From positions 5,387,501 to 5,451,500 of the forward strand of contig NZ_CP030850.1 of NCBI RefSeq assembly GCF_003325355.1: DNA of 64,000 bases, written 5' to 3'. This stretch comes from Runella rosea (GTDB lineage Bacteria > Bacteroidota > Bacteroidia > Cytophagales > Spirosomataceae). The translations under genes and the position numbers were made by a program. Below, one piece after another: positions 1 to 64,000 of this stretch. The notes beneath the pieces are model-generated. The model was not told the DNA's origin. It made no database searches and saw only the letters and a list, made by a program, of their open reading frames with translations. Each line of letters opens with the position of its first letter. The first letter of the stretch is position 1.

Positions 1-2
1 TA

Positions 3-1379
3 AGAAGAAGTTTGGAGCGTTTTCACGGTGCACCTAACAGCGCGGCTGTTGCCACAGCTTGGCCATATTTGAAACATCCCGATCGTCACATTCGTTATGC
101 GGCTCGGGTAGCGGTAGAAAATCAGCCAGTAGCAGAATGGCAGGATAAGGCATTAAATGAAAAAGACCCGATTGCCTTAACCAATGCAATGATTGCGTTG
201 GCAAGAGAAGGCAAACCCGATCAAAAAAGTGCCATATTTAAGGCATTGATGTCCATCAACTACAAAGCGCTTTCAGAAAGTCAGCAAATTGATATATTGC
301 GGGCGTTCGAACTTGTACTACTTCGTATGGGGGTACCTGATGCAGCTCAATCAGCTCAAGTCAGTGCCTATCTTAATCCTTTTTATCCAGCTGCTAACGC
401 TGACATCAACCGGGGGTTAAGTAAAGTATTAGTAACGTTGGAGGCTCCTGGTGTAGTAGCTAAAACACTTGCGTTGCTTGAAGCCAAAGAGGTTCCAGCA
501 AACACAACGGCGGGAGGTGCCACGGCCACGGCTTCGGCGGAATTGATTATGCGTAACCCACAGTATGGGTTAGATATTGCAGATATGTTGAAACACATGC
601 CGCCCGCACAGCAGACCTTTTATGCTACCATGTTGAGCGTTGCCAAAAGTGGTTGGACGCCTGAACTGCACGAAAAATATTTCAAATGGTTCAACAAAGC
701 ATTTAGTTATAAAGGGGGCCGAAGCTATATTGGATTTATTGAAAGAGCCCGTAAAATGGCGCTGAAAAACGTTCCCGAAAACAAAGTTGCCTACTACGAC
801 AAACTTTCGGGTGGCGAGTTGCTGAGCAAAAACGGAAATGATTTGGTCAAACTGGTTTATCCCAAAGGCCCAGGCAAAAACTGGAAATTAGACAATGCAC
901 TTCCGTTGGTTGAAGCGGGATTGTCGGGACGGAATTTTGAGCAAGGCAAAAACATGTACAACGCCATTACCTGTAACCGTTGCCACAGTATGCGCGGCGA
1001 AGGTGGAAGTATCGGTCCTGATTTGACGCAGTTAGGAACTCGTTTCTCCGCAAAAGATATGCTTGAAGCGATTATCGAGCCTAATAAAACCATTTCTGAC
1101 CAATACGCCGCAACGCACTTTACACTCAAAAATGGACAGACGGTCGTGGGACGATTGACCAACGAAGATGCCAATAACTATTACGTTTCTCAGAACCCGT
1201 ATGAACCTGAGACCGTCATGAAGTTGGCGAAAAAGAACGTAGCATCGCACAAGTATTCACCAGTGTCTATCATGTATGGTAACTTAATCAATAGCCTCAG
1301 CGAAGAAGAATTGAAGGATTTGATGGCTTATTTGATGGCTGGAGGAAACGAAAAGAACCCGATGTTTACTGCAAAATAA
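3..1379 (+). CDS. Putative heme-binding c-type cytochrome with HEAT-like repeats (5' partial)
   Basis: The reading frame is open to the left edge, so the true start lies outside the window and the TTG at 12 should not be taken as a start. The visible 459 codons show helical HEAT-like repeats in the first ~120 residues and a C-terminal cytochrome c module with a heme motif CNRCH at about residues 324-328, followed by a GPDLTQLG stretch and a later Met that could be the second axial ligand. This arrangement matches the family annotated as putative heme-binding domain proteins, often large multidomain periplasmic dehydrogenases of Planctomycetes, Verrucomicrobia and Bacteroidota. The missing N-terminal part may carry a PQQ- or glucose/sorbosone-dehydrogenase-like propeller; that is family knowledge and cannot be seen here. 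A strong terminator follows. Confidence 0.85.
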   Translation, partial: RRSLERFHGAPNSAAVATAWPYLKHPDRHIRYAARVAVENQPVAEWQDKALNEKDPIALTNAMIALAREGKPDQKSAIFKALMSINYKALSESQQIDILRAFELVLLRMGVPDAAQSAQVSAYLNPFYPAANADINRGLSKVLVTLEAPGVVAKTLALLEAKEVPANTTAGGATATASAELIMRNPQYGLDIADMLKHMPPAQQTFYATMLSVAKSGWTPELHEKYFKWFNKAFSYKGGRSYIGFIERARKMALKNVPENKVAYYDKLSGGELLSKNGNDLVKLVYPKGPGKNWKLDNALPLVEAGLSGRNFEQGKNMYNAITCNRCHSMRGEGGSIGPDLTQLGTRFSAKDMLEAIIEPNKTISDQYAATHFTLKNGQTVVGRLTNEDANNYYVSQNPYEPETVMKLAKKNVASHKYSPVSIMYGNLINSLSEEELKDLMAYLMAGGNEKNPMFTAK

Positions 1380-1423
1380 TAATGCAGAACTAGGCGAAAA
1401 ATAAATAAAAACAGTTTGATGAG

Positions 1424-1457
1424 AAAAGATGGCACGTCTATGTGCCATCTTTTTTTT
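1424..1457 (+). terminator. Rho-independent terminator after the cytochrome gene
   Basis: Left arm AAAAGATGGCAC (1424-1435) pairs with GTGCCATCTTTT (1442 onward), with a 6-nt loop and a run of eight T. It ends transcription about 50 bp after the stop codon. Confidence 0.9.
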
Positions 1458-1585
1458 GTGACAGCAGTCTGTTGCTGAGATAAATACGCTCTAAGCCATC
1501 TTCGGCAACTACATTTCCCCCAACAATTATAGTGCCAAACCTATAAAGCCTACTTGTTCCAGTTAGTTCATTTGCGAGAGATGTT

Positions 1586-1611
1586 AAAATAAAGAACTAG
1601 TCCTTTATTTT
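1586..1611. promoter_or_regulatory. 26-bp palindrome, candidate regulator site
   Basis: The halves AAAATAAAGAACT and AGTCCTTTATTTT are reverse complements with one mismatched position and no spacer (centre ACTAGT). It lies about 145 bp upstream of the sigma-54-like promoter, a distance typical of upstream activating sequences. Dimeric protein binding is inferred; it could also be a small hairpin. Confidence 0.4.
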
Positions 1612-1740
1612 GTGCTTGAGCCTCTAGTTGTAAAATTGGCATAAAACAGGCTTTTTTTTTGTTTTTCGATAAAAACACACCCATTTGAGTAGAAAATAAT
1701 TTTGCCCCCCTCGTTTCTATGTAGTGATTCTTCGGCAAAA

Positions 1741-1755
1741 TGGCATAAAAATTGC
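1741..1755 (+). promoter_or_regulatory. Candidate sigma-54 promoter of the giant repeat protein
   Basis: TGGCATAAAAATTGC matches the -24/-12 pattern TGGCAC-N5-TTGC with the GG and GC doublets at the required spacing. One base departs from the -24 box (T for C). Transcription would start near 1766, leaving a leader of about 317 nt before 2083. No rpoN gene or sigma-54 activator is in the window, so use of the site is inference. Confidence 0.4.
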
Positions 1756-2082
1756 GCTGTAATCGCTTACAGAATCTGAAAAGTATAAATTAATACCCTA
1801 CTCATGAATTTAGTTATTAATAAACGTATGCAGCATTTAAGGTTGCTGCCCAATAAAATCTTCTATAGTTTCTCCCAACTCTCTTTGGTAACAACAATTT
1901 TATAAACCCATTTTGGTTGCCATTCCACTAAAATATAAATACAGATTGCAAGAGATTTGCCTATTCTGATTTTAGCTAAAGAGAGAATCTTATTCATTCT
2001 TCACGGTTACATTTTGGCTTTTTCAACGTCATAGCTATCTGAATAGCTAGCGATTTTAAACGAACCTTTTATTGTTGATTAT

Positions 2083-5000
2083 ATGAAAAATAAATTTCTA
2101 TTCTTTCACTCTAAGTCGATAGTTTTCCATAGTATTTTATTGCTTATTGTACTTTCTCAGCATAGAGTATTGGCACAGACTTGTAGTATTTCTGTGAAAA
2201 CGAGTGTTTCAGGCTGCTATCAGAGCAATGGATCCAAGGCTACGGTAAGTGTGGAGGTAGCTTGGAGTAATGCACCTTCTGGTGACAATATTGTTGTAAC
2301 CTACGGCGCGCAATCCCGTACCATCATTCCTGGACCTTATACTACATCGGGCGGCAATGGTACGATAGTTTCTCCGCAGGTGGTAGCTTTTGAAGTAGAC
2401 GCCAATGGCGCAACAGGACAGCTCGTGACGGCAAATTTTGTTACGAATACTGGCTGTTCTGCCACGAGTACAGCTTTCAGCCTACCTTCTGCGTGTTTAC
2501 CATTAAGCTGTACAGGTAATGAGCTGGGCGGTACTGTGTTTTACGACTACAATGCCGACGGCAAAAAAGATGCAGGCGAATCATTGGGATTGCCTGCTGT
2601 AACCGTCAAGGCGTTTGACTGTGATGGTAATTTGGTAGGGACCACTACCACGGATGCTTATGGAAAATACGTATTTGCAACAGTTGCGGCTGCAAACTAC
2701 CCCTTAAGAGTGGAATTTAGTAACTTACCTGCTCTGTATGGTCAAGGAACGATGAATGGTGCCGATGGCCGTACTACGACGCAATTCATAAATGCACCAG
2801 ACTGTAACGTTGATTTGGGTGTTTTGAATCCCGTAGATTACTGTGAGAGCAATCCAATGCTATCCATCCCGTGTTATGTGTACGGTGATCCTCTGCCTGC
2901 TGGTTCAGTATCAGGTACAAGAGATGCCGTAGTGGGTTTTGATTATAATTTATCAGGGCTAACCAATATGGCTGCAATGACTCACATTGCCACGGCTTCA
3001 CAGGTCGGAACAGTATGGGGAGAAGCATACAATAAAAAGACCCAAAAATTGTTTATGTCTACTACCCTCAAGCGTCATTCAGGCCTTGGACCTCTGGGTT
3101 TGGGGGGGATTTATGTTACAGATTGGTCTGATCCGCTCAATCCTATTACTACGCCTTGGCTAAGTGTCACATCATTAACGGTGAGTGGTGTACCAATTGA
3201 TGTAGGTAGTATCCCAGTAAATGGAGCGGGAGGGCGAGGTTTGTCAACCGACCCGACCCAGCCTAGCCGAGATTCGATTGCCTTTACTCAAGCCGCAAAA
3301 ATAGGTATTGGAGGTCTTGCGCTGTCAGAAGATGGTAATACCCTATTTTTTACCAACCTATTCGATGCCAAACTTTATAAAGTGGATATGACTACTTATA
3401 ATGCAAGTGGTACAAATCCTACTACGGCTACTTCAATTGATGTATTTGGATCAACAAGTTGCCCAGGCGGTACAATTCGTCCATGGGCGACCAAATTTTA
3501 TAAGGGAGATGTTTACGTGGGTGCTGTTTGCGATGCACAAACTTCTGGAAGTAAATCAGATTTACGCGCGTTCGTTTATAAAGTAAATCCTACTACTGGT
3601 ACTTCAACCATGGTTTTTGATTTTCCTTTGACCTATCCTAAAGGGTTTGCCAATACCGACGGATTGAGTGCAACAGGTTGGTATCCTTGGTCGGACCTTT
3701 GGGCAGGTCGCTTTATTACGGCGAACAATGAAGTCGTGCATCCTCAGCCGATATTTCAAGATATTGAATTTGACATTGATGGAACCATGATTTTAGGGTT
3801 TGGCGACCGTAACGGGGTACAGACGGGCTATCGGAATTACATGCCGACGGGTACCTCAACGGCTCTTTATTCAGGGCACGTAAGCGGTGATATACTCCGG
3901 GCTTTCTATAACCAAAGCGGGGCCTATGTATTGGAAAACAACGCCAAAGCTGGCCCTAACATCGGTTATGGACCAAACAACAACCAAGGGCCAGGCTTTG
4001 GAGAATATTACAATGATAATTTTCAGGATAAAAATAATGGCAATATTTTCCATGCTGAGATTGTAATGGGTGGGCTTGCCGTTCGCCCTGGCAGTGGTGA
4101 AGTACTTGCAATAACCATAGATCCGCTGGATGTACCTTCAGGAACTTCTTTTTATGCCCCTTATCTACAAGCGGGTGGAGTCCGGCATTTTAACAATCAA
4201 ACTGGACAGACTACTTCTGCCTATATTGTTTATTCCAGCAATTTGATGCCGGGCCTATTTGGTAAGTCAACAGGCTTGGGAGACATCGTTTTGCGGTGCT
4301 CTTTGCCCCAATTTATCGAAATCGGTAATCGGGTTTGGGTAGATACCAATAAAAACGGTGTTCAAGACCCCTGCGAAAAAGCACTGCCAGGTGTTACGGT
4401 TTCGCTTTACAAAGGTGCGGCGCTTATTGCTACAACCACAACCAACGCTAATGGAGAATACTACTTCAGTTCAAAATCTAAACTTACGACAGGTACTTGG
4501 TCTGGTACTGGAGCAGACACGACATTGCTGCCCACTACTCAATATTCATTGGTTTTTGGACAAAGCGGAAATCAGTATTCTGCTGGGACATTGACCGTTT
4601 CGGGCAATGGGAAGTTTGTAATTACGACAAAAGACGCAACCGTTAACAACGGGAATGACCAAAATGACAGTGATATTGCTGAAGTTAATGGTTTCCCTAC
4701 TATATCTGTTACGACTGGCGATTTGGCGAGCGTCAATCATACCTTTGATGCGGGCTTCTACTGTGTATTTCCAGCCTCAAGTAATATACAGGTTGCTCTG
4801 CCGAGTTGTCCATCTGTGATAGGTACTAATACAACTGACGGAAAAATTCAAATTACCGCTGCGGTTGAATTCGCTGACCGATTCCGGGTTCGGGCCGGCA
4901 CCAATTGGATAGGAGCCGCTGATACTACTTATGCTACGGCAGCATTGATTGGCAGCACTTTTCCCAAAGACGTACAGACCGGAATTAGTAGTGCAGGAGG

Positions 5001-8000
5001 AAGTTATATTATTAGATTGTATAACGGTGAATGTTGCTATCGTGATACGATCATCACTATTCAACCACGTACAAAACCAAATGCAGGAGCAAACCAAAGT
5101 ATCTGCGCACCAACGACCACGGCGACGTTGACGGCCATTACAGCGGGAGGTACATGGACTGCACAAGCTGGCAACCCTGCCGCTGCTACTGTTACCAGCG
5201 CAGGTGCAGTGAGTGGCATGAGCGCCAATGGCACGTATAAATTTATCTATACACTCAACGGTTGTACAGATACCGTATCCGTCATCCGTAATCCTAAACC
5301 AGATGCAGGAGCAAACCAAAACATTTGTGCGCCTGCTACCACGGCGACGTTGACGGCCATTACAGCGGGCGGTACATGGACTGCACAAGCTGGCAACCCT
5401 GCCGCTGCTACTGTTACCAGCGCAGGTGCAGTGAGTGGCATGACTGCCAACGGCACGTATAATTTTATCTATACGCTTAACGGTTGTACAGATACGGTGT
5501 CGGTGGTTCGTAATCCCAAACCAGATGCAGGAGCAAACCAAAACATTTGTGCGCCTGCTACCACGGCGACGTTGACGGCCATTACAGCGGGAGGTACATG
5601 GACTGCACAAGCTGGCAACCCTGCCGCTGCTACCGTTACCAGCGCAGGTGCAGTGAGTGGCATGAGCGCCAATGGCACGTATAAATTTATCTATACGCTT
5701 AACGGTTGTACAGATACCGTATCCGTCATCCGTAATCCCAAACCAGATGCAGGAGCAAACCAAAACATTTGTGCGCCTGCTACCACGGCGACATTGACGG
5801 CTATTACAGCGGGAGGTACATGGACTGCACAAGCTGGCAACCCTGCCGCTGCTACTGTTACCAGCGCAGGTGCAGTGAGTGGCATGAGCGCCAATGGCAC
5901 GTATAAATTTATCTATACGCTCAATGGTTGTACAGACACCGTCTCGGTGATTCGTAATCCTCAGCCAATCCAAGTTAATCTATCTCCAGCGGTAATTTGT
6001 GAAAATCAAAGCCTGACTTATACCGACGCCTCAGGGACGAACGGTACTTGGAGCGGTCCAGGGGTGAGTGATACGGGCACGGGAGCCACCGTGAGCGGAG
6101 CCGCCGCCCTGACCCAACTGGGCCAATCGGCCCCCACGAGTTTCTATATTTACTATACACAAATACTTGGAGAATGTAGCCGAACCGACAGCGGTCTTGT
6201 AAGCATTAATCCTCGTCCTTTGGTGAGCATTACAGGTCCAACGCTAGTGTGTGGGAATGAATTACCAGTGAGTTTCACAGGCTCCCCTGCGGGCGGGACG
6301 TTCACTCTGCCACAAGGTTTACCCGTGGGAGCGGTAACCATCAGCAACAACGTGGCCACGCTAAATGCTGGTTTTAACATTGCGAGTTTGACATTCAGTT
6401 ACCAATTTACCGATGCCACCACGGGTTGTAGTAACACCGACAGTCACAGCATTACGGTAACGCCGGCCCCCAATGCGGGCCCTGACCAGACGTTGGCCTG
6501 TGTGAATCCCGTGACCAACACGCTTCAAACGACCACGACTTTGACAGGTGCTCCCTCGGGGGGTACATGGTCGGCGCAATCAGGTAACCCTGCTTCGGCA
6601 ATGGTCACAAACGCTGGTGTAGTGACTGGCATGAGTATGGCCGGTACATATCAATTCATTTACACGTTGAACGATTGTTCGGATACGGTATCGGTGACGG
6701 TTTCGCCTTGCCAAGGATGTGTGAAACCCAATGCAGGAAACGACCAGAGTATTTGTTCACCAACAACCACGGCGACGTTGACTGCGATAACATCGGGCGG
6801 CACGTGGAGTGCGCAATCGGGCAACCCTGTATCGGCAACGATAACGAACGCGGGTGCGGTAGCTGGCATGACGGTTGATGGCACTTATCGTTTCATATAT
6901 TCCGTGACAAGTGGAGGAGAAACCTGTACAGATACGGTGTCGGTGGTTCGCAATCCAAAACCAGATGCAGGAGCAAACCAAAACATTTGTGCGCCTGCTA
7001 CCACGGCAACCTTGACGGCCATTACAGCGGGAGGTACATGGACTGCCCAAGCTGGCAACCCTGCCGCTGCTACTGTTACCAGCGCAGGTGCAGTGAGTGG
7101 CATGAGCGCCAATGGCACGTATAAATTTATCTATACACTCAACGGTTGTACAGATACCGTATCCGTCATCCGTAATCCTAAACCAGATGCAGGAGCAAAC
7201 CAAAACATTTGTGCGCCTGCTACCACGGCGACGTTGACGGCCATTACAGCGGGAGGTACATGGACTGCACAAGCTGGCAACCCTGCCGCTGCTACCGTTA
7301 CCAGCGCAGGTGCAGTGAGTGGCATGAGCGCCAACGGCACGTATAATTTTATCTATACGCTTAACGGTTGTACAGATACGGTGTCAGTGGTTCGCAATCC
7401 CAAACCAAATGCAGGAGCAAACCAAAACATTTGTGCGCCTGCTACCACGGTGACGTTGACGGCCATTACAGCTGGAGGTACATGGACTGCACAAGCTGGC
7501 AACCCTGCCGCTGCTACCGTTACCAGCGCAGGTGCAGTGAGTGGCATGACTGCCAACGGCACGTATAATTTTGTCTATACGCTTAACGGTTGTACAGATA
7601 CGGTGTCGGTGGTTCGTAATCCCAAACCAGATGCAGGAGCAAACCAAAACATTTGTGCGCCTGCTACCACGGCAACCTTGACGGCCATTACAGCTGGAGG
7701 TACATGGACTGCCCAAGCTGGCAACCCTGCCGCTGCTACCGTTACCAGCGCAGGTGCAGTGAGTGGGATGAGCGCCAACGGCACGTATAATTTTATCTAT
7801 ACACTCAACGGTTGTACAGATACGGTGTCAGTAGTTCGTAATCTGAAGCCAGATGCGGGAGTCGATCAAACTTTAACGTGTCCTCCATCGGGCATTTCAC
7901 CGACAACTGCTACTCTCTCAGGCGCGCCTTCGGGGGGCGTATGGTCAACTTTGGCCAGTAATCCTGCCGCCGCGACGGTCACAAATGCAGGTGCTGTAAG

Positions 8001-10617
8001 TGGAATGACAGTAGCAGGTACCTATCAATTTATTTATACTTTGAATAATTGCGCAGACACCGTTCAAATAGAGGTTCCTACTTGTATCGTGCCAGTGTTC
8101 GACTTAGCCTTACGCAAGACCTTGGCCACGGGCCAGAGTGCGAGCGTTGTGGCGGGTAGCAATGTGACGTTCACCATCACGGTGTTCAACCAAGGGAACG
8201 TCGATGCGACGAACATTCAAGTAACAGATTACATTCCAACGGGATTGACCTTGAACGATGCCAACTGGACAGCCACTGCTGGAGTCGCCACGCTCAACAC
8301 GGTGATTGCAAGTTTACCTGCTGGTCAAAGCACGACAAGAGACATCACCTTTGTTGTGAGCACAGGATTCACGGGTTCGATTAGTAACTTAGCGGAAATC
8401 AGTTCGGCGACGGGTGGTACTGATGTAGATTCAAGTCCTGATAGTAACCCAGCCAATGACGGCACGCCGAAGAATGATGTGATCAATGAAAACGGATTGA
8501 CGGGTGGAGACGAGGACGACCACGACCCAGAGGTAATTACGGTGACGCCAGCGCCAGTGTTCGACTTAGCCTTACGCAAGACCTTGGCCACGGGCCAGAG
8601 TGCGAGCGTTGTGGCGGGTAGCAATGTGACGTTCACCATCACGGTGTTCAACCAAGGGAACGTCGATGCGACGAACATTCAAGTAACAGATTACATTCCA
8701 ACGGGATTGACCTTGAACGATGCCAACTGGACAGCCACTGCTGGAGTCGCCACGCTCAACACGGTGATTGCAAGTTTACCTGCTGGTCAAAGCACGACAA
8801 GAGACATCACCTTTGTTGTGAGCACAGGATTCACGGGTTCGATTAGTAACTTGGCGGAAATCAGCTCGGCGACGGGTGGTACTGATGTGGATTCAAGTCC
8901 TGATAGTAACCCAGCCAATGACGGCACACCGAAGAATGATGTGATCAATGAAAACGGATTGACGGGTGGAGACGAGGACGACCACGACCCAGAGGTAATT
9001 ACGGTGACGCCAGCGCCAGTGTTCGACTTAGCCTTACGCAAGACCTTGGCCACGGGCCAGAGTGCGAGCGTTGTGGCAGGCAGTAATGTGACGTTCACCA
9101 TCACGGTGTTCAACCAAGGGAACGTCGATGCGACGAACATTCAAGTAACAGATTACATTCCAACGGGATTGACCTTGAACGATGCCAACTGGACAGCCAC
9201 TGCTGGAGTCGCCACGCTCAACACGGTGATTGCAAGTCTACCTGCTGGTCAAAGCACGACAAGAGACATCACCTTTGTTGTGAGCACAGGATTCACGGGT
9301 TCGATTAGTAACTTAGCGGAAATCAGCTCGGCGACGGGCGGTACTGATGTAGATTCAAGTCCTGATAGTAACCCAGCCAATGACGGCACGCCGAAGAATG
9401 ATGTGATCAATGAAAACGGCTTGACGGGCGGAGACGAGGACGACCACGACCCAGAGGTCATTACGGTGACGCCAGCGCCAGTGTTCGACTTAGCCTTACG
9501 CAAGACCTTGGCCACGGGCCAGAGTGCGAGCGTTGTGGCGGGTAGCAATGTGACGTTCACCATCACGGTGTTCAACCAAGGGAACGTCGATGCGACGAAC
9601 ATTCAAGTAACAGATTACATTCCAACGGGATTGACCTTGAACGATGCCAACTGGACAGCCACTGCTGGAGTCGCGACCCTCAACACGGTGATTGCAAGTC
9701 TACCTGCTGGTCAAAGCACGACAAGAGACATCACCTTTGTTGTGAGCACAGGATTCACGGGTTCGATTAGTAACTTGGCGGAAATCAGCTCGGCGACGGG
9801 TGGTACTGATGTGGATTCAAGTCCTGATAATAACCCAGCCAATGATGGCACGCCGAAGAATGATGTGATCAACGAAAACGGATTGACGGGCGGAGACGAG
9901 GACGACCACGACCCAGAGGTCATTACGGTGACGCCACCAGCACAAGTAGACTTATCATTGAAAAAATTGATTAACACCAAGATTGCTCAACTCGGAGACA
10001 CACTTACCTACACCATTAAAGTCTTCAACCAGTCAGCCACTTTGGCAACAGGTGTAGAAGTTACGGACTCGTTGGCCACTTCGGTACAATTTATCAATGG
10101 AAGTTTTACATCCACTCGTGGCACGGCTGCTATCACCAATAATGTCATTATCTGGAATATTGGCAACATTGCGGCCAGTGGAGATACCGTCACGCTTACG
10201 TATAAAGTGAAAGCCATTCAGGAGGGTGTACATTTCAATACGGCCGAGATCAGCAAGACCAACGAGTCTGATGTGGATAGTACGCCAGGCAATGGGGTAG
10301 GTAATGAGGACGATATCGACCGTCAATGTTTCACTGTACCGCTAAAATTGTGTGTAGGAGAGAAAATAGAACTTAGTGTGCCCTCATACTTAGTGAATGT
10401 ACAATGGTACAAAGATAGTGGTACTACTCCTGTTGCTTCGGGTAATGTAGTGTTATTCAGTGAGGCAGGCAGTTACACCTTTACGGCTTCCAACCAACAG
10501 TGCCCAGCCACTGGATGTTGCCCGATTATCATCGAGCCAGGAGACAATTGCTGCCCAGTAGATTTGTGTATTCCGTTTACAATTAAACAAACCAAAAAGG
10601 GAGAAAAGCCATTGTAA
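2083..10617 (+). CDS. Giant secreted repeat protein (SdrD-B-like, 74-aa repeats, DUF11 repeats)
   Basis: A 2844-residue surface or secreted protein. It has an N-terminal signal peptide (hydrophobic core, probable cleavage after VLAQ near residue 32). Next come a carboxypeptidase-regulatory/SdrD B-like domain (~148-240), a long beta-propeller-like region (~260-740) with a GGLALSEDGNTLFFTN strand, and a second SdrD B-like domain (~746-840). Four 74-aa repeats with the ITAGGTWTAQAGNP core follow, then diverged Ig/PKD-like modules, four more 74-aa repeats, one diverged copy and four 154-aa DUF11 repeats. A diverged DUF11 domain and a Cys-rich tail (CCPVDLCIPF, ending KKGEKPL) close the protein. 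No typical T9SS type A or B C-terminal domain is visible; the short Cys-rich tail may be an alternative C-terminal signal, which is inference. An adhesin or extracellular matrix role is plausible but unproven. The gene stands alone, with a terminator downstream. Confidence 0.85.
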   Translation: MKNKFLFFHSKSIVFHSILLLIVLSQHRVLAQTCSISVKTSVSGCYQSNGSKATVSVEVAWSNAPSGDNIVVTYGAQSRTIIPGPYTTSGGNGTIVSPQVVAFEVDANGATGQLVTANFVTNTGCSATSTAFSLPSACLPLSCTGNELGGTVFYDYNADGKKDAGESLGLPAVTVKAFDCDGNLVGTTTTDAYGKYVFATVAAANYPLRVEFSNLPALYGQGTMNGADGRTTTQFINAPDCNVDLGVLNPVDYCESNPMLSIPCYVYGDPLPAGSVSGTRDAVVGFDYNLSGLTNMAAMTHIATASQVGTVWGEAYNKKTQKLFMSTTLKRHSGLGPLGLGGIYVTDWSDPLNPITTPWLSVTSLTVSGVPIDVGSIPVNGAGGRGLSTDPTQPSRDSIAFTQAAKIGIGGLALSEDGNTLFFTNLFDAKLYKVDMTTYNASGTNPTTATSIDVFGSTSCPGGTIRPWATKFYKGDVYVGAVCDAQTSGSKSDLRAFVYKVNPTTGTSTMVFDFPLTYPKGFANTDGLSATGWYPWSDLWAGRFITANNEVVHPQPIFQDIEFDIDGTMILGFGDRNGVQTGYRNYMPTGTSTALYSGHVSGDILRAFYNQSGAYVLENNAKAGPNIGYGPNNNQGPGFGEYYNDNFQDKNNGNIFHAEIVMGGLAVRPGSGEVLAITIDPLDVPSGTSFYAPYLQAGGVRHFNNQTGQTTSAYIVYSSNLMPGLFGKSTGLGDIVLRCSLPQFIEIGNRVWVDTNKNGVQDPCEKALPGVTVSLYKGAALIATTTTNANGEYYFSSKSKLTTGTWSGTGADTTLLPTTQYSLVFGQSGNQYSAGTLTVSGNGKFVITTKDATVNNGNDQNDSDIAEVNGFPTISVTTGDLASVNHTFDAGFYCVFPASSNIQVALPSCPSVIGTNTTDGKIQITAAVEFADRFRVRAGTNWIGAADTTYATAALIGSTFPKDVQTGISSAGGSYIIRLYNGECCYRDTIITIQPRTKPNAGANQSICAPTTTATLTAITAGGTWTAQAGNPAAATVTSAGAVSGMSANGTYKFIYTLNGCTDTVSVIRNPKPDAGANQNICAPATTATLTAITAGGTWTAQAGNPAAATVTSAGAVSGMTANGTYNFIYTLNGCTDTVSVVRNPKPDAGANQNICAPATTATLTAITAGGTWTAQAGNPAAATVTSAGAVSGMSANGTYKFIYTLNGCTDTVSVIRNPKPDAGANQNICAPATTATLTAITAGGTWTAQAGNPAAATVTSAGAVSGMSANGTYKFIYTLNGCTDTVSVIRNPQPIQVNLSPAVICENQSLTYTDASGTNGTWSGPGVSDTGTGATVSGAAALTQLGQSAPTSFYIYYTQILGECSRTDSGLVSINPRPLVSITGPTLVCGNELPVSFTGSPAGGTFTLPQGLPVGAVTISNNVATLNAGFNIASLTFSYQFTDATTGCSNTDSHSITVTPAPNAGPDQTLACVNPVTNTLQTTTTLTGAPSGGTWSAQSGNPASAMVTNAGVVTGMSMAGTYQFIYTLNDCSDTVSVTVSPCQGCVKPNAGNDQSICSPTTTATLTAITSGGTWSAQSGNPVSATITNAGAVAGMTVDGTYRFIYSVTSGGETCTDTVSVVRNPKPDAGANQNICAPATTATLTAITAGGTWTAQAGNPAAATVTSAGAVSGMSANGTYKFIYTLNGCTDTVSVIRNPKPDAGANQNICAPATTATLTAITAGGTWTAQAGNPAAATVTSAGAVSGMSANGTYNFIYTLNGCTDTVSVVRNPKPNAGANQNICAPATTVTLTAITAGGTWTAQAGNPAAATVTSAGAVSGMTANGTYNFVYTLNGCTDTVSVVRNPKPDAGANQNICAPATTATLTAITAGGTWTAQAGNPAAATVTSAGAVSGMSANGTYNFIYTLNGCTDTVSVVRNLKPDAGVDQTLTCPPSGISPTTATLSGAPSGGVWSTLASNPAAATVTNAGAVSGMTVAGTYQFIYTLNNCADTVQIEVPTCIVPVFDLALRKTLATGQSASVVAGSNVTFTITVFNQGNVDATNIQVTDYIPTGLTLNDANWTATAGVATLNTVIASLPAGQSTTRDITFVVSTGFTGSISNLAEISSATGGTDVDSSPDSNPANDGTPKNDVINENGLTGGDEDDHDPEVITVTPAPVFDLALRKTLATGQSASVVAGSNVTFTITVFNQGNVDATNIQVTDYIPTGLTLNDANWTATAGVATLNTVIASLPAGQSTTRDITFVVSTGFTGSISNLAEISSATGGTDVDSSPDSNPANDGTPKNDVINENGLTGGDEDDHDPEVITVTPAPVFDLALRKTLATGQSASVVAGSNVTFTITVFNQGNVDATNIQVTDYIPTGLTLNDANWTATAGVATLNTVIASLPAGQSTTRDITFVVSTGFTGSISNLAEISSATGGTDVDSSPDSNPANDGTPKNDVINENGLTGGDEDDHDPEVITVTPAPVFDLALRKTLATGQSASVVAGSNVTFTITVFNQGNVDATNIQVTDYIPTGLTLNDANWTATAGVATLNTVIASLPAGQSTTRDITFVVSTGFTGSISNLAEISSATGGTDVDSSPDNNPANDGTPKNDVINENGLTGGDEDDHDPEVITVTPPAQVDLSLKKLINTKIAQLGDTLTYTIKVFNQSATLATGVEVTDSLATSVQFINGSFTSTRGTAAITNNVIIWNIGNIAASGDTVTLTYKVKAIQEGVHFNTAEISKTNESDVDSTPGNGVGNEDDIDRQCFTVPLKLCVGEKIELSVPSYLVNVQWYKDSGTTPVASGNVVLFSEAGSYTFTASNQQCPATGCCPIIIEPGDNCCPVDLCIPFTIKQTKKGEKPL
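5074..5961 (+). repeat. Four tandem 222-bp coding repeats (first array)
   Basis: Units start at the AAA of a Lys-Pro pair at 5074, 5296, 5518 and 5740. Each encodes 74 aa with the core AITAGGTWTAQAGNPAAATV and ends TDTVSVxRNP. The copies differ mainly at synonymous positions and at a few residues (Asp/Asn, Lys/Asn). Confidence 0.95.
6958..7845 (+). repeat. Four tandem 222-bp coding repeats (second array)
   Basis: Units start at 6958, 7180, 7402 and 7624. They belong to the same family as the 5074-5961 array and are separated from it by about 1 kb of diverged modules. A further, clearly diverged copy follows directly (7846 to about 8070). Confidence 0.95.
8095..9942 (+). repeat. Four tandem 462-bp coding repeats (DUF11)
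   Basis: Units begin at 8095, 8557, 9019 and 9481 (GTGTTCGACTTAGCC). Each encodes 154 aa with FTITVFNQGNVDATNIQVTD and an acidic GGDEDDHDPEVITVTP linker. Copies are almost identical at the DNA level, which points to recent duplication or continuing homogenisation. Confidence 0.95.
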
Positions 10618-10680
10618 ATCCTATTGAAGAAAAAAAATCCTTTTCTTTTCAGTAATCATATAGCTTGACTCAGTTTTACT

Positions 10681-10716
10681 AACTCCTCGTTCACATTGTG
10701 GGCGAGGAGTTTTTGT
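10681..10716 (+). terminator. Terminator after the giant repeat protein
   Basis: AACTCCTCG (10681-10689) pairs with CGAGGAGTT (10703-10711) around a 13-nt loop and is followed by a T run. It is 64 bp after the stop codon. Confidence 0.8.
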
Positions 10717-10952
10717 GTTTGGCGTGATAGACATATTTGAAGCATAAATTTTTCTTTCACGCATACTTTTGTACCTCTGATTTTTGCGTATTTGTTTTCC
10801 TACCATCTCAGAAGCACTGCACGGGTAGAAGACAGTATATTATTCTACAACTTTTCACTAAAACTTAGTTCTTTGTAATGACTACTGAAGCCAGCTAAGT
10901 AATCGGAACAAAGGTATTATAGTGTCTTCTTAAAATAATTCAGGCATTCGTG

Positions 10953-10982
10953 TTGGAATAAATTGGCATAAATTTACTTTTA
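10953..10982 (+). promoter_or_regulatory. Promoter of the IclR regulator gene
   Basis: TTG at 10953-10955, a 19-bp spacer and TACTTTTA at 10975-10982 match the Bacteroidota consensus TTG/TAnnTTTG with one mismatch. Transcription would start near 10989, some 17 nt before the ATG. Confidence 0.5.
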
Positions 10983-11005
10983 CATTATAAAAATAAATTA
11001 TCGAA

Positions 11006-11743
11006 ATGATACAAGTAATCAACAGAGCTTTAGATATTCTTGAAATCGTGGCTGCCAATCCCGAAAAACCCACCGCTTTAGGTGAAATCGCAGATACATT
11101 AGGCCTCAATCATGGAACTTGTGCCAACATCATGAAAACCCTCGTTGCTCGCAGCTATCTAGAGCAGGTCGGGACCAAAAAGGGATATATTTTGGGGGCT
11201 AAATCGTACGCTCTTACCCACAACGACGCCTACAGGAAAGACTTGGTAGATGCGGCAAAATCGGAGATGGAAAAGCTTACCGAAATCACCAACGAGAATT
11301 GTCTGCTGGCTATTTTGAATGGAGAAAAAAGAATAGTCATTCATAGTACCCATGCTGAGCAGGAATTACAGGTCAGAACATCTTCCGAAAAATATGTGTA
11401 TGATTCAGCATCGGGAAGAATGCTTCTGGCCATGCTTACTGACCCTGATATTGACCGTTTTATCGAAAAATATGGCCTGCCAAATCCTGAAATTTGGAAA
11501 GAGGTTGATACAATTGAAAACCTCAAAAAGCAGCTTGCACAGTTTAAAAAAGAAGAATGCGCCCTGCAAATGCTAGCTGGACGGCAGGTAATCGGGCTTG
11601 CAGTACCGATTCAAAAAGGAACAAAAACCGTAGCGAGTCTGAGTATTTACCTGCCCGAATACCGCTACATGCTGACCGATAAAACGGACTTAGTGTACCA
11701 ATTAAAAATGACTGCCAAACGAATTTCCCAACGCCTGAAATAA
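11006..11743 (+). CDS. IclR-family transcriptional regulator
   Basis: A 245-residue regulator of usual IclR length. Residues ~5-60 form the winged helix-turn-helix (ALGEIADTLGLNHGTCANIMKTL), and residues ~75-245 form the IclR effector-binding domain with ASGRMLLAML and a C-terminal VIGLAVPI segment. IclR proteins commonly control aromatic or sugar-acid catabolism and bind the pathway substrate or an intermediate. The gene sits directly upstream of the SusC/SusD locus in the same orientation but has its own terminator, so it is a separate unit and the likely local regulator of that locus. The ligand may be a sugar acid, given the dehydratase, lactonase and aldolase genes downstream; this is inference from context. 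Confidence 0.92.
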   Translation: MIQVINRALDILEIVAANPEKPTALGEIADTLGLNHGTCANIMKTLVARSYLEQVGTKKGYILGAKSYALTHNDAYRKDLVDAAKSEMEKLTEITNENCLLAILNGEKRIVIHSTHAEQELQVRTSSEKYVYDSASGRMLLAMLTDPDIDRFIEKYGLPNPEIWKEVDTIENLKKQLAQFKKEECALQMLAGRQVIGLAVPIQKGTKTVASLSIYLPEYRYMLTDKTDLVYQLKMTAKRISQRLK

Positions 11744-11770
11744 AACTATACCTCATAATACTACCCTTTG

Positions 11771-11809
11771 CCCCGTCTGATTTTAAGGAATCTGACGGGG
11801 TTTCTTTTT
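11771..11809 (+). terminator. Terminator after the IclR gene
   Basis: CCCCGTC (T) GATT pairs with AATC (T) GACGGGG, one internal mismatch, followed by TTTCTTTTT. It isolates the regulator from the SusC operon. Confidence 0.85.
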
Positions 11810-11934
11810 GCCCTATTATGAGAATAATGAAAAAAAATCTCTGAAAAATTTGGTCTGATTGGTATTTGTTGTGATTATTGTATTAAAATAAAATTTAATT
11901 TTATAATATAAAATTTATACCAAACCAACAACCA

Positions 11935-14922
11935 ATGAAACTCAAACTTTATGCATGGATTGCAGGCATTTGTCTCCTGTTTTCGGCGCTTCCGATGATG
12001 GCCCAAGACCGCTCCATATCAGGACGGGTCATGGGGGCCAATGACAATGCTCCGCTCCCGGGAGTAAGTATTTTGGTAAAAGGGACCAATGCTGGAACCA
12101 CAACAGACGGGGAAGGGTCGTTTAAATTGACAGTGCCCACCAACGCGGTGTTGGTCTTTTCTTTTGTGGGCTATACGCCGAAAGAAGTCACTGTAGGGAA
12201 TCAGACAGTACTGAATGTTTCGCTTGAGTTGGACAATCGCCAGCTCAGCGAAGTAGTGGTTGTAGGATACGGAACGGTAAAAAAGAGCGATCTGACTGGT
12301 TCGCTGGCTTCCGTAAAGGCTAAGGAAATTAACGCATTCCCTGCCACCAATGTATTGCAGGCGCTATCAGGCCGCGCCCCAGGCGTGCAGGTTGTACAAA
12401 ATACAGGTGCCCCAGGTGGTGCGGTAAGTGTCCGTATTCGGGGAACAAACTCAGTACAGGGAAGCAACGAGCCGCTGTATGTGGTCGATGGGTTTCCAAC
12501 ATCGGGCAGCAACCCGACCATTCTCAACAACTCTGACATTGAGTCCATTGAAATCCTGAAAGATGCTTCAGCCACAGCCATTTATGGGTCGAGGGGTGCC
12601 AACGGCGTGGTGTTGATCACTACCAAACAGGGCAAAGCGGGCAAAACGCAGGTGGATTACGAAGGCAGCTACAGCATTCAAACCCTACGTAAAAAATTGG
12701 AACTGATGAATGCCAAAGAATACGCCACGTTTTATAATGAGCAGGCCGTCAACGACAAAGTGGCTCCATATTTTACGCAGGCGCAGATTGACGGTTTCGG
12801 CGATGGATACGACTGGCAAGACCTCATCTTCCGCAAAGCACCCATGCAAACGCATAACCTGACGGTGAGCGGCGGCAACGAAAAAACGCGTTTTTCAATT
12901 GGTGGAAGTATCTTCGGGCAGCAGGGCATCATCATCGGCAGCGATTACAATCGGTATTCGCTCCGGGCAAATGTAACTACTGACGTCAGTAAAAAATTTA
13001 ACCTTTCGTACGGGGCCACGCTAACCAATATTCAGACGAGTCGACAAAATAACGGGGGCGGAAACCGGGGCGGTTCGATGATTTCGGCTGCAATTTCGGC
13101 CCCTCCCACGCTGACTCCTTACAACGACGACGGCAGCTATCGGGTATTGGCCACGGCCTATCCGTTCATTTCTAACGTTATAACCAACCCACTGAATTAT
13201 GTCAACGAACAGACCGACGACATCATCGCCAATAGGGTGTTGGCAAATGTGGCCTTGACCTTCAAGCCATTTGAAGGATTGGCCATTAAAATTTCGGGTG
13301 GTATCGAAAACAGCGACGACCGTAACGACAGTTATACCACCACTAATTTTATCAACTCACAGGGTTCGGCGAGTGTTTCCACCACACAGGGACGGAGTTT
13401 ATTGAGCGAAAATACCGTCAGCTATACCAAAAGCTTCGGTAAACACAGCCTCTCGGCGGTGGCGGGTTTTACGTATCAAGACTTTTTGAACACCTCGCTG
13501 GGTGGCTCGGGCGTGGGTTTTTTGAGTAACGTCACCGAAACCGCCAACCTTGGCTCGGCCAATACGCCGGGCATTCCGAGTTCGGGCTATTCATTTGCAA
13601 CTTTGCTTTCGTATTTAGCCCGGGTCAATTACAGCTACAACAGCAAGTATCTGGCAACCGTTAGTTTCCGCGCCGACGGTTCTTCCCGCTACAGTGAGGG
13701 CAACAAATGGGGCTATTTTCCGTCGGCAGCGCTGGCGTGGCGCGTGTCAGAAGAAGAGTTTCTTAAAAATTCCTCCTTCATTTCTGACTTAAAAGTTCGC
13801 GCCAGTTGGGGCCAAACGGGCAGTCAGGCCATCGGTGCCTATGCCACGCTCAACAACTTAGGAGCGGGTAAAACGGTCTTTGATGATGCATTGTACAACA
13901 CCTTTGCCCCCGGTACCCGCTTGCCCGGAAACCTGAAATGGGAGACCACCGAGCAGGCCGATTTCGGCATTGACGCGGCGTTTAAAAATAACCGCTACCG
14001 CTTGACGCTGGATTATTACGTCAAAAATACCCGCGACCTGCTTAATACCGTGCAGTTGCCCATCGGTTTTGGTTTCACCAGTACGATTCAGAACGTTGGA
14101 GAAATTCAAAACAAAGGGGTGGAAATTGCACTGGATGCCCGTGTAATCGACAGTGATTTTAAATGGGATATTGGGGGCAATATTTCATTTAATCGTAATA
14201 AGGTGGTGAAACTTTACAACGGAGCCGATATTTTGGGCGGCTCGGTGGGCGTAACCCTCATCAGCGACAATGCCAACCTGCTCCGCGAAGGCCAACCGAT
14301 GAGCGTATTTTACGGCTATGTAAAAGACGGTTATACCGATTTGGGTAAAGAAAAATACAAAGACCTGAACGCCGACGGGCTGATCAACCAACTCGATAAA
14401 ACCATTATTGGCAACCCGAACCCTGATTTTATTTACGGCCTCAATTCCACGATGAGCTTCAAAGGACTGGAGTTGACCCTTTTTTTGCAAGGAACGCAGG
14501 GCAACGATTTGTTGAACGTCAGTTCCATCAACAACACACTTGATTACGGATTCGGACTCAATATGCCCCGCGAAGTGCTGTATAATCACTGGTCACCCAC
14601 CAATCCCAACGCTAAATACCCCGTGATTTCGAGGTCAAACAGCTACAATTACTCCAACCGCTTGGTCGAAGACGGCTCTTACCTGCGCCTGCGCAATATT
14701 CAGTTGGCCTACAGTCTGCCGCTGCAAAAATGGAACGTAAATTGGATGCGCACGGCTCAAATTTACGCCAGCGGTCAAAACCTACTGACGTTTACCAAGT
14801 ACTCGTGGTGGGATCCCGAAACTAACTCACAGGGTGGTGCCAACTCCATCGGGCAGGGCATTGACCATTACAGTTACCCCACTTCCAAAGCAGTAACGTT
14901 TGGTGTTCGAGTGGGCTTTTAA
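11935..14922 (+). CDS. SusC/RagA-type TonB-dependent outer-membrane receptor
   Basis: A 995-residue TonB-linked outer-membrane transporter. A signal peptide ends at about residue 24 (PMMAQ), followed by a carboxypeptidase-D regulatory-like beta-sandwich (~28-105; PLPGVSILVKGTNAGTTTD). A TonB-box-like segment (SEVVVVGYGTVKKSDLTGS) leads into a plug domain (~115-230 with GRAPGVQVV and VRIRGTNS) and a C-terminal beta-barrel ending in aromatic FGVRVGF. Such receptors import oligosaccharides through the outer membrane together with a SusD lid. The SusD gene follows after 33 bp, so the two form the capture complex of the polysaccharide utilisation locus. The AT-rich 190-bp upstream region probably holds the promoter, but no clear -33/-7 pair is visible there. 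Confidence 0.96.
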   Translation: MKLKLYAWIAGICLLFSALPMMAQDRSISGRVMGANDNAPLPGVSILVKGTNAGTTTDGEGSFKLTVPTNAVLVFSFVGYTPKEVTVGNQTVLNVSLELDNRQLSEVVVVGYGTVKKSDLTGSLASVKAKEINAFPATNVLQALSGRAPGVQVVQNTGAPGGAVSVRIRGTNSVQGSNEPLYVVDGFPTSGSNPTILNNSDIESIEILKDASATAIYGSRGANGVVLITTKQGKAGKTQVDYEGSYSIQTLRKKLELMNAKEYATFYNEQAVNDKVAPYFTQAQIDGFGDGYDWQDLIFRKAPMQTHNLTVSGGNEKTRFSIGGSIFGQQGIIIGSDYNRYSLRANVTTDVSKKFNLSYGATLTNIQTSRQNNGGGNRGGSMISAAISAPPTLTPYNDDGSYRVLATAYPFISNVITNPLNYVNEQTDDIIANRVLANVALTFKPFEGLAIKISGGIENSDDRNDSYTTTNFINSQGSASVSTTQGRSLLSENTVSYTKSFGKHSLSAVAGFTYQDFLNTSLGGSGVGFLSNVTETANLGSANTPGIPSSGYSFATLLSYLARVNYSYNSKYLATVSFRADGSSRYSEGNKWGYFPSAALAWRVSEEEFLKNSSFISDLKVRASWGQTGSQAIGAYATLNNLGAGKTVFDDALYNTFAPGTRLPGNLKWETTEQADFGIDAAFKNNRYRLTLDYYVKNTRDLLNTVQLPIGFGFTSTIQNVGEIQNKGVEIALDARVIDSDFKWDIGGNISFNRNKVVKLYNGADILGGSVGVTLISDNANLLREGQPMSVFYGYVKDGYTDLGKEKYKDLNADGLINQLDKTIIGNPNPDFIYGLNSTMSFKGLELTLFLQGTQGNDLLNVSSINNTLDYGFGLNMPREVLYNHWSPTNPNAKYPVISRSNSYNYSNRLVEDGSYLRLRNIQLAYSLPLQKWNVNWMRTAQIYASGQNLLTFTKYSWWDPETNSQGGANSIGQGIDHYSYPTSKAVTFGVRVGF

Positions 14923-14955
14923 TCATTGAACTCAAGACTCTAATCTTTTAGAAAA

Positions 14956-16407
14956 ATGAAAAAAATACTCTTTTTCATAGCATCGGGTTTCTTTTTAACT
15001 TCTTGTGAAGATGTTTTAAAAGAAGCCCCCAAAGCCGTTGCCGTTGAAACCTTTTATAATACGGCGGCTGAGGTAGAAACCGCCGTCAACGCCGCATATC
15101 AGGAATTACGAGCTACCAACGGCATCAGCGGTCAGCTCGGTGCGCAGGTGGAAGCCTATACCGATTACAGCTACGGACGCGGTAGCTATCAGGTACTGAG
15201 CGATTTTCAGGGACTTAACAGCACAAATATTCCCCGTACCGACGAGGGATGGCGGTTGTTTTACCTAAGTATTCGCAATGCCAACTTAGTCATTCAAAAC
15301 GCGCCCAAAGGTACTCGTATCAGTCAGGCCGATATAGCTAAGTACGTGGCTGAAGCTAAATTTTTACGGGCCTACAATTACTTTTGGCTGGTCAGAAATT
15401 GGGGTGGCGTACCGATTAGGACCGAAGCCACGCTCACTGAACCGAACGTAAAACGCAGTACCGCCGATGAGGTGTACAATTTAATCATTGCTGATCTTAA
15501 AGAAGCCGAAAACAATCTCCCTGATAAAGGCGCGCAAATAGGCAGGGCCACCAAATGGGCCGCGAAAGCCGCTTTGGCCGAAGTTTATTTTACCCGTAAC
15601 CAATACGCTGAAGCCCGGGATAAAGCCGACGAAATCATCAAATCTGGGCAATTTTCGTTGGTGCCTGTTGCAGTAGCCGCCGATTTTGACAAGGTGTTTG
15701 GTGCCACAGTAGTCACTTCTCCTGAAGAGATTTTTTATTTGAAAATGACAAGACAAAATAATCAGGGCATGTATTTGGCCATGTTTGCCCATCACCCAGG
15801 CACTCGATTGCACGGTGCGGGCGGTTTTTTTGCGCATTACACCGACTCTCAAACCAACCCCGTATATAAAAACTGGGATAACAACGATTTGCGGAAAAGC
15901 TATAACTGGGTGAATTGGAACATTGGATTGGGGGCAAACAGCATGTTGTGCAAGAAATTTTCGGATGCGCTTGCGCCATCGGGTACGGGAGCGGGCAATG
16001 ATTTTCCGATATATCGCTACTCCGATGTGCTTTTAATGTATGCCGAAGCGGCCTGTCGGGCAGGAAATGCGCCTACCCCTGCCGCGATGGAAGCTCTTAA
16101 TCAGGTTCACCGCCGAGCGTACGGTAAGCCAGCAACTACACCCTCAAGCGTTGATTTCAAATTGGCGGATTATACCGCCGCTACGTTCAACGATCTGGTG
16201 TTGCAGGAAAGAGGCTACGAAACCCAATACGAAGGCAAACGCTGGCTGGACCTCAAACGACTCGGTACGCCTAAATTAAGACAGATTATCAAAGCCGCTA
16301 CTGGGAAAGACGTGGCCGACAAGCATTTGCTCTGGCCGATTCCCGTGGGAGAATTGAACTTTAACACCGCCCTCGACCCAAGCAAAGATCAAAATCCGGG
16401 GTATTAA
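14956..16407 (+). CDS. SusD/RagB-family glycan-binding lipoprotein
   Basis: A 483-residue SusD-like lipoprotein. The N-terminus (MKKILFFIASGFFLTSC) has a lipobox with the lipidated Cys at residue 17. The body shows SusD/RagB TPR-like helices (VAEAKFLRAYNYFWLVRNWG, then EAxxNLPD) and the C-terminal family signature ending NPGY, with a typical YRYSDVLLMYAEA helix. It acts at the outer face of the outer membrane as the hinged lid that delivers glycan to the SusC channel. It lies 33 bp after the SusC gene in the same operon. The downstream gene starts 5 bp after its stop. Confidence 0.95.
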   Translation: MKKILFFIASGFFLTSCEDVLKEAPKAVAVETFYNTAAEVETAVNAAYQELRATNGISGQLGAQVEAYTDYSYGRGSYQVLSDFQGLNSTNIPRTDEGWRLFYLSIRNANLVIQNAPKGTRISQADIAKYVAEAKFLRAYNYFWLVRNWGGVPIRTEATLTEPNVKRSTADEVYNLIIADLKEAENNLPDKGAQIGRATKWAAKAALAEVYFTRNQYAEARDKADEIIKSGQFSLVPVAVAADFDKVFGATVVTSPEEIFYLKMTRQNNQGMYLAMFAHHPGTRLHGAGGFFAHYTDSQTNPVYKNWDNNDLRKSYNWVNWNIGLGANSMLCKKFSDALAPSGTGAGNDFPIYRYSDVLLMYAEAACRAGNAPTPAAMEALNQVHRRAYGKPATTPSSVDFKLADYTAATFNDLVLQERGYETQYEGKRWLDLKRLGTPKLRQIIKAATGKDVADKHLLWPIPVGELNFNTALDPSKDQNPGY

Positions 16408-16412
16408 TACAA

Positions 16413-17308
16413 ATGAAAAAAAACATTCTGTTCCATTGCTCATGCCTCTTGCTCTTTTTGGGATTACTTTCCGACGGGAGCGCGGTGTATGGGCAATTCA
16501 AAACGAACTCCATGCAACAACTGCTGACAACCAAAGGGCTGGTGGCTCTTTGGGATTTCAAAGAGGAGGAAGGACAGCCGAGAAGGGCACTCGGTGTCGC
16601 CGAGTTTCCGTTAATTGAACAAAACGGAACCCTGCCGCGCATCAGCGAAGGGCCGCTTTCGGGCTACTCGACGCTTTTTGGCAACAAAGCTTATCTTTCA
16701 CTGCCCAATGCCGAACTCGGCAAGCTCAATATTTACGGCAAAAATCAGGGCGTCACCGTAATGGCGTGGGTCAAATGGACGGGTGAACAAACGGGATTTG
16801 TGGGGGGATTTGGAACGAATACCAAGACGGCGGCAAACGGCAGTATGGACTGTTTGTATCGCTGCCGCATTATAACGGCCGCAATCAGGTCTGCGGGCAT
16901 ATTTCCCTTACCGGCAAGCCTACACCGCCATTTCCCTATTCCATTGATTACTCGGCAAGTGCGCAGACGGTGCCGGCCAACGAATGGTGCTGCGTGGCGT
17001 TTACGTACGATGGAACCCATATTCGTTCGTATTTCAATGGCGCCTTTGAAGCACGTACGCCCGAACAGATTGAGCATACCAAAGGGTTTGACGGCTATCC
17101 CGATGGCCTGACACACTCCAAAAATCCGTATTACTTTCCTGAAGGCATTGGTAGCAACGGCTCTGATTTTACAGTGGGGGCCGTGCTGCTTAAAGCGGGG
17201 ATGGGCAATTTTTTCAAAGGACAAATCGGCGGCTTGGCCATATTTGACCGTGCCCTGAGCGACACCGAATTGAAAGAGTTATCAGCACCATTTATACCAA
17301 AAAACTAA
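16413..17308 (+). pseudogene. LamG/concanavalin-A-like secreted protein, broken by a 1-bp frameshift
   Basis: Two frames together encode one ~298-aa protein. Frame 1 (from ATG 16413) gives a signal peptide ending VYGQ, then a LamG-like domain (ALWDFKEEEG, VTVMAWVKWTG) up to about residue 132. After the six-G tract at 16802-16807 this frame becomes Arg/Pro-rich nonsense and stops at 17111. The sensible continuation is in the next frame: WNEYQDGGKRQYGLFVSLP, later EWCCVAFTYDG, FKGQIGGLAIFDRALSD, stop at 17308. Seven G instead of six would restore a single ORF. The protein is probably a carbohydrate-binding lectin-like or glucanase-fold partner of the SusCD locus. The break may be a sequencing error in the homopolymer, a true recent mutation, or slippage. 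Its neighbours look intact and the 2-bp gap to the GH10 gene is conserved operon spacing. Confidence 0.8.
16802..16807 (+). other. Homopolymeric G tract at the frameshift
   Basis: Six consecutive G at the exact point where the protein similarity to a LamG domain jumps frame. A tract of seven would give the continuous reading FVGGIWNEYQ. Confidence 0.75.
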
Positions 17309-17310
17309 CT

Positions 17311-18639
17311 ATGAAAAAATTGCTTATCGGGTTGATGTTGAGCGGATTTCAAACCTTTGCCCAAACCGCGCGTTATGATTCACTTTGGAGAGACCCGACC
17401 GTGGAAAAACGCATTGCCGACGGCATTGAACAATACCGAAAGGGTGATTTCACCTTGTTGTTTCCCGATCTCAAAGGCAAGGCTGAGGTAGAAATTCAAC
17501 AGGTAAAACATGACTTTATGTTCGGTTCTAATATTTTCATGTTGAAAGGTTTCAAAACCGAGGCCGAAAACCAGCGCTATGAAGAAGTGTTCAAGTCGCT
17601 GTTTAATCTAGCCTGTGTTCCTTTTTATTGGAAAACCCTCGAACCCGAGCAGGGCAAACCTCGCTTTGCGGTCAACAGTCCTGCGGTTTATCGTCGTCCG
17701 CCACCTGATTTAGTGCTGGATTTTTGCGAGAAAAACGGCATTACACCCAAAGGACACACACTGGTATGGGATAATACTGACCACGCTGTTCCCACTTGGA
17801 TACCCACCGATACTGCCAAAATTCAACCCTTGATTGATGCCAGAATCAGGGAACTGGCGAAACGTTACGGGTCAAAAATAAAAACCTGGGACGTGGTCAA
17901 TGAAGTACTGAAAGACCATCCTCACGTACCCATGCCGCCCGAATATCCGCTCAAAGCCTTCAAAACGGCGCAAAAGCATTATCCAGCCGATACCCGACTG
18001 TTTATCAATGAAGTAACAACTGAATCGTGGCAAAACTACCATCGAGAATATACGCCATTCAAGTTGCTGATCGATAATCTGAAATACCAAGGGGCCAATA
18101 TTGGCGGCATTGGGCTGCAGTTTCACTTTTTCAGTGAGCCGCTGCATTATAATGTCGTAGCCGGTAAGGCCATGGCGCCGTCGGATATGTTTCGAAATTT
18201 GGACGTGTATGGTCGCTACAATCTTCCAGTACACGTTTCTGAGATCACCATTCCTGCCTTGCCTACGGGCCCCGAAGGATTGGAAAATCAGGCGCGTTTG
18301 ACCCGTAATTTCTACCGCCTTTGGTTCAGTCATCCAGCAGTGGAGGCCATTATTTGGTGGAATGTGGCCGACGGAACGGCCGTAGCGGGAGAAGACAAGT
18401 GGCGCGGAGGATTTTTGGACGAAGCCCTTAAACCCAAACCAGCCTTTAATGTACTTGATGGACTGATAAATCGGGAGTGGAAAACAAATATAAAAACAGA
18501 AATTTCTGGCAAAAGCTATTCATTTCGAGGGTTTTATGGGGAATACGTGGCCAAAATTACGGTCAACGGCAAAACCACCGAGCGCCGATTTTCCATTCAT
18601 AAAAATCAACCCAAAGAGTTTAAAGTAACCGGGTTGTAA
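17311..18639 (+). CDS. Endo-1,4-beta-xylanase, glycoside hydrolase family 10
   Basis: A 442-residue secreted GH10 enzyme. The signal peptide ends FAQ near residue 19. The (beta/alpha)8 barrel carries the family hallmarks: KGHTLVW before the substrate-binding site, WDVVNE with the acid/base Glu198, and HVSEITIP with the nucleophile Glu311, then WWNVADG and KPKPAF near the barrel end. A short beta-rich tail (~395-442) resembles a C-terminal accessory strand region. GH10 enzymes cleave internal beta-1,4 bonds of xylan. It is located 2 bp after the broken LamG gene within the SusCD operon, which suggests that a xylan or xylan-like hemicellulose is a target of the locus. Confidence 0.9.
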   Translation: MKKLLIGLMLSGFQTFAQTARYDSLWRDPTVEKRIADGIEQYRKGDFTLLFPDLKGKAEVEIQQVKHDFMFGSNIFMLKGFKTEAENQRYEEVFKSLFNLACVPFYWKTLEPEQGKPRFAVNSPAVYRRPPPDLVLDFCEKNGITPKGHTLVWDNTDHAVPTWIPTDTAKIQPLIDARIRELAKRYGSKIKTWDVVNEVLKDHPHVPMPPEYPLKAFKTAQKHYPADTRLFINEVTTESWQNYHREYTPFKLLIDNLKYQGANIGGIGLQFHFFSEPLHYNVVAGKAMAPSDMFRNLDVYGRYNLPVHVSEITIPALPTGPEGLENQARLTRNFYRLWFSHPAVEAIIWWNVADGTAVAGEDKWRGGFLDEALKPKPAFNVLDGLINREWKTNIKTEISGKSYSFRGFYGEYVAKITVNGKTTERRFSIHKNQPKEFKVTGL

Positions 18640-18670
18640 CTAATTATCAAAAAGTTGTATCACAATTCAC

Positions 18671-19861
18671 ATGAAAATCATTGACTTAAAAACCCGTTGC
18701 GTAGCCATTCCGCTCAATGCGCAGTTGCGTCACAATACTGGCGTGCATCCGGGCTATTTTTTGCGGACCATCCTGGAGCTCGTCACGGACGAAGGCATCA
18801 TCGGACTCGGCGAAGTGGGCGGCGGCGATCAGCGCGGGGCACTCCAAAAACTCAAGCCGCGTATTTTGGGACTGGACCCGTTTCACCTCGAAACGCTCAA
18901 GCTGAAAGTGCTGCGCAGTATTTATTACATGTCCAATGCCCGTTTGTACGCGGCCATCGAAATGGCGTGCCTCGACATTCAGGGCAAGGTGCTGGGGCGG
19001 CCCATGAGCGATTTGCTCGGGGGGAGTGTGCGCAGCGAAGTGCCGTTTATTGCTTATCTGTTTTGGCGCTACGACCGTCCGGGCGGCGGTCATGATGAAA
19101 CGGCCGAAGATTTGGCCGATTATTGCGAAGAACTGCACGAAACACTGGGTGTTAATGCGATGAAGCTTAAAGCCGGGGTGATGGCTCCGACCGAAGAGGC
19201 GCGGGTGTTAGAACTGTGCCGCGAGCGGTTGGGCGACGATTTCGGGCTGCGCATCGATCCCAACGGCGTATGGTCGGTACCGACGGCGGTGAAAATTGGC
19301 AAGCGACTGGAAGAGCTTGGTATTGAATACTTTGAAGACCCGTCATGGGGGCTCAACGGCAACGCCGAAGTACGAAAACAAATCAGAATTCCGATTGCTA
19401 CTAATATGTACCCCGCCCGTTTTGACGACCTTGCCCCCGCCATCAAACTCAATGCCGTGGACATTGTCCTCACCGATATTCACTATTGGGAAGGGCCCAA
19501 AGGCGTAAAAGATCTGGTGGCCGTTTGCAATACCTTTAACCTGGGCGTGGCCATGCACAGCGGGGCCGAATTCGGCATCGAACTCGCGGCCATGATTCAC
19601 ACGGCTTCTACTATTCCAACCATGACATTCGCGGGCGACGCCCACTACCATTACCTCACCGACGACATTATCGAAGGCGGATTGATGAAGTACGAAAACG
19701 GCTGTATCAAAGTGCCAACCGGGCCAGGGCTGGGTGTTGCGCTCGATGAAGACAAGATGAAGTTTTACGAAAAATATTACGAAGAAAAAGGCGATTACTA
19801 CGCCCGTTTTCATCAAGATCCCTACCACCCCGACTGGTACCCGACGGTGGGCGGGATATAA
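18671..19861 (+). CDS. Enolase-superfamily sugar-acid dehydratase (glucarate dehydratase-like)
   Basis: A 396-residue cytoplasmic enolase-superfamily protein with the N-terminal capping domain and the mandelate racemase/muconate-lactonising barrel. Visible catalytic features are a KxK motif (MKLKAG, Lys165 and Lys167), metal ligands Asp196 (DPNG) and Glu222 (FEDP), Asn245 in ATNM, and His296 in MHSGAEFGIEL. The combination KxK, ATNM and the H-containing loop resembles the glucarate dehydratase subgroup, which abstracts the alpha proton of an aldarate or aldonate and eliminates water. The substrate cannot be read from the sequence. Placed between two glycosidase genes and before dehydrogenase, lactonase and aldolase genes, it probably turns a sugar acid released from the glycan into a 2-keto-3-deoxy acid. 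Confidence 0.85.
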   Translation: MKIIDLKTRCVAIPLNAQLRHNTGVHPGYFLRTILELVTDEGIIGLGEVGGGDQRGALQKLKPRILGLDPFHLETLKLKVLRSIYYMSNARLYAAIEMACLDIQGKVLGRPMSDLLGGSVRSEVPFIAYLFWRYDRPGGGHDETAEDLADYCEELHETLGVNAMKLKAGVMAPTEEARVLELCRERLGDDFGLRIDPNGVWSVPTAVKIGKRLEELGIEYFEDPSWGLNGNAEVRKQIRIPIATNMYPARFDDLAPAIKLNAVDIVLTDIHYWEGPKGVKDLVAVCNTFNLGVAMHSGAEFGIELAAMIHTASTIPTMTFAGDAHYHYLTDDIIEGGLMKYENGCIKVPTGPGLGVALDEDKMKFYEKYYEEKGDYYARFHQDPYHPDWYPTVGGI

Positions 19862-19872
19862 ACACAGCCTAT

Positions 19873-21300
19873 ATGTATGTACGTAAGTTAGTTATCACGC
19901 TTTTGTATTTTTTTGTCGGAGAATGTTTTGCGCAAAAACCGCCTTTGTCAAACCTCTTTGTGCAGGTGAGTCAAAAAGATGAGCGGTATCTGGCGTTGAG
20001 CGACGGGAGTACCTTTATTCCGATTGGAGCCAATATTTGTTTTCCGAGGCTCATTTCCAAAGAGGCCGAAGTGTTGCGTTATTACAATCATTACTTTCAG
20101 CAATTGGCGGCCAACGGCGGCAATTTTACTCGTATCTGGCTGAGTGTACCGCTTTTTGAAGTGGAAAATAAAGAAGCAGGAAGTTATGATGTGCAACAGG
20201 CGGAGCGTATTGATAAAGTCCTGGCATTAGCCAAAAAATACAATATCAGGGTCAAATTTTGTTTGGAACATTTTAGAAAGATTACCAATTCACCCGCACC
20301 TTTTCCATCGTCCGTGCCGTTTGACCGTCCCGTGTATGCCGCAGACATAGCCACGATGGAAGACTTCTTTTTGACCGAAAAGGGCAAAAAACGCTACTTG
20401 GAGCGGGTTGATTTTTTTGCTAAACGCTACGGAAATAACCCGACTGTATTCGGGTGGGAACTTTGGAATGAGGTCAATGCGGTCAACGTCAAAGAAAAAG
20501 AGATTTTGTTGAAGTGGACGCAGGAAATGCTGATGGAGGTAAAAAAACGCCTGCCGCGTCAGTTGGTGATGCAGACCTTGGGGAGTTTTGACAGCGAATC
20601 GTCGTCGGAATTATACCGTACTTATTCACAGTTGCCTCAAAATCAACTGGCACAGGCGCATCGGTATTTGGATACGGGGGCGACATTGGCCATTTGTCAG
20701 GCCCCGATGGATGAATTGGGGAGCGATGCAGTGCGGACGTTGAAACGTTTCAGCCCGGAAAAACCCGTGATTCTATCGGAAGTGGGGGGCGTAGAGCCGC
20801 ACCATGCCGGACCGCTAAAACTCTACGAAAAAGACACCGTCGGGACCCTGATCCACGATATTTTGTTTGCGCCTTTCTTCGCAGGCGCGGCGGCACCCGG
20901 ACAGTCATGGCATTGGGATTATTACCTTGAAAAAAATAAACTATGGTGGCATTTCGGACGCTTTGTGGAAGCCGTCAAAGGTTTTGACCCCATTGCCGAA
21001 AAATCGGAATCGTTTTATGAAACGTTGTCCAATCAACTGAAAATGTACGGATTAAGAGGCGCTAAAACAACGCTGCTTTGGCTACGCGACGGGGCGGCTA
21101 CTTGGAAAACAGAATTAGCGGAAGGGCAACCTGCCCGCACAGTTTCAGGGCAATTATTACAAAATCCCATGAAAAATGCCCGTAAAGTGTCCTTTTATGA
21201 CCCGTGGAAAAACCGTTGGACCAAAGGTAAAGTTTCGGCCAACGGGACAATTGACCTACCTGATTTTCGGCGTTCACTTATTGTAAAATTGGAAAAGTAA
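19873..21300 (+). CDS. Secreted GH5-like (clan GH-A) glycoside hydrolase
   Basis: A 475-residue protein with a signal peptide (cleavage after FAQ near residue 21). The barrel carries clan GH-A marks: an early GxNFTRIWLS strand, WELWNEVNAV with the acid/base Glu200, and VILSEVGG with the probable nucleophile Glu303. This is the cellulase/mannanase-type fold (GH5 or a close relative such as GH113). The exact family and specificity are not assigned here. A C-terminal beta domain (~380-475; KTTLLWLRDGAATWK, VSFYDPWKNRWT) is typical of such enzymes. The gene is tightly packed between the dehydratase and SDR genes, with 1 bp to the next start. Confidence 0.8.
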   Translation: MYVRKLVITLLYFFVGECFAQKPPLSNLFVQVSQKDERYLALSDGSTFIPIGANICFPRLISKEAEVLRYYNHYFQQLAANGGNFTRIWLSVPLFEVENKEAGSYDVQQAERIDKVLALAKKYNIRVKFCLEHFRKITNSPAPFPSSVPFDRPVYAADIATMEDFFLTEKGKKRYLERVDFFAKRYGNNPTVFGWELWNEVNAVNVKEKEILLKWTQEMLMEVKKRLPRQLVMQTLGSFDSESSSELYRTYSQLPQNQLAQAHRYLDTGATLAICQAPMDELGSDAVRTLKRFSPEKPVILSEVGGVEPHHAGPLKLYEKDTVGTLIHDILFAPFFAGAAAPGQSWHWDYYLEKNKLWWHFGRFVEAVKGFDPIAEKSESFYETLSNQLKMYGLRGAKTTLLWLRDGAATWKTELAEGQPARTVSGQLLQNPMKNARKVSFYDPWKNRWTKGKVSANGTIDLPDFRRSLIVKLEK

Positions 21301-21301
21301 C

Positions 21302-22093
21302 ATGCGTTTACAACATAAAAAAGCCCTTGTGACGGGTGCCTCTGGCGGTATTGGAAAAGCAATTGCCCTGCAACTGGCGCGGGAAGGCTGTGCGGTGGGG
21401 ATTCATTTTCTGGACAAAGCAGAGGAAGCAGGTCAGGTGGCCGAAGAAATTCGGGCGTTGGGCAGGATTGCGCAGGTATTTCAGGCTGATTTGTCTGAGC
21501 CTGAGCAAGCCCAACGGCTGGGAAATGAAGCCTGGGAAACGATGCTGGGAATTGATTTTTTGGTAAATAACGCGGGTGTTTCGTATAAAAAACACTTTCT
21601 GGACGTGACCGTGGAAGACGTGGAAACCTTTACGAATATCAATTTTAAAGGTACATTTTTCCTAACCCAAACCATTGCCCGAAAAATGGTGGAAACCCAA
21701 ACCGAAGGCAGTATTTACACCATTACGTCGGTCAACGCCCTGCGGCCCGGCTTGGGGTTAAGCACCTACGGGGCCACTAAAGGCGCTCTCGAAACTCTTA
21801 TGCAGGGAGTAGCGATGGAGTTGGCGCCGCACCGAATCAAGGTGAATACCATCGCGCTCGGCGCTTTTCAGACCGATATTACGGCGGCGGTTTGGCAAAA
21901 TCCCGCATTGCTCAAAGAAGTCAACGATGGCATTCCGCTCGGGCGCTTTGGTCAGCCGCAGGAAGCAGCGGCCATTGTGGTAGATATGCTGGCTTCTGGT
22001 AGCTATCTAACGGGCGCAAGTCTGACCCTAGACGGTGGCCTGCTGCTGATGCGCGGCTATGGAAAACCTGCACCTTATCAAAACGAAGAATAA
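21302..22093 (+). CDS. SDR-family NAD(P)-dependent oxidoreductase
   Basis: A 263-residue classical short-chain dehydrogenase. The Rossmann nucleotide-binding motif TGASGGIG lies at residues ~10-17, NNAG in the mid-region, and the catalytic pair Tyr156 and Lys160 in STYGATK. Family members in this context oxidise sugars or reduce keto-sugar acids (glucose 1-dehydrogenase or gluconate 5-dehydrogenase type). In this locus it is the likely first oxidation step, giving a sugar lactone for the SMP-30-like lactonase; alternatively it acts on a keto-uronate. Substrate is inference. It starts 1 bp after the GH5-like gene and ends 13 bp before the GH2 start. Confidence 0.9.
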   Translation: MRLQHKKALVTGASGGIGKAIALQLAREGCAVGIHFLDKAEEAGQVAEEIRALGRIAQVFQADLSEPEQAQRLGNEAWETMLGIDFLVNNAGVSYKKHFLDVTVEDVETFTNINFKGTFFLTQTIARKMVETQTEGSIYTITSVNALRPGLGLSTYGATKGALETLMQGVAMELAPHRIKVNTIALGAFQTDITAAVWQNPALLKEVNDGIPLGRFGQPQEAAAIVVDMLASGSYLTGASLTLDGGLLLMRGYGKPAPYQNEE

Positions 22094-22106
22094 AAGAACG
22101 TTAACC

Positions 22107-25007
22107 ATGAAGAAAGAAATATTTTTCAATCATTTAAACAAAACCTTACCTGTAGTAAGGAAGATCGCGCTGTTGGTTTTAATCCTCTGGTCGAAGTCAG
22201 TCATTGCCCAGGTCAAAGACAAAACATTATGGCAACCCTATCGCGTCACGGAACGGTCTGGCAATCAGCATATTGAATTAACGGGTGAGGGGTGGACGCT
22301 CGGACATGCCGACCAACCCATAAAAAGTACTGCCGAATTGAAAGCCCTAAAAGATGTTTTCAGCACTTCGGTGCCCACTTCGGTGCATTGGTCGTACTTT
22401 AAAGCGGGCAAACTGCCACATCCATACTATCATAAAAACTCCCTGCAATACACGTGGCTTGATGAAAAAGCCTGGTACTATCGCCGCTCGTTCAGGATGC
22501 CTGAAAAGGGAGCCGACGACTACGTTTTTCTCTGCTTTGAGGGCGTGGATTATTTCTCAAAAGTATGGGTAAACGATTCGCTCGTTGGAGTTCATGAAGG
22601 TATGTTTGGTGGTCCAACCGTGGAAATAAGCCGTTTTTTGAAAGCAGATAACGAAATTGTGGTGGAAGTACGCGCTGGCAATTGGGGCAACAAAGCCACG
22701 TATTATGAGAACTTACCGCGCTTGGCATCGGGGGAGTTTGATTATTCCAAACGCACTGGCTACAATCCCCGCGCAAGCGGTAAAATCATCAAACCTTGGG
22801 TGATTTCGGGTGGCTCGGGCGGCGAGCCTTTTTTCAGCGTGGGTATGTGGCAAGGCGTGCGGCTAGAAGTGGTTCCAAAAGTGCATTTAGAACGACCCTA
22901 TCTGACTACAACAGAGATAAGAGGTCAGAATAATTTACAATCTGCTACCCTCCACCTTTCTTTAGAGCTCTTAGCCAACGAAGCTTCCACCAATCTTACA
23001 CTCCATCCGTGGGTCAATGCACAACTCGACCATCCCAACAATTACGGTCAAAAATTTGAACCTGTTTCAGGAAATTATACCGTACAATTTGAAATGTTTT
23101 CGGGCGCAACTTCCGCGCTCAAACAAACATGGAAGGTCAACTTGACCAAAGGTCGCAATTGGCTCGAAAAAGACATCGTGCTGCCTAATCCTAAGTTGTG
23201 GAACCCTAATGGATTGGGAAAAGCAGAGCTGTACGAAGTAAAAATCACGCTTTTAAAAGAAAACAAAGCGGTTGATAATCTGAAATTTACGTACGGTGTA
23301 CGCCGAATTGAGTACTTGCCCACGGCGGGCGAGCGCACCCGCGATCGCTGGGATAACTGGCAGTTTGTCATCAATGGAAAAAAGCTCTTTGTGAAAGGAA
23401 TGAATTTTACGCCCCAGGATATTTTGCTCGACCTAAACCGCGAACGCTACCGCTGGACACTCGAAGCGGCAAAAAAAATGGGCGTTCAGCTCGTTCGCAT
23501 CTGGGGCGGCGGCCTGCTCGAAACGCAGCATTTCTACGACCTTTGTAATGAATTGGGTATCATGGTGTGGCAGGACTTCCCCATCGGAAACCAAGACACG
23601 CCCGATTATCCACAGGACGTATGGGAGGCGCAGGTGGTGCAGAACATTGTGCGGCTGCGCAACCATCCGTCGCTCGCCATTTGGTGCGGGGGCAATGAGT
23701 TTAACGCCTACTCGACGGGCAATGCCGCCTCCCTCGGAATCATCGAGCGTAATCTCAAAATCTTTGATCCCTCCCGCGTTTTTAAGCGCACCACACCCGA
23801 CCACGGAGCCATTCATACCTACCCCGACATGGACCCAATATGGTACAACCGCAGCTACGCCAAAGCGCCGTGGATTTCCGAAACGGGTATGCACTCCATT
23901 CCCGAAGCGGGTGTTTTCTACGAAACGGTCAACAACAAAGAATTTACGGATTTGGGCAAAATGTGGGACAAAGAATTCTATAAAACCCACCCCGAATTCA
24001 TTCACCATTTTACCGAATACGGCCCGGGGCGCGTACCGCGTATGCTAAGCCGCGCTTCACACATTACAGACGTAACCGACCCGAGCATTGATGCCATTTC
24101 GGAAGCGTCGCAGGTGGGAGCGGGGGAGTTTTATCAGATTTTTTCCGAAAAAGTACAGGGCAATTATCCCGTCACGGCGGGCCTGATGCCGTGGGTATTT
24201 AAGCGGCATTGGCCCGTCATTGCCATCCAACTCATGGATTGGTTTGGCCACGCTGGCGCGCCGTATTATTTTCTGAAACGAACCTACGAACCTACCCATG
24301 TAGCCGTTGATATAGAAAGGATGCTGTGGAAAGCAGGGGAAAAAATCAACCTGCCCGTCAAAATCACCCACTCCGAAGCGCAACCAATAAAAGGAGCGCA
24401 GGTTTCGGTAACGGTGATGGATGATTCGTTCAAATCGCTTTGGCACCAACAAAAACCCGTAGCTATCGCGGTCGGGCCTTCGGTTAATGCCGTGCAAACG
24501 GGTAATTTTCAGATTCCTTCCGATTACCGCGACCGATTTTTGTTGGTGTTGACTGAACTCAAAGATGCTGCTGGCAAGTTGATCTCGCGCTCGTACTATT
24601 ATCCGCGCGTGTTGTCAAAAATGGATGATGCCGCTTTTTATGCCGACTATACCACCAAACCCATTGAGTGGATCACGCTCGACAAAGGCCCGTGGTTGAA
24701 ACCTACCGTGGCTAAATCGGCTACCCGTTGTCAGTTGACGGTTGTGCGTCAGGAAAAAATAGATGACCAACACAGTCGTATCACGGTACGGGTGCTTAAT
24801 CAGGGAAATCTGCCTGCCTTTATGACCAAAGTTGACATCAGCGGCACCAAACGCGCTATCGTGGCGAGCGACAATTACAATTGGCTGGCAGCGGGCGAAA
24901 GCCGTGAAATAACACTTGACGTTCTCTGGCGCGAACCCGAGACAAAAAACAGTGCCATCGTGACTTTCTCGGCTTGGAACGTTGCTAAAATGGAAGTGAA
25001 ATTATGA
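22107..25007 (+). CDS. Glycoside hydrolase family 2 (beta-mannosidase / exo-beta-glucosaminidase type)
   Basis: ATG 22107 is chosen over the in-frame ATG at 22059 because it avoids overlapping the SDR gene and puts a normal signal peptide at the N-terminus (MKKEIFF ... VIAQ). The 966-residue protein has the GH2 order: jelly-roll sugar-binding domain with WYYRRSFRMP and GVDYFSKVWVNDS, Ig-like domain, and TIM barrel with WGGGLLE. The acid/base Glu531 is in CGGNEF and the probable nucleophile Glu592 in WISETGMHS. C-terminal Ig-like domains follow. The layout is that of the beta-mannosidase / exo-glucosaminidase branch rather than beta-galactosidase. It is secreted or periplasmic and probably trims oligosaccharides imported by the SusCD pair. 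It overlaps the MFS gene by 4 bp (ATGA). Confidence 0.88.
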   Translation: MKKEIFFNHLNKTLPVVRKIALLVLILWSKSVIAQVKDKTLWQPYRVTERSGNQHIELTGEGWTLGHADQPIKSTAELKALKDVFSTSVPTSVHWSYFKAGKLPHPYYHKNSLQYTWLDEKAWYYRRSFRMPEKGADDYVFLCFEGVDYFSKVWVNDSLVGVHEGMFGGPTVEISRFLKADNEIVVEVRAGNWGNKATYYENLPRLASGEFDYSKRTGYNPRASGKIIKPWVISGGSGGEPFFSVGMWQGVRLEVVPKVHLERPYLTTTEIRGQNNLQSATLHLSLELLANEASTNLTLHPWVNAQLDHPNNYGQKFEPVSGNYTVQFEMFSGATSALKQTWKVNLTKGRNWLEKDIVLPNPKLWNPNGLGKAELYEVKITLLKENKAVDNLKFTYGVRRIEYLPTAGERTRDRWDNWQFVINGKKLFVKGMNFTPQDILLDLNRERYRWTLEAAKKMGVQLVRIWGGGLLETQHFYDLCNELGIMVWQDFPIGNQDTPDYPQDVWEAQVVQNIVRLRNHPSLAIWCGGNEFNAYSTGNAASLGIIERNLKIFDPSRVFKRTTPDHGAIHTYPDMDPIWYNRSYAKAPWISETGMHSIPEAGVFYETVNNKEFTDLGKMWDKEFYKTHPEFIHHFTEYGPGRVPRMLSRASHITDVTDPSIDAISEASQVGAGEFYQIFSEKVQGNYPVTAGLMPWVFKRHWPVIAIQLMDWFGHAGAPYYFLKRTYEPTHVAVDIERMLWKAGEKINLPVKITHSEAQPIKGAQVSVTVMDDSFKSLWHQQKPVAIAVGPSVNAVQTGNFQIPSDYRDRFLLVLTELKDAAGKLISRSYYYPRVLSKMDDAAFYADYTTKPIEWITLDKGPWLKPTVAKSATRCQLTVVRQEKIDDQHSRITVRVLNQGNLPAFMTKVDISGTKRAIVASDNYNWLAAGESREITLDVLWREPETKNSAIVTFSAWNVAKMEVKL

Positions 25008-26269
25008 GTAAACCCATTGAAATACCGCCGCTTACCGCCCGCAAAAACTACAAATGGGAATTGCTGGTACTGCTGTGGCTGGCCTTTTTTCTCAATCAGG
25101 CCGACCGTCAGATATTTAGCGTGGTGCTGCCGTTGATTCGTAAAGATCTGGGCCTTTCAGATGCTGAATTGGGGCTCATTGCCTCGGCCTTGGTCTGGAC
25201 GTACGGTCTGTTGGTGCCCATTGCGGGTTTTATCGGCGACCGATTTTCGCGGCGCAACATTCTGGGCGTTAGTCTGGTCTTCTGGTCGTTGGCTACGCTG
25301 AGTACGGGTTTTTGCACCACCCTGATTCAGTTCGTACTGTTGCGCGGTATGGCCACGGGTGGGGGAGAGGCCTTTTATGCGCCTTCGGCCAACTCGCTTT
25401 TGAGTGAGCACCACCCAAAAAATCGCTCATTGGCCTTGTCTATTCACCAAACGGCGGTGTATTTCGGCATTATTTTGAGCGGATTGATTGCGGGTTACGT
25501 GGGCGAACATTACGGATGGCAGCGCGCCTTTTTTCTCTTCGGCAGTTTTGGGGTTTTGCTTGGCTTCGTGTTTTTCCTGCGGGTAAAAAAAGATGTACCG
25601 GCGGTGCTGAACAGTTCCGTGCAAACTTTTATACCGGACACTACGCCTACCGTTGGTCAAGTTGCCCGCATTATCGTTCGTAAACCTACAGTTTGGATGC
25701 TGACGTTGGCGTTTGCCTGTATGGTATTTGTCAATGTGGGCTATCTGACGTGGATGCCTTCATTTTTGGCCGAAAAATTTGGTCAATCGCTCAGTGAAGC
25801 AGGCTTCTCTTCGCTGTTTTATCACCATGCAGGTGCATTTTTAGGCGTACTGATGGGCGGTAAAATCGCCGACCGTTACGCCGCCAAAAAACCGCAGAGT
25901 CGGTTGATTGTGCAGGCGTTAGGGCTATTGCTGGGCGCACCTTTCATCTATCTGATGAGCGTCAGCCTTTCCCCAACGGTCACCTATGCAGCGCTGTTTT
26001 TCTTTGGAATATTTCGGGGTTGGTATGATTCAAATATCGTGGCGTCACTGTATGAAGTCGTAGCGCCCAACATCCGTTCGTCGGCCTATGGATTGATGCT
26101 GGCCTGTGCGTTTCTGGTAGGCGCTACGTCGCCGTATATTTTGGGCGTGCTCAAACCCACGCTAGGCTTGTCGGCGGGGTTATCCTATCTGTCATTTATG
26201 TATGTGCTGGGGGCTACACTCATCGGTTTGGCGGTAGTTCGGTTTTTTGAAAAGGATAAAAACCGCTGA
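25004..26269 (+). CDS. MFS transporter (hexuronate/sugar-acid permease type)
   Basis: A 421-residue inner-membrane permease with about 12 hydrophobic segments. It shows the MFS loop 2-3 signature (GFIGDRFSRRNILG) and an N-terminal NQADRQIFSVVLPLIRKDLG motif typical of the anion:cation symporter branch that moves organic anions such as hexuronates and phthalate. The start overlaps the GH2 stop (ATGA), implying translational coupling. In this locus it would carry the released mono- or disaccharide, or its acid, into the cytoplasm; the branch assignment favours a sugar acid. It ends 2 bp before the SMP-30-like gene. Confidence 0.88.
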   Translation: MSKPIEIPPLTARKNYKWELLVLLWLAFFLNQADRQIFSVVLPLIRKDLGLSDAELGLIASALVWTYGLLVPIAGFIGDRFSRRNILGVSLVFWSLATLSTGFCTTLIQFVLLRGMATGGGEAFYAPSANSLLSEHHPKNRSLALSIHQTAVYFGIILSGLIAGYVGEHYGWQRAFFLFGSFGVLLGFVFFLRVKKDVPAVLNSSVQTFIPDTTPTVGQVARIIVRKPTVWMLTLAFACMVFVNVGYLTWMPSFLAEKFGQSLSEAGFSSLFYHHAGAFLGVLMGGKIADRYAAKKPQSRLIVQALGLLLGAPFIYLMSVSLSPTVTYAALFFFGIFRGWYDSNIVASLYEVVAPNIRSSAYGLMLACAFLVGATSPYILGVLKPTLGLSAGLSYLSFMYVLGATLIGLAVVRFFEKDKNR

Positions 26270-26271
26270 AA

Positions 26272-27090
26272 ATGAAGGCAAAAGAACAAATGTTGGACAT
26301 TGAACTATTGGCCGAAGGGTTACAATTTCCAGAGGGCCCCGCCTTTGCGGCGGATGGAAGTTTGTGGGCAGTAGAATTGAAAGGAGGAAATTTGGTTCAA
26401 CTCAAAGACGGCCGACTTCATCGCTTTCCCGTTGGTGGCGGTCCCAATGGCATTGCCATCGACGGAGCGGGATATATTTGGTTTTGTGATTCGGAACAAA
26501 ACGCCGTTCGTCGATTTGATCTAAAGACCCAACAAACCGAAACCATAGTTCATCAATGTAGAAATGAAACATTAAATAAACCCAATGACCTTGCCTTTGA
26601 TGGGTACGGAAACCTGGTTTTTACCTGCCCTGGCAATTCCCGTAGGGAGCCGACCGGCTATGTTTGCGTATTAACCGCAGCGGGTGAGGTCAGGAAAATT
26701 GCCACTGGCATGTATTTTCCCAACGGATTGGCGTTTAGCGCTGACGGCAAGGAACTTATCATTGCCGAAACATACAGGCATAGCCTCTGGAAAGGCCGTT
26801 GGAATGCCAAAGATGGAAGTTGGGAGGAAGCAAAATTATGGTGTGTCATCGGTGGCCCCGATGGCCCAGGCGGCCCAGACGGAATGGCCTTCGGGGAAGA
26901 CAAAAATCTGTACGTAGCCGTTTATGGTACCGCCTCCGTCAGGGTGATAAGTCCAGAAGGAAGCGTCATCGGGCTGATACCTTTGCCAGGGCAAAATCCC
27001 ACCAACTGCGCCTTTACTCCTCTCAGAAAAGGGAATTTAGTGATTACAGAAGCTGAAAAAGGGCAAATCCTAGGTTGTAAACCCTTTTGA
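26272..27090 (+). CDS. SMP-30/gluconolactonase-family lactonase
   Basis: A 272-residue six-bladed beta-propeller protein of the SMP-30/gluconolactonase/LRE family. The family marks are FPEGPAFAADGSLW near the start (metal-ligand Glu), NGIAIDGAGYIWF, KPNDLAFDGYGNLVFT with the Asn and Asp ligands, and FPNGLAFSADGKEL. These enzymes hydrolyse sugar lactones to aldonic acids with a bound divalent metal. No signal peptide is present, so it is cytoplasmic. It lies 2 bp after the MFS transporter and just before the RraA-like gene, consistent with a lactonase between the SDR dehydrogenase and the dehydratase step. Confidence 0.88.
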   Translation: MKAKEQMLDIELLAEGLQFPEGPAFAADGSLWAVELKGGNLVQLKDGRLHRFPVGGGPNGIAIDGAGYIWFCDSEQNAVRRFDLKTQQTETIVHQCRNETLNKPNDLAFDGYGNLVFTCPGNSRREPTGYVCVLTAAGEVRKIATGMYFPNGLAFSADGKELIIAETYRHSLWKGRWNAKDGSWEEAKLWCVIGGPDGPGGPDGMAFGEDKNLYVAVYGTASVRVISPEGSVIGLIPLPGQNPTNCAFTPLRKGNLVITEAEKGQILGCKPF

Positions 27091-27142
27091 AAAGGCCGCA
27101 CAGTCGAACAAATAAGTATTCATCAAATAAAAAAATAACAAC

Positions 27143-27886
27143 ATGAGTGTAGATCAATATCAAAAAGAGGTGGGAATGATGAACCTCGAACAACTCATTG
27201 AAACCCGGGAAGGCAAACCTGATGTTAAATTCCCCATCGCCGAAAAAGAACTGTTGATGCGGTTTGAGCAACTCTATACGGGAGCGGTCAACGACGTACT
27301 TCGTGAGTTTTGTTTGCTGAATCAGGCACTACCCAATCACATTATCCCCCTTCGGGAATACCACACTGTAGCGGGATTTGCTTTTACGGTCAAAAGCTCT
27401 CCCAACGCTATGATCAAAGGCGAGATGGAGTTTAGGGTCAAAATGCTAGACGAAATCCGGGAAGATACCTTCATCGTTTGGGATACCTCTCGCGACGAAA
27501 AGGCTACTCTCTGGGGAGGCGTAATGACGGCCACCGCCAAAGGAAAAAAAGTAAAAGCCGCATGCATTGACGGCGGCATCCGAGATACTCACCAGATCAT
27601 TGCCGAAGGGTTTCCTATTTTTTACAAATACCGTATTTCCAACGGCAGTCTGGGCCGATGCCTAATCACACATTATCAGGTAACCTTGCAGATTGGGGAT
27701 GTTACCATTAAACCCGGCGATGTGGTACTGGGCGATATTGACGGGGTATTGGTAGTGCCGAGAGAAATTGCCTACCAAGTACTCCTACGGGCCGAAGAGA
27801 TCAAAGAAAACGAAAAAGTGATCTTTGACTGGGTCCACGAAGGGCAAAGTATTCAGGAAATTACCGAAAAAGGGGGATATTTCTAG
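27143..27886 (+). CDS. RraA-like protein, candidate pyruvate-forming aldolase
   Basis: A 247-residue protein of the RraA/HMG-CHA aldolase superfamily (often misnamed dimethylmenaquinone methyltransferase). Family positions seen are an N-terminal YTGAVNDVL, GGVMTATAKGKKV (phosphate or carboxylate loop), ACIDGGIRDTHQI (Arg and Asp of the active site) and GDIDGVLVVPREIA. Members with the catalytic DGGxRD set are class II metal-dependent aldolases that split 4-hydroxy-2-keto acids to pyruvate. As the last gene of the glycan locus it is a candidate for cleaving the 2-keto-3-deoxy acid made by the dehydratase. The RNase E inhibitor role of E. coli RraA is unlikely here. A 52-bp gap precedes it and a terminator follows. 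Confidence 0.82.
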   Translation: MSVDQYQKEVGMMNLEQLIETREGKPDVKFPIAEKELLMRFEQLYTGAVNDVLREFCLLNQALPNHIIPLREYHTVAGFAFTVKSSPNAMIKGEMEFRVKMLDEIREDTFIVWDTSRDEKATLWGGVMTATAKGKKVKAACIDGGIRDTHQIIAEGFPIFYKYRISNGSLGRCLITHYQVTLQIGDVTIKPGDVVLGDIDGVLVVPREIAYQVLLRAEEIKENEKVIFDWVHEGQSIQEITEKGGYF

Positions 27887-28231
27887 CTACATTTTACAGA
27901 AAGGCCCGCTTATCACCAGTGGGCTTTTCTGTATATCTCTCTTGCCAATCTCGTTGCTCAACTTTACCCTTTTTAGTGCTGTGTTAAGCCAACGACGGCG
28001 CTTGATGTGTAAGAAGACTTTCTTATCCCGAATCGGAAAGCCGCAAATCGCAATCTCAGGCAGAAAAGCTTTCGATAGTAAGTCCTTTTTATGCCCAGAG
28101 GAGGACCGGTAATTTTTCTCTTCCAAATAAACATGGACCACATCAGCCATTTTCTCCACACGCATCAACTCCAAATAGGTTAGAATAAAATCAGGTAAGA
28201 GGTGCTTCACTAAAGCTAGGAAACTTTCCAA
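27887..28231 (-). pseudogene. Truncated ISAon1-family transposase N-terminal protein
   Basis: The first ~84 residues resemble the N-terminal region protein of ISAon1-type elements: LLPDFILTYLEL, VYLEEKN, SKAFLPEIAICGFPIRDKKV and LHIKRRRWLNT. After RRRWLNT (about 27980) the similarity ends and the frame runs through unrelated sequence into the operon terminator. The start is TTG 28231; an in-frame stop lies seven codons upstream. No catalytic transposase gene and no terminal inverted repeats are evident, so this is an immobile remnant. It sits next to a tRNA-Leu gene, a common insertion neighbourhood. Confidence 0.75.
27896..27932 (+). terminator. Terminator at the end of the glycan-utilisation operon
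   Basis: ACAGAAAGGCCC (27896-27907) pairs with GGGCTTTTCTGT (27921-27932), one G-U, 13-nt loop, T run within the right arm. It lies 10 bp after the RraA-like stop codon. Confidence 0.75.
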
Positions 28232-28371
28232 AACCGATAATTTTGATTAAACGCACAAACCTAGAAAAATCCAACGCACTCCACAACCTTTGGATTTGAC
28301 CCATTTTGATCCCGGATTGATCCAATAATTGATAATTAAAAATTGGTTCAGTATAGTTTCAGTGAACAATC

Positions 28372-28419
28372 AAAAAAGGCTTGCAAGTATCTGTTAAACA
28401 GTAACTTACAAGCCTTTAA
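28372..28419 (-). terminator. Terminator of tRNA-Leu
   Basis: Read on the minus strand, AAAGGCTTG, a longer imperfect stem and CAAGCCTTTTTTG form a hairpin with a T run, directly after the tRNA 3' end. Confidence 0.85.
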
Positions 28420-28422
28420 GAG

Positions 28423-28506
28423 TACCCAGGGCCGGAGTCGAACCGGCACGGGTGTGACCCCATTGGTGTTTGAGACCAACGCGTCTACCGATTCCGCCAC
28501 CTGGGC
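28423..28506 (-). tRNA. tRNA-Leu (anticodon CAA)
   Basis: On the minus strand an 84-nt tRNA folds with acceptor GCCCAGG/CCTGGGT, a D arm with GGTAGACGC, anticodon stem TTGGT/ACCAA and loop CTCAAAC (anticodon CAA, reads UUG). It has a long class II variable arm (GGGGTCACACCC) and T arm GCCGG-TTCGAGT-CCGGC. The discriminator is A; CCA is not encoded. Confidence 0.97.
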
Positions 28507-28527
28507 ATCTGATTGGAAACGGGACTG

Positions 28528-28557
28528 CAAAAGTAGCGTCTACAGATTAATATGCAA
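28528..28557 (-). promoter_or_regulatory. Promoter of tRNA-Leu
   Basis: On the minus strand TTG (28557-28555), a 19-bp spacer and TACTTTTG (28535-28528) match the Bacteroidota consensus exactly. Transcription starts a few bases before the tRNA 5' end at 28506. Confidence 0.8.
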
Positions 28558-28590
28558 GTTTTTGAGTGTTTTTTTTTAATAAAAATAGCG

Positions 28591-29835
28591 TCACTCATAG
28601 CGTAATGCTTCTATAGGGTCTAAGCGTGAGGCTTTTATGGCTGGATAAATACCTGAAATAATTCCGACAACGATGCAGACCAATATGCCCATAAACATCC
28701 AAAACCACGGAACAATAAAACTCGCATTTGCACTGATAAGCTTAGCAATGAGGTTTCCGATGCCGATTCCAAGGATTAAACCGCCGATTCCGCCCAAAAT
28801 ACATACCACAATGGCTTCAATCAAAAATTGAATCCGTATGAGGCGCGGTGTGGCTCCCAGTGATTTCCGAATCCCAATTTCGCGTGTACGCTCTGTTACC
28901 GATACCAGCATGATGTTCATTAAAGCAATGGCAGCACCCAATAACGTGATGATACCGATGCCAAATCCTCCCATGCGTAAATAGCCCGAAATATCGGCGA
29001 AATTCTTGGCGATGGCGTCTGCGCTTTCAATTTCAAACGAATCAGCTTTGCCAATACGGTCTTTTCGGATACGGCGCATAATACCCCGCGCTTCTTCAAT
29101 GATGAGTTCTTGTGCTTCACCGCTGTTAACAGAAGTGGTGATGTCGAAGGTGAGCTGTTGATTGGCGGCCAGGGCCCTTCCGTTTTCTAGAGGTATTAAC
29201 AGGGTGCGGTCATCGCCGCCGCCAGTGAGCGAACCTTTTTTATCAAGAACGCCCACAACGCGGTATTGATTACCACGAACAACCACCTCCTGATTGATAG
29301 GGTCAATTTTTCCTTCAAACAATTTCTGCGCAATTTCTGAACCGAGAATAACCACATTGAGTCCGTTGTCTAAGTCGGTTTGTGAGAGGTTACGCCCGCC
29401 GATTAACTTATAGCCTTTGATGGTCAAATAATTTTCATCAATGCCTATAATGCGCGTATTAGGGTTGGTTTTTTGAGAACGAAATTTTACCTGTGCTGCC
29501 CCACCAACGTTAGAAGAAATAGAAACGGTGGCGTTGTAGGTATCCCTGATTTCTTTTTTGTATTGAAGGGCTTGCCGGTAGTTGATAGCGGGAAAGTCTT
29601 TTTCGCTGCGCCCTGCGGAACGTCGGCGGAAGGGCCGAGGCCCCATGATGTCAAAGGTGTTGGCCCCCAAATCCGCGAAACTATTGTTGACCGAGCTTTG
29701 CATGCCATCAATAGCGGTCAAAATACCCACTAAAGAGGTGATTCCAATGGCGATGATAAGGGCAGTCAGCACGGTTCGAAGCATGTTGGATTGAATCGAA
29801 CGGAGGCCTTCGCGGATGTTTTCGAGGAGGTTCAT
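28591..29835 (-). CDS. ABC transporter permease, MacB/FtsX type
   Basis: A 414-residue inner-membrane protein with the MacB layout: one N-terminal membrane segment (~20-42, MLRTVLTALIIAIGITSLVGIL), a large periplasmic domain (~50-280) and three C-terminal membrane segments of the FtsX domain (~285-405). The MLVSVTERTREIGIRKSLGA motif and the closing PIEALRYE are family hallmarks. Such permeases work with a separate LolD/MacB-like ATPase in tripartite export or lipoprotein transport; no ATPase partner is adjacent. The gene is monocistronic between tRNA-Leu and a divergent gene. A possible -7 TACTTTTG lies at 29854-29847 but its nearest TTG is 24 bp away, which is longer than usual. Confidence 0.92.
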   Translation of the reverse strand: MNLLENIREGLRSIQSNMLRTVLTALIIAIGITSLVGILTAIDGMQSSVNNSFADLGANTFDIMGPRPFRRRSAGRSEKDFPAINYRQALQYKKEIRDTYNATVSISSNVGGAAQVKFRSQKTNPNTRIIGIDENYLTIKGYKLIGGRNLSQTDLDNGLNVVILGSEIAQKLFEGKIDPINQEVVVRGNQYRVVGVLDKKGSLTGGGDDRTLLIPLENGRALAANQQLTFDITTSVNSGEAQELIIEEARGIMRRIRKDRIGKADSFEIESADAIAKNFADISGYLRMGGFGIGIITLLGAAIALMNIMLVSVTERTREIGIRKSLGATPRLIRIQFLIEAIVVCILGGIGGLILGIGIGNLIAKLISANASFIVPWFWMFMGILVCIVVGIISGIYPAIKASRLDPIEALRYE

Positions 29836-29994
29836 TTTTTATAAGTCAAAAGTAGCAACGAGCACTAAAAGCCAGCGGCAAAAAATATTTTCATGTAAGC
29901 TTCCGAATTACGGCTGCTCTCCACTTTTCTGCACGTTTTTTGTAGTATATTCGTTTATACAAAAGTCAACATCAAAAAGTAAATCCACAAACCG

Positions 29995-31257
29995 ATGAAA
30001 CGGTGCATCCTACCACTTATCATTTTTTTTGGCTTAGTTCAGGGAGCATGGGCTTCTAAAGTCTTTATTCCGATGGATGAAGCCCAAAAAAATCACTTGA
30101 AAGCTTACGGATTGGCCTATTGGGTGCTCCGTTCGTACGATACTGAAATCGATTGGCTGCTCAATTACCGGGGTGGGAGTTTTATGCTGGATTGGAATCA
30201 GCGCGTAGTCAATGAGTTGGTCATCAGGGGAATAAGTTACGATGTTATCTCTGATGCTCAAAGTGCGGCCATTTTGAACGAAGTGGCGCAGCCCGATGCA
30301 AATATGGACAACGTAAAACTCCATAAAGCACCCAAAGTGGCCGTCTATTCGCCCAAAACAAAACAACCTTGGGACGATGCCGTGACGCTCGTTATGACCT
30401 ACGCCGAAATCCCCTACGAAATCGTGTATGACGACGACGTAATGCAGGGTAAACTGGCCGAATATGATTGGCTCCATTTGCACCACGAAGATTTTACGGG
30501 CCAATACGGGAAGTTTTTTCATTTCAGAGATTTTCCTTGGTACCGTGCCCAAAAACGCGAAGCTGAAGATATTGCGGCCAAATGGGGGTTCTCAAAAGTA
30601 TCTAAACTTAAATTGGCTGTGGCCAAAAAAGTGCAAGAGTACGTGGCAGGAGGAGGATATATGTTTGCAATGTGTAATGCCACCGATACCTACGATGTGG
30701 CCTTAGCGGCCCAAAATACCGACATTGCCGATGTGCTTTACGACGGAGATGGGACTGACCCTGGAGCGCAGAAAAAACTGGATTTTACGCAAACATTCGC
30801 CTTTCAGAACTTTCAGGTCGTGACGAACCCCTACGAAATTGAATTCTCGACCGTCGACAGTCAACCCAATGACCGGGGATTGACCGAGGCCAATGATTAT
30901 TTTACGTTGTTTCAATTTTCAGCAAAGTGGGACCCCGTACCTACCATGCTGACCCAAAACCACCAGCAAATTATTAAAGGGTTTATGGGACAAACAACGG
31001 CCTTTAAAAAGCAATTTATCAAGCCCGAAGTTATTATTTTGGCAGAAAATCGCGCAGCGAGTGAGGCCCGGTACATTCACAGTACGTTTGGCAAAGGTTT
31101 TTTTACCTTTTACGGCGGTCATGACCCGGAAGATTATCGTCACGAAATTAATGAGGAGCCGACTGACTTGAACCTTCACCCCAATTCGGCGGGCTACCGG
31201 TTGATTCTGAATAATATTCTGTTCCCGGCGGCCAAGAAGAAAAAACTGAAAACTTAG
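29995..31257 (+). CDS. Conserved secreted protein of unknown function (often labelled asparagine synthetase B)
   Basis: A 420-residue protein with a signal peptide (cleavage after WAS near residue 21). Homologues in Bacteroidota are frequently named asparagine synthetase B, but I see no N-terminal catalytic Cys and no ATP-pyrophosphatase SGGxDS motif, so that name is not supported. The central part (KVAVYSPKTKQPWDDAVTLVMTYAEIPYEIVYD, then VQEYVAGGGYMFAMCNAT, later GKGFFTFYGGHDPEDY) resembles a class I glutamine-amidotransferase-like or ThuA-like Rossmann fold with a Cys in a nucleophile-elbow-like position. It may be a secreted hydrolase-fold protein; the function is unknown. It is a single-gene unit ending in a hairpin terminator shared with the convergent exonuclease. 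Confidence 0.75.
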   Translation: MKRCILPLIIFFGLVQGAWASKVFIPMDEAQKNHLKAYGLAYWVLRSYDTEIDWLLNYRGGSFMLDWNQRVVNELVIRGISYDVISDAQSAAILNEVAQPDANMDNVKLHKAPKVAVYSPKTKQPWDDAVTLVMTYAEIPYEIVYDDDVMQGKLAEYDWLHLHHEDFTGQYGKFFHFRDFPWYRAQKREAEDIAAKWGFSKVSKLKLAVAKKVQEYVAGGGYMFAMCNATDTYDVALAAQNTDIADVLYDGDGTDPGAQKKLDFTQTFAFQNFQVVTNPYEIEFSTVDSQPNDRGLTEANDYFTLFQFSAKWDPVPTMLTQNHQQIIKGFMGQTTAFKKQFIKPEVIILAENRAASEARYIHSTFGKGFFTFYGGHDPEDYRHEINEEPTDLNLHPNSAGYRLILNNILFPAAKKKKLKT

Positions 31258-31268
31258 TTGGCGGTTTG

Positions 31269-31328
31269 CAGTAGGCAGTTTACAGTTACCAAAATTAAAT
31301 TTTACTGTAAATTGCCTACTGTTTTTTT
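31269..31328 (+). terminator. Hairpin terminator between convergent genes, heptad-phased repeat
   Basis: CAGTAGGCAGTTTACAGT (31269-31286) pairs with ACTGTAAATTGCCTACTG (31304-31321), one G-U, then seven T. The arms and the following sequence repeat CAGT/ACTG at about 7-bp steps (GCAGTAG-GCAGTTT-ACAGTTA). Confidence 0.75.
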
Positions 31329-31354
31329 ACTGCTAACTGTGGACTATAAACTAC

Positions 31355-32170
31355 CTACTTTCTTCCAAAAGCCATGCGCATTTTGATTTCTGTGAGTTTG
31401 CGCTTGGTATCCAACGGAAAATCGCTTTTCATCATCCAATCATAATAAGCGGGTTCTTGCGTGAGCACATCTACTACGCGTTTGCCACTGTGCTTTCCGA
31501 AATTGATGATTTCTTCTCCTTTGGCATTGTAGGCCATGCGGTTGGCAAAATCAACGATTTTCGACGCCGTCAGATTGTGGAGGGCTTCCATATCGTTCTG
31601 AATCGGCTCATATAATTCACCATTTTCATTTTTAATTTTAACGCCTTCATAGCGGTCGATTTGCGCGCACAGCACCTCAAAAGTGGCCATGGTATCGGCA
31701 TAAGCGCTGTGGGCATTTTGCAAATCTTTGTCACAATAAAATTTGTAGGCTGCCGCCAGATTGCGCGGCTCCATCATGTGAAAAATCCGTTGGGCATCCA
31801 CGAGTTTCCGGTTCTTGATGTCGAAGTCTACGTCGGCCCGCAGAAATTCCTCCACCAGCATCGGCACATCAAAACGGTTGGAGTTAAATCCGGCCAAGTC
31901 GCAGCCCGTCAGAAACTGCGCCAGTGTTTTTGCGAAATTTTTGAACGTAGGGCAATCCTTTACATCTTCGTCATAAATGCCGTGAATCAGACTAGATTCA
32001 ATCGGAATCGGAATGCCCGGATTCACGCGAAACGTCTTGCTTTCTATCTCACCGTTGAGCAAGGCTTTGACCACGCTGATTTCTACAATGCGGTCTTTTT
32101 GGATGTTGATACCCGTGGTTTCTAAGTCGAAAACCGCCAGGGGCTTTTTGAGTTTGAGGTTGTGTGCCAT
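31355..32170 (-). CDS. DnaQ-like DEDDh 3'-5' exonuclease
   Basis: A 271-residue cytoplasmic exonuclease of the DNA polymerase III epsilon / exonuclease X superfamily. ExoI motif FDLETTG is at residues ~14-20 (metal-binding Asp and Glu), ExoII FNSNRFDVPML around residue 96, and ExoIII HSAYADTMAT with the His/Asp pair near residue 155. A C-terminal segment (~215-271) contains NFGKHSGKRVVDVL, a motif found in stand-alone exonucleases with a DUF3820-like tail. It is not the polymerase-bound DnaQ subunit by necessity; a repair or RNA/DNA turnover role is also possible. A -7-like TAATTTTG lies at 32199-32192 on its upstream side without a good TTG. Confidence 0.88.
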   Translation of the reverse strand: MAHNLKLKKPLAVFDLETTGINIQKDRIVEISVVKALLNGEIESKTFRVNPGIPIPIESSLIHGIYDEDVKDCPTFKNFAKTLAQFLTGCDLAGFNSNRFDVPMLVEEFLRADVDFDIKNRKLVDAQRIFHMMEPRNLAAAYKFYCDKDLQNAHSAYADTMATFEVLCAQIDRYEGVKIKNENGELYEPIQNDMEALHNLTASKIVDFANRMAYNAKGEEIINFGKHSGKRVVDVLTQEPAYYDWMMKSDFPLDTKRKLTEIKMRMAFGRK

Positions 32171-32292
32171 TCAAGAATTGGAATTGAACCGCAAAATTAG
32201 CATTTATTCCACTGGAAAGCCCTCTTTTTCTAAGTAAGACAGAATATTGAACGTAATTCTGTCAAAGATTTCAATGTCTTTGTGCTCATCAA

Positions 32293-32364
32293 TTAACCAC
32301 TGAGAAACGGAGGAGCACAGAGTGTCTCAATTGCCCCCGTGTCTCGCCCTTTCTCAGTGGTTAA
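32293..32364. repeat. REP-like intergenic hairpin (TTAACCACTGAGAAA type)
   Basis: TTAACCACTGAGAAA (32293-32307) and TTTCTCAGTGGTTAA (32350-32364) are perfect 15-bp inverted copies around a 42-nt loop with internal GTGTCTC direct repeats. It lies just upstream of the ABC operon promoter. Confidence 0.7.
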
Positions 32365-32383
32365 AAAAATGTTGCCTCAAAAC

Positions 32384-32414
32384 TTGGTTTTTATTTTTCT
32401 TTCGCTCACTTTTG
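32384..32414 (+). promoter_or_regulatory. Promoter of the YtrA-type ABC operon
   Basis: TTG at 32384-32386, a 20-bp spacer and CACTTTTG at 32407-32414 (one mismatch from TAnnTTTG). The expected start, near 32420, falls inside the inverted-repeat operator. Confidence 0.6.
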
Positions 32415-32440
32415 TAGTGTACTATTTTTCTAGTACACTA
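32415..32440. promoter_or_regulatory. Operator for the GntR/YtrA-type regulator
   Basis: TAGTGTACTA (32415-32424) and TAGTACACTA (32431-32440) form a perfect 10-bp inverted repeat with a 6-bp spacer, overlapping the predicted transcription start. The operon encodes its own YtrA-like regulator, whose family recognises AGTGTA/TACACT-type palindromes, so autorepression is the likely mode. Confidence 0.7.
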
Positions 32441-32458
32441 ATAAAAAACAATATAGCC

Positions 32459-33160
32459 ATGATACAATTTAATCATGTTCATTTTGGGTACGGGGCTCAA
32501 AAGTTGTTTACTGAGCTGTCATTGAACCTCGAAGCAGGGCACATATACGGGCTGCTGGGAAAAAACGGCGCTGGTAAAACCACGCTTTTAAAAATGATGG
32601 CCGGGTTGGTTTTCCCCAAAGTTGGGACCGTGGTTACGCTCGCCCACGAGCCGCGCAAGCGGCAGCCTTCGCTGATGCAGCAGTTGTATTTTGTGGCCGA
32701 AGATGCGTTTGTGCCCGACACTACTGCCCGACGCTTGGCGGATACCTACGGGGTTTTCTACCCGCTGTTTGACAATGCACAGTTTTTTAACTATCTCCAA
32801 CAATTCGGGGTTAATTCCGACCAAAAACTGGAAAAAGTGTCTTTTGGGCAACGCAAGAAAGCCCTCATCAGTTTTGCGCTGGCCACCAATGTGCCGCTGC
32901 TGTTGATGGACGAGCCCACCAATGGCCTAGACATCCCCTCAAAAAGCACCTTTCGGAAGTTGGTGGCTGGGGCGGCTTCCGATGAGCGCTGTATCATTAT
33001 TTCTACGCATCAAGTACGCGATTTAGAAAGTTTGATTGATACGGTATTGGTGTTGCACAATGGCAAAATCACTTATAGAGAAGACCTCAATGTACTCGCT
33101 GAAGAGAGTACTTCTCAGCCTGATTTAGAAGCATTGTTTCAGGATATAATTCAAAAATAA
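32459..33160 (+). CDS. ABC transporter ATP-binding protein (YtrB-like)
   Basis: ATG 32459 is chosen rather than the GTG at 32339, because the latter lies inside the hairpin upstream of the promoter. The 233-residue ATPase has Walker A GKNGAGKTT (residues ~34-42), a Q-loop region, a signature-like KVSFGQRKKALISFALA (the usual LSGGQ is degenerate: VSFGQ), Walker B LLLMDEPTNGLD and the switch His in STHQ. It energises the two membrane proteins encoded downstream and resembles ATPases of YtrA-regulated export systems. It leads an operon with 5-bp spacing to the first permease gene. Confidence 0.92.
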   Translation: MIQFNHVHFGYGAQKLFTELSLNLEAGHIYGLLGKNGAGKTTLLKMMAGLVFPKVGTVVTLAHEPRKRQPSLMQQLYFVAEDAFVPDTTARRLADTYGVFYPLFDNAQFFNYLQQFGVNSDQKLEKVSFGQRKKALISFALATNVPLLLMDEPTNGLDIPSKSTFRKLVAGAASDERCIIISTHQVRDLESLIDTVLVLHNGKITYREDLNVLAEESTSQPDLEALFQDIIQK

Positions 33161-33165
33161 CAGCC

Positions 33166-33981
33166 ATGAACAATACATTTGATATTCGTCGTTTTGGGTG
33201 GTATGCCCGCAAAGAATTCCGTGAAAATTGGAAAGCGTATGCGTTGGGTTTAGTAGCAGTGTTGGCTGTACTTGGGTATTTTATTTATCAGGAATGGGGG
33301 TATTTGCACAGCCCTTTTTTCGACAAAGGCGATTATAAAGTAAATATATTTCGTTCTTTGGCAATCATGATTGGGTTGATGACTTGGGTTGCCGGGAGTT
33401 ATACGTTAAAAGCTTTTTCTGAGCAAAAGCGGGCGCTTGCGACTTTGACATTACCCGTTTCTTCCTTTGAGCAACTATTATATGCCTGGACAATGACTGT
33501 CCCCTTTTCGATAGGTGTCTGTTATGTTCTTTGGAAAATTGCCTGGTCAATAGCATTGCCTTATTTTCTGAAGGATACCCCAGGCTTGGAGTTTGAAAAG
33601 GATTCTGTGTTTTGGGTCACAAATCCCTATTTTTCTGTTTTCTATTTGGGTGGTTCAGCTGCCTTTATGTGGGGCGCAGTTAGCCTTGGGCGGTTAAATT
33701 TCCTGAAAACGTTAGGCATTTTAATTGTTATCAGCCTTTTGATATTTGAGTGGGGGCAAGGCAGGTTTTTTAAAGCCATTTTTCCAAATGCTTACGGGTT
33801 TCGCACCTCTGGTCCAGTTCCTTGGGTAAGACCTACCGTAACGATAGAATCGACGAAGGGTGTTTTTGCCTATGATATTCATTCTTCCTTTGAAGGTATA
33901 CATCAAGTTTGGTGGATACTGTGTGTGCCCTTATTGCTCTACGTGATTGTCTTCCTGAAAATCAAAGAAAAAGAAGTTTAA
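33166..33981 (+). CDS. ABC-2-type membrane protein, first paralogue
   Basis: A 271-residue integral membrane protein with about six hydrophobic segments (~28-45, 66-85, 105-130, 160-180, 185-205, 245-262). The LATLTLPVSSFEQLL motif after the second segment is typical of ABC-2 permeases paired with YtrB-like ATPases. The N-terminal MNNTFDIRRFGWYARKEFRE is nearly identical to that of the next gene while most of the rest has diverged. Both end in a charged LKxKEKEx tail. The two proteins probably form a heterodimeric channel. The substrate is unknown. Confidence 0.82.
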   Translation: MNNTFDIRRFGWYARKEFRENWKAYALGLVAVLAVLGYFIYQEWGYLHSPFFDKGDYKVNIFRSLAIMIGLMTWVAGSYTLKAFSEQKRALATLTLPVSSFEQLLYAWTMTVPFSIGVCYVLWKIAWSIALPYFLKDTPGLEFEKDSVFWVTNPYFSVFYLGGSAAFMWGAVSLGRLNFLKTLGILIVISLLIFEWGQGRFFKAIFPNAYGFRTSGPVPWVRPTVTIESTKGVFAYDIHSSFEGIHQVWWILCVPLLLYVIVFLKIKEKEV

Positions 33982-33986
33982 CAGCC

Positions 33987-34796
33987 ATGAACAACACATT
34001 TGATATTCGCCGTTTTGGGTGGTATGCCCGCGTAGAATTCCGTGAAAATTGGAAAGCGTATGCGCTTTTTCCGCTTATTATTTTAGTGATACAATTGGTG
34101 GCTATTTATCAGTTATGTGGGCCTTTACGCGATTACGCTTACTATAAACAACTCACAGGATATATGTTGCGTCCATATCCGTCGCTCTTACTTTCGGCTG
34201 GTATAACACTCTGGTTAGTAGGTAGTTTTAGCTTTCGATACCTTGCTACTCCTCAGAAATCTTTGTTTGCACTTACCTTACCTGTTTCCGCATTTGAGCG
34301 TTTTTGCTTTGCATGGATTATTACGGTTCCTGTTAGCTTATTGTTGGTGTATTTATTTTGGCATTTCAGTTGGGGAATAGCAACTCCGATTATCAAAGTG
34401 ATATATCCAAAAGCATTTGTGGAATACAATAAATATTATGGCGTAGACATTTATAGCTCGGTTTTTATTTTTGTTTATACCGCAGCATTTATGCTTGGGG
34501 CAGTGGTTTTCGGACGATTTAGTTTACTTAAAACCTTGAGTTTCGTACTTGGAATAAGCGTGGTATTGTATTTTATAAAACTCAATTTACTACAGTTACT
34601 TATTCCCGATGCAACGAAAATGTTTTTTTCGCCAGCTCCTTATTGGGGTACTTTTTTAAATATTGAGACTGCTTCTGGGTTAAATCTTTCGCCCCGGTCC
34701 ACGATGCAACTTCCGTATTTTGTTTGGTGGGTATACTGTTTGCCGATGGTCTTGTGGGTAATTACGTTTTTGAAGCTCAAAGAAAAAGAAATCTAA
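33987..34796 (+). CDS. ABC-2-type membrane protein, second paralogue
   Basis: ATG 33987 is chosen because it aligns exactly with the start of the paralogue at 33166; an upstream in-frame ATG at 33909 would overlap that gene. The 269-residue protein has about six membrane segments and the same FALTLPVSAFERFCFAW motif. Identity to the first paralogue is very high over the first ~27 residues and at the C-terminal LKLKEKEI, and low between. It follows its paralogue by 5 bp and precedes the regulator gene by 5 bp, so it is translated as part of the same operon. Confidence 0.82.
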   Translation: MNNTFDIRRFGWYARVEFRENWKAYALFPLIILVIQLVAIYQLCGPLRDYAYYKQLTGYMLRPYPSLLLSAGITLWLVGSFSFRYLATPQKSLFALTLPVSAFERFCFAWIITVPVSLLLVYLFWHFSWGIATPIIKVIYPKAFVEYNKYYGVDIYSSVFIFVYTAAFMLGAVVFGRFSLLKTLSFVLGISVVLYFIKLNLLQLLIPDATKMFFSPAPYWGTFLNIETASGLNLSPRSTMQLPYFVWWVYCLPMVLWVITFLKLKEKEI

Positions 34797-34801
34797 GTAT
34801 C

Positions 34802-35164
34802 ATGAATTTTCATAATCAAACAGCCATCTATTTGCAAATCGCCGAGTACATTGGGGAGCAGATATTGGTTCAAAACTGGAAACCTGAGGATAAAGTGCCT
34901 TCAATCAGGGAGTTGGCGGTGCAGTTGGAGGTAAACCCCAATACTGTTCAGCGTACTTATGATTTCCTGCAAACCCGTGAAGTGATTTATACGAAGCGTG
35001 GACTTGGTTACTTCGTCACGCCAGCCGCCGAACAGAACTATTTGGATTGGCGACGAGAGACTTTTATTCAAAACGAATTGCCGATTTTTTTCAAGCAGAT
35101 GCGCTTGCTCAGAATGGATTTTGACGAACTCGAAAAAAGATACGAAGCTCTTTTGGCACAGTAA
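34802..35164 (+). CDS. GntR-family regulator, YtrA subfamily
   Basis: ATG 34802 follows the permease stop; the longer in-frame start at 34724 would overlap it. At 120 residues the protein is short, as expected for YtrA-type GntR regulators, which carry the winged helix domain (residues ~8-75: AIYLQIAEYIGEQI, VPSIRELAVQLEVNPNTVQRTY) and only a small helical dimerisation tail. Such regulators repress ABC export operons and respond to membrane or antibiotic stress in other phyla. Here the operator at 32415-32440 at the head of the operon is the obvious target. Confidence 0.92.
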   Translation: MNFHNQTAIYLQIAEYIGEQILVQNWKPEDKVPSIRELAVQLEVNPNTVQRTYDFLQTREVIYTKRGLGYFVTPAAEQNYLDWRRETFIQNELPIFFKQMRLLRMDFDELEKRYEALLAQ

Positions 35165-35181
35165 TCTAAAACGCTGAAAAC

Positions 35182-35838
35182 ATGAAACTTTCCAACGGAA
35201 TTCTCATCACTGCCCTCGTCGTTACGATTCTTTTACAGGTATTGCTTGCCTTTGGGTATGGTGAAGCGTATAAGCTTGAATTGCTGAATCAGTCTCGTAT
35301 TCAGCCCTTTGGAGCTAATTTTGCCAACAATTTTTTTACAACAATTGTGACAGACAGAGTTGCATTTACGCTCCAAAACCACCCAACGCAGCAGGGATAC
35401 AAAGTACGGTACAGCGACGAGGATGATATGAAGCTTATTGAATTCAGAGCGCAGAATGACACACTCTATATTACCAATCTGAAACGGACGATGAATGTGT
35501 CGTTTGACTTGTATTTTGTAAAAACTCCCAATCTTATTTGTCGAAACAGTTCTGTAGTAATGAAGTCTGTTACTGCTGATACGTTAGATATAATGATTCG
35601 ATCGCTAAGCTTTCTTTTTATGGAAGGATGCAACATACAGCAGCTTAAAGCAGAAGCACGTAACAAATCTAGCCTTATGATTAAAGCTAGATCAACAATC
35701 AGTAATCTGCACCTAACGTTGAAAGATGAAGCAAAACTTTTTGAAGAAGAATCTCGGATTAGCAATGTCAGCTACGGCGAAATTGGCGATAAAACGCATG
35801 TCAGCTTTAACGCAAGGCCTTTTAAATTACGGAAATAA
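35182..35838 (+). CDS. GIN-like beta-solenoid protein, first of a pair
   Basis: A 218-residue protein with one N-terminal membrane segment (~5-25, GILITALVVTILLQVLLAFGY) and a repetitive beta-rich body of short strands (SSLMIKARSTISNLHLTLKDEAKLF). It resembles GIN-domain (DUF2807-like) head-domain proteins, which form right-handed beta-helices. The domain match is judged by eye and is tentative. It is probably anchored in the inner membrane with the body in the periplasm. The gene follows the regulator by 17 bp and is the likely sixth component of the YtrA operon. A paralogue follows 28 bp downstream. Confidence 0.6.
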   Translation: MKLSNGILITALVVTILLQVLLAFGYGEAYKLELLNQSRIQPFGANFANNFFTTIVTDRVAFTLQNHPTQQGYKVRYSDEDDMKLIEFRAQNDTLYITNLKRTMNVSFDLYFVKTPNLICRNSSVVMKSVTADTLDIMIRSLSFLFMEGCNIQQLKAEARNKSSLMIKARSTISNLHLTLKDEAKLFEEESRISNVSYGEIGDKTHVSFNARPFKLRK

Positions 35839-35866
35839 AAATTGATTTTCCCTCACCTATTTTATC

Positions 35867-36538
35867 ATGAAATTATCAACTGTTCTGTTTATCGTTTTTT
35901 GCGCTGGCACGTTGCTTGTACAGGTATTGGTCAACTTGGGTTTCAAAAAAGGCTATGAGGAACACCTTTTGTTTGTCAAAAATCAGGTGTTTCCCATCAA
36001 CGATTTTCCTCTTGAAAACATCAAAGTTGTTATTGCTAAAGGTGTCCGTTTTACCCTGTATGTTACGCCAAATCAGCAAGGGTTCAAACAGGATGTTCGG
36101 CCTGAGGGGATTACTTTTAAAGCCCAAGGGGATACACTTTTTATTTCTTCAAAAGATGGGAAACACTATGATCGAAACCATTTTGAAACCTACTTTCACG
36201 GTGTTCCAACCCTTATTCTTTTGAATGCCAACACAAATATTATTGTCAATACTGAGGAAGAGTTAAACACCCGTATTGAAAAAAACAGTCAGCTTTTGAT
36301 AGAACAAAGCAGTTTTAGAAAAATCAATGCCGAAGTGAGGGATAAGTCTACGCTGAGTTTTAAGGCTGATGCAACGGTAGATTTATTAGAAGTGAAGCTA
36401 AAAGACAGCGCTTCATTGAGCGACCATGATGCTAACATTACCAAGATTATTCCAATCTACATTTCCGATAAAGCATCCTTGTCTCTTTCTGGAAAAGCGC
36501 TAAGAACTCTCCATTCTCTTCCACCCAACGCCTTCTGA
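35867..36538 (+). CDS. GIN-like beta-solenoid protein, second of a pair
   Basis: A 223-residue paralogue of the preceding protein. It shares the N-terminal MKLSxxLxI membrane anchor, the VRFTLYVTPNQQGFK segment (compare VAFTLQNHPTQQGYK), the FKAQGDTLFIS strand and the repetitive beta tail (SQLLIEQSSFRKINAEVRDKS). The pairing suggests duplication, like that of the two permeases upstream. The stop codon abuts a CACGCAAAGGC repeat half-site. The function is unknown; a sensor or cell-envelope role with the transporter is inference. Confidence 0.6.
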   Translation: MKLSTVLFIVFCAGTLLVQVLVNLGFKKGYEEHLLFVKNQVFPINDFPLENIKVVIAKGVRFTLYVTPNQQGFKQDVRPEGITFKAQGDTLFISSKDGKHYDRNHFETYFHGVPTLILLNANTNIIVNTEEELNTRIEKNSQLLIEQSSFRKINAEVRDKSTLSFKADATVDLLEVKLKDSASLSDHDANITKIIPIYISDKASLSLSGKALRTLHSLPPNAF

Positions 36539-36647
36539 TTCACGCAAAGGCACAGGTGCGCAAATAACTCATTGCGTCTTTATGTAATTACTATATAATT
36601 TCATGAAAAATTAGTACATTTCCTTCAAACTAAACCCTTTGACGGAA

Positions 36648-38291
36648 ATGACCTTCGATTACATCATCATCGGTGCGGGCTCGGCGGGATGCGTGCTGGC
36701 CAATCGCCTTTCCGAAGACCCCGACAATCATGTATTGTTGTTGGAAGCGGGCGGGCCCGACAAAAAAATGGAAATCCATATTCCAGCAGCCTACTCCAAA
36801 CTCAACCGCACCGAAGTGGATTGGGGCTTTGAAACAGAACCACAACCGCAGGTGTTGAATCGTAAGATGTACCTTCCAAGGGGCAAGACATTAGGAGGAA
36901 GCAGTTCTACCAATGCCATGGCCTACGTGCGCGGCAACCGCGCTGATTATGACGAATGGGCGGCGTTGGGGAACCAAGGTTGGGACTATGACTCGGTGTT
37001 GCCTTATTTTAAAAAATCAGAGCATAACGAACAGATTGATAATCAATATCATGGCAAAGGTGGCCCGCTCAATGTGACCTACGCGCAGGTGTATCGTACG
37101 CCCGTAGCCGATGCGTTTGTGAAAGCATGTGTTGAAAAAGGTATTCCCGAAAACAACGATTACAATGGGGCGGAGCAGACGGGGGCAGGACTGTTTCAAT
37201 TTACCATCAAAAATCAAAAACGTTGTAGTACAGCCGTGGCTTTTTTACGACCAATTTTGCACCGTCCTAACTTGAAAATCATTACGAAAGCGCATACCCA
37301 GCGGATTTTGATTGAAAACGACCGTGCTGTAGGGGTTGAATTTAGTACCGCCAAAAATACGACCGAAAAAGCCTATGCCGATAAAGAGGTTATACTCTCG
37401 GCGGGGGCCTTTCAGTCGCCCCAACTGTTGATGCTTTCTGGAATAGGCGAAAGCGAAGCCTTGAAGCGCCACGGGATTGAAGTGAAAAAGAACCTGCCAG
37501 GCGTAGGCAAGAACCTTCAAGATCATTTGTTTACGGGCGTAAGTGCGTTTTCGACCGTTCCAACTGCCAACGATGCCCTCAAATCCCTGAATCAAATCAA
37601 AGGTTTAATCAACTATTTGTTGTTTAAAAAGGGCCCTTTTACCATTAGTCCACTCGAAGCCAATGCATTTTTAAAAATAACTGATGGGCCCGATCCAGTT
37701 GACATGCAACTTCATTTTGCCCCCGTCCACTTTGGAAACGACGGAAAAGCGGATTTTTATAACCCCGATACGTTTCCGCACGTAAGCGGCTATACGGTGT
37801 TGCCAACGCTTTTAAAACCCAAAAGTGTAGGATACGTAGGGCTTCGTTCGGCCAATCCACTTGATGCACCGCTCATTGATCCTCGGTTTTTGACCGCTGA
37901 AGAAGACTTGCTTACGCTGTTGAAAGGAACCAAAAAAGCGTTGGAAATCATGGAAGCAACGGCCTTTGCCTCGTGCCGGAAGGAAATAAGTCTGCCGCTT
38001 CATCGGGGTTCAGATGAAGAGTTGGTATTGCACATCAAAACCGTTTTGGAAACAGTATACCATCCTGTAGGAACCTGTAAAATGGGTACGGATGAAATGG
38101 CCGTGGTAGACCCTCAGTTGCGGGTCAAAGGAATTGAAGGGCTTCGCGTAGCTGATGCGTCTATTATGCCGCGTATCATTGCGGGAAATACCAACGCGAC
38201 ATGCATCATGATTGGGGAAAAAGCCGCTGATATGATTTTGGGAACAAATCCCGTGAAAAGACGAACAATTATGGGTGAATTGAGGGATTAA
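36648..38291 (+). CDS. GMC-family FAD-dependent oxidoreductase (choline dehydrogenase-like)
   Basis: ATG 36648 is preferred to the in-frame TTG at 36639. The 547-residue flavoprotein begins with the FAD-binding dinucleotide motif GAGSAGCVLANRLSE and has the two GMC signatures: PRGKTLGGSSSTNAMAYVRG (residues ~79-98) and GAFQSPQLLMLSGIG (~255-269). The C-terminal catalytic His sits in TVYHPVGTCKMG and the closing ADASIMP...GNTNATCIMIGEKAAD is typical. It oxidises an alcohol or sugar alcohol; choline dehydrogenase is the closest named relative but the substrate is not fixed by sequence. It stands alone, ending at a perfect bidirectional terminator. Confidence 0.92.
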   Translation: MTFDYIIIGAGSAGCVLANRLSEDPDNHVLLLEAGGPDKKMEIHIPAAYSKLNRTEVDWGFETEPQPQVLNRKMYLPRGKTLGGSSSTNAMAYVRGNRADYDEWAALGNQGWDYDSVLPYFKKSEHNEQIDNQYHGKGGPLNVTYAQVYRTPVADAFVKACVEKGIPENNDYNGAEQTGAGLFQFTIKNQKRCSTAVAFLRPILHRPNLKIITKAHTQRILIENDRAVGVEFSTAKNTTEKAYADKEVILSAGAFQSPQLLMLSGIGESEALKRHGIEVKKNLPGVGKNLQDHLFTGVSAFSTVPTANDALKSLNQIKGLINYLLFKKGPFTISPLEANAFLKITDGPDPVDMQLHFAPVHFGNDGKADFYNPDTFPHVSGYTVLPTLLKPKSVGYVGLRSANPLDAPLIDPRFLTAEEDLLTLLKGTKKALEIMEATAFASCRKEISLPLHRGSDEELVLHIKTVLETVYHPVGTCKMGTDEMAVVDPQLRVKGIEGLRVADASIMPRIIAGNTNATCIMIGEKAADMILGTNPVKRRTIMGELRD

Positions 38292-38330
38292 GGTAAAAAA
38301 AACAAGGGCATATTCCTGAGTTATTTTAAA

Positions 38331-38371
38331 CTAAAAACCGCAAAAGTGCCTAGCACTTTTGCGGTTTTTAG
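38331..38371. terminator. Bidirectional terminator between the GMC gene and leuA
   Basis: CTAAAAACCGCAAAAGTGC (38331-38349) and GCACTTTTGCGGTTTTTAG (38353-38371) are perfect 19-bp inverted repeats with a 3-nt loop. A and T tracts in the stem serve both convergent genes. Confidence 0.9.
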
Positions 38372-38397
38372 TTTTGTATTTCTCGGCTAAAAGTAGA

Positions 38398-39552
38398 CTA
38401 TGCTACAACTGCCTCGCGAGCCAATTCAACCAAGTCTTTATCGTTTACTTCTTTTTTGATGTCTGCTACATCAAGGAATCGCTTGTAAAGCTCGTCCAAT
38501 ACGGGTTTCTCAAAGACAAAGCCCAACAATTCCAAACGGTGCTTGAGGGCGTGGCGGCCGCTGCGAGCGGTCAACACAATCATGGATTTGTCGACACCGA
38601 CGTCGGTGGGGCTCATGATTTCGTAGTTGAGCGTATGTTTGAGGAATCCATCTTGGTGAATACCCGATGAGTGCGCAAACGCATTACGACCTACGATTGC
38701 TTTGTTTGCCTGCACGGGCATCCGCATCATTTTGGATACCATTTGGCTGGTAGGGTACAGCAATTGGGTGTTGATGCCTGTTTCGTAGCCCAATTCTTTG
38801 TGCACTCTAAGCGCCATCACCACTTCTTCGAGTGAAGTGTTGCCGGCACGTTCACCGATACCGTTCATGGTTACTTCTACCTGACGAGCACCGTTCATTA
38901 TACCAGCGAGGGTATTGGCGGTTGCCAAACCAAGGTCATTGTGGCAATGAATAGAGATGGTAGCCTGGTGGGCGTTGGATGCGTGCTCAAAAATATATTT
39001 GATGCGTTCACCGTATTGGTGAGGCAGACAATACCCCGTTGTGTCAGGAATATTGACCACCGTAGCGCCCGCTTTGATGACCGATTCTACCAGATGAGCC
39101 AAAAATGCTAAATCAGCGCGGCCTGCATCTTCGCAGTAGAATTCTACATCTTCTACGTAGCTCTTGGCGTGCTTTACGGCGGCAATTGCCTGCTCTACGA
39201 TTTTTTCGCGGGTACTGTTAAATTTATGTTGAATGTGAATATCCGACGAGCCGAGTCCCGTGTGGATACGTTTGTACTTTGCGTAGGCGAGTGCTTCCCC
39301 GGCGGCATCAATATCACCTTTTACGGCGCGGGATAGGGCACAAATAACGGGTCCGCGAACGGCCTTTGAAATTTCTACGACTGAGCGAAAATCACCGGGG
39401 CTCGAAATCGGAAAACCCGCTTCGATTACGTCAACACCCAGCTTTTCGAGTTCCTTGGCGACAACAATCTTTTCATCGGTAGTCAATTGGCAACCCGGCA
39501 CTTGCTCGCCGTCGCGCAATGTAGTGTCGAAAATTTGAACTCTCTGGCTCAT
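38398..39552 (-). CDS. leuA: 2-isopropylmalate synthase (short form)
   Basis: A 384-residue enzyme of the HMG-CoA-lyase-like family that condenses acetyl-CoA and 2-oxoisovalerate in the first committed step of leucine synthesis. The N-terminal [17 protein letters not shown] motif, [12 protein letters not shown], the metal-binding HCHNDLGLA (His-x-His) and GIGERAGN are all present, and [11 protein letters not shown] marks the second subdomain. The ~130-residue C-terminal allosteric domain that gives leucine feedback inhibition in ~510-aa LeuA is absent. Homocitrate or citramalate synthase activity cannot be fully excluded, but the upstream leader points to branched-chain amino-acid control. 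The gene is alone, without leuBCD. Confidence 0.88.
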
Positions 39553-39624
39553 TGTTAGTAAAGAGGGATTGATTATTGAGTTGTACTTTTGGGTTAAACT
39601 TCGCCAAAATTAATGTAATTTCAT

Positions 39625-39654
39625 AAAAAACCCTTTCTCCTCCGAGAAAGGGTT
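39625..39654 (-). terminator. Attenuator terminator of the leuA leader
   Basis: On the minus strand AACCCTTTCTC (39654-39644) pairs perfectly with GAGAAAGGGTT (39639-39629) around GGAG and is followed by TTTT. It sits about 75 nt before the leuA start and ~25 nt after the leader-peptide stop. The segment GAGAAGGGG (39679-39671), just at the leader stop, can pair with CCCTTTCTC (39652-39644) instead, forming an antiterminator. Confidence 0.8.
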
Positions 39655-39677
39655 CGTATTTCACAAAATCCCCCTTC

Positions 39678-39734
39678 TCACACCGTTTTGGTGAGTGTAA
39701 GTCGGTTGAGTGAAATTGTATATTTTATAATCAT
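39678..39734 (-). CDS. leuA leader peptide (18 aa, attenuation)
   Basis: On the minus strand ATG 39734 to TGA 39678 encodes MIIKYTISLNRLTLTKTV. Seven of 18 residues are branched-chain (three Ile, three Leu, one Val) and four are Thr, the Ile precursor. The codons CTC ACC near its end form the left arm of a pause hairpin with GGTGTGAG, which spans the stop. It begins about 33 nt after the predicted transcription start and lies between the leuA promoter and the attenuator terminator. Starved ribosomes stalling at Ile/Leu codons would favour the antiterminator; full translation would favour the terminator. Confidence 0.72.
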   Translation of the reverse strand: MIIKYTISLNRLTLTKTV

Positions 39735-39773
39735 TTTGTGTTGCGAATTTTCGCTGAACGCGTATTTCTTCTA

Positions 39774-39803
39774 CAAAAGTAGCGGAATAATTTTTTCATG
39801 CAA
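39774..39803 (-). promoter_or_regulatory. leuA promoter
   Basis: On the minus strand TTG (39803-39801), 19-bp spacer, TACTTTTG (39781-39774): an exact match to the Bacteroidota consensus and identical in -7 and spacing to the tRNA-Leu promoter. Start expected near 39767. Confidence 0.82.
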
Positions 39804-39892
39804 AAAGTTTTTGAAAAAAATCTCCACCTGATTTACGGAAAAAAATACCCAGAAGTACTGTTTTACTTTTCGATAGATTTATGATAAATAAT

Positions 39893-39900
39893 TAGCTTTG
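39893..39900 (+). promoter_or_regulatory. Possible -7 element of the GDPD gene
   Basis: TAGCTTTG matches TAnnTTTG 23 bp before the ATG at 39923, but no TTG is seen at the -33 distance. The leader would be very short. Confidence 0.4.
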
Positions 39901-39922
39901 CAGAGCACATGAAAAAAATCAG

Positions 39923-40810
39923 ATGAAAATTCATTTTTTGGGAATCCTTTATTTTGTGTTATGTATGCAAACTTCTTTTGCCCAAACAGCTGATTTTAAT
40001 TGGCAAGGCCACCGTGGTAGTCGTGGACTGATGCCCGAAAATACCATTCCTGCGTTTTTGAAAGCCCTTGATTTGAAGGTGAATACGCTTGAGTTAGACG
40101 TCGTTATCTCCAAAGACCGCCAAGTAGTGGTTTCGCATGATCCGTACTTTCACCCCGATTTTTCCATTGAGCCCAACGGAAAACCTGTATCGAAAGGGGA
40201 GAAAATAAGTCTGTACGAGCTGAGTTATGATGAGATAAAACGGTACGATGTGGGAAGCAACGGCAATCCGAATTTTCCGCAACAAACGAAGCTGAAAGTG
40301 TACAAACCACTTCTGCGCGAGATGATAGAGGCCGTCGAAACCTACCGAATCAAAAATAATCTACCGTTGTTTTGGTATAATATTGAAATCAAAAGCGAAG
40401 AGAAAGAATACGATAAATCGCAGCCTCAACCAGCTGTTTTTTCGGATTTAGTGTACAATGAAATCAGTAAATTGTTGCCCGCTGATAGAGTTGTTCTGCA
40501 AAGTTTTGATTTCAATGTATTGAAACATTGGAAGAAACAAATTGACGCGGGAGTTTATCAAAAAGTGACTTTGGCCGCTTTGGTGAGCAATTTGAGGGGA
40601 ATTGAAAAGAATTTGGAGGATTTGGGCTTTATACCTGATGTATACAGTCCTTATTTTCAATTATTAAATAAAGAAAAAGTGCAGCAACTTCATACACTTG
40701 GCATGAAGGTAATTCCCTGGACCGTGAATACAACCGAAGAAATGAAGCGGATAAAAACCATGGGAGTGGATGGGATTATTACGGATTATCCAGACCGGAT
40801 TCCTCACTGA
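39923..40810 (+). CDS. Glycerophosphodiester phosphodiesterase (GDPD)
   Basis: A 295-residue secreted phosphodiesterase with a signal peptide ending SFAQ (~residue 21). The GDPD barrel motifs are visible: HRGSRGLMPENT with the catalytic His/Arg and metal Glu (~residues 30-41), LELDVVISKD (Glu and Asp ligands) and VVSHDP with the second catalytic His (~70-75). Later IEIKSEE, VVLQSFD and the closing GVDGIITDYPDRI are typical. It hydrolyses glycerophosphodiesters, the deacylated phospholipids, to glycerol 3-phosphate and an alcohol in the periplasm. The gene diverges from leuA. Confidence 0.92.
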   Translation: MKIHFLGILYFVLCMQTSFAQTADFNWQGHRGSRGLMPENTIPAFLKALDLKVNTLELDVVISKDRQVVVSHDPYFHPDFSIEPNGKPVSKGEKISLYELSYDEIKRYDVGSNGNPNFPQQTKLKVYKPLLREMIEAVETYRIKNNLPLFWYNIEIKSEEKEYDKSQPQPAVFSDLVYNEISKLLPADRVVLQSFDFNVLKHWKKQIDAGVYQKVTLAALVSNLRGIEKNLEDLGFIPDVYSPYFQLLNKEKVQQLHTLGMKVIPWTVNTTEEMKRIKTMGVDGIITDYPDRIPH

Positions 40811-40900
40811 TGAACGGGGTATATTTATAGGGTGAGTTACTGAAAAAGTAATTCATTCAGTTCTTTTCTTTATGTTTGACACAACAAATCAGATTGTTAC

Positions 40901-42430
40901 GTGCCACTTCTTAACGATATACTCCTTTTTTTTATGAAACGCCGTGCCGAACGCATCGAGCATTTCAAAGCACATCCTATTGAAGTCCAACATCAGGTTT
41001 TTCATGAACTGATTGAAGCGGCGCGTTACACAGACTGGGGGATTAAATACCGTTACGACAGTATTCAAAACATCAAACAGTACCAGGAGCGGGTTCCGAT
41101 TTCGACGTATGAGGATTTTTATCCGTCTATTGAGCGTGTGCTGCGCGGCGAACAGAACGTGCTTTGGCCGTCGGATGTAGAGTGGTTTTCCAAATCATCG
41201 GGCACAACCAATTCACGGAGTAAATATTTGCCCATTACGCCTGAGTCGTTGGAAGACTGCCACTACCGTGGAGGCAAAGATGTGATGACCCTGTATGCCC
41301 AAAATCGCCCCAATTCCCTCGTATTTGAAGGAAAGGGACTTTCTATTGGGGGAAGCTTACACGCTAATCCGTTCCACGAAGAAGGCGGTATGGTGGGGGA
41401 TGTGTCGGCGGTGATTATGCGCAATCTGCCCACGTGGGCAGAATACCTGCGCACGCCACCCATTGAAGTGGCATTGATGGATAAATGGGAGGAAAAACTG
41501 GTAAAAATGGCAGACCTCTGTGCGCAAGAAAACGTAACCAGTATATTGGGCGTTCCTACTTGGACGATTGTACTGCTAGACCGGATTATGGAAGAGCGGG
41601 GCGCAAAAAACATGTTAGAGATTTGGCCCAATTTTGAGGTTTTTATCCACGGAGCAGTTGCCTTTCAGCCGTATCGGGAGTTGTTTATGAAGAAATATTT
41701 CCCGAGCGACAAGGTGACGTATATGGAAACCTACAATGCGTCTGAAGGTTTTTTTGCGCTTCAGGATGACTTGGCCCACCCGGGCGAAATGCTGCTGATG
41801 CTTGATTACGGGATTTTTTATGAATTTGTACCCGTAGAGGAGTGGGATAAACCGCATCCGCGTGCGTTGACCCTCGAAGAAGTAGAATTAGATAAAAACT
41901 ACGCTTTGATTATCTCTACCAACAGTGGACTGTGGCGGTATCAGATTGGCGACACCATTAAATTTACCTCCAAAAGCCCGTTCAGAATCAAAATAAGCGG
42001 TCGTACCAAGCATTTTATCAACGCCTTTGGGGAAGAACTCATCATCGAAAATGCAGATTCGGCTATCACGTACGCTTGTGAGCAAACGGGAGCTGTCATC
42101 AACGATTATACCGCTGGACCCGTCTATATGAACGACGGCACGAAAGGGCGTCATGAGTGGATTATCGAATTCAGCCGGATGCCTTCCAACTGGGAGGAAT
42201 TTTGTGCATTGCTGGATTCTCGTCTGCGTGAGTCAAATTCGGATTATGATGCCAAACGCTATATGGATTTGGCGTTATTGACACCTTTGGTTCACAGCGT
42301 ACCTTCAGGAACGTTCTATCAATGGATGGGAAAACGCGGTAAATTGGGCGGTCAAAACAAAGTGCCGCGCCTGAGTAACTCTCGCGAATACCTCGAAGGG
42401 ATTCTGGAAATGATTTATGAAACTCCGTAG
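40901..42430 (+). CDS. GH3 auxin-responsive-promoter family acyl-adenylating protein
   Basis: A 509-residue member of the bacterial GH3 family. GTG 40901 is taken as the start because family proteins begin with a MPxLNxxLxxxMKKR-like helix, and the next in-frame Met is 11 residues in. Recognisable blocks are WFSKSSGTTNSRSKYLPIT (the ANL phosphate-binding loop), GVPTWTIVLLDRI, YNASEGFFALQDD and YQIGDTIKF with KISGRTKHFINAFGEEL. Plant GH3 enzymes conjugate acyl acids to amino acids through an acyl-adenylate. Bacterial members are little studied, so only adenylate-forming amide or thioester synthesis can be suggested. It appears monocistronic. Confidence 0.85.
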   Translation: MPLLNDILLFFMKRRAERIEHFKAHPIEVQHQVFHELIEAARYTDWGIKYRYDSIQNIKQYQERVPISTYEDFYPSIERVLRGEQNVLWPSDVEWFSKSSGTTNSRSKYLPITPESLEDCHYRGGKDVMTLYAQNRPNSLVFEGKGLSIGGSLHANPFHEEGGMVGDVSAVIMRNLPTWAEYLRTPPIEVALMDKWEEKLVKMADLCAQENVTSILGVPTWTIVLLDRIMEERGAKNMLEIWPNFEVFIHGAVAFQPYRELFMKKYFPSDKVTYMETYNASEGFFALQDDLAHPGEMLLMLDYGIFYEFVPVEEWDKPHPRALTLEEVELDKNYALIISTNSGLWRYQIGDTIKFTSKSPFRIKISGRTKHFINAFGEELIIENADSAITYACEQTGAVINDYTAGPVYMNDGTKGRHEWIIEFSRMPSNWEEFCALLDSRLRESNSDYDAKRYMDLALLTPLVHSVPSGTFYQWMGKRGKLGGQNKVPRLSNSREYLEGILEMIYETP

Positions 42431-42595
42431 GGGTGGCCTTGCCTCCGCCCTACGTACGCTAACACATTATTTCAAACCGAAAAATGTAAAATTAAAATAA
42501 GGGGTAGGGGGGCGCTCGCCGTCCAGTACAGAAACAAAAAAAGGCATAGCTGAAACGAAAAATAACCGCTTATGTAAATGTTTCAACAAAACGCT

Positions 42596-42603
42596 TAGAT
42601 TTG
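42596..42603 (+). promoter_or_regulatory. Possible -7 element of the lemA gene
   Basis: TAGATTTG is an exact TAnnTTTG match 40 bp before the start at 42644; a correctly spaced TTG is not evident. The preceding 165 bp (42431-42595) show nothing else of note. Confidence 0.4.
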
Positions 42604-42643
42604 GACAAACTTTGCATCCGTTAACTAAAATGTACACATTACC

Positions 42644-43225
42644 ATGTCAAAAACCACAATAATTGTCGTCGTTGTTATTCTTCTTTTTGGTGCCTACGGT
42701 TGTAGTACCTACAATGGCCTCGTGGGTAAAGATGAAACCGTCAACAGTGCCTGGGCTAAAGTTCAGACGCAATATCAACGTCGTGCTGATTTGATTCCTA
42801 ACTTGGTCAATACCGTAAAAGGAGCCGCAGATTTTGAAAAAAGTACCCTTTCTGCCGTGATGGAAGCCCGCTCAAAGGCTACTTCCATCAACCTGACTGC
42901 TGATCAGCTTACTCCCGAAAATATTCAGAAATTTCAGGCTGCTCAAGACCAATTGAGTGGAACGCTGTCGCGCCTTTTGGCCGTTTCCGAAAATTATCCC
43001 AATCTGAAAGCAAATCAAAACTTTCTGGATTTGCAGGCGCAGTTGGAAGGTACAGAAAACCGCATCAGCATAGCCCGTAATGATTTCAATGATGTAGTGA
43101 AAGAATACAACCAATCGGTTCGTACTTTCCCCGCTGCGTTGTTTGCTGGTATGTTTGGATTCCAGCAAAAAGGCTATTTTGAGGCTTCACAATCCTCGCA
43201 AACAGCCCCAACGGTAAAATTCTAA
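42644..43225 (+). CDS. LemA-family protein
   Basis: A 193-residue LemA protein with an N-terminal membrane anchor (TIIVVVVILLFGAYGCS; the Cys may be lipidated). The long helical coiled-coil body begins with NSAWAKVQTQYQRRADLIPNL, the family signature, followed by VKGAADFEKSTL and a C-terminal FPAALFAGMFGFQQKGYFEA. LemA proteins span or attach to the cytoplasmic membrane; their role is unclear, and in Bacteroidota they are regularly next to TPM-domain genes, as here. It is the first gene of a LemA-TPM-TPM group. Confidence 0.92.
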   Translation: MSKTTIIVVVVILLFGAYGCSTYNGLVGKDETVNSAWAKVQTQYQRRADLIPNLVNTVKGAADFEKSTLSAVMEARSKATSINLTADQLTPENIQKFQAAQDQLSGTLSRLLAVSENYPNLKANQNFLDLQAQLEGTENRISIARNDFNDVVKEYNQSVRTFPAALFAGMFGFQQKGYFEASQSSQTAPTVKF

Positions 43226-43243
43226 CCGGTAACTGGTAGAGAG

Positions 43244-43284
43244 CAATGAGTATTGAGTAGAAAAAATATACTTAATACTCATTG
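43244..43284. repeat. Hairpin between the LemA and TPM genes
   Basis: CAATGAGTATTGAGTA (43244-43259) pairs with TACTTAATACTCATTG (43269-43284) with one G-U and a 9-nt loop. No T run follows, so it may be an mRNA-stability or REP-like element rather than a terminator. Confidence 0.55.
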
Positions 43285-43305
43285 TTATCTATTCAATACT
43301 TAATC

Positions 43306-43740
43306 ATGCAAAACCTCCCTTTTTCCAAAACTGATCAAGAGCGAATTGTCGCGGCTATCCGTAATGCTGAAATGGCCACTTCGGGAGAAGTGCGTGTTCA
43401 TATTGAGCAATCCTGTCCCGAAACCGACGTGATGGAACGGGCTAAGCAGGTTTTTGCGCAATTGGGAATGCATCAAACGGCGTTGAAAAACGGTGTTTTG
43501 TTCTATCTGGCTTTTGGCGACCGTAAATTTGCTGTATTGGGAGACAAAGAAATCGACGAACGGGTTCCTGCAGGATTTTGGGATGCTATCCGCGACCAAA
43601 TGCGTGCTCATTTTGTAAAAGAGGCTTTTTCGGAAGGGCTCAGTACGGGAATAGAACAAGCAGGACAACAGCTTAAAAAGTACTTCCCCCGTCAGGATAA
43701 CGATACCAATGAGCTTTCAGATGATATTTCTTTTGGATAA
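43306..43740 (+). CDS. TPM-domain protein (TLP18.3/Psb32/MOLO-1), cytoplasmic-like
   Basis: ATG 43306 is used because the in-frame TTG at 43282 lies inside the hairpin arm. The 144-residue protein carries a TPM domain (DQERIVAAIRNAEMATSGEVRVHIEQSC, KNGVLFYLAFGDRKFAVLGDKEID) but no signal peptide, membrane segment or Gly-rich tail. The second TPM protein follows in the same direction. TPM proteins are linked to membrane-protein quality control and phosphatase-like activity in plants; the bacterial role is not settled. Confidence 0.82.
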   Translation: MQNLPFSKTDQERIVAAIRNAEMATSGEVRVHIEQSCPETDVMERAKQVFAQLGMHQTALKNGVLFYLAFGDRKFAVLGDKEIDERVPAGFWDAIRDQMRAHFVKEAFSEGLSTGIEQAGQQLKKYFPRQDNDTNELSDDISFG

Positions 43741-43812
43741 CCTTCGGTGGAGGTTATGAATGAAGAAATGATTAAATCCCTAACCTTTAGCTCCTTAACG
43801 TTAATTACCTCA

Positions 43813-44571
43813 ATGCGTCAACTCCTTTTTATTCTATATTTTTCGTTTTTAACCACTGGCCTTTGGGCGCAGGATATTCCTGAACCGATGTCGCCGAAGC
43901 GTTTGGTCAATGATTACGTCGGTATGCTCAACGGGACTGAGCTTAATACCCTTGAACAAAAACTTCGGACTTACAATGACTCAACTTCTACCCAAATTAC
44001 TGTGGTGGTGGTAAAAACGACGGGCGATTATCCCGCTGGCGATTATGCCTTTGAATTAGGCCGCCGCTGGGGGGTAGGACAAAAAGACAAAGACAATGGC
44101 TTGGTGTTGCTATGGGCCACGCAAGACCGCAAGATTTTTATCGCAACGGGGCGGGGCATGGAAGGAGCTATTCCAGACGTGATTGCTAAACGAATTATTC
44201 GGGAAGTAATTACACCTGAATTTAAGGCTGAAATGTATTATCGCGGTCTAGATCGTGGCACCGATGAAATTATTAAATACGCTACCGGCGAGTTCAAAGC
44301 CGACCCCTCTGACGGCGAGGATGGATTTTCGTTGGGGGTAATTATCTTCCTGATTATCGTTTTTGTTATTATCATCATTATCTTCTCCCGTTCTAATCGC
44401 GGTGGCGGTGGAATGGGTAACCGTGGTGGCGGCTGGATTCCGTACACAACCTTTTCTGGCTGGGGAAGCTCCTCAGGAAATTGGGGTGGTGGCAGCAGTG
44501 GCGGTGGTAGCAGCTTTGGCGGATTTGGCGGCGGTGATTTCGGCGGCGGTGGTGCTGGCGGAGATTATTAG
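43813..44571 (+). CDS. TPM-domain membrane protein, YgcG type
   Basis: ATG 43813 gives a proper signal peptide (LLFILYFSFLTTGLWAQ). The 252-residue protein has a periplasmic TPM domain (~30-160; DYVGMLNGTELNTLEQKLR, TTGDYPAGDYAFELGRRWGVG, LVLLWATQDRKIFIATGRGMEG). A membrane segment (~178-198, GVIIFLIIVFVIIIIIF) and a Gly/Ser-rich C-terminal tail (GGGSSGGGSSFGGFGGGDFG) follow. This is the common LemA-associated YgcG architecture. The pair with the soluble TPM protein upstream suggests one protein works on each side of the membrane, which is inference. Confidence 0.88.
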   Translation: MRQLLFILYFSFLTTGLWAQDIPEPMSPKRLVNDYVGMLNGTELNTLEQKLRTYNDSTSTQITVVVVKTTGDYPAGDYAFELGRRWGVGQKDKDNGLVLLWATQDRKIFIATGRGMEGAIPDVIAKRIIREVITPEFKAEMYYRGLDRGTDEIIKYATGEFKADPSDGEDGFSLGVIIFLIIVFVIIIIIFSRSNRGGGGMGNRGGGWIPYTTFSGWGSSSGNWGGGSSGGGSSFGGFGGGDFGGGGAGGDY

Positions 44572-44712
44572 TCCGTTGAATGGAAAAATAGGCGCGAAAT
44601 TTGATACATATTCAGAAAAACACTAAAATTGAGCAGTGGGGTAAAAATTAAATTTACCATCAAAAAGCTGTTTTTCTTACGTTCCTTTTTTCTTTTTTGG
44701 TGCCAAACTATT

Positions 44713-45138
44713 ATGAAAGTACGTCCTTCTGCTTTGATTATTGAAAACAACCACGTTTTATTATTACGCTACAATTACAGTGGCAACGATGTCTTTGCGT
44801 TACCTGGCGGAAATCCCGACCTAGGCGAAACGCTGACGCAAGCCGTTGAAAGAGAGCTGAGTGAAGAGCTGGGCATTGAAACCGAAATCGGAGAAATGCT
44901 CATGGCGGGAGAAGTGTTGCTATCACCCGCAAAAGAAGATGTGCTTCATTGTATTTTTCGGGCTCAAATCGTAGGAGGAATTCCAATCCTTAATCCTGCC
45001 CAAACAACGGCCCTTGAAGTGGTGTGGCAACCCGTGGTAGCTTTGGCGCAGCTGAATCTTTATCCTAATGTTGGTTCTTACATCGCTTCTATGACGGGCG
45101 GATACGTTGGAAAAATAGATCAGTCTTTTTTCGGATAA
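44713..45138 (+). CDS. NUDIX hydrolase
   Basis: ATG 44713 is chosen since the residues before it (from the in-frame start at 44629) are not part of the fold. The 141-residue protein has a complete Nudix box GGNPDLGETLTQAVERELSEELG (Gx5Ex7REUxEExGU; residues ~36-57) inside the alpha/beta/alpha fold. It hydrolyses a nucleoside diphosphate linked to another group; the substrate is open. Its 3' end overlaps the 3' end of the convergent symporter gene by 19 bp, so no terminator separates them. Confidence 0.88.
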   Translation: MKVRPSALIIENNHVLLLRYNYSGNDVFALPGGNPDLGETLTQAVERELSEELGIETEIGEMLMAGEVLLSPAKEDVLHCIFRAQIVGGIPILNPAQTTALEVVWQPVVALAQLNLYPNVGSYIASMTGGYVGKIDQSFFG

Positions 45139-46499
45139 GCGTACGAGCCCACAATCATCCCGACCAAACTGGCCGACGTTCCGTAGAGCAGTGCAGGGAA
45201 AGTAGTGTGCCACACAAACTCACAGACAATCCAAACGCTCAATCCCAGAATCATTGAGGCCAAACTACCAGCGGCGCTGGCTCGTTTCCAGTACAATCCA
45301 AACGTTAGCGGAACAAATAGCGAAACCAAGCTGAAAGCGGAGGATTCACTTACCAATTCGAAAATATCTTGCCGCCATTGGGCGATCCAAATGCAGGCAA
45401 GTGTCACCAAAATTACGCCGATTCGCATCGTGGTCAGGAGCTGTTGGTCGTTAAATTTGGGGAAATAAGGTTTGACAATATTTTCTCCCAATACCGCCGC
45501 TGGGGCTAGGATGGCCCCGCTACTCGTACTCAACAATGCAGAAATCAACGCCCCGAAGAATAAAATCTGTATCCAAAGTGGAGTATGTTTCAGTACCATA
45601 TTAGGAATAATCAATGCGGTATTTTCCTGCATTAATTCAGGATATAACGTTTTGGCAGCCAAGGCAATAAATAGGGGTAATAGGGCTACTGTAAGGTACA
45701 TACATCCCGCCAATATTGAGGATTTTACGGCCGTATCGGCATCTTTGGAGGCCATCACGCGTTGGAAAATATCCTGCTGCGGAATGGAGCCAAGACCGAT
45801 GGTAATCCAAGCCGCAAGGTATTCTGCATAGCTTTGAAATGTTACTTCTTTGGGTGTAAGTCGAAAAAAATCTACTGGTTGTTGACTCGTTACGGGCGCA
45901 ATCCCCCCCGCTTTGGTAAATAGAATAACAGCTAAAATAATAAGCCCTACAATGAGAATGATGTTGTGCAAAAAATCCGTGATTGATACCGACCACATTC
46001 CGCCCATGAAAGTATAAACCATGACTAGCAACGCACCCACCCAGATACCAGTGCTCAAAGGCAATCCAAAAATCACCTGACCTACAATGCCCATTGCCAC
46101 AAACTGGGCAGCAATCCAACCAAAATACGAAGGAATAATCATGACGGCCGACACAAATTCGGAAGTGCGTCCAAAACGCACTAGAAAGAAATCGCAAAAG
46201 GTGATGATGTTCCAACGGTAAAACGTTCGTGCGAAAAAAACACCGACCAACACCAAACACAACGCCGCCCCAAATGGCTCTTCCATAACGGCCAGAAAAC
46301 CACCTTCCAAAAACTCCGAAGGGGCGCCCATCATGGTTTCGGAACCAAACCACGTCGCAAATGTGACCATCGTTGCCATCACCAAGGGGAGCTTACGGCC
46401 TGCCAGTACAAAATCTTCGGTGGTATGAATGCGGCGCGAAGCCCATACGCCTACTGCTATATTGAGGGATAGATAAAGACAAATAGCAAAAACGAGCAT
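45120..46499 (-). CDS. Sodium:solute symporter (SSS family)
   Basis: A 459-residue inner-membrane symporter with about 12-13 hydrophobic segments and SSS features: the early RRIHTTEDFVLAGRKLPL loop after the first membrane segment, FATWFGSETMMGAP and IPQQDIFQRVMASKDADTA. ATG 46499 is preferred to the in-frame TTG at 46526, because that TTG overlaps the -7 element of a good promoter. The substrate (sugar, amino acid, organic acid) is not evident. It is divergent from an esterase gene, sharing a palindromic promoter region. Confidence 0.9.
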   Translation of the reverse strand: MLVFAICLYLSLNIAVGVWASRRIHTTEDFVLAGRKLPLVMATMVTFATWFGSETMMGAPSEFLEGGFLAVMEEPFGAALCLVLVGVFFARTFYRWNIITFCDFFLVRFGRTSEFVSAVMIIPSYFGWIAAQFVAMGIVGQVIFGLPLSTGIWVGALLVMVYTFMGGMWSVSITDFLHNIILIVGLIILAVILFTKAGGIAPVTSQQPVDFFRLTPKEVTFQSYAEYLAAWITIGLGSIPQQDIFQRVMASKDADTAVKSSILAGCMYLTVALLPLFIALAAKTLYPELMQENTALIIPNMVLKHTPLWIQILFFGALISALLSTSSGAILAPAAVLGENIVKPYFPKFNDQQLLTTMRIGVILVTLACIWIAQWRQDIFELVSESSAFSLVSLFVPLTFGLYWKRASAAGSLASMILGLSVWIVCEFVWHTTFPALLYGTSASLVGMIVGSYAYPKKD

Positions 46500-46523
46500 G
46501 TAAAGAATGGGTTTGGAAGTTGC

Positions 46524-46554
46524 CAAAAATAAAGGGTTTTACGAACTTTGGCAA
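46524..46554 (-). promoter_or_regulatory. Promoter of the symporter gene
   Basis: On the minus strand TTG (46554-46552), 20-bp spacer, TATTTTTG (46531-46524). Its -33 lies in one half of the palindrome 46543-46559. Confidence 0.75.
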
Positions 46555-46559
46555 AGTTC
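46543..46559. promoter_or_regulatory. Palindrome shared by two divergent promoters
   Basis: GAACTTTG-G-CAAAGTTC is a perfect 8+1+8 palindrome. Each half supplies the -33 TTG of one of two divergent promoters, 1 bp apart, so polymerase binding should be mutually exclusive; it may also be a regulator operator. Confidence 0.6.
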
Positions 46560-46577
46560 ATCTGTATATTACGTTTT
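46548..46577 (+). promoter_or_regulatory. Promoter of the first esterase gene
   Basis: TTG (46548-46550), 19-bp spacer, TACGTTTT (46570-46577), one mismatch from TAnnTTTG. It precedes the start at 46628 by about 50 bp. Confidence 0.55.
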
Positions 46578-46627
46578 TCGATAAACCCTTTCTCTTAATT
46601 AGTTCTTCAATTAATCAAAAAATCAAT

Positions 46628-47359
46628 ATGTATCGCGAATTAGACGGTTGGCACAGTCCGGCACTCAACAAACACATGGAAATTGCCACGTACGGGCATT
46701 ATGGGTTTGCCCTTTTGATGATTCCTACGGCGGCATCAGATTACCTTGAATACGAGCGCTGTCGGCTCATCGACAGCATTGGTAAGTCTATCAATGAAGG
46801 AAAAGTGAAGGTGTTTTCGGTCAATAGCATCAATACCGAAAGCTGGATGAACCCGCACATGAATGGCCGTGATAAAGGTATTCGTCATCAGCAGTTCAAT
46901 GAATACATTTACAACGAAGTAATTCCGTACATCAAAAGTAAAGTTGGGCCACATACTCCGATTATTGCAGCGGGGGCATCTTTTGGTGCTCTTCATTCGG
47001 CCAATCTTTATTTTCGTCGGCCCGACCTCCTCAATGGGGTGATTGCGATGAGTGGTTGCTATGACCTGACCGCCTATACCAAAGGGCATTACGACGACAA
47101 TGTGTATTTTAATTCACCAGTACATTATTTACGCAATCTCAAAGATGAGGCGTATCTGTCCAAATACCGCTCTGAAGGGCATATTCATATCATAACGGGC
47201 TCGGGGAGTTATGAGGATCCAGATTCGTCACGTTATTTATCAGACATTCTTCATTCAAAAGGCATCAATCATGAACTGGATGTGTGGGGGCAGGATATTC
47301 CGCACGATTGGCCTTCATGGCAAAAAATGCTGCCATACTATTTAGAAACAAGATTTTGA
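46628..47359 (+). CDS. Alpha/beta-hydrolase-fold esterase, first paralogue
   Basis: ATG 46628 gives MYRELDGWHSPAL, which matches the start of its paralogue at 58087. The 243-residue cytoplasmic protein has the esterase D/putative esterase fold. The nucleophile elbow is GASFGAL (Ser near residue 119), with FRRPDLLNGVIAMSGCYDL behind it, and the catalytic His is probably in DIPHDWPSWQ near the C-terminus. Substrates are unknown. The paralogue is in an amidoligase cluster, whereas this copy stands alone, divergent from a symporter. Confidence 0.82.
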   Translation: MYRELDGWHSPALNKHMEIATYGHYGFALLMIPTAASDYLEYERCRLIDSIGKSINEGKVKVFSVNSINTESWMNPHMNGRDKGIRHQQFNEYIYNEVIPYIKSKVGPHTPIIAAGASFGALHSANLYFRRPDLLNGVIAMSGCYDLTAYTKGHYDDNVYFNSPVHYLRNLKDEAYLSKYRSEGHIHIITGSGSYEDPDSSRYLSDILHSKGINHELDVWGQDIPHDWPSWQKMLPYYLETRF

Positions 47360-47470
47360 GCTAACTTTAGGGAGTGAAAACACTCACCCGCCGCGTTCCT
47401 TAAAATAAATGCAACATCCCTATTTCATCGTGCGTAATTTATTCTACTCTGATAAACTCTATAGCATCTA

Positions 47471-49213
47471 ATGAAAAGGGCATTGATATTGATTGGTTTT
47501 TTGGCGTTTATCAAAGCCCAGGTGCTGGGGCAGCAAGTGGACTGCGGCAACATTGGTTTTGAGTCAGGGACTACCTTGGGGTGGGAATTGACCAACGGCG
47601 TTGTACGGATTGCCAACGCAAAACTCGCCTATCAAAACGAAACGACGGGCTCGATAAATGCAAGACACTATATTACAAGCATCAGCGACGGATTTGACCC
47701 TAAGATTACCAACGAAAAAATTCCGATGGTGGCCCCGGGAAGCACACATTCCATCCGTATCGGTACCAACTATTCTATGGGTGGCGGTTCCTTTGACCGC
47801 ATCAAAACGTCATTTCTCGTCACCCCCGAAAATACGCTTTTTCAATATCAGTTTGCCCTTGTGCTGCAAAATGATAATCGACACGTTGACGCCCAAAAAT
47901 CAGGATTTGACATTAATATTACTGATAGTAACGGAGAGCCTCTTTCTTGTAATTCTTTTGGGGTTCAGTTGCAAAACGCAGGTACAAGCGAAGGATTTAA
48001 AACCCAAGGCGACATTGAATATAAAAACTGGACAACTGGGGCCATTGATTTACGCAATTACATAGGGCGAATCATTAAGATTGAAGTAACAGCCCACGGT
48101 TGTACGGGTAGGGAGCATTTTGGGTATGCGTATTTTGATGCTCAATGTGTAAAATCAGAGGTAAAAGTAAACACGCTTTGTCCTGATGCACAGGGATACA
48201 TGATGTTGAATGCGCCCGATGGATTTGGGAGCTATCTTTGGAGTAATGGCGAAAAGACAGCGAATGCCCGGGTAAAAGCCAATTTGGGAGAAGTGTATAC
48301 GGTCAAAATTTCCCCGTTGGATAAACTCGACGAAAGCTGCCAATTGCAACTGGATTACAAGATAAAGTATTACCAAGCCGATACCACCATTGCCCGAACG
48401 ATTTGTGAGGGTGAAGAAGTCAAAGTAGACGGTGAAAGCTTTAGAACGACGGGCATTCACGTAAAAAAAATTCTCCGGACCAACGTATGCGATAGTACTG
48501 TCCGGCTGAATCTGACGGTGATTCCTGCGGCTAATCATACCCAAACCGTGACCATTTGTCTTGGGCAAAGCCTAAAAGTAGGGGATTCAGTATACACAAA
48601 ACCGGGTACGTATCTGACGGCAGTGGCCCGGCCTTCGGGCTGCGACAGCATGGTGACTACGCGTTTGATTGTTGAAGAAATGCAGTTTCAAATCGTAGGA
48701 AATCCGTCCATTACCCAAGGCGACAGTACACGGCTGGAAGTACAGGTAGAGCCGGCAGGCGCATTCAGTGTACAATGGAGCCCGCCCGTCGGGCTGGCGT
48801 GTGCTAGTTGCCCTGCCACTTGGGTACATCCTTTGAAATCAACCCAATATACTGTTGCGGTCAAGAACGCAAGTCAGGCGTGTCAGCAATCAGAAAAAGT
48901 CAATGTATTTGTCTTGCCCTGTAATATTTACATTCCTGATATTTTTTCCCCTAACAATGACCAGCAAAACGACGTGTTTTACGTGTACGGTAACACCTGT
49001 GTTAAACAAATCAAAGAAATGGCGATTTATAACCGTTGGGGCGAAATCGTTTTTCGGAATGAAAATTTTACCTTCGCCGACCCCAAGCAGGGGTGGGATG
49101 GACGTTATTTAGGTGAAATTGCGGAAGGGGGAGTTTACGTTTATAAAATCGCCGTTGCGTTTACAAACGGTGAAACAAGCAATTATACGGGCTCAGTTTT
49201 GTTGGTGCGATGA
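47471..49213 (+). CDS. Secreted protein with T9SS type B (gliding-motility) sorting domain
   Basis: A 580-residue protein with a signal peptide ending VLGQ (~residue 21). A large N-terminal beta-rich domain (~25-230; CGNIGFESGTTLGWELTNG, later SFDRIKTSFLV) is followed by Ig-like or PKD-like modules rich in DTTIARTICEGEEVKVDGE-type repeats. The type B C-terminal domain is at ~490-580: NIYIPDIFSPNNDQQNDVF, YNRWGEIVF, GWDGRYLGE, GVYVYKI. Proteins with this tail are exported by the type IX system and are typically surface-bound. It overlaps the acyltransferase start by 4 bp (ATGA). Confidence 0.9.
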   Translation: MKRALILIGFLAFIKAQVLGQQVDCGNIGFESGTTLGWELTNGVVRIANAKLAYQNETTGSINARHYITSISDGFDPKITNEKIPMVAPGSTHSIRIGTNYSMGGGSFDRIKTSFLVTPENTLFQYQFALVLQNDNRHVDAQKSGFDINITDSNGEPLSCNSFGVQLQNAGTSEGFKTQGDIEYKNWTTGAIDLRNYIGRIIKIEVTAHGCTGREHFGYAYFDAQCVKSEVKVNTLCPDAQGYMMLNAPDGFGSYLWSNGEKTANARVKANLGEVYTVKISPLDKLDESCQLQLDYKIKYYQADTTIARTICEGEEVKVDGESFRTTGIHVKKILRTNVCDSTVRLNLTVIPAANHTQTVTICLGQSLKVGDSVYTKPGTYLTAVARPSGCDSMVTTRLIVEEMQFQIVGNPSITQGDSTRLEVQVEPAGAFSVQWSPPVGLACASCPATWVHPLKSTQYTVAVKNASQACQQSEKVNVFVLPCNIYIPDIFSPNNDQQNDVFYVYGNTCVKQIKEMAIYNRWGEIVFRNENFTFADPKQGWDGRYLGEIAEGGVYVYKIAVAFTNGETSNYTGSVLLVR

Positions 49214-50247
49214 CCTCTTCCCACGTTCCTTCTCTGACTGGTTTACGCGCTTTTGCGGCTTTGTTGGTTTATATTCATCACTATAATCCGTTTCCTGAAT
49301 CCTCTTTTTTATATCAGTTGGCGCGAGAAGGCTACGTGGGCGTAACCGTATTTTTTGTACTCAGCGGTTTTCTGATTACGTGGAATTATGCCGATAAACT
49401 AAGCTCTACTGCCGACCGAAAACGCTTTTATCTCCTGCGTTTTGCACGAATTGTGCCCCTGTATTGGCTGTTGCTGACGGGGCTTTATGTGCTTCAGTGG
49501 TTTACAAAAGAAAATGAAACGGCTTCTTTTTTAGTGCACTTTTCTAACTTTTTACTTCTCAAAGGGCTAAATCCATCCTTGGTTTTCAGCGGTATTCCCC
49601 AAAGTTGGTCATTGACGGTTGAACTATGCTTTTACTTCCTTGCGCCGTGGTGTATTTCTCTGTTGGCAGGGCGTCGGTGGTTGGTATTGGCTTTGCTGTA
49701 TTCTTCCTTTATTTTGGGGCTGTTTGTGTTGTACAAAAGTCATCTGTCGTTTGGGAGTTTCTATACGATTTTTGGTCGTTTATTTGAATTTGGCGTTGGG
49801 ATTTATGCGGCGCTGTGGCTACGAAAAAACCAAACTCCACCGGCATTTCAGTTCAAAACCATCATGGCGGTTGGGGGAGCAATTGGAGTGGTAATCGGCT
49901 ACGTTTTAGCGGTTTATTATGGGCAATTTTCGGTTTTTTATACCGAATGGCTTTTGTATAATCTCCTGCTGCCCGTTGTTATCGGCTTTGGACTAGAGGG
50001 GATTTCTACGGAAAAAACCTTTATTAGCAGCTTGTTGTCGCATCCGTTGACTCAGACTTTGGGTAAATCTTCTTACGCATTTTATCTGATTCATATTGGG
50101 CCGGTCGCAGTAGTGCTACAGCGCTATGTTTCTAACAACGGCTTAATCCTGTTGATTTTGCTGTGGATTGTGTCATATGGACTGTACCGATGGGTAGAAA
50201 AGCCTTTGTACCTCTTGATTATTCACGCAAAGGCGCAGAGATTCTAA
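49210..50247 (+). CDS. Acyltransferase 3 family membrane protein
   Basis: A 345-residue inner-membrane acyltransferase with about ten hydrophobic segments. The N-terminal SLTGLRAFAALLVYIHHYNP includes the catalytic His pair, and EGYVGVTVFFVLSGFLIT and RFARIVPLYWLLL are the family blocks. Such proteins transfer acetyl or other acyl groups to exopolysaccharides, O-antigens or peptidoglycan. The start overlaps the stop of the T9SS cargo gene (ATGA), so the two are translationally coupled; a role in modifying surface sugar is inference. The last residues (HAKAQRF) are encoded within a REP-like hairpin at 50219-50270. Confidence 0.88.
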   Translation: MTSSHVPSLTGLRAFAALLVYIHHYNPFPESSFLYQLAREGYVGVTVFFVLSGFLITWNYADKLSSTADRKRFYLLRFARIVPLYWLLLTGLYVLQWFTKENETASFLVHFSNFLLLKGLNPSLVFSGIPQSWSLTVELCFYFLAPWCISLLAGRRWLVLALLYSSFILGLFVLYKSHLSFGSFYTIFGRLFEFGVGIYAALWLRKNQTPPAFQFKTIMAVGGAIGVVIGYVLAVYYGQFSVFYTEWLLYNLLLPVVIGFGLEGISTEKTFISSLLSHPLTQTLGKSSYAFYLIHIGPVAVVLQRYVSNNGLILLILLWIVSYGLYRWVEKPLYLLIIHAKAQRF

Positions 50248-50270
50248 ACTTAGTGCCTTTGCGTGAATAA
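50219..50270. repeat. REP-like hairpin TTATTCACGCAAAGGC type
   Basis: TTATTCACGCAAAGGC (50219-50234) and GCCTTTGCGTGAATAA (50255-50270) are perfect 16-bp inverted repeats around a 20-nt loop. It lies between convergent genes and provides the acyltransferase stop codon. A half-site ATTCACGCAAAGGC occurs at 36538-36551. Confidence 0.8.
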
Positions 50271-50275
50271 AAGCA

Positions 50276-53200
50276 TTACCGCACCAACACCAACTTACCT
50301 GTTGTTTTCACTCCTTCGCCCAAAGTAAGTTCTTGGCCGTCTTTTTTGACGGTAACTCGGTAAAGATAAGTACCTATCGCCAATCCTGCGGTGGTGTTCC
50401 AAATCCATTCGTTGGCTCCCACGCGAGGCGTAAGACTTACCTCTTTGACAATGCGGCCCGAAATATCAGCAACGACAATGGTGGCTTCGGTAGGAGCTTC
50501 TTTTCCCGAAATGGTAAATGAAAAACGCAGAAAATCTTGAAAAGGATTCGGGTTGGCCTCAACACTTACAATCCTTTGTTCATTGATGACTCTAAACGTA
50601 ATTTGATACAGTCCAGTACGGTTGTTGGTCGCATCAGCACCCTGTACTTGCAAAGTGTATAACCCGTCGGGAAGCGAGCCGGGGTGGTATTCAATGCGTA
50701 CCACATTTTGGTTGCTGGCGGGGGTGAATTTGAGGGAAGGATTTGTAAAACTGATGCGCTGGAAAGTATTTTGACCAGGGCGCTGGAGAAACAAATCAAT
50801 ACCGACCGTATCGCGCTTAAACAAAAATCTATTTTCGTCTTTGAGTTGCACCACAATTACGGGATTGGCCGAAACCACTTCTCCGTCCTTGATGCGCTGG
50901 TCGTCGAAGGCCACATCGAGTACTGGTGCCAATCGGTCTGTAATTACGGTGTAAGGAAGGTTGACGACGTTGTTGGTATAGCTTTGTTCGGGCTGCCGGC
51001 GCGGGTTAAAATTGACCAGTAAACGGTTATCACCACCACGGCCCAAGGTCGGGAGCGATACGGTAAAAGAGGTTTCTTGATTGGGGGCGAGTTTAGCCAG
51101 TTTTCTTTCGGTTATTTGAGGGGAGACACTAGGACTAAAAATCGTTTGCTGAACCACCACGGAATCTTGAAACGCCACGTTAGAGACGTTTTTGAAAGCC
51201 ACATTAACCGTCAAAATTTCTCCTTCTTGTCGTTCAATCACTCCGCTAAGATTAGAAGTAGCGCTACCTTCGGCAACGGGCGTATACGTGACAAGCCAAT
51301 TGCGGAGTTGCGCAGGAGTTGTAAGGTTGACGTCGGGATTTGTTAAACGCAACTGCAACCGCAGGAAAGGATAACGGCGAGCGTCGATGGTTTTTAAGTC
51401 CAATGACTTATTCGCCGATTGATTGACCAACAAGGGCGTTTCTTTTCCGTTCAAATCCACACCCAGTACCGTCAGTGTTGATTGTTGGGTAGTGAGTATG
51501 GATTGTTGGTTGGTAAGAGAGGCCCAACTACTAGCTGGGCCAATGAGTGAGGACGCAATTTGTCCCGTTGATTTGGTACTTTTTAAGGTAAACAAATCCA
51601 AGGTCAGTGTCCTAAGGCTAGGCGCAATATCGTTGGGGTCGGTGGCTAATTCCAGTGCGGGTTTGTTCGCCCCCTTTTGGAGAATCAGCAGATTGGGGCT
51701 ACGCAAAATAGTTTCGTTGACGCCTAAGGCTTTCAATTTAGCGATTTCAGAGGTGGGCCATTGGTCAAAACGCACGGCACCGACCGCCATAAGCACAACC
51801 CAGTCGCCGTTGGGAACGGAATCAATCCATTTGCTGAACAGCTGATTGTTAATGATTTCTGGCTGACGAAGCGTGTTCATAACGTAAGGCGGGTTGCCGC
51901 AATTTCGACTTGGCATGACCGAATACGCCTGAAGATTGTCGCGGTGTAGGGCTGTTACGACAATGTTTGCTTCGGCATTGGCTCCTTGAAATGTGCTACA
52001 ATTACTCTGTGCCACAAATAAAATGTCGCTAATGGACAGCTGATTTACCTGATGCCCCTGATTAAACCCTCCTACCGAACTCCCTGCTACCACCGCCTTT
52101 ACAGGCACTTCAATAGGAGTGTAGTTCCAAGTAGGTTGTGTAGTCAGGGAAAGATTGATGTTGAGTGGAGTGGCTTTGGTAAACTGTGCGGCTTGCCGCT
52201 GAGTCCAGCCTTCACCTGCGTTTTGGATGTAAGTGAAAGAACTTTCACTCCAAAGATTGTCAGTGCCTGCGGGGCGGTCGGCATAACGGATGCGCCAAAA
52301 ATAAGTGAGACTGTCGCGAGAAAGTAATGCTACTTTCCAACTTGGTAGTACGGTTGCCGTGATGTTTTGTGAGCGTTTAAAAGGGCTATCAAAACGAGCG
52401 GTAGTGTCGAGTTCAATGATATAATTTCGGCTGGCATTGTCGATGTGTTGTGCCAACAACTGTGTCGTTGGTATTCCGTTTTCTGTCGAAGAAACAATGG
52501 CATATTCGGCCGGCATCAGTGGGTACGCACCCGCCACGGGTAGAGCGATTTCGACGGCTGCCGTATTATTGGGCTTGTTCATTTCGACGAGTGTATTGGC
52601 TGGGTCTACCGTCACTTCAAAACGATTGAGTCCATTTTGGTTACGGTCCGTCGGGATGCGAAATAGCAACGTATCCTGATAGGCTACGGAGGGAAAAGTA
52701 GCTTCAAATACTTGCACCGCTCCGTCGCGTGCGGTACGGGTGAGGCGTACGGGGAGCTTTTCGTTGCGGTAAAGTCCCAAATTTGAAACGACCACCCGTA
52801 TTTCCAATGAATCGCTCAAGGGCCCAATTGCGCTTCCATTTTTACCTTTAACGCTGATTCCTTGACTTATGACGGCATAATCGGGTTGTGTTGTTGGAAA
52901 CAAAACGATGGCAGGGTCGCCTTGTAGGCTCATTTGCTGCGCATCGGCCTGATAAATAGGGTCATTGGGGAGCTTAGCTAATGTTTTACGCATGATTTGT
53001 TGCTGCACTTCCCCAAATGGACGGCTCAGATTAGTGCTGTCGCCGAGAAGGGTTTCATAAAAAGTGCTGGCAAAGTCTCGTAGCGAATGAACAAAGGCAT
53101 AATTGGAATGGGCCAAAAATAGAATGGCGCCCCGGTCTTTGGTACCTACCCAATCAATGGGAAAAGTAGTGGAACCGAAGGTGAAATTACCCAATACACA

Positions 53201-55213
53201 ACCGTTGGCGTAGACCAGAGGATAGCGACCTTTGTTCCTGAACCCTAATACATCATCAGATACATGGCCGATGTTAATATCGGTTACCGATAGACTAGAA
53301 TGGCCGAAAAGTGTAATGATGCCTGCCCCTTCATTTACTTCATTGGCGATACCGACGTACTCAACTGCTTCGTCTGTTTTTTTTGTGATGGTCGTGACGC
53401 GCGCGCCTAAATATTGGCGTTGGGCTTTTTGCTTAAAACCATTCATGATTTGCAAAAATTGCCCTTGCTCAAACAACGAAGTGCCGCCGCTGAGGTGAAG
53501 TACATTTTTACGCCAAAGAGCGTTCATGGGCGTAGCTTCATGTTCCCGTACTTTTTCCAGATAATTCAGTACGGTTTGTGGGCTGTCGGTCCAAAGTCGT
53601 CCGGTGGGAATGGCCGCAAGGAGTTGGGGTTGTCCTTTGAGCCCGTGCGAAAAAAGGTTGTCAGAACCTGGCCACCCAAACGTTGGTACCATATCGACTT
53701 GACTGCGGGTGGGTTTGATGCGATTAAAGTCTACCTGCTCGGTGCGACCAACAATGAACAAAAAGCGAGGGTTGCCTTTGTCGGCCATGAACTGGACAAA
53801 ACGACGGATAGCCAACGGACTGAATTCGCCGTAGTTGAATTGATTCACTAAAAAATCCGTCTCTACGGTCAGGGTGTCATAACGCCCGCCCGCTGTGGAG
53901 GCCCGATACCCGCCGAACTGTTTAGCGGCACTTGCCAGATTGCGATGCGTGACAATGAGATAATTGGCTTTGGTAGCGTCTATGTTCCGAAAACCAACGC
54001 GTTGAATACTTGGAACGGAGAGAGAAGTTCGCGTGGCAAAAAGCGTTTTGGCGGTGTTTGTTCCGCGAACAACGGCTTTTAGGGTAGCATTCTCAAGCGT
54101 GGTGCCGATGCGAGCGATGTTCTTTTTATCCGTGATGTCAAACAAACGAACGTCGTTGGCGGTGTTGGGGATTTCAAGGTATGATTTGCCAACGGTGCTT
54201 GGGTTAAGGTAAAAATATTTCTGGGTTTTATTCTGTAAATCAAAGCGTTGTGGATAGCGTAAGCGATAATACGTGATGCTGTATACATCATCTGCTTGCT
54301 CAGGAAAAGTGCCGCGGGAGGTGGTAGAAATGGAAATTCGGTTGCTATCGAGCGATACATCCGAAAACGCGATTTCTCGTTGCACCAAGAGTGCATTTTG
54401 GTGGTTAAACCGGACGGTATCCACCAACCGATTGGCTACGGGGCTGCTTCCCACCTTAATTTCCACAAAATGCAGGCGATGGTCGCGCCCCATCAAATGA
54501 AGTTCGAGCTGGGGTTTAAAACTGGTACGAACGGGATTTTCGAGTTGAATTCGTTTGGAAACCACCGCATTTTTGTAAAGTTCAGGCCCTGACCAGCCTT
54601 CACCAAAGTCGTAATAAGAATGTTGAGCGCCTTGCGATGTCCCCAACGGATACATCAGCCCTTCCGACATGCCTACGTAGTTGTAGCTTGCAATGTTTGA
54701 AATCAGCAAATCTTCGCGGTGAAATGCCTCTGGCGTCAGGTTGGAGGTATTTTGTTCTTGATAAGAAGCCATGCGCTTGCCTGGTTGCCCATCCAGACGC
54801 CAGGTAATAAAATAAGCCGTGGTGTCGGTATACAAATTGTAGATTTTGTGGGGTTGGGCGCTGTGCGGAATGTACAGCAAAGAGTCTTGGGTGCCGTCGT
54901 TTCCTTCACCGTAAAACTCCAGATAATCAGCTTCATCCCATTTTCCATCGGCCTCTCCCTGTACCAAAATGGCCTGCTCTTCACCCCGGAAAAACAATTG
55001 GAGTGCGGTCGGGTTGGTTGTAGTTACTGGGAATCCCGCTTGGCGTAATTCGGCCGTTGAAATTTTATAAATCCCTTTTTGCGCAATCGGAATCTTAAAA
55101 TACGTTTGCTGATAATTGATCCATTCGTTGCCGTAGGTGGTTTGGGCGTGGGTGGATAAAACGAAATGGGTAAAAAAGAATACGCTGATAACAGCCGCTA
55201 ACCTAACTCGCAT
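50276..55213 (-). CDS. Large C25 (gingipain-like) cysteine peptidase, T9SS type A cargo
   Basis: A 1645-residue secreted protein. The signal peptide ends LSTHAQ (~residue 24). A PorU-like N-terminal beta region (~25-400) precedes the C25 peptidase domain (~410-780). The catalytic dyad is His638 in TLFGHSSL and Cys672 in VYANGCVLG. Long CARDB/Ig-like domains follow (~800-1540). The type A sorting tail (~1555-1645) has NPFQDFLRFSF, ATIVVADISGRIVKEV and LPxGxYxYRV-like AIGTYLYRVTVKKDG, ending GKLVLVR. It resembles both gingipains and the PorU sortase; the extra domains favour a surface peptidase, but the sortase role is not excluded. It is a single gene, with no other T9SS component nearby. Confidence 0.85.
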   Translation of the reverse strand: MRVRLAAVISVFFFTHFVLSTHAQTTYGNEWINYQQTYFKIPIAQKGIYKISTAELRQAGFPVTTTNPTALQLFFRGEEQAILVQGEADGKWDEADYLEFYGEGNDGTQDSLLYIPHSAQPHKIYNLYTDTTAYFITWRLDGQPGKRMASYQEQNTSNLTPEAFHREDLLISNIASYNYVGMSEGLMYPLGTSQGAQHSYYDFGEGWSGPELYKNAVVSKRIQLENPVRTSFKPQLELHLMGRDHRLHFVEIKVGSSPVANRLVDTVRFNHQNALLVQREIAFSDVSLDSNRISISTTSRGTFPEQADDVYSITYYRLRYPQRFDLQNKTQKYFYLNPSTVGKSYLEIPNTANDVRLFDITDKKNIARIGTTLENATLKAVVRGTNTAKTLFATRTSLSVPSIQRVGFRNIDATKANYLIVTHRNLASAAKQFGGYRASTAGGRYDTLTVETDFLVNQFNYGEFSPLAIRRFVQFMADKGNPRFLFIVGRTEQVDFNRIKPTRSQVDMVPTFGWPGSDNLFSHGLKGQPQLLAAIPTGRLWTDSPQTVLNYLEKVREHEATPMNALWRKNVLHLSGGTSLFEQGQFLQIMNGFKQKAQRQYLGARVTTITKKTDEAVEYVGIANEVNEGAGIITLFGHSSLSVTDINIGHVSDDVLGFRNKGRYPLVYANGCVLGNFTFGSTTFPIDWVGTKDRGAILFLAHSNYAFVHSLRDFASTFYETLLGDSTNLSRPFGEVQQQIMRKTLAKLPNDPIYQADAQQMSLQGDPAIVLFPTTQPDYAVISQGISVKGKNGSAIGPLSDSLEIRVVVSNLGLYRNEKLPVRLTRTARDGAVQVFEATFPSVAYQDTLLFRIPTDRNQNGLNRFEVTVDPANTLVEMNKPNNTAAVEIALPVAGAYPLMPAEYAIVSSTENGIPTTQLLAQHIDNASRNYIIELDTTARFDSPFKRSQNITATVLPSWKVALLSRDSLTYFWRIRYADRPAGTDNLWSESSFTYIQNAGEGWTQRQAAQFTKATPLNINLSLTTQPTWNYTPIEVPVKAVVAGSSVGGFNQGHQVNQLSISDILFVAQSNCSTFQGANAEANIVVTALHRDNLQAYSVMPSRNCGNPPYVMNTLRQPEIINNQLFSKWIDSVPNGDWVVLMAVGAVRFDQWPTSEIAKLKALGVNETILRSPNLLILQKGANKPALELATDPNDIAPSLRTLTLDLFTLKSTKSTGQIASSLIGPASSWASLTNQQSILTTQQSTLTVLGVDLNGKETPLLVNQSANKSLDLKTIDARRYPFLRLQLRLTNPDVNLTTPAQLRNWLVTYTPVAEGSATSNLSGVIERQEGEILTVNVAFKNVSNVAFQDSVVVQQTIFSPSVSPQITERKLAKLAPNQETSFTVSLPTLGRGGDNRLLVNFNPRRQPEQSYTNNVVNLPYTVITDRLAPVLDVAFDDQRIKDGEVVSANPVIVVQLKDENRFLFKRDTVGIDLFLQRPGQNTFQRISFTNPSLKFTPASNQNVVRIEYHPGSLPDGLYTLQVQGADATNNRTGLYQITFRVINEQRIVSVEANPNPFQDFLRFSFTISGKEAPTEATIVVADISGRIVKEVSLTPRVGANEWIWNTTAGLAIGTYLYRVTVKKDGQELTLGEGVKTTGKLVLVR

Positions 55214-55474
55214 CTGATTGTATGTTACGGATTTACCTCTGCCGGTAGAAACGGATGCAATTTACTCCGGAAATAGTAAAAATCCTGAAAGAGAAGAGGT
55301 GGATTTTGGAGATGTTAACGAAAGTAAAGAGGATAGGAGTGAAGATACATATTCTGACTCTGGGGAAGTCAAGCTAAGCTATAAAAATAATTTGTTATGC
55401 TTGCAGAGTATTTTTTGCAAAAAAAATGTTTGTTTTGTAGTGAATAATTCCAAATTGAGAAACAACCTTAAACC
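55214..55474. other. Intergenic region before the thiolase gene
   Basis: AT-rich spacer between the divergent peptidase and thiolase genes. It must hold both promoters, but no fully matching -33/-7 pair is seen. An 86-codon frame starting with TTG at 55218 looks like noise and overlaps the thiolase start. Confidence 0.5.
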
Positions 55475-56653
55475 ATGAACGCATATATTGTAGCAGGATA
55501 CCGCTCGGCGGTGGGCAAAGCCCCCAAAGGTACTTTCCGTTTTACACGCCCCGATGACCTCGGAGCTGAAGTAATCAAACACATGATGGCGCAATTGCCA
55601 GCGTTGGACCCAGCCCGCGTGGACGACCTCATCGTGGGCAATGCCGTGCCAGAAGCCGAGCAGGGAATGCAGATTGCCCGCTATATTTCGTTATTAGCCT
55701 TACCCAAAAGCGTGCCGGGTTTTACCATCAACCGTTATTGTGGCTCAGGTGTAGAAGCTATCGCCCTTGCGGCGGCTAAAATCCACGCAGGTTTTGCTGA
55801 TTGTATCGTGGCGGGTGGGGTAGAGTCTATGTCGATGGTGCCTACAACGGGTTGGAAAATGGCGCTTAACTACGAAATTGCCAAAGAACACGCCGATTAC
55901 TACATTGGCATGGGACTGACGGCGGAGCAGGTGGCCAATCAATTTAAAATCAGTCGTGAAGATCAAGATGCTTTTGCGTTGGCATCGCACCAAAAAGCGC
56001 TTGCCGCGCAGGCCGCGGGCAAATTTGATAGTCAGATTGTGCCAATTACCGTCAAAGAAACTTATTTTGACGCCAACAGCGGCAAAAAGAAAAATAAAGA
56101 ATACGTAGTCACCCAAGATGAAGGGCCGCGTGCAGATACCACCTTGGAAGCCTTGGCGCGCTTGAAGCCCGTTTTTGCAGCGGGGGGGAGCGTTACGGCA
56201 GGAAATTCGTCCCAAACCTCCGACGGAGCGGCTTTTGTGGTGGTGATGTCAGAAAGGATGGTTAATGAGCTGAACCTCAAACCAGTGGCTCGTATGATGT
56301 CGTATGCATCGGCGGGTGTGGAGCCACGTATTATGGGCATTGGGCCCGTGGCGGCGATTCCTATTGCGCTCAAACAAGCGGGATTGCAGTTGGGGGATAT
56401 TGACCAAATTGAGTTAAACGAAGCCTTTGCGGCACAATCGTTGGCGGTTATTAGGGAACTAGGCATTGACCCAACCAAGTTAAATCCAAATGGCGGTGCC
56501 ATTGCGTTGGGACACGCGTTGGGTTCAACGGGTGCACGTTTGTCGGTGCAGTTGTTTAATGAAATGCGCCTCCGCAATCAAAAATATGGCATGGTCACGG
56601 CCTGTGTGGGCGGTGGGCAAGGCGTAGCAGGAATATATGAATTCCTGAATTAA
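55475..56653 (+). CDS. Acetyl-CoA acyltransferase (thiolase)
   Basis: A 392-residue type I thiolase. The acyl-accepting Cys is in TINRYCGSGVEAIALAA (~residue 90), the conserved VAGGVESMS follows, and the C-terminal catalytic elements are NPNGGAIALGHALGSTGARL (His) and VTACVGGGQGVAGIYE (Cys). It performs the last step of fatty-acid beta-oxidation or the reverse condensation in ketone synthesis. The name fadA/fadI would fit beta-oxidation, but no hydroxyacyl-CoA dehydrogenase is adjacent. A perfect hairpin follows the stop. Confidence 0.93.
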   Translation: MNAYIVAGYRSAVGKAPKGTFRFTRPDDLGAEVIKHMMAQLPALDPARVDDLIVGNAVPEAEQGMQIARYISLLALPKSVPGFTINRYCGSGVEAIALAAAKIHAGFADCIVAGGVESMSMVPTTGWKMALNYEIAKEHADYYIGMGLTAEQVANQFKISREDQDAFALASHQKALAAQAAGKFDSQIVPITVKETYFDANSGKKKNKEYVVTQDEGPRADTTLEALARLKPVFAAGGSVTAGNSSQTSDGAAFVVVMSERMVNELNLKPVARMMSYASAGVEPRIMGIGPVAAIPIALKQAGLQLGDIDQIELNEAFAAQSLAVIRELGIDPTKLNPNGGAIALGHALGSTGARLSVQLFNEMRLRNQKYGMVTACVGGGQGVAGIYEFLN

Positions 56654-56660
56654 TGTATTC

Positions 56661-56717
56661 AGCCTTGGAAAGTTTTAGACGGATTATCAATTTCTCAGCC
56701 TAAAACTTTCCAAGGCT
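56661..56717. repeat. REP-like hairpin AGCCTTGGAAAGTTTTAG type
   Basis: AGCCTTGGAAAGTTTTAG (56661-56678) and CTAAAACTTTCCAAGGCT (56700-56717) are perfect 18-bp inverted repeats around a 21-nt loop. It sits between the convergent thiolase and RidA genes and may act as a terminator for both, though no long T tract follows. Confidence 0.75.
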
Positions 56718-56731
56718 AACCTTGTCATTTA

Positions 56732-57115
56732 TTAGTCCTTGACCGCAATCACGGAGATTTCTACGTTGACGTCTTTTGGTAAACGCGCCACTTCGACGGT
56801 TTCACGGGCAGGGTATTGATCCGTAAAAAACTGCCCGTATACTTCGTTCACCTTGGCGAAATTGTTCATATCCTTCAAAAAAATACCTGTCTTAACGACA
56901 TTGGTGAAGTCGAGTCCCGCTTCTTTTAAAATCGCTCCGATGTTGAGCATTACTTGACGCGCTTCGTCTTCAATCGTTCCGTTGACCAATGCTCCTGTGG
57001 CAGGATCAATGGGGATTTGGCCAGAGACATACAGCGTATCTCCAACCATTACAGCCTGAGAATAAGGGCCAATTGGCGCGGGAGCGGCGGAGGTAAATAT
57101 TATTTTTTTTGACAT
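56732..57115 (-). CDS. RidA-family reactive enamine/imine deaminase
   Basis: ATG 57115 gives a normal RidA N-terminus (MSKKIIFTSAAPAPIGPYSQ); the longer frame to 57163 would overlap pdxJ. The 127-residue trimeric protein has the YgjF/YER057c/UK114 signature: PYSQAVMVGDTLYVSGQIP, NIGAILKEAGLDFTNVVKT, PARETVEVARLPKDVNVEI with the conserved Arg. It hydrolyses reactive 2-aminoacrylate released by PLP enzymes. It lies 31 bp downstream of pdxJ in the same direction, a sensible pairing because PLP synthesis and PLP-enzyme by-product clearance are related. Confidence 0.92.
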   Translation of the reverse strand: MSKKIIFTSAAPAPIGPYSQAVMVGDTLYVSGQIPIDPATGALVNGTIEDEARQVMLNIGAILKEAGLDFTNVVKTGIFLKDMNNFAKVNEVYGQFFTDQYPARETVEVARLPKDVNVEISVIAVKD

Positions 57116-57146
57116 GATTTTTCGGTTTGATATAAGACAATAGAGA

Positions 57147-57866
57147 TTAGACGTCCAATTCACGCAAATACATCTGGATGGTATTTTCTAGCCCATAATA
57201 AAGGGCGTCGCAGATGAGAGCGTGGCCGATGGAGACTTCGTCCAAATGCGGAATTTGTTCTTTTAGATAACGTAAATTTTCGAGGCTTAAATCGTGACCT
57301 GCGTTCAATCCAAGCCCCACTTCCTGCGCTACTTTGGCGGCTTTTATGTAAGGGGCTACGGCTTTTTCGCGATTTTCGGGGTACTCCGTAGCGTATGGTT
57401 CGGTGTATAATTCTACGCGGTCAGCGCCGCAAATTTTGGCCCCTTCTACCATGGTCTCGATGGGGTCTACAAACACAGAAACCCGAATACCAGCACTTTT
57501 AAACGTCTGTACCAAGTCAGTAAGGCGGTCGCGGTGCGTGATGGTATCCCAGCCTGCGTTGGAGGTAATGGCCCCTAGCGCGTCGGGAACGAGCGTCACT
57601 TGGGCAGGGCGGGTGGCTAGTACAAGTTCAATAAATTTAAGCTCGGTAGGATTTCCTTCAATGTTGAACTCGGTCGTTACCAATTGTTTCAAATCCAGTA
57701 CATCTTGGTAACGAATGTGGCGTTCGTCGGGACGTGGATGCACCGTAATTCCTTGGGCACCAAATGCTTCGCAATCAAGGGCGGTTTTGACAACGTTGGG
57801 GTTGTTGCCTCCGCGTGAGTTGCGAAGAGTGGCTATTTTGTTGATATTTACGCTGAGGCGAGTCAT
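57147..57866 (-). CDS. pdxJ: Pyridoxine 5'-phosphate synthase
   Basis: A 239-residue TIM-barrel enzyme matching PdxJ along its length: [15 protein letters not shown] at the N-terminus, [27 protein letters not shown] and [11 protein letters not shown], then [18 protein letters not shown]. It condenses 1-deoxy-D-xylulose 5-phosphate with 3-amino-1-hydroxyacetone phosphate to pyridoxine 5'-phosphate (DXP-dependent vitamin B6 route). It is the upstream gene of a pdxJ-ridA pair. Confidence 0.96.
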
Positions 57867-58022
57867 TTTTAATCGAATAGTTTAGTGCCGTTGGGCGTTT
57901 AAATGAGGGAGTAAAGTCGTATTTTTAAGTATGCTTACACCCGTTATTCTAACTTTCAACACATCATAATGGTTTCAAAAGTATTCGGAAATAGTCTTTT
58001 ACACAATTTTTGGGACAGAATC

Positions 58023-58051
58023 TTGTTATTCTCACTTTTTGTCTATATTTC
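58023..58051 (+). promoter_or_regulatory. Promoter of the esterase/amidoligase cluster
   Basis: TTG (58023-58025), 18-bp spacer, TATATTTC (58044-58051), one mismatch from TAnnTTTG. A start near 58058 would give a leader of ~29 nt to the TTG start at 58087. Confidence 0.5.
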
Positions 58052-58086
58052 GACAAATTATTACCACGTTAAACACTTTATCAATC

Positions 58087-58797
58087 TTGAAAGAAACCTA
58101 TCAAAAATGGTACTCGCCCACGTTGGGCCGGGATATTGAAATGCTCGTGATAGGGCATTGGGGGTATCCCATTCTCCTGTTCCCAACGTCGATGGGCAGG
58201 TACTACCAAAACAAAGAGTTTGGGCTAACTGATTCGGTACGAGGGTTTGTTGACGCAGGGAAAATAAAACTGTACTTAATCGACGGAATCGACGAAGATA
58301 GTTGGTACGCCAAGCATTTACCGCCGGCGGTCCGGGCGCATAATCATGCCGTCTATGACCGTTTTCTGAACGACGAACTGGTGCCTTCCATTCGTCGTGA
58401 AGCCAACGTTGACAAAATTGCGGTAGCAGGATGTAGTTTTGGGGGCTATCATGCGCTCAATTTTGCCTTCAAACATCCTGATAAAGTGGCTTATATGATT
58501 AGCATGAGCGGAGCATTTGACATCCGCAGTTTTGTCGAAGGCCACCACGATGATACCGTTTACTTCAATAATCCTGTCGATTTTATCCACAACGAAGAAG
58601 CATGGAAGTTCCATCACATGAAAATTGTGCTAGGAACTTCGGAGTGGGATATTTGCCTTGATGCCAACATCCAGATGTCTAATCTTCTGAAAAACAAAGG
58701 GATTTCGCATTGGTTGGATATTCGAGGCTGGGACAAACACGATTGGCCTCTTTGGAACAGGATGTTTCCCGAATACGTGTCACAAATGGGGCTGTAA
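58087..58797 (+). CDS. Alpha/beta-hydrolase-fold esterase, second paralogue (amidoligase cluster)
   Basis: The start is taken as TTG 58087, not the earlier TTG at 58039. From 58087 the protein begins xKETYQKWYSPTLGRDIEM, aligning residue for residue with MYRELDGWHSPALNKHMEI of the paralogue at 46628, and the earlier codon would lie before the predicted promoter start. The 236-residue protein has the nucleophile elbow GCSFGGYHA (Ser near residue 117), KHPDKVAYMISMSGAFDI and a C-terminal KHDWPLWNR with the probable catalytic His. It heads a cluster with an ATP-grasp and a GCS2-type ligase, so it may hydrolyse or transfer an ester or peptide made by them. That link is inference. Confidence 0.8.
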   Translation: MKETYQKWYSPTLGRDIEMLVIGHWGYPILLFPTSMGRYYQNKEFGLTDSVRGFVDAGKIKLYLIDGIDEDSWYAKHLPPAVRAHNHAVYDRFLNDELVPSIRREANVDKIAVAGCSFGGYHALNFAFKHPDKVAYMISMSGAFDIRSFVEGHHDDTVYFNNPVDFIHNEEAWKFHHMKIVLGTSEWDICLDANIQMSNLLKNKGISHWLDIRGWDKHDWPLWNRMFPEYVSQMGL

Positions 58798-58942
58798 ATA
58801 AGCCTATTTTTAAACAGTTTCAGGGTTTAGACCTTAGTCTGAAAATTATATCTCTTTCGAAAAACGCCTGTTTTCATTAATAAACCAAATAATCGTCATC
58901 TAAAAATCACACTAACCGCGCCGGGCATCCGGTGATTCATTT

Positions 58943-60013
58943 ATGAAAAAAATAGGAATACTTCACGGAATGGAAAATACATTCCCCCAAGCTTTTGTTG
59001 AACGCGTCAACCAATTGGATGGGAAAAATATTATTGCGGAACCAGTACTAATTGACCGGGTAGTGCAGGGGGAAGCCACCGACTACGCCGTCATTATCGA
59101 CCGTATTTCGCAGGATGTGCCTTTTTATCGGGCGTTTCTTAAAAATGCGGCCCTTTGCGGCACCGCAGTTATCAACAATCCGTTTTGGTGGAGCGCCGAT
59201 GAGAAGTTTTTCAACAATGCGCTGGCCGTAAAACTGGGTGTGCCGGTGCCAAATACGGTTTTGATGCCTTCCAAAGAACGCCCGACCGATACATCAGAAA
59301 CCTCATTTCGTAACCTAAAAATGCCAATGGCTTGGGGAGAAATGTTTGAATATGTGGGTTTTCCAGCCTACATGAAACCCCATGCTGGTGGCGGGTGGAA
59401 AAGCGTCTATAAAATCCATGATATGGATGATTTATGGAATAAACACGCCGAAACCGAACAGTTGGTTATGCTGTTGCAAAGTGAAGTAACCTTTGAAGAT
59501 TATTATCGTTGTTATTGTTTAGGTGGAAAATACGTCCACATCATGCCGTATGAGCCGCGCAATCCGCACCACCTTCGCTACGCAACGCAGCCCAAAACCA
59601 CGGGTGAGGCGCACAAAAAACTCATCGCCACGATTACGGATTATGTATTACGTCTCAACAAAGCCCTCGGCTATGATTTTAATACCGTAGAGTTTGCGGT
59701 TCACGATGGCATTCCGTACGCAATTGATTTTTGTAATCCTGCGCCCGATGCCGATATTCATTCCGTAGGACAGGAAAACTTTGATTGGATTGTAGAAAAC
59801 GCCGCTAAGATGGCCATCGAAAAAGCAAAAGCGCACAAAGAGGGTAAAACCAACCTCACGTGGGGGAGTTTTGTGCGTACTTCGGCCATGAATTTGCCGA
59901 TTGCAAATTTGGCCAAAGGCGACGTAGAGCCCACCGAAGAGGCTCCCAAAAAAGCTGCGCCTAAAAAGGCAAAAGACGAAGAACCAGCTAAAAAAGCGCC
60001 CAAGAAAAAATAA
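58943..60013 (+). CDS. ATP-grasp ligase with Lys/Ala/Pro-rich C-terminal tail
   Basis: A 356-residue ATP-grasp protein. Visible elements are the central AYMKPHAGGGWKSVYKI (nucleotide-binding Lys and Gly-rich loop, ~150-166), EDYYRCYCLGGKYVHIMPYE and the metal-binding NTVEFAVHDGIPYAIDFCNPAPD (Glu/Asp/Asn, ~246-268). These enzymes join a carboxylate to an amine via an acylphosphate. The last ~25 residues are low-complexity and very basic (APKKAAPKKAKDEEPAKK), unlike the core and atypical for such ligases. It lies 145 bp after the esterase and 81 bp before a GCS2-type ligase. The substrate is unknown. Confidence 0.82.
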   Translation: MKKIGILHGMENTFPQAFVERVNQLDGKNIIAEPVLIDRVVQGEATDYAVIIDRISQDVPFYRAFLKNAALCGTAVINNPFWWSADEKFFNNALAVKLGVPVPNTVLMPSKERPTDTSETSFRNLKMPMAWGEMFEYVGFPAYMKPHAGGGWKSVYKIHDMDDLWNKHAETEQLVMLLQSEVTFEDYYRCYCLGGKYVHIMPYEPRNPHHLRYATQPKTTGEAHKKLIATITDYVLRLNKALGYDFNTVEFAVHDGIPYAIDFCNPAPDADIHSVGQENFDWIVENAAKMAIEKAKAHKEGKTNLTWGSFVRTSAMNLPIANLAKGDVEPTEEAPKKAAPKKAKDEEPAKKAPKKK

Positions 60014-60020
60014 GTTTATT

Positions 60021-60071
60021 GTTTGCCTTTGGCACGGCGGTGCTAAGCTCATCGGCGTGCCAAAGGCAAAC
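60021..60071. repeat. REP-like hairpin GTTTGCCTTTGGCACG type
   Basis: GTTTGCCTTTGGCACG (60021-60036) and CGTGCCAAAGGCAAAC (60056-60071) are perfect 16-bp inverted repeats around a 19-nt GC-rich loop, lying between two genes of the same cluster. It lacks a T run, so read-through is likely and it may affect mRNA stability. Confidence 0.75.
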
Positions 60072-60094
60072 GGCATCCTATAAACTCATCTGCT

Positions 60095-61192
60095 ATGCCC
60101 CTTTTTACACTCGGAATTGAGGAAGAATTTCAGACAATAGACCCTGAAACCCGTGGGCTTCGCTCCCACATGTCGAAGATTGTAGAGGATGGTAAAATCA
60201 TTCTTAAAGAGCGTGTTACGGCCGAAATGCACCAGTCGGTTGTGGAAGTAGGAACCAACATTTGTACCAATATTCAGGAAGCGCGCCAGGAGGTGACATA
60301 CTTGCGGAAGATGATTATTGATTTGGCAGCGCAGCAAAATCTCAAGATTGCGGCGGCTGGTACGCACCCTTTTTCCGATTGGCAAGACGAGCTGATTACG
60401 CCCAATCCGCGCTATGATAAGCTCATCGAAGAAATGCGTGACGTGGCACGCGGCAACCTTATTTTTGGGCTGCACGTTCACATCGGCATTCCTGACAGAG
60501 ATACGGGGGTCAAACTTATTAATTCACTGACGTACTTTTTGCCCCATATTTATGCGCTTTCTACCAATTCGCCTTTTTGGTGCGGACGAAATACGGGTTT
60601 TAAATCGTATCGCTCCAAAGTATTTGACAAGTTTCCCCGGACGGGTATTCCCGAATATTTTGAAACGGCGCACGATTACGACGATTACGTAAACCTGCTA
60701 GTCAAAACGGGTTGTATCGACAACGGCAAAAAGATTTGGTGGGACCTGCGTCTACATCCCTTCTATAATACGATCGAGTACCGCGTCTGCGATATTCCGA
60801 TGCGGGCCGATGAAACCATCTGTTTGGCGGCGCTCATGCAGGCGTTGGTAGTGAAGATTTATAAGTTGATGAGCAAAAACCTCAACTTTCAGCATTACCG
60901 CAAAATCCTCATCAATGAAAACAAGTGGCGGGCGGCTCGTTACGGGATTCATGGAAAACTCATTGATTTTGGCCGTAAAGAAGAAGTTCCTTATTATAAC
61001 TTAGCGCAAGAACTGCTTGAGTTTGTAGATGACGTGGTCGATGACCTCGGCAGTCGCAAAGAAGTGGAATACATTCACAAAATTCTGGAAATGGGCACTG
61101 GTGCCGACCGTCAATTGGCGGTATGGGAAGCTACGCAGGATTTTACCCGGGTGGTGGATTACATTGTGCAGGAAACCGCCTATGGATTATAA
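60095..61192 (+). CDS. Carboxylate-amine ligase, GCS2/YbdK family
   Basis: A 365-residue member of the glutamate-cysteine ligase 2 (YbdK-like) family: FTLGIEEEFQTIDPETRGL at the N-terminus (metal-binding Glu cluster), AAGTHPFSDWQDE, LIFGLHVHIGIPDRDTGVKL, LSTNSPFWCGRNTGFKSYR, WWDLRLHPFYNTIEYRVCDIPM. Such enzymes form gamma-glutamyl or other amide bonds with ATP. Together with the ATP-grasp and esterase genes upstream it suggests two successive amide-bond steps plus a hydrolase. The product is unknown. Confidence 0.92.
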   Translation: MPLFTLGIEEEFQTIDPETRGLRSHMSKIVEDGKIILKERVTAEMHQSVVEVGTNICTNIQEARQEVTYLRKMIIDLAAQQNLKIAAAGTHPFSDWQDELITPNPRYDKLIEEMRDVARGNLIFGLHVHIGIPDRDTGVKLINSLTYFLPHIYALSTNSPFWCGRNTGFKSYRSKVFDKFPRTGIPEYFETAHDYDDYVNLLVKTGCIDNGKKIWWDLRLHPFYNTIEYRVCDIPMRADETICLAALMQALVVKIYKLMSKNLNFQHYRKILINENKWRAARYGIHGKLIDFGRKEEVPYYNLAQELLEFVDDVVDDLGSRKEVEYIHKILEMGTGADRQLAVWEATQDFTRVVDYIVQETAYGL

Positions 61193-61230
61193 GGCAGGAA
61201 TTTGTATTCAGAATGAGAGAATAAAAAGTG

Positions 61231-61276
61231 TTCGGCCATTCAGTTTCTCTTTTAAAAAAGAAACCGAATGGCCGAA
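61231..61276. terminator. Bidirectional hairpin between convergent genes
   Basis: TTCGGCCATTC (61231-61241) pairs with GAATGGCCGAA (61266-61276), with an inner GTTTCT/AGAAAC extension and one mismatch. A and T runs near the loop suit termination of both the amidoligase and the acyl-CoA reductase genes. Confidence 0.7.
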
Positions 61277-61280
61277 ATTA

Positions 61281-62303
61281 TTATAAATTAGTCAAAAAAG
61301 CCATCGTGTCTACTCCATCGGCGTAGTCATACAAGGACGGTTTTTGAGCTTCCCCCAACGGAAGACTTGACGGAAAGTGACCTTCTTTGGACACAATGCA
61401 CTGGATTTTTTCGGAATGCGCTTCCAACTTTGATTTTAAATCGTTGGCATCGGTGTAGTATTCAAAAAACAGCACCGAGATGGGTGAGACCAACGAGTCG
61501 GTTTCTCGCAGCATCAGAAAACCATTGTCGAGGTGCGGTTCTCGATTGACGAGATACACCGATTTATTGTATTCATAATTATTGAAGTACTTATGATGGT
61601 TTCGGAAAAAGTCGAGCTGCGGCTCGATGGCTTCGTAAAATTTAGAGAAATCATAGCCTGTTGGGACAAATATTTTGGAGACGTTGCGGCAGCCGAGTCC
61701 AAAATAGGAGTAAACATCTCTTCCCAATCCCATCAATTCTTCGTTTGTCTCTTCGCCTGTCAAAATTCCGACCGATGTACGGTTGCGGCGAATAAGGTGC
61801 GGTTTCTTGGAAAAATAGTATTCAAAATAGCGGGCGGTGTTGTCGCTGCCCGTGGCAATGTACGCATCGGCGGCGTTTAAACGTTCGGCAAGGGTGATGC
61901 GTTGAGCAAGGGCTGGTGCTATTTCAATCAATTTTTCAATCAAAAACATCATCAAGACCCGGTCGTCGGTGCTGAGTTTGGCCATAAGGTGATGGCCGCT
62001 AAGGAGTACGCTCAGTAAATCATGAAAACCAACGGCGGGAATATTTCCAGCCATAACCACCCCGATTTTTTTAGGAACAAAATCAGGCTGTCTAGATTGT
62101 AATTGATAGGTATTGAGCCAAGTCCGTAATTTTTCTTCGTTGAGGTATTCTTCCCCGATTGCCTTCAGTGCATTGGTGACAAAGTCAGGAATGAACCAAT
62201 GATTTTGCGAATATGCCTTAAAGACAACGTCTTCTATGGCATTGGAGGTGAGGATTTTGCCCAGCTCAACAAAGGGTGCTATGTGTTCGTTGCTATTATT
62301 CAT
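61281..62303 (-). CDS. Acyl-CoA reductase (LuxC-like)
   Basis: ATG 62303 (MNNSNEHIAPFVELG) is used; the in-frame codons before it run through the divergent promoter region. The 340-residue protein is of the LuxC/aldehyde-dehydrogenase-like acyl-CoA reductase type, seen in KIGVVMAGNIPAVGFHDLLS (cofactor-binding strand), IATGSDNTARYFEYYF, YFGLGCRNVSKIFVP with the probable catalytic Cys, and the C-terminal YDYADGVDTMAFLT. It would reduce acyl-CoA to aldehyde. It is shorter than luciferase-system LuxC (~480 aa) and has no lux partners. It is divergent from the ferredoxin gene, which could supply electrons; that is inference. Confidence 0.8.
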   Translation of the reverse strand: MNNSNEHIAPFVELGKILTSNAIEDVVFKAYSQNHWFIPDFVTNALKAIGEEYLNEEKLRTWLNTYQLQSRQPDFVPKKIGVVMAGNIPAVGFHDLLSVLLSGHHLMAKLSTDDRVLMMFLIEKLIEIAPALAQRITLAERLNAADAYIATGSDNTARYFEYYFSKKPHLIRRNRTSVGILTGEETNEELMGLGRDVYSYFGLGCRNVSKIFVPTGYDFSKFYEAIEPQLDFFRNHHKYFNNYEYNKSVYLVNREPHLDNGFLMLRETDSLVSPISVLFFEYYTDANDLKSKLEAHSEKIQCIVSKEGHFPSSLPLGEAQKPSLYDYADGVDTMAFLTNL

Positions 62304-62377
62304 TGAAATATTTATGGGAAAAGTACAAAAAATCAAAGAATTATGATTTTTATGACCCAACCGAAACTTTAAATAAT

Positions 62378-62385
62378 TAAATTTG
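62378..62385 (+). promoter_or_regulatory. Possible -7 element of the ferredoxin gene
   Basis: TAAATTTG matches TAnnTTTG exactly, 51 bp before the start at 62437; no well-placed TTG is seen. Confidence 0.45.
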
Positions 62386-62436
62386 TTTTTTGAATACAAG
62401 TGCAAATATCCCAAAACTAAACGATACAGTGCAATT

Positions 62437-62784
62437 ATGGCAATCATGATTACTGACGAATGCATCAACTGCGGTGCATGCGAGCCGGAATGTCCGAATA
62501 CTGCAATATACGAAGGTGGCGTAGAATGGACATACGCAGGGGGTACTCATTTGGAAGAAGTTGACTATGGTGATGGTACCGTTGTGGACGCCAAAGTAAA
62601 ACAAAGCCCCGTTTCAAACGAATTTTATTACATTGTTACTGATAAGTGTACTGAATGTATGGGTTTTCATGAGGAGCCGCAATGCGCCGCCGTTTGTCCC
62701 GTAGATTGTTGTGTTCCTGATCCAGAAAATGTAGAAGATGAAGAAACATTGCTTGCCAAGAAGGCATGGATGCACGGTGAATAG
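62437..62784 (+). CDS. 4Fe-4S dicluster ferredoxin
   Basis: ATG 62437 ([20 protein letters not shown]) is the start; the longer frame has 18 residues without homology. The 115-residue protein has CxxCxxCxxxCP ([12 protein letters not shown], residues ~9-20) and a second site, [22 protein letters not shown], in which the usual CxxC-x2-C spacing is replaced by a longer CTEC...CAAVCP, as in Bacteroidota and Alvin-type ferredoxins with an insertion. It carries electrons in the cytoplasm at low potential. It is followed by a strong terminator. Confidence 0.93.
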
Positions 62785-62825
62785 CCTAATGTCTTTTAAA
62801 TAAGAGGAAAGTTCCTGCAATGGAA

Positions 62826-62854
62826 GCCCCTGAGAAATCTCAGGGGCTTTTTTT
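62826..62854 (+). terminator. Terminator after the ferredoxin gene
   Basis: GCCCCTGAGA (62826-62835) and TCTCAGGGGC (62838-62847) pair perfectly around AA, followed by TTTTTTT. Confidence 0.95.
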
Positions 62855-63116
62855 GTGCCTATTACGCCGATTTTGATTAAATATTTTAAGTATATTTTAT
62901 ATGGTCAAGTAGAAATAAAATATAATTATTCGAATGTTTTGTTTACATATTGTTTAAGTAGTGGGCAAATAATATTTTGAAATTATTTAATAATGCAGAA
63001 TAAAACTAAAAGTTGTATTTTTTTAATAATAAATTAAATTTATCAATAATATTAAGTATAAAACTATGAAAATATTAAATTTTTATGAAAAATTACTTAA
63101 AAAACGAACTAAAAAT
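62855..63116. other. AT-rich intergenic region
   Basis: About 260 bp of very AT-rich sequence with no gene or structure that can be supported. A 38-codon Lys-rich frame at 63066-63182 spans the porin promoter and is regarded as chance. Confidence 0.6.
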
Positions 63117-63147
63117 TTGGATTTTTATAAAAATAAGTCAAAGTTTG
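63117..63147 (+). promoter_or_regulatory. Promoter of the porin gene
   Basis: TTG (63117-63119), 20-bp spacer, AAAGTTTG (63140-63147), one mismatch from TAnnTTTG. It gives a leader of roughly 40 nt. Confidence 0.55.
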
Positions 63148-63195
63148 TATCGGAAAACAAAACCACTCAATACCCACCTTAAACAAAATAATATT

Positions 63196-64000
63196 ATGAA
63201 AAAATTTAATTTACTTGTTTTATGTTTGTTTGCAACCTTTTTGGCTTTTCCTAAGGGAAACGCAGGTGGAAAAACAGATGGTAAAAAAGAAGAAAGTAAA
63301 TCAGAGGCTAAAGTAGAGGCTAAAACAGAAGGAGAAGAAGAGAAGAAGGGAACTTTTACTTTTTCGGGTTATATTGATTCTTACTACATCGGCAATTTCA
63401 ATAAGCCAGCTTCTCGTTCAAACTTAGGTGCTTATTATGCCCGCGCATTTGATCAAAAATCAGGGCAGTTCTCTTTGGGTTTGGTGCAGACCAAAATGCA
63501 GTACAGCAACGATAAGTCGGATGTAGTAGTAGATTTGGCATTTGGACCAAACGCTGACCTTGGAAACTACGGTAACGTGCTGGGCGCGCTGGGCAGCAAC
63601 ACAAACACGGCTTTAGCCATTAAGCAAGCTTACTTTAACTGGAAAGCTTCAAGCAAGTTTACATTGACGGCAGGTCAGTTTGGTACCCACATCGGTTATG
63701 AAGTAATTGACGCCCCCGTTAACTTCAACTATTCATTGTCAAACCTTTTCAACAACGGTCCATTCTACCACATCGGAGTAAAAGCTAACTATGCTTTTTC
63801 TGATAAAGTATCGTTGATGGTGGGTCTTGTCAACAACGTTGATAACTTAAATGATAACAACCGCAAAAAAGGCCTTATTTCTCAATTGTTTATCAACCCT
63901 GCCAAAGGCTGGAACGTATATCTTAACTTTATCAACAGCAACGAAGCCAGTCCTGATGACAACGGAAACACCCCTGATGCACACTACAGAGTGTTGGATT
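63196..64000 (+). CDS. Outer-membrane beta-barrel porin (3' partial)
   Basis: The frame opens at ATG 63196 and is uninterrupted to the right edge (268 codons seen). A signal peptide (MKKFNLLVLCLFATFLAFPKGNAG) is followed by an unusual Lys/Glu-rich charged stretch (~25-57, KKEESKSEAKVEAKTEGEEE). Amphipathic beta strands of a porin come next, beginning GTFTFSGYIDSYYIGNFNKP, with QAYFNWKASSKFTLTAGQFGTHIGYEVIDAP in the putative OmpL-like/beta-barrel porin-2 family region. It is an outer-membrane channel or barrel of unknown substrate. The C-terminal strands lie beyond the window. Confidence 0.85.
   Translation, partial: MKKFNLLVLCLFATFLAFPKGNAGGKTDGKKEESKSEAKVEAKTEGEEEKKGTFTFSGYIDSYYIGNFNKPASRSNLGAYYARAFDQKSGQFSLGLVQTKMQYSNDKSDVVVDLAFGPNADLGNYGNVLGALGSNTNTALAIKQAYFNWKASSKFTLTAGQFGTHIGYEVIDAPVNFNYSLSNLFNNGPFYHIGVKANYAFSDKVSLMVGLVNNVDNLNDNNRKKGLISQLFINPAKGWNVYLNFINSNEASPDDNGNTPDAHYRVLD

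Follow-up and report, generated by a model that had tools for sequence, protein, structure and literature searches.

The locus raises the question of how leuA, which encodes 2-isopropylmalate synthase, is controlled in Runella rosea. In the window (the whole 64-kb stretch of DNA analysed here) the gene upstream of leuA is divergent (39923-40810, plus strand) and the gene downstream is convergent, so leuA appears to form its own transcription unit. In the Runella rosea genome leuC and leuB are located just past the ilv genes, approximately 180 kb from leuA, and we saw no leader before leuC by eye. At the Dyadobacter and Spirosoma loci a leader is found between the end of the upstream gene, read as leuB by eye, and leuA. 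The Runella leuA thus seems to have been moved along with its control region.

The LeuA protein gave Pfam matches to HMGL-like and HCS_D2 and nothing else. It passed one NCBIfam 2-isopropylmalate synthase model with 595.5 bits against a cut-off of 532 and stayed below the cut-off of the others. LeuA covers only the first approximately 379 positions of the LeuA models, which are about 500 positions long, and no Pfam match to a C-terminal regulatory domain was found. Transcriptional control might therefore bear more of the leucine feedback. Many of the other proteins matched by LeuA in the phylum search have open frames of more than 500 aa.

Parts and geometry of the leuA leader

The first-pass annotation had described a complete ribosome-mediated attenuator upstream of leuA. 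All its coordinates are correct, and every element that it named is found at its place on the minus strand (Table 1). We confirmed that the leader elements are real and beyond chance. In brief, the proposed TTG-N19 promoter is present and carries a -7 box of the type TAnnTTTG, which has been reported at -12 to -5 for the main sigma factor of Flavobacterium (PMC9723704). It is followed by a predicted leader ORF and by two helices that share segment 3, so that two segments compete for one strand, as had been claimed. The terminated RNA is predicted to be approximately 140-145 nt long, and the terminator lies approximately 72 nt before the leuA start.

Table 1. Features of the leuA control region in window coordinates, and the sister leader before ilvD
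Feature	Position	Strand	Remark
Promoter, TTTTTG - 19 nt - TACTTTTG	39774..39806	-	TTG 39803-39801; start site ~39769 predicted
-7 box TAnnTTTG within TACTTTTG	39781-39774	-	Bacteroidota-type
Operator-like element, ACGCGTTC-AGCGAAAATTCGC	39743..39763	-	core 39755-39743, about +15 to +27
Leader ORF (predicted), 18 codons, 57 nt, MIIKYTISLNRLTLTKTV + TGA	39678..39734	-	sequence reading
Leu codons 9, 12 and 14 of the leader	39710-39708, 39701-39699 (codon -7), 39695-39693	-	
1:2 protector hairpin, over last codons and stop	39677..39701 (39701-39690 with 39684-39677)	-	folding; weakly conserved
Segment 2, antiterminator strand GAGAAGGGG, over leader stop	39671..39679	-	folding, covariation
Segment 3, shared strand CCCTTTCTC, pairs with segment 2 or 4	39644..39652	-	folding, covariation
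Intrinsic terminator (3:4), AACCCTTTCTC-GGAG-GAGAAAGGGTT + U run	39625..39654	-	stem 39654-39629, 11 bp
leuA, 2-isopropylmalate synthase, 384 aa	38398..39552	-	start ATG at 39552
Ile/Val leader MFTNIIVVVVVILCTQTV + terminator before ilvD	L114:553-689 = G000:C1:5231252-5231388		by eye

For the 89-nt leader we obtained a folding energy of -35.8 kcal/mol (z -5.11) and for the terminator stretch alone a z of -4.90; in both cases none of 200 shuffles was as good. An RNA cut after segment 3 folds as the antiterminator (-18.4, z -1.80), with 7 of 200 shuffles as good, and this helix by itself is only modestly unusual. For a single sequence the terminator is thus compelling and the antiterminator suggestive only, and it is the relatives that decide. 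The 64-kb window has two other perfect 11-bp hairpins with a T-rich tail, both of which are on the plus strand. Allowing up to two mismatches, we found the terminator pattern nowhere else in the 7.16-Mb genome, and the control gave 0.

We suggest the following mechanism. RNA polymerase would start near 39769 and a ribosome would enter the leader ORF at 39734. With ample charged leucyl-tRNA, this ribosome would reach the stop at 39680-39678 and mask GAGAAGGGG; the terminator (39654-39629) would then form and leuA would not be transcribed. When leucine is short, the ribosome would wait at Leu codon -7 (39701-39699), covering the RNA to approximately 39687. This would leave GAGAAGGGG free to pair with CCCTTTCTC, no terminator would form and leuA would be read. 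A ribosome is reported to cover approximately 12 nt beyond the A-site codon (PMC4833913). With this cover the ribosome front lies before segment 2 at codon -7 and past segment 2 at the stop, which is the geometry required by classic attenuation. While the parts and their geometry are established, we infer promoter use, ORF translation, stalling, termination and the physiological signal from the sequence. If the leader works in this way, leuA is very probably switched on only at leucine shortage.

Conservation among relatives

The leuA loci compared are the best 80 of 585; one is truncated, and the other 79 were used, partly by script and partly by eye. Leader ORF and terminator are present in 64 of the 79 loci from these best 80 of 585. 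Three of the 64 (L069, L070 and L096), in which the script had overlooked the leader, have weaker terminators. In two loci of the same set (L046 and L078) the leader start is degenerate, and in 13 leader and terminator are absent before leuA, namely in seven Larkinella, two Fibrisoma and two Fibrella loci, L094 and L109. No close relative was seen to have lost the small ORF or the competing stems, all 11 Runella genomes read having kept leader and terminator.

Three loci among the best 80 of 585 that carry leaders come from outside the family (L107, L108 and L110). They belong to more distant Bacteroidota, titled Paludibacter sp., Paludibacteraceae bacterium and Bacteroidetes bacterium, and have MTNNFLHILLLGIIILLQNKAK-like leaders. 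A wider search for leuA gave a match in 92 of 148 genomes, including its own, and 40 regions at order, class and phylum level were hand-picked from the other 91. The script flagged a leader before leuA in four of these 40 regions (L177, L178, L183 and L198), none with an acceptable leucine cluster. Outside the family leuA may lie within longer operons.

The antiterminator duplex, between the leader-stop region and the 5' arm of the terminator, is better than dinucleotide shuffles (p<=0.05) in 50 of 65 relatives from the best 80 of 585; the scripted set of 65 includes five miscalled loci (L046, L049, L078, L097 and L109), all kept in the denominators. For the 1:2 hairpin the corresponding count in the same set is 7 of 65. 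The earlier claim of this hairpin is thus poorly borne out. The letters, CTCACC (39695-39690) with GGTGTGAG (39684-39677) on the minus strand, are in place and fold. The pairing is however bulged, is not generally conserved and is not the one of lowest energy, which is CUUACACU:GGUGUGAG (39701-39694 with 39684-39677, including two G-U pairs).

Covariation of the two helices

We aligned 42 leaders by sequence only, blind to structure; these are the window and 41 chosen of the 80 loci (best 80 of 585). In the 42 leaders 87.3% of the antiterminator cells are paired in register, against 46-72% when slid by 1-3 columns, and for the terminator the figures are 95.8% against 38-75%. Cells with a double change number 30 in the antiterminator (shuffle mean 17.1) and 16 in the terminator (shuffle mean 5.4), and in both helices none of 500 shuffles was as high. 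One antiterminator pair is A-U in 22, G-U in 13 and G-C in seven of the 42 leaders. The number of antiterminator pairs with a double change is not above shuffles (369 of 500 as high), and neither are further pair types in the antiterminator (378 of 500) or in the terminator (123 of 500). The compensatory changes that the first-pass annotation had proposed to look for in both alternative stems are thus found as two-sided changes beyond shuffles. With this, both the claimed antiterminator and the claimed competing terminator are kept and covarying in relatives, and their conservation and covariation are established.

A covariance model of the leader was also searched against 22 genomes, several of which are within the model's own alignment. 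At E<=1e-3 it found 19 places, of which 16 are leuA (14) or ilvD (2). A leuA match at this threshold is missing in eight of the 22 genomes, one of which (G026) nonetheless has a leader.

Leader codons and the sister leader before ilvD

Leader peptides were gathered by hand, 68 for leuA and 28 for ilvD, from the first ATG before the terminator, so some selection is possible; the start was taken as TTG for Emticicia and for one ilvD leader. Leucine makes up 26.5% of the 1055 residues in the 68 distinct leuA leaders. In 58 of the 68 the seventh codon before the stop (codon -7) is a Leu codon, a conserved position that we regard as established. Two further leuA leaders outside the 68, read by eye, have Leu in one and Ile in the other at codon -7. 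Leucine clusters such as MTLQPNNMLGLLLTHVM, MKPIAQNLILLLLITS and MIFHYQTLRSLLLARTP are common at the control region in relatives. The Runella rosea leader has only three Leu codons, none adjacent. Its composition had been given as 7 of 18 Ile/Leu/Val plus four Thr; the count is correct, but the relatives narrow the relevant residue to Leu. Likewise, of the Ile/Leu/Val codons proposed to be retained, it is Leu that is kept at a fixed place, and Ile/Leu/Val as such is too broad.

In the Spirosoma leuA leaders L062, L065-L068, L073-L076, L079 and L081 the peptide itself is kept as RLQxLxVF-stop. This conservation would seem to exceed the apparent need of codon control alone.

A genome search with the conserved element upstream of the leuA leader gave one other place, the promoter of the ilvD operon, and no control match; the gene names of this operon were assigned by eye. 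By eye, the leader before ilvD ends in a similar way (CACCCAAACGGTGTGAG) and comes with an antiterminator-like pairing and a terminator of its own. Ile and Val together account for 38.8% of the 459 residues in the 28 ilvD leaders, against 12.1% in the leuA leaders, and none of 5000 permutations was as extreme. It should be noted that Leu makes up 19.2% of the ilvD leader residues, and the leucine contrast with the leuA leaders is therefore a matter of degree. A relative of the ilvD protein was found in 59 of 61 family genomes. At class level ilvD gave a match in 15 of 70 genomes, its own included, and two (L254 and L257) of the 15 class-level upstream regions, which come from the other 14 genomes, have an Ile/Val leader by eye.

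With Leu-rich leaders before leuA and Ile/Val-rich leaders before ilvD, leuA would read Leu codons and ilvD Ile/Val codons, as in classic ribosome-mediated attenuation. The reading of the locus as leader-peptide attenuation is thus supported by the conserved parts, the covariation of both helices, the fixed Leu codon and the Ile/Val sister leader, and it is this comparison of relatives that makes the regulatory reading strong.

Alternative explanations

The terminator might be governed otherwise, by a protein or by general transcription-translation coupling, with an ORF that merely keeps a ribosome on the RNA. The ilvB and leuA leaders of Streptomyces coelicolor look similar to the Runella one, and codon mutations there are reported to have no or inconsistent effects (PMC1262725); the dispersed Leu codons of the Runella rosea leader also fit such a reading. 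However, the leader amino acids track the downstream pathway, Leu for leuA and Ile/Val for ilvD, and Leu stands at a fixed codon in most leuA leaders. General coupling would need neither, and we regard this explanation as improbable.

A plain terminator preceded by a chance small ORF is very unlikely. Simple terminators are likewise strong hairpins with U runs, and the three remaining places found by the covariance model (3 of 19 at E<=1e-3) look like plain terminators. Against this, the upstream gene of leuA is divergent, a promoter is located just upstream of the leader, and antiterminator strand and ORF are conserved along with the terminator; in Runella no free drift was seen. We give an equally slight chance to a riboswitch that senses a metabolite or a tRNA, such as a T-box or a PyrG-type element. 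In its favour, PyrG_leader was matched in Rfam, but below threshold (27.5 bits, cut-off 65, E 0.087). No Rfam family reached its cut-off in the scanned leuA leader regions, and what is conserved is the ORF, its codons and two alternative helices, and no large aptamer. We are therefore highly confident that leuA has a leucine-specific, ribosome-mediated transcription attenuator.

A palindrome shared by leuA and ilvD

The palindrome AGCGAAWWTTCGC is located within both predicted transcripts, leuA and ilvD. At up to one mismatch it was found upstream of leuA in 60 of 79 regions (best 80 of 585) and upstream of ilvD in 40 of 49. In a control of one mononucleotide shuffle per region it was present in one of the 79 and in none of the 49. 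Where a -7-like box was matched, by a lenient pattern, the distance from it to the start of the palindrome is exactly 18 nt for 52 of 55 leuA sites (best 80 of 585) and 17-21 nt for all 30 such ilvD sites. With a longer form of the motif, 17 of 37 genomes yielded 26 sites, and the reversed pattern yielded one; three of the 26 were not located by the script, and 21 of the 23 sites read precede leuA or ilvD.

Palindrome and attenuator do not always occur together. In 18 of 49 ilvD regions the palindrome stands right before the gene without a leader. At up to one mismatch it is missing from 19 of the 79 leuA regions (best 80 of 585), and leaders without it are found at five Emticicia loci, L107, L108 and L110. 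The two modules are thus separable in both directions.

We also considered whether the palindrome acts as an RNA hairpin. It does not fold unusually well (z -0.58, equalled or bettered by 61 of 200 shuffles), a recurrent right-arm variant, TTTCAC, is uncompensated, and the palindrome appears reversed, by eye, before the Fibrella leuA (L097 and L098). These observations favour a DNA element, a reading that falls short of proof as a search at up to one mismatch is unable to show double changes. The two Fibrella loci have no leader, and their reversed palindrome forms part of a long inverted repeat directly following the -7 box (by eye).

A scan of 22 genomes gave 36 palindrome sites, with 53 strand hits against six for the reversed control. 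Beyond leuA and ilvD, sites were found before malate synthase (in L238), before an XRE helix-turn-helix/M78 gene and at some places without evident meaning. A AGCGAAAATTCGCA site is also followed by a similar short ORF in three genera (L230, L235 and L247; MKKVLWLFPVAALAVSTAA... in L230). The candidate regulator proteins match HTH_3 and Peptidase_M78, domains that RamB presumably shares. The palindrome at up to one mismatch is located upstream of 7 of 25 XRE/M78 genes (19/20 genomes), and none of 500 shuffles gave as much. None of the four Runella XRE/M78 copies has it at this threshold (2-4 mismatches), and the link to a regulator is weakest in Runella itself. The copy in the Runella rosea genome is located at G000:C1:1555031.

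Genes for glyoxylate-cycle regulators of the ScfR/RamB type are reported next to malate synthase, together with a conserved motif upstream (PMC10370305). The likeness to ScfR concerns the palindrome only: the candidate XRE/M78 regulators, compared by Pfam domains alone, and the motif before malate synthase in relatives. The ScfR sites known so far are described as a pair of near-identical boxes (PMC10370305), whereas the motif in the Runella family is a palindrome and is also found at ilvD and leuA. The sites before an XRE/M78 (RamB-like) gene and before malate synthase in relatives make an acyl-CoA-linked operator plausible. It is plausible that the palindrome is the operator of a RamB-like XRE/M78 regulator, with AGCGAAWWTTCGCT as a candidate site.

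Based on these observations, we tentatively speculate that two stacked, separable modules could run branched-chain synthesis in the family. An operator just inside the leuA and ilvD transcripts would be bound by a RamB-like XRE/M78 regulator, which would also control the glyoxylate shunt and itself and so tie the acetyl-CoA use of LeuA to acetyl/acyl-CoA status. Below it, attenuators would read Leu or Ile/Val codons. Some lineages would have the operator only and others the attenuator only. Though possible, this whole picture is one that we would not yet favour over its negation.

Comparison with known systems

The leu and ilv attenuators of enterobacteria have a leader ORF with codons for the end product and separate Leu and Ile/Val leaders. 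Their stop lets the terminating ribosome mask segment 2, and antiterminator and U-tailed terminator are mutually exclusive. The Runella leader is alike in its ORF codons, stop placement, exclusive helices and separate Leu and Ile/Val leaders. Unlike the enterobacterial systems, it has a promoter of the Bacteroidota type, dispersed Leu codons, a poorly conserved protector hairpin and no Rfam match at cut-off, and leuA is apparently controlled alone, away from leuC and leuB near the ilv genes.

Rfam (release 15) gave no match at the leader when the whole window was scanned at gathering scores. No family reached its cut-off in 39540-39860, scanned up to E 5, or in L112, L107 and L110, scanned up to E 1. 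Two candidate RNAs that come to mind because they were described from Bacteroidetes or labelled leu, Bacteroid-trp (RF01692) and Termite-leu (RF01730) (Weinberg 2010; PMC2864571), were reported in none of the scans of the window, 39540-39860 or these three loci. The actinobacterial LEU element likewise has a leader peptide with Leu codons upstream of leuA. It is described as a pseudoknot in which the run of Leu codons pairs with the leuA Shine-Dalgarno box to form the base stem (PMC1262725), where Runella instead has a transcription terminator before leuA.

In Flavobacterium psychrophilum, of the same phylum, structured 5' transcribed regions with clues to leader peptides have been reported, and leader-peptide attenuation was suggested upstream of amino-acid biosynthesis operons (PMC9723704). 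The main text of that paper does not contain 'ilv' or 'leuA', and we met with neither a comparative series nor a codon analysis in the parts consulted. The first-pass annotation knew of no standard description in this lineage. This holds for the leuA/ilvD pair, which we did not find in the Rfam scans or recognise in any report from Bacteroidota in the literature covered by our search, much of it as partial text. It does not hold for the phylum, which is not untouched (PMC9723704).

Significance

The mechanism is textbook, and leader-peptide attenuation in Bacteroidota has already been suggested for Flavobacterium (PMC9723704). What the present locus adds is an example of classic leucine attenuation in Bacteroidota that is comparatively well supported and is accompanied by a matching Ile/Val leader elsewhere in the genome. 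A published survey of attenuation across bacteria (Lopatovskaya 2010, Mol Biol 44:128) could include the leuA/ilvD pair. Bacteroidota are generally known to make little use of Shine-Dalgarno sequences. With Leu and Ile/Val leaders in one genome, the textbook mechanism becomes testable in a phylum whose promoters differ. The putative stacked operator is the newer and least expected part of the system, and the shared palindrome provides a concrete candidate operator together with a candidate type of regulator.
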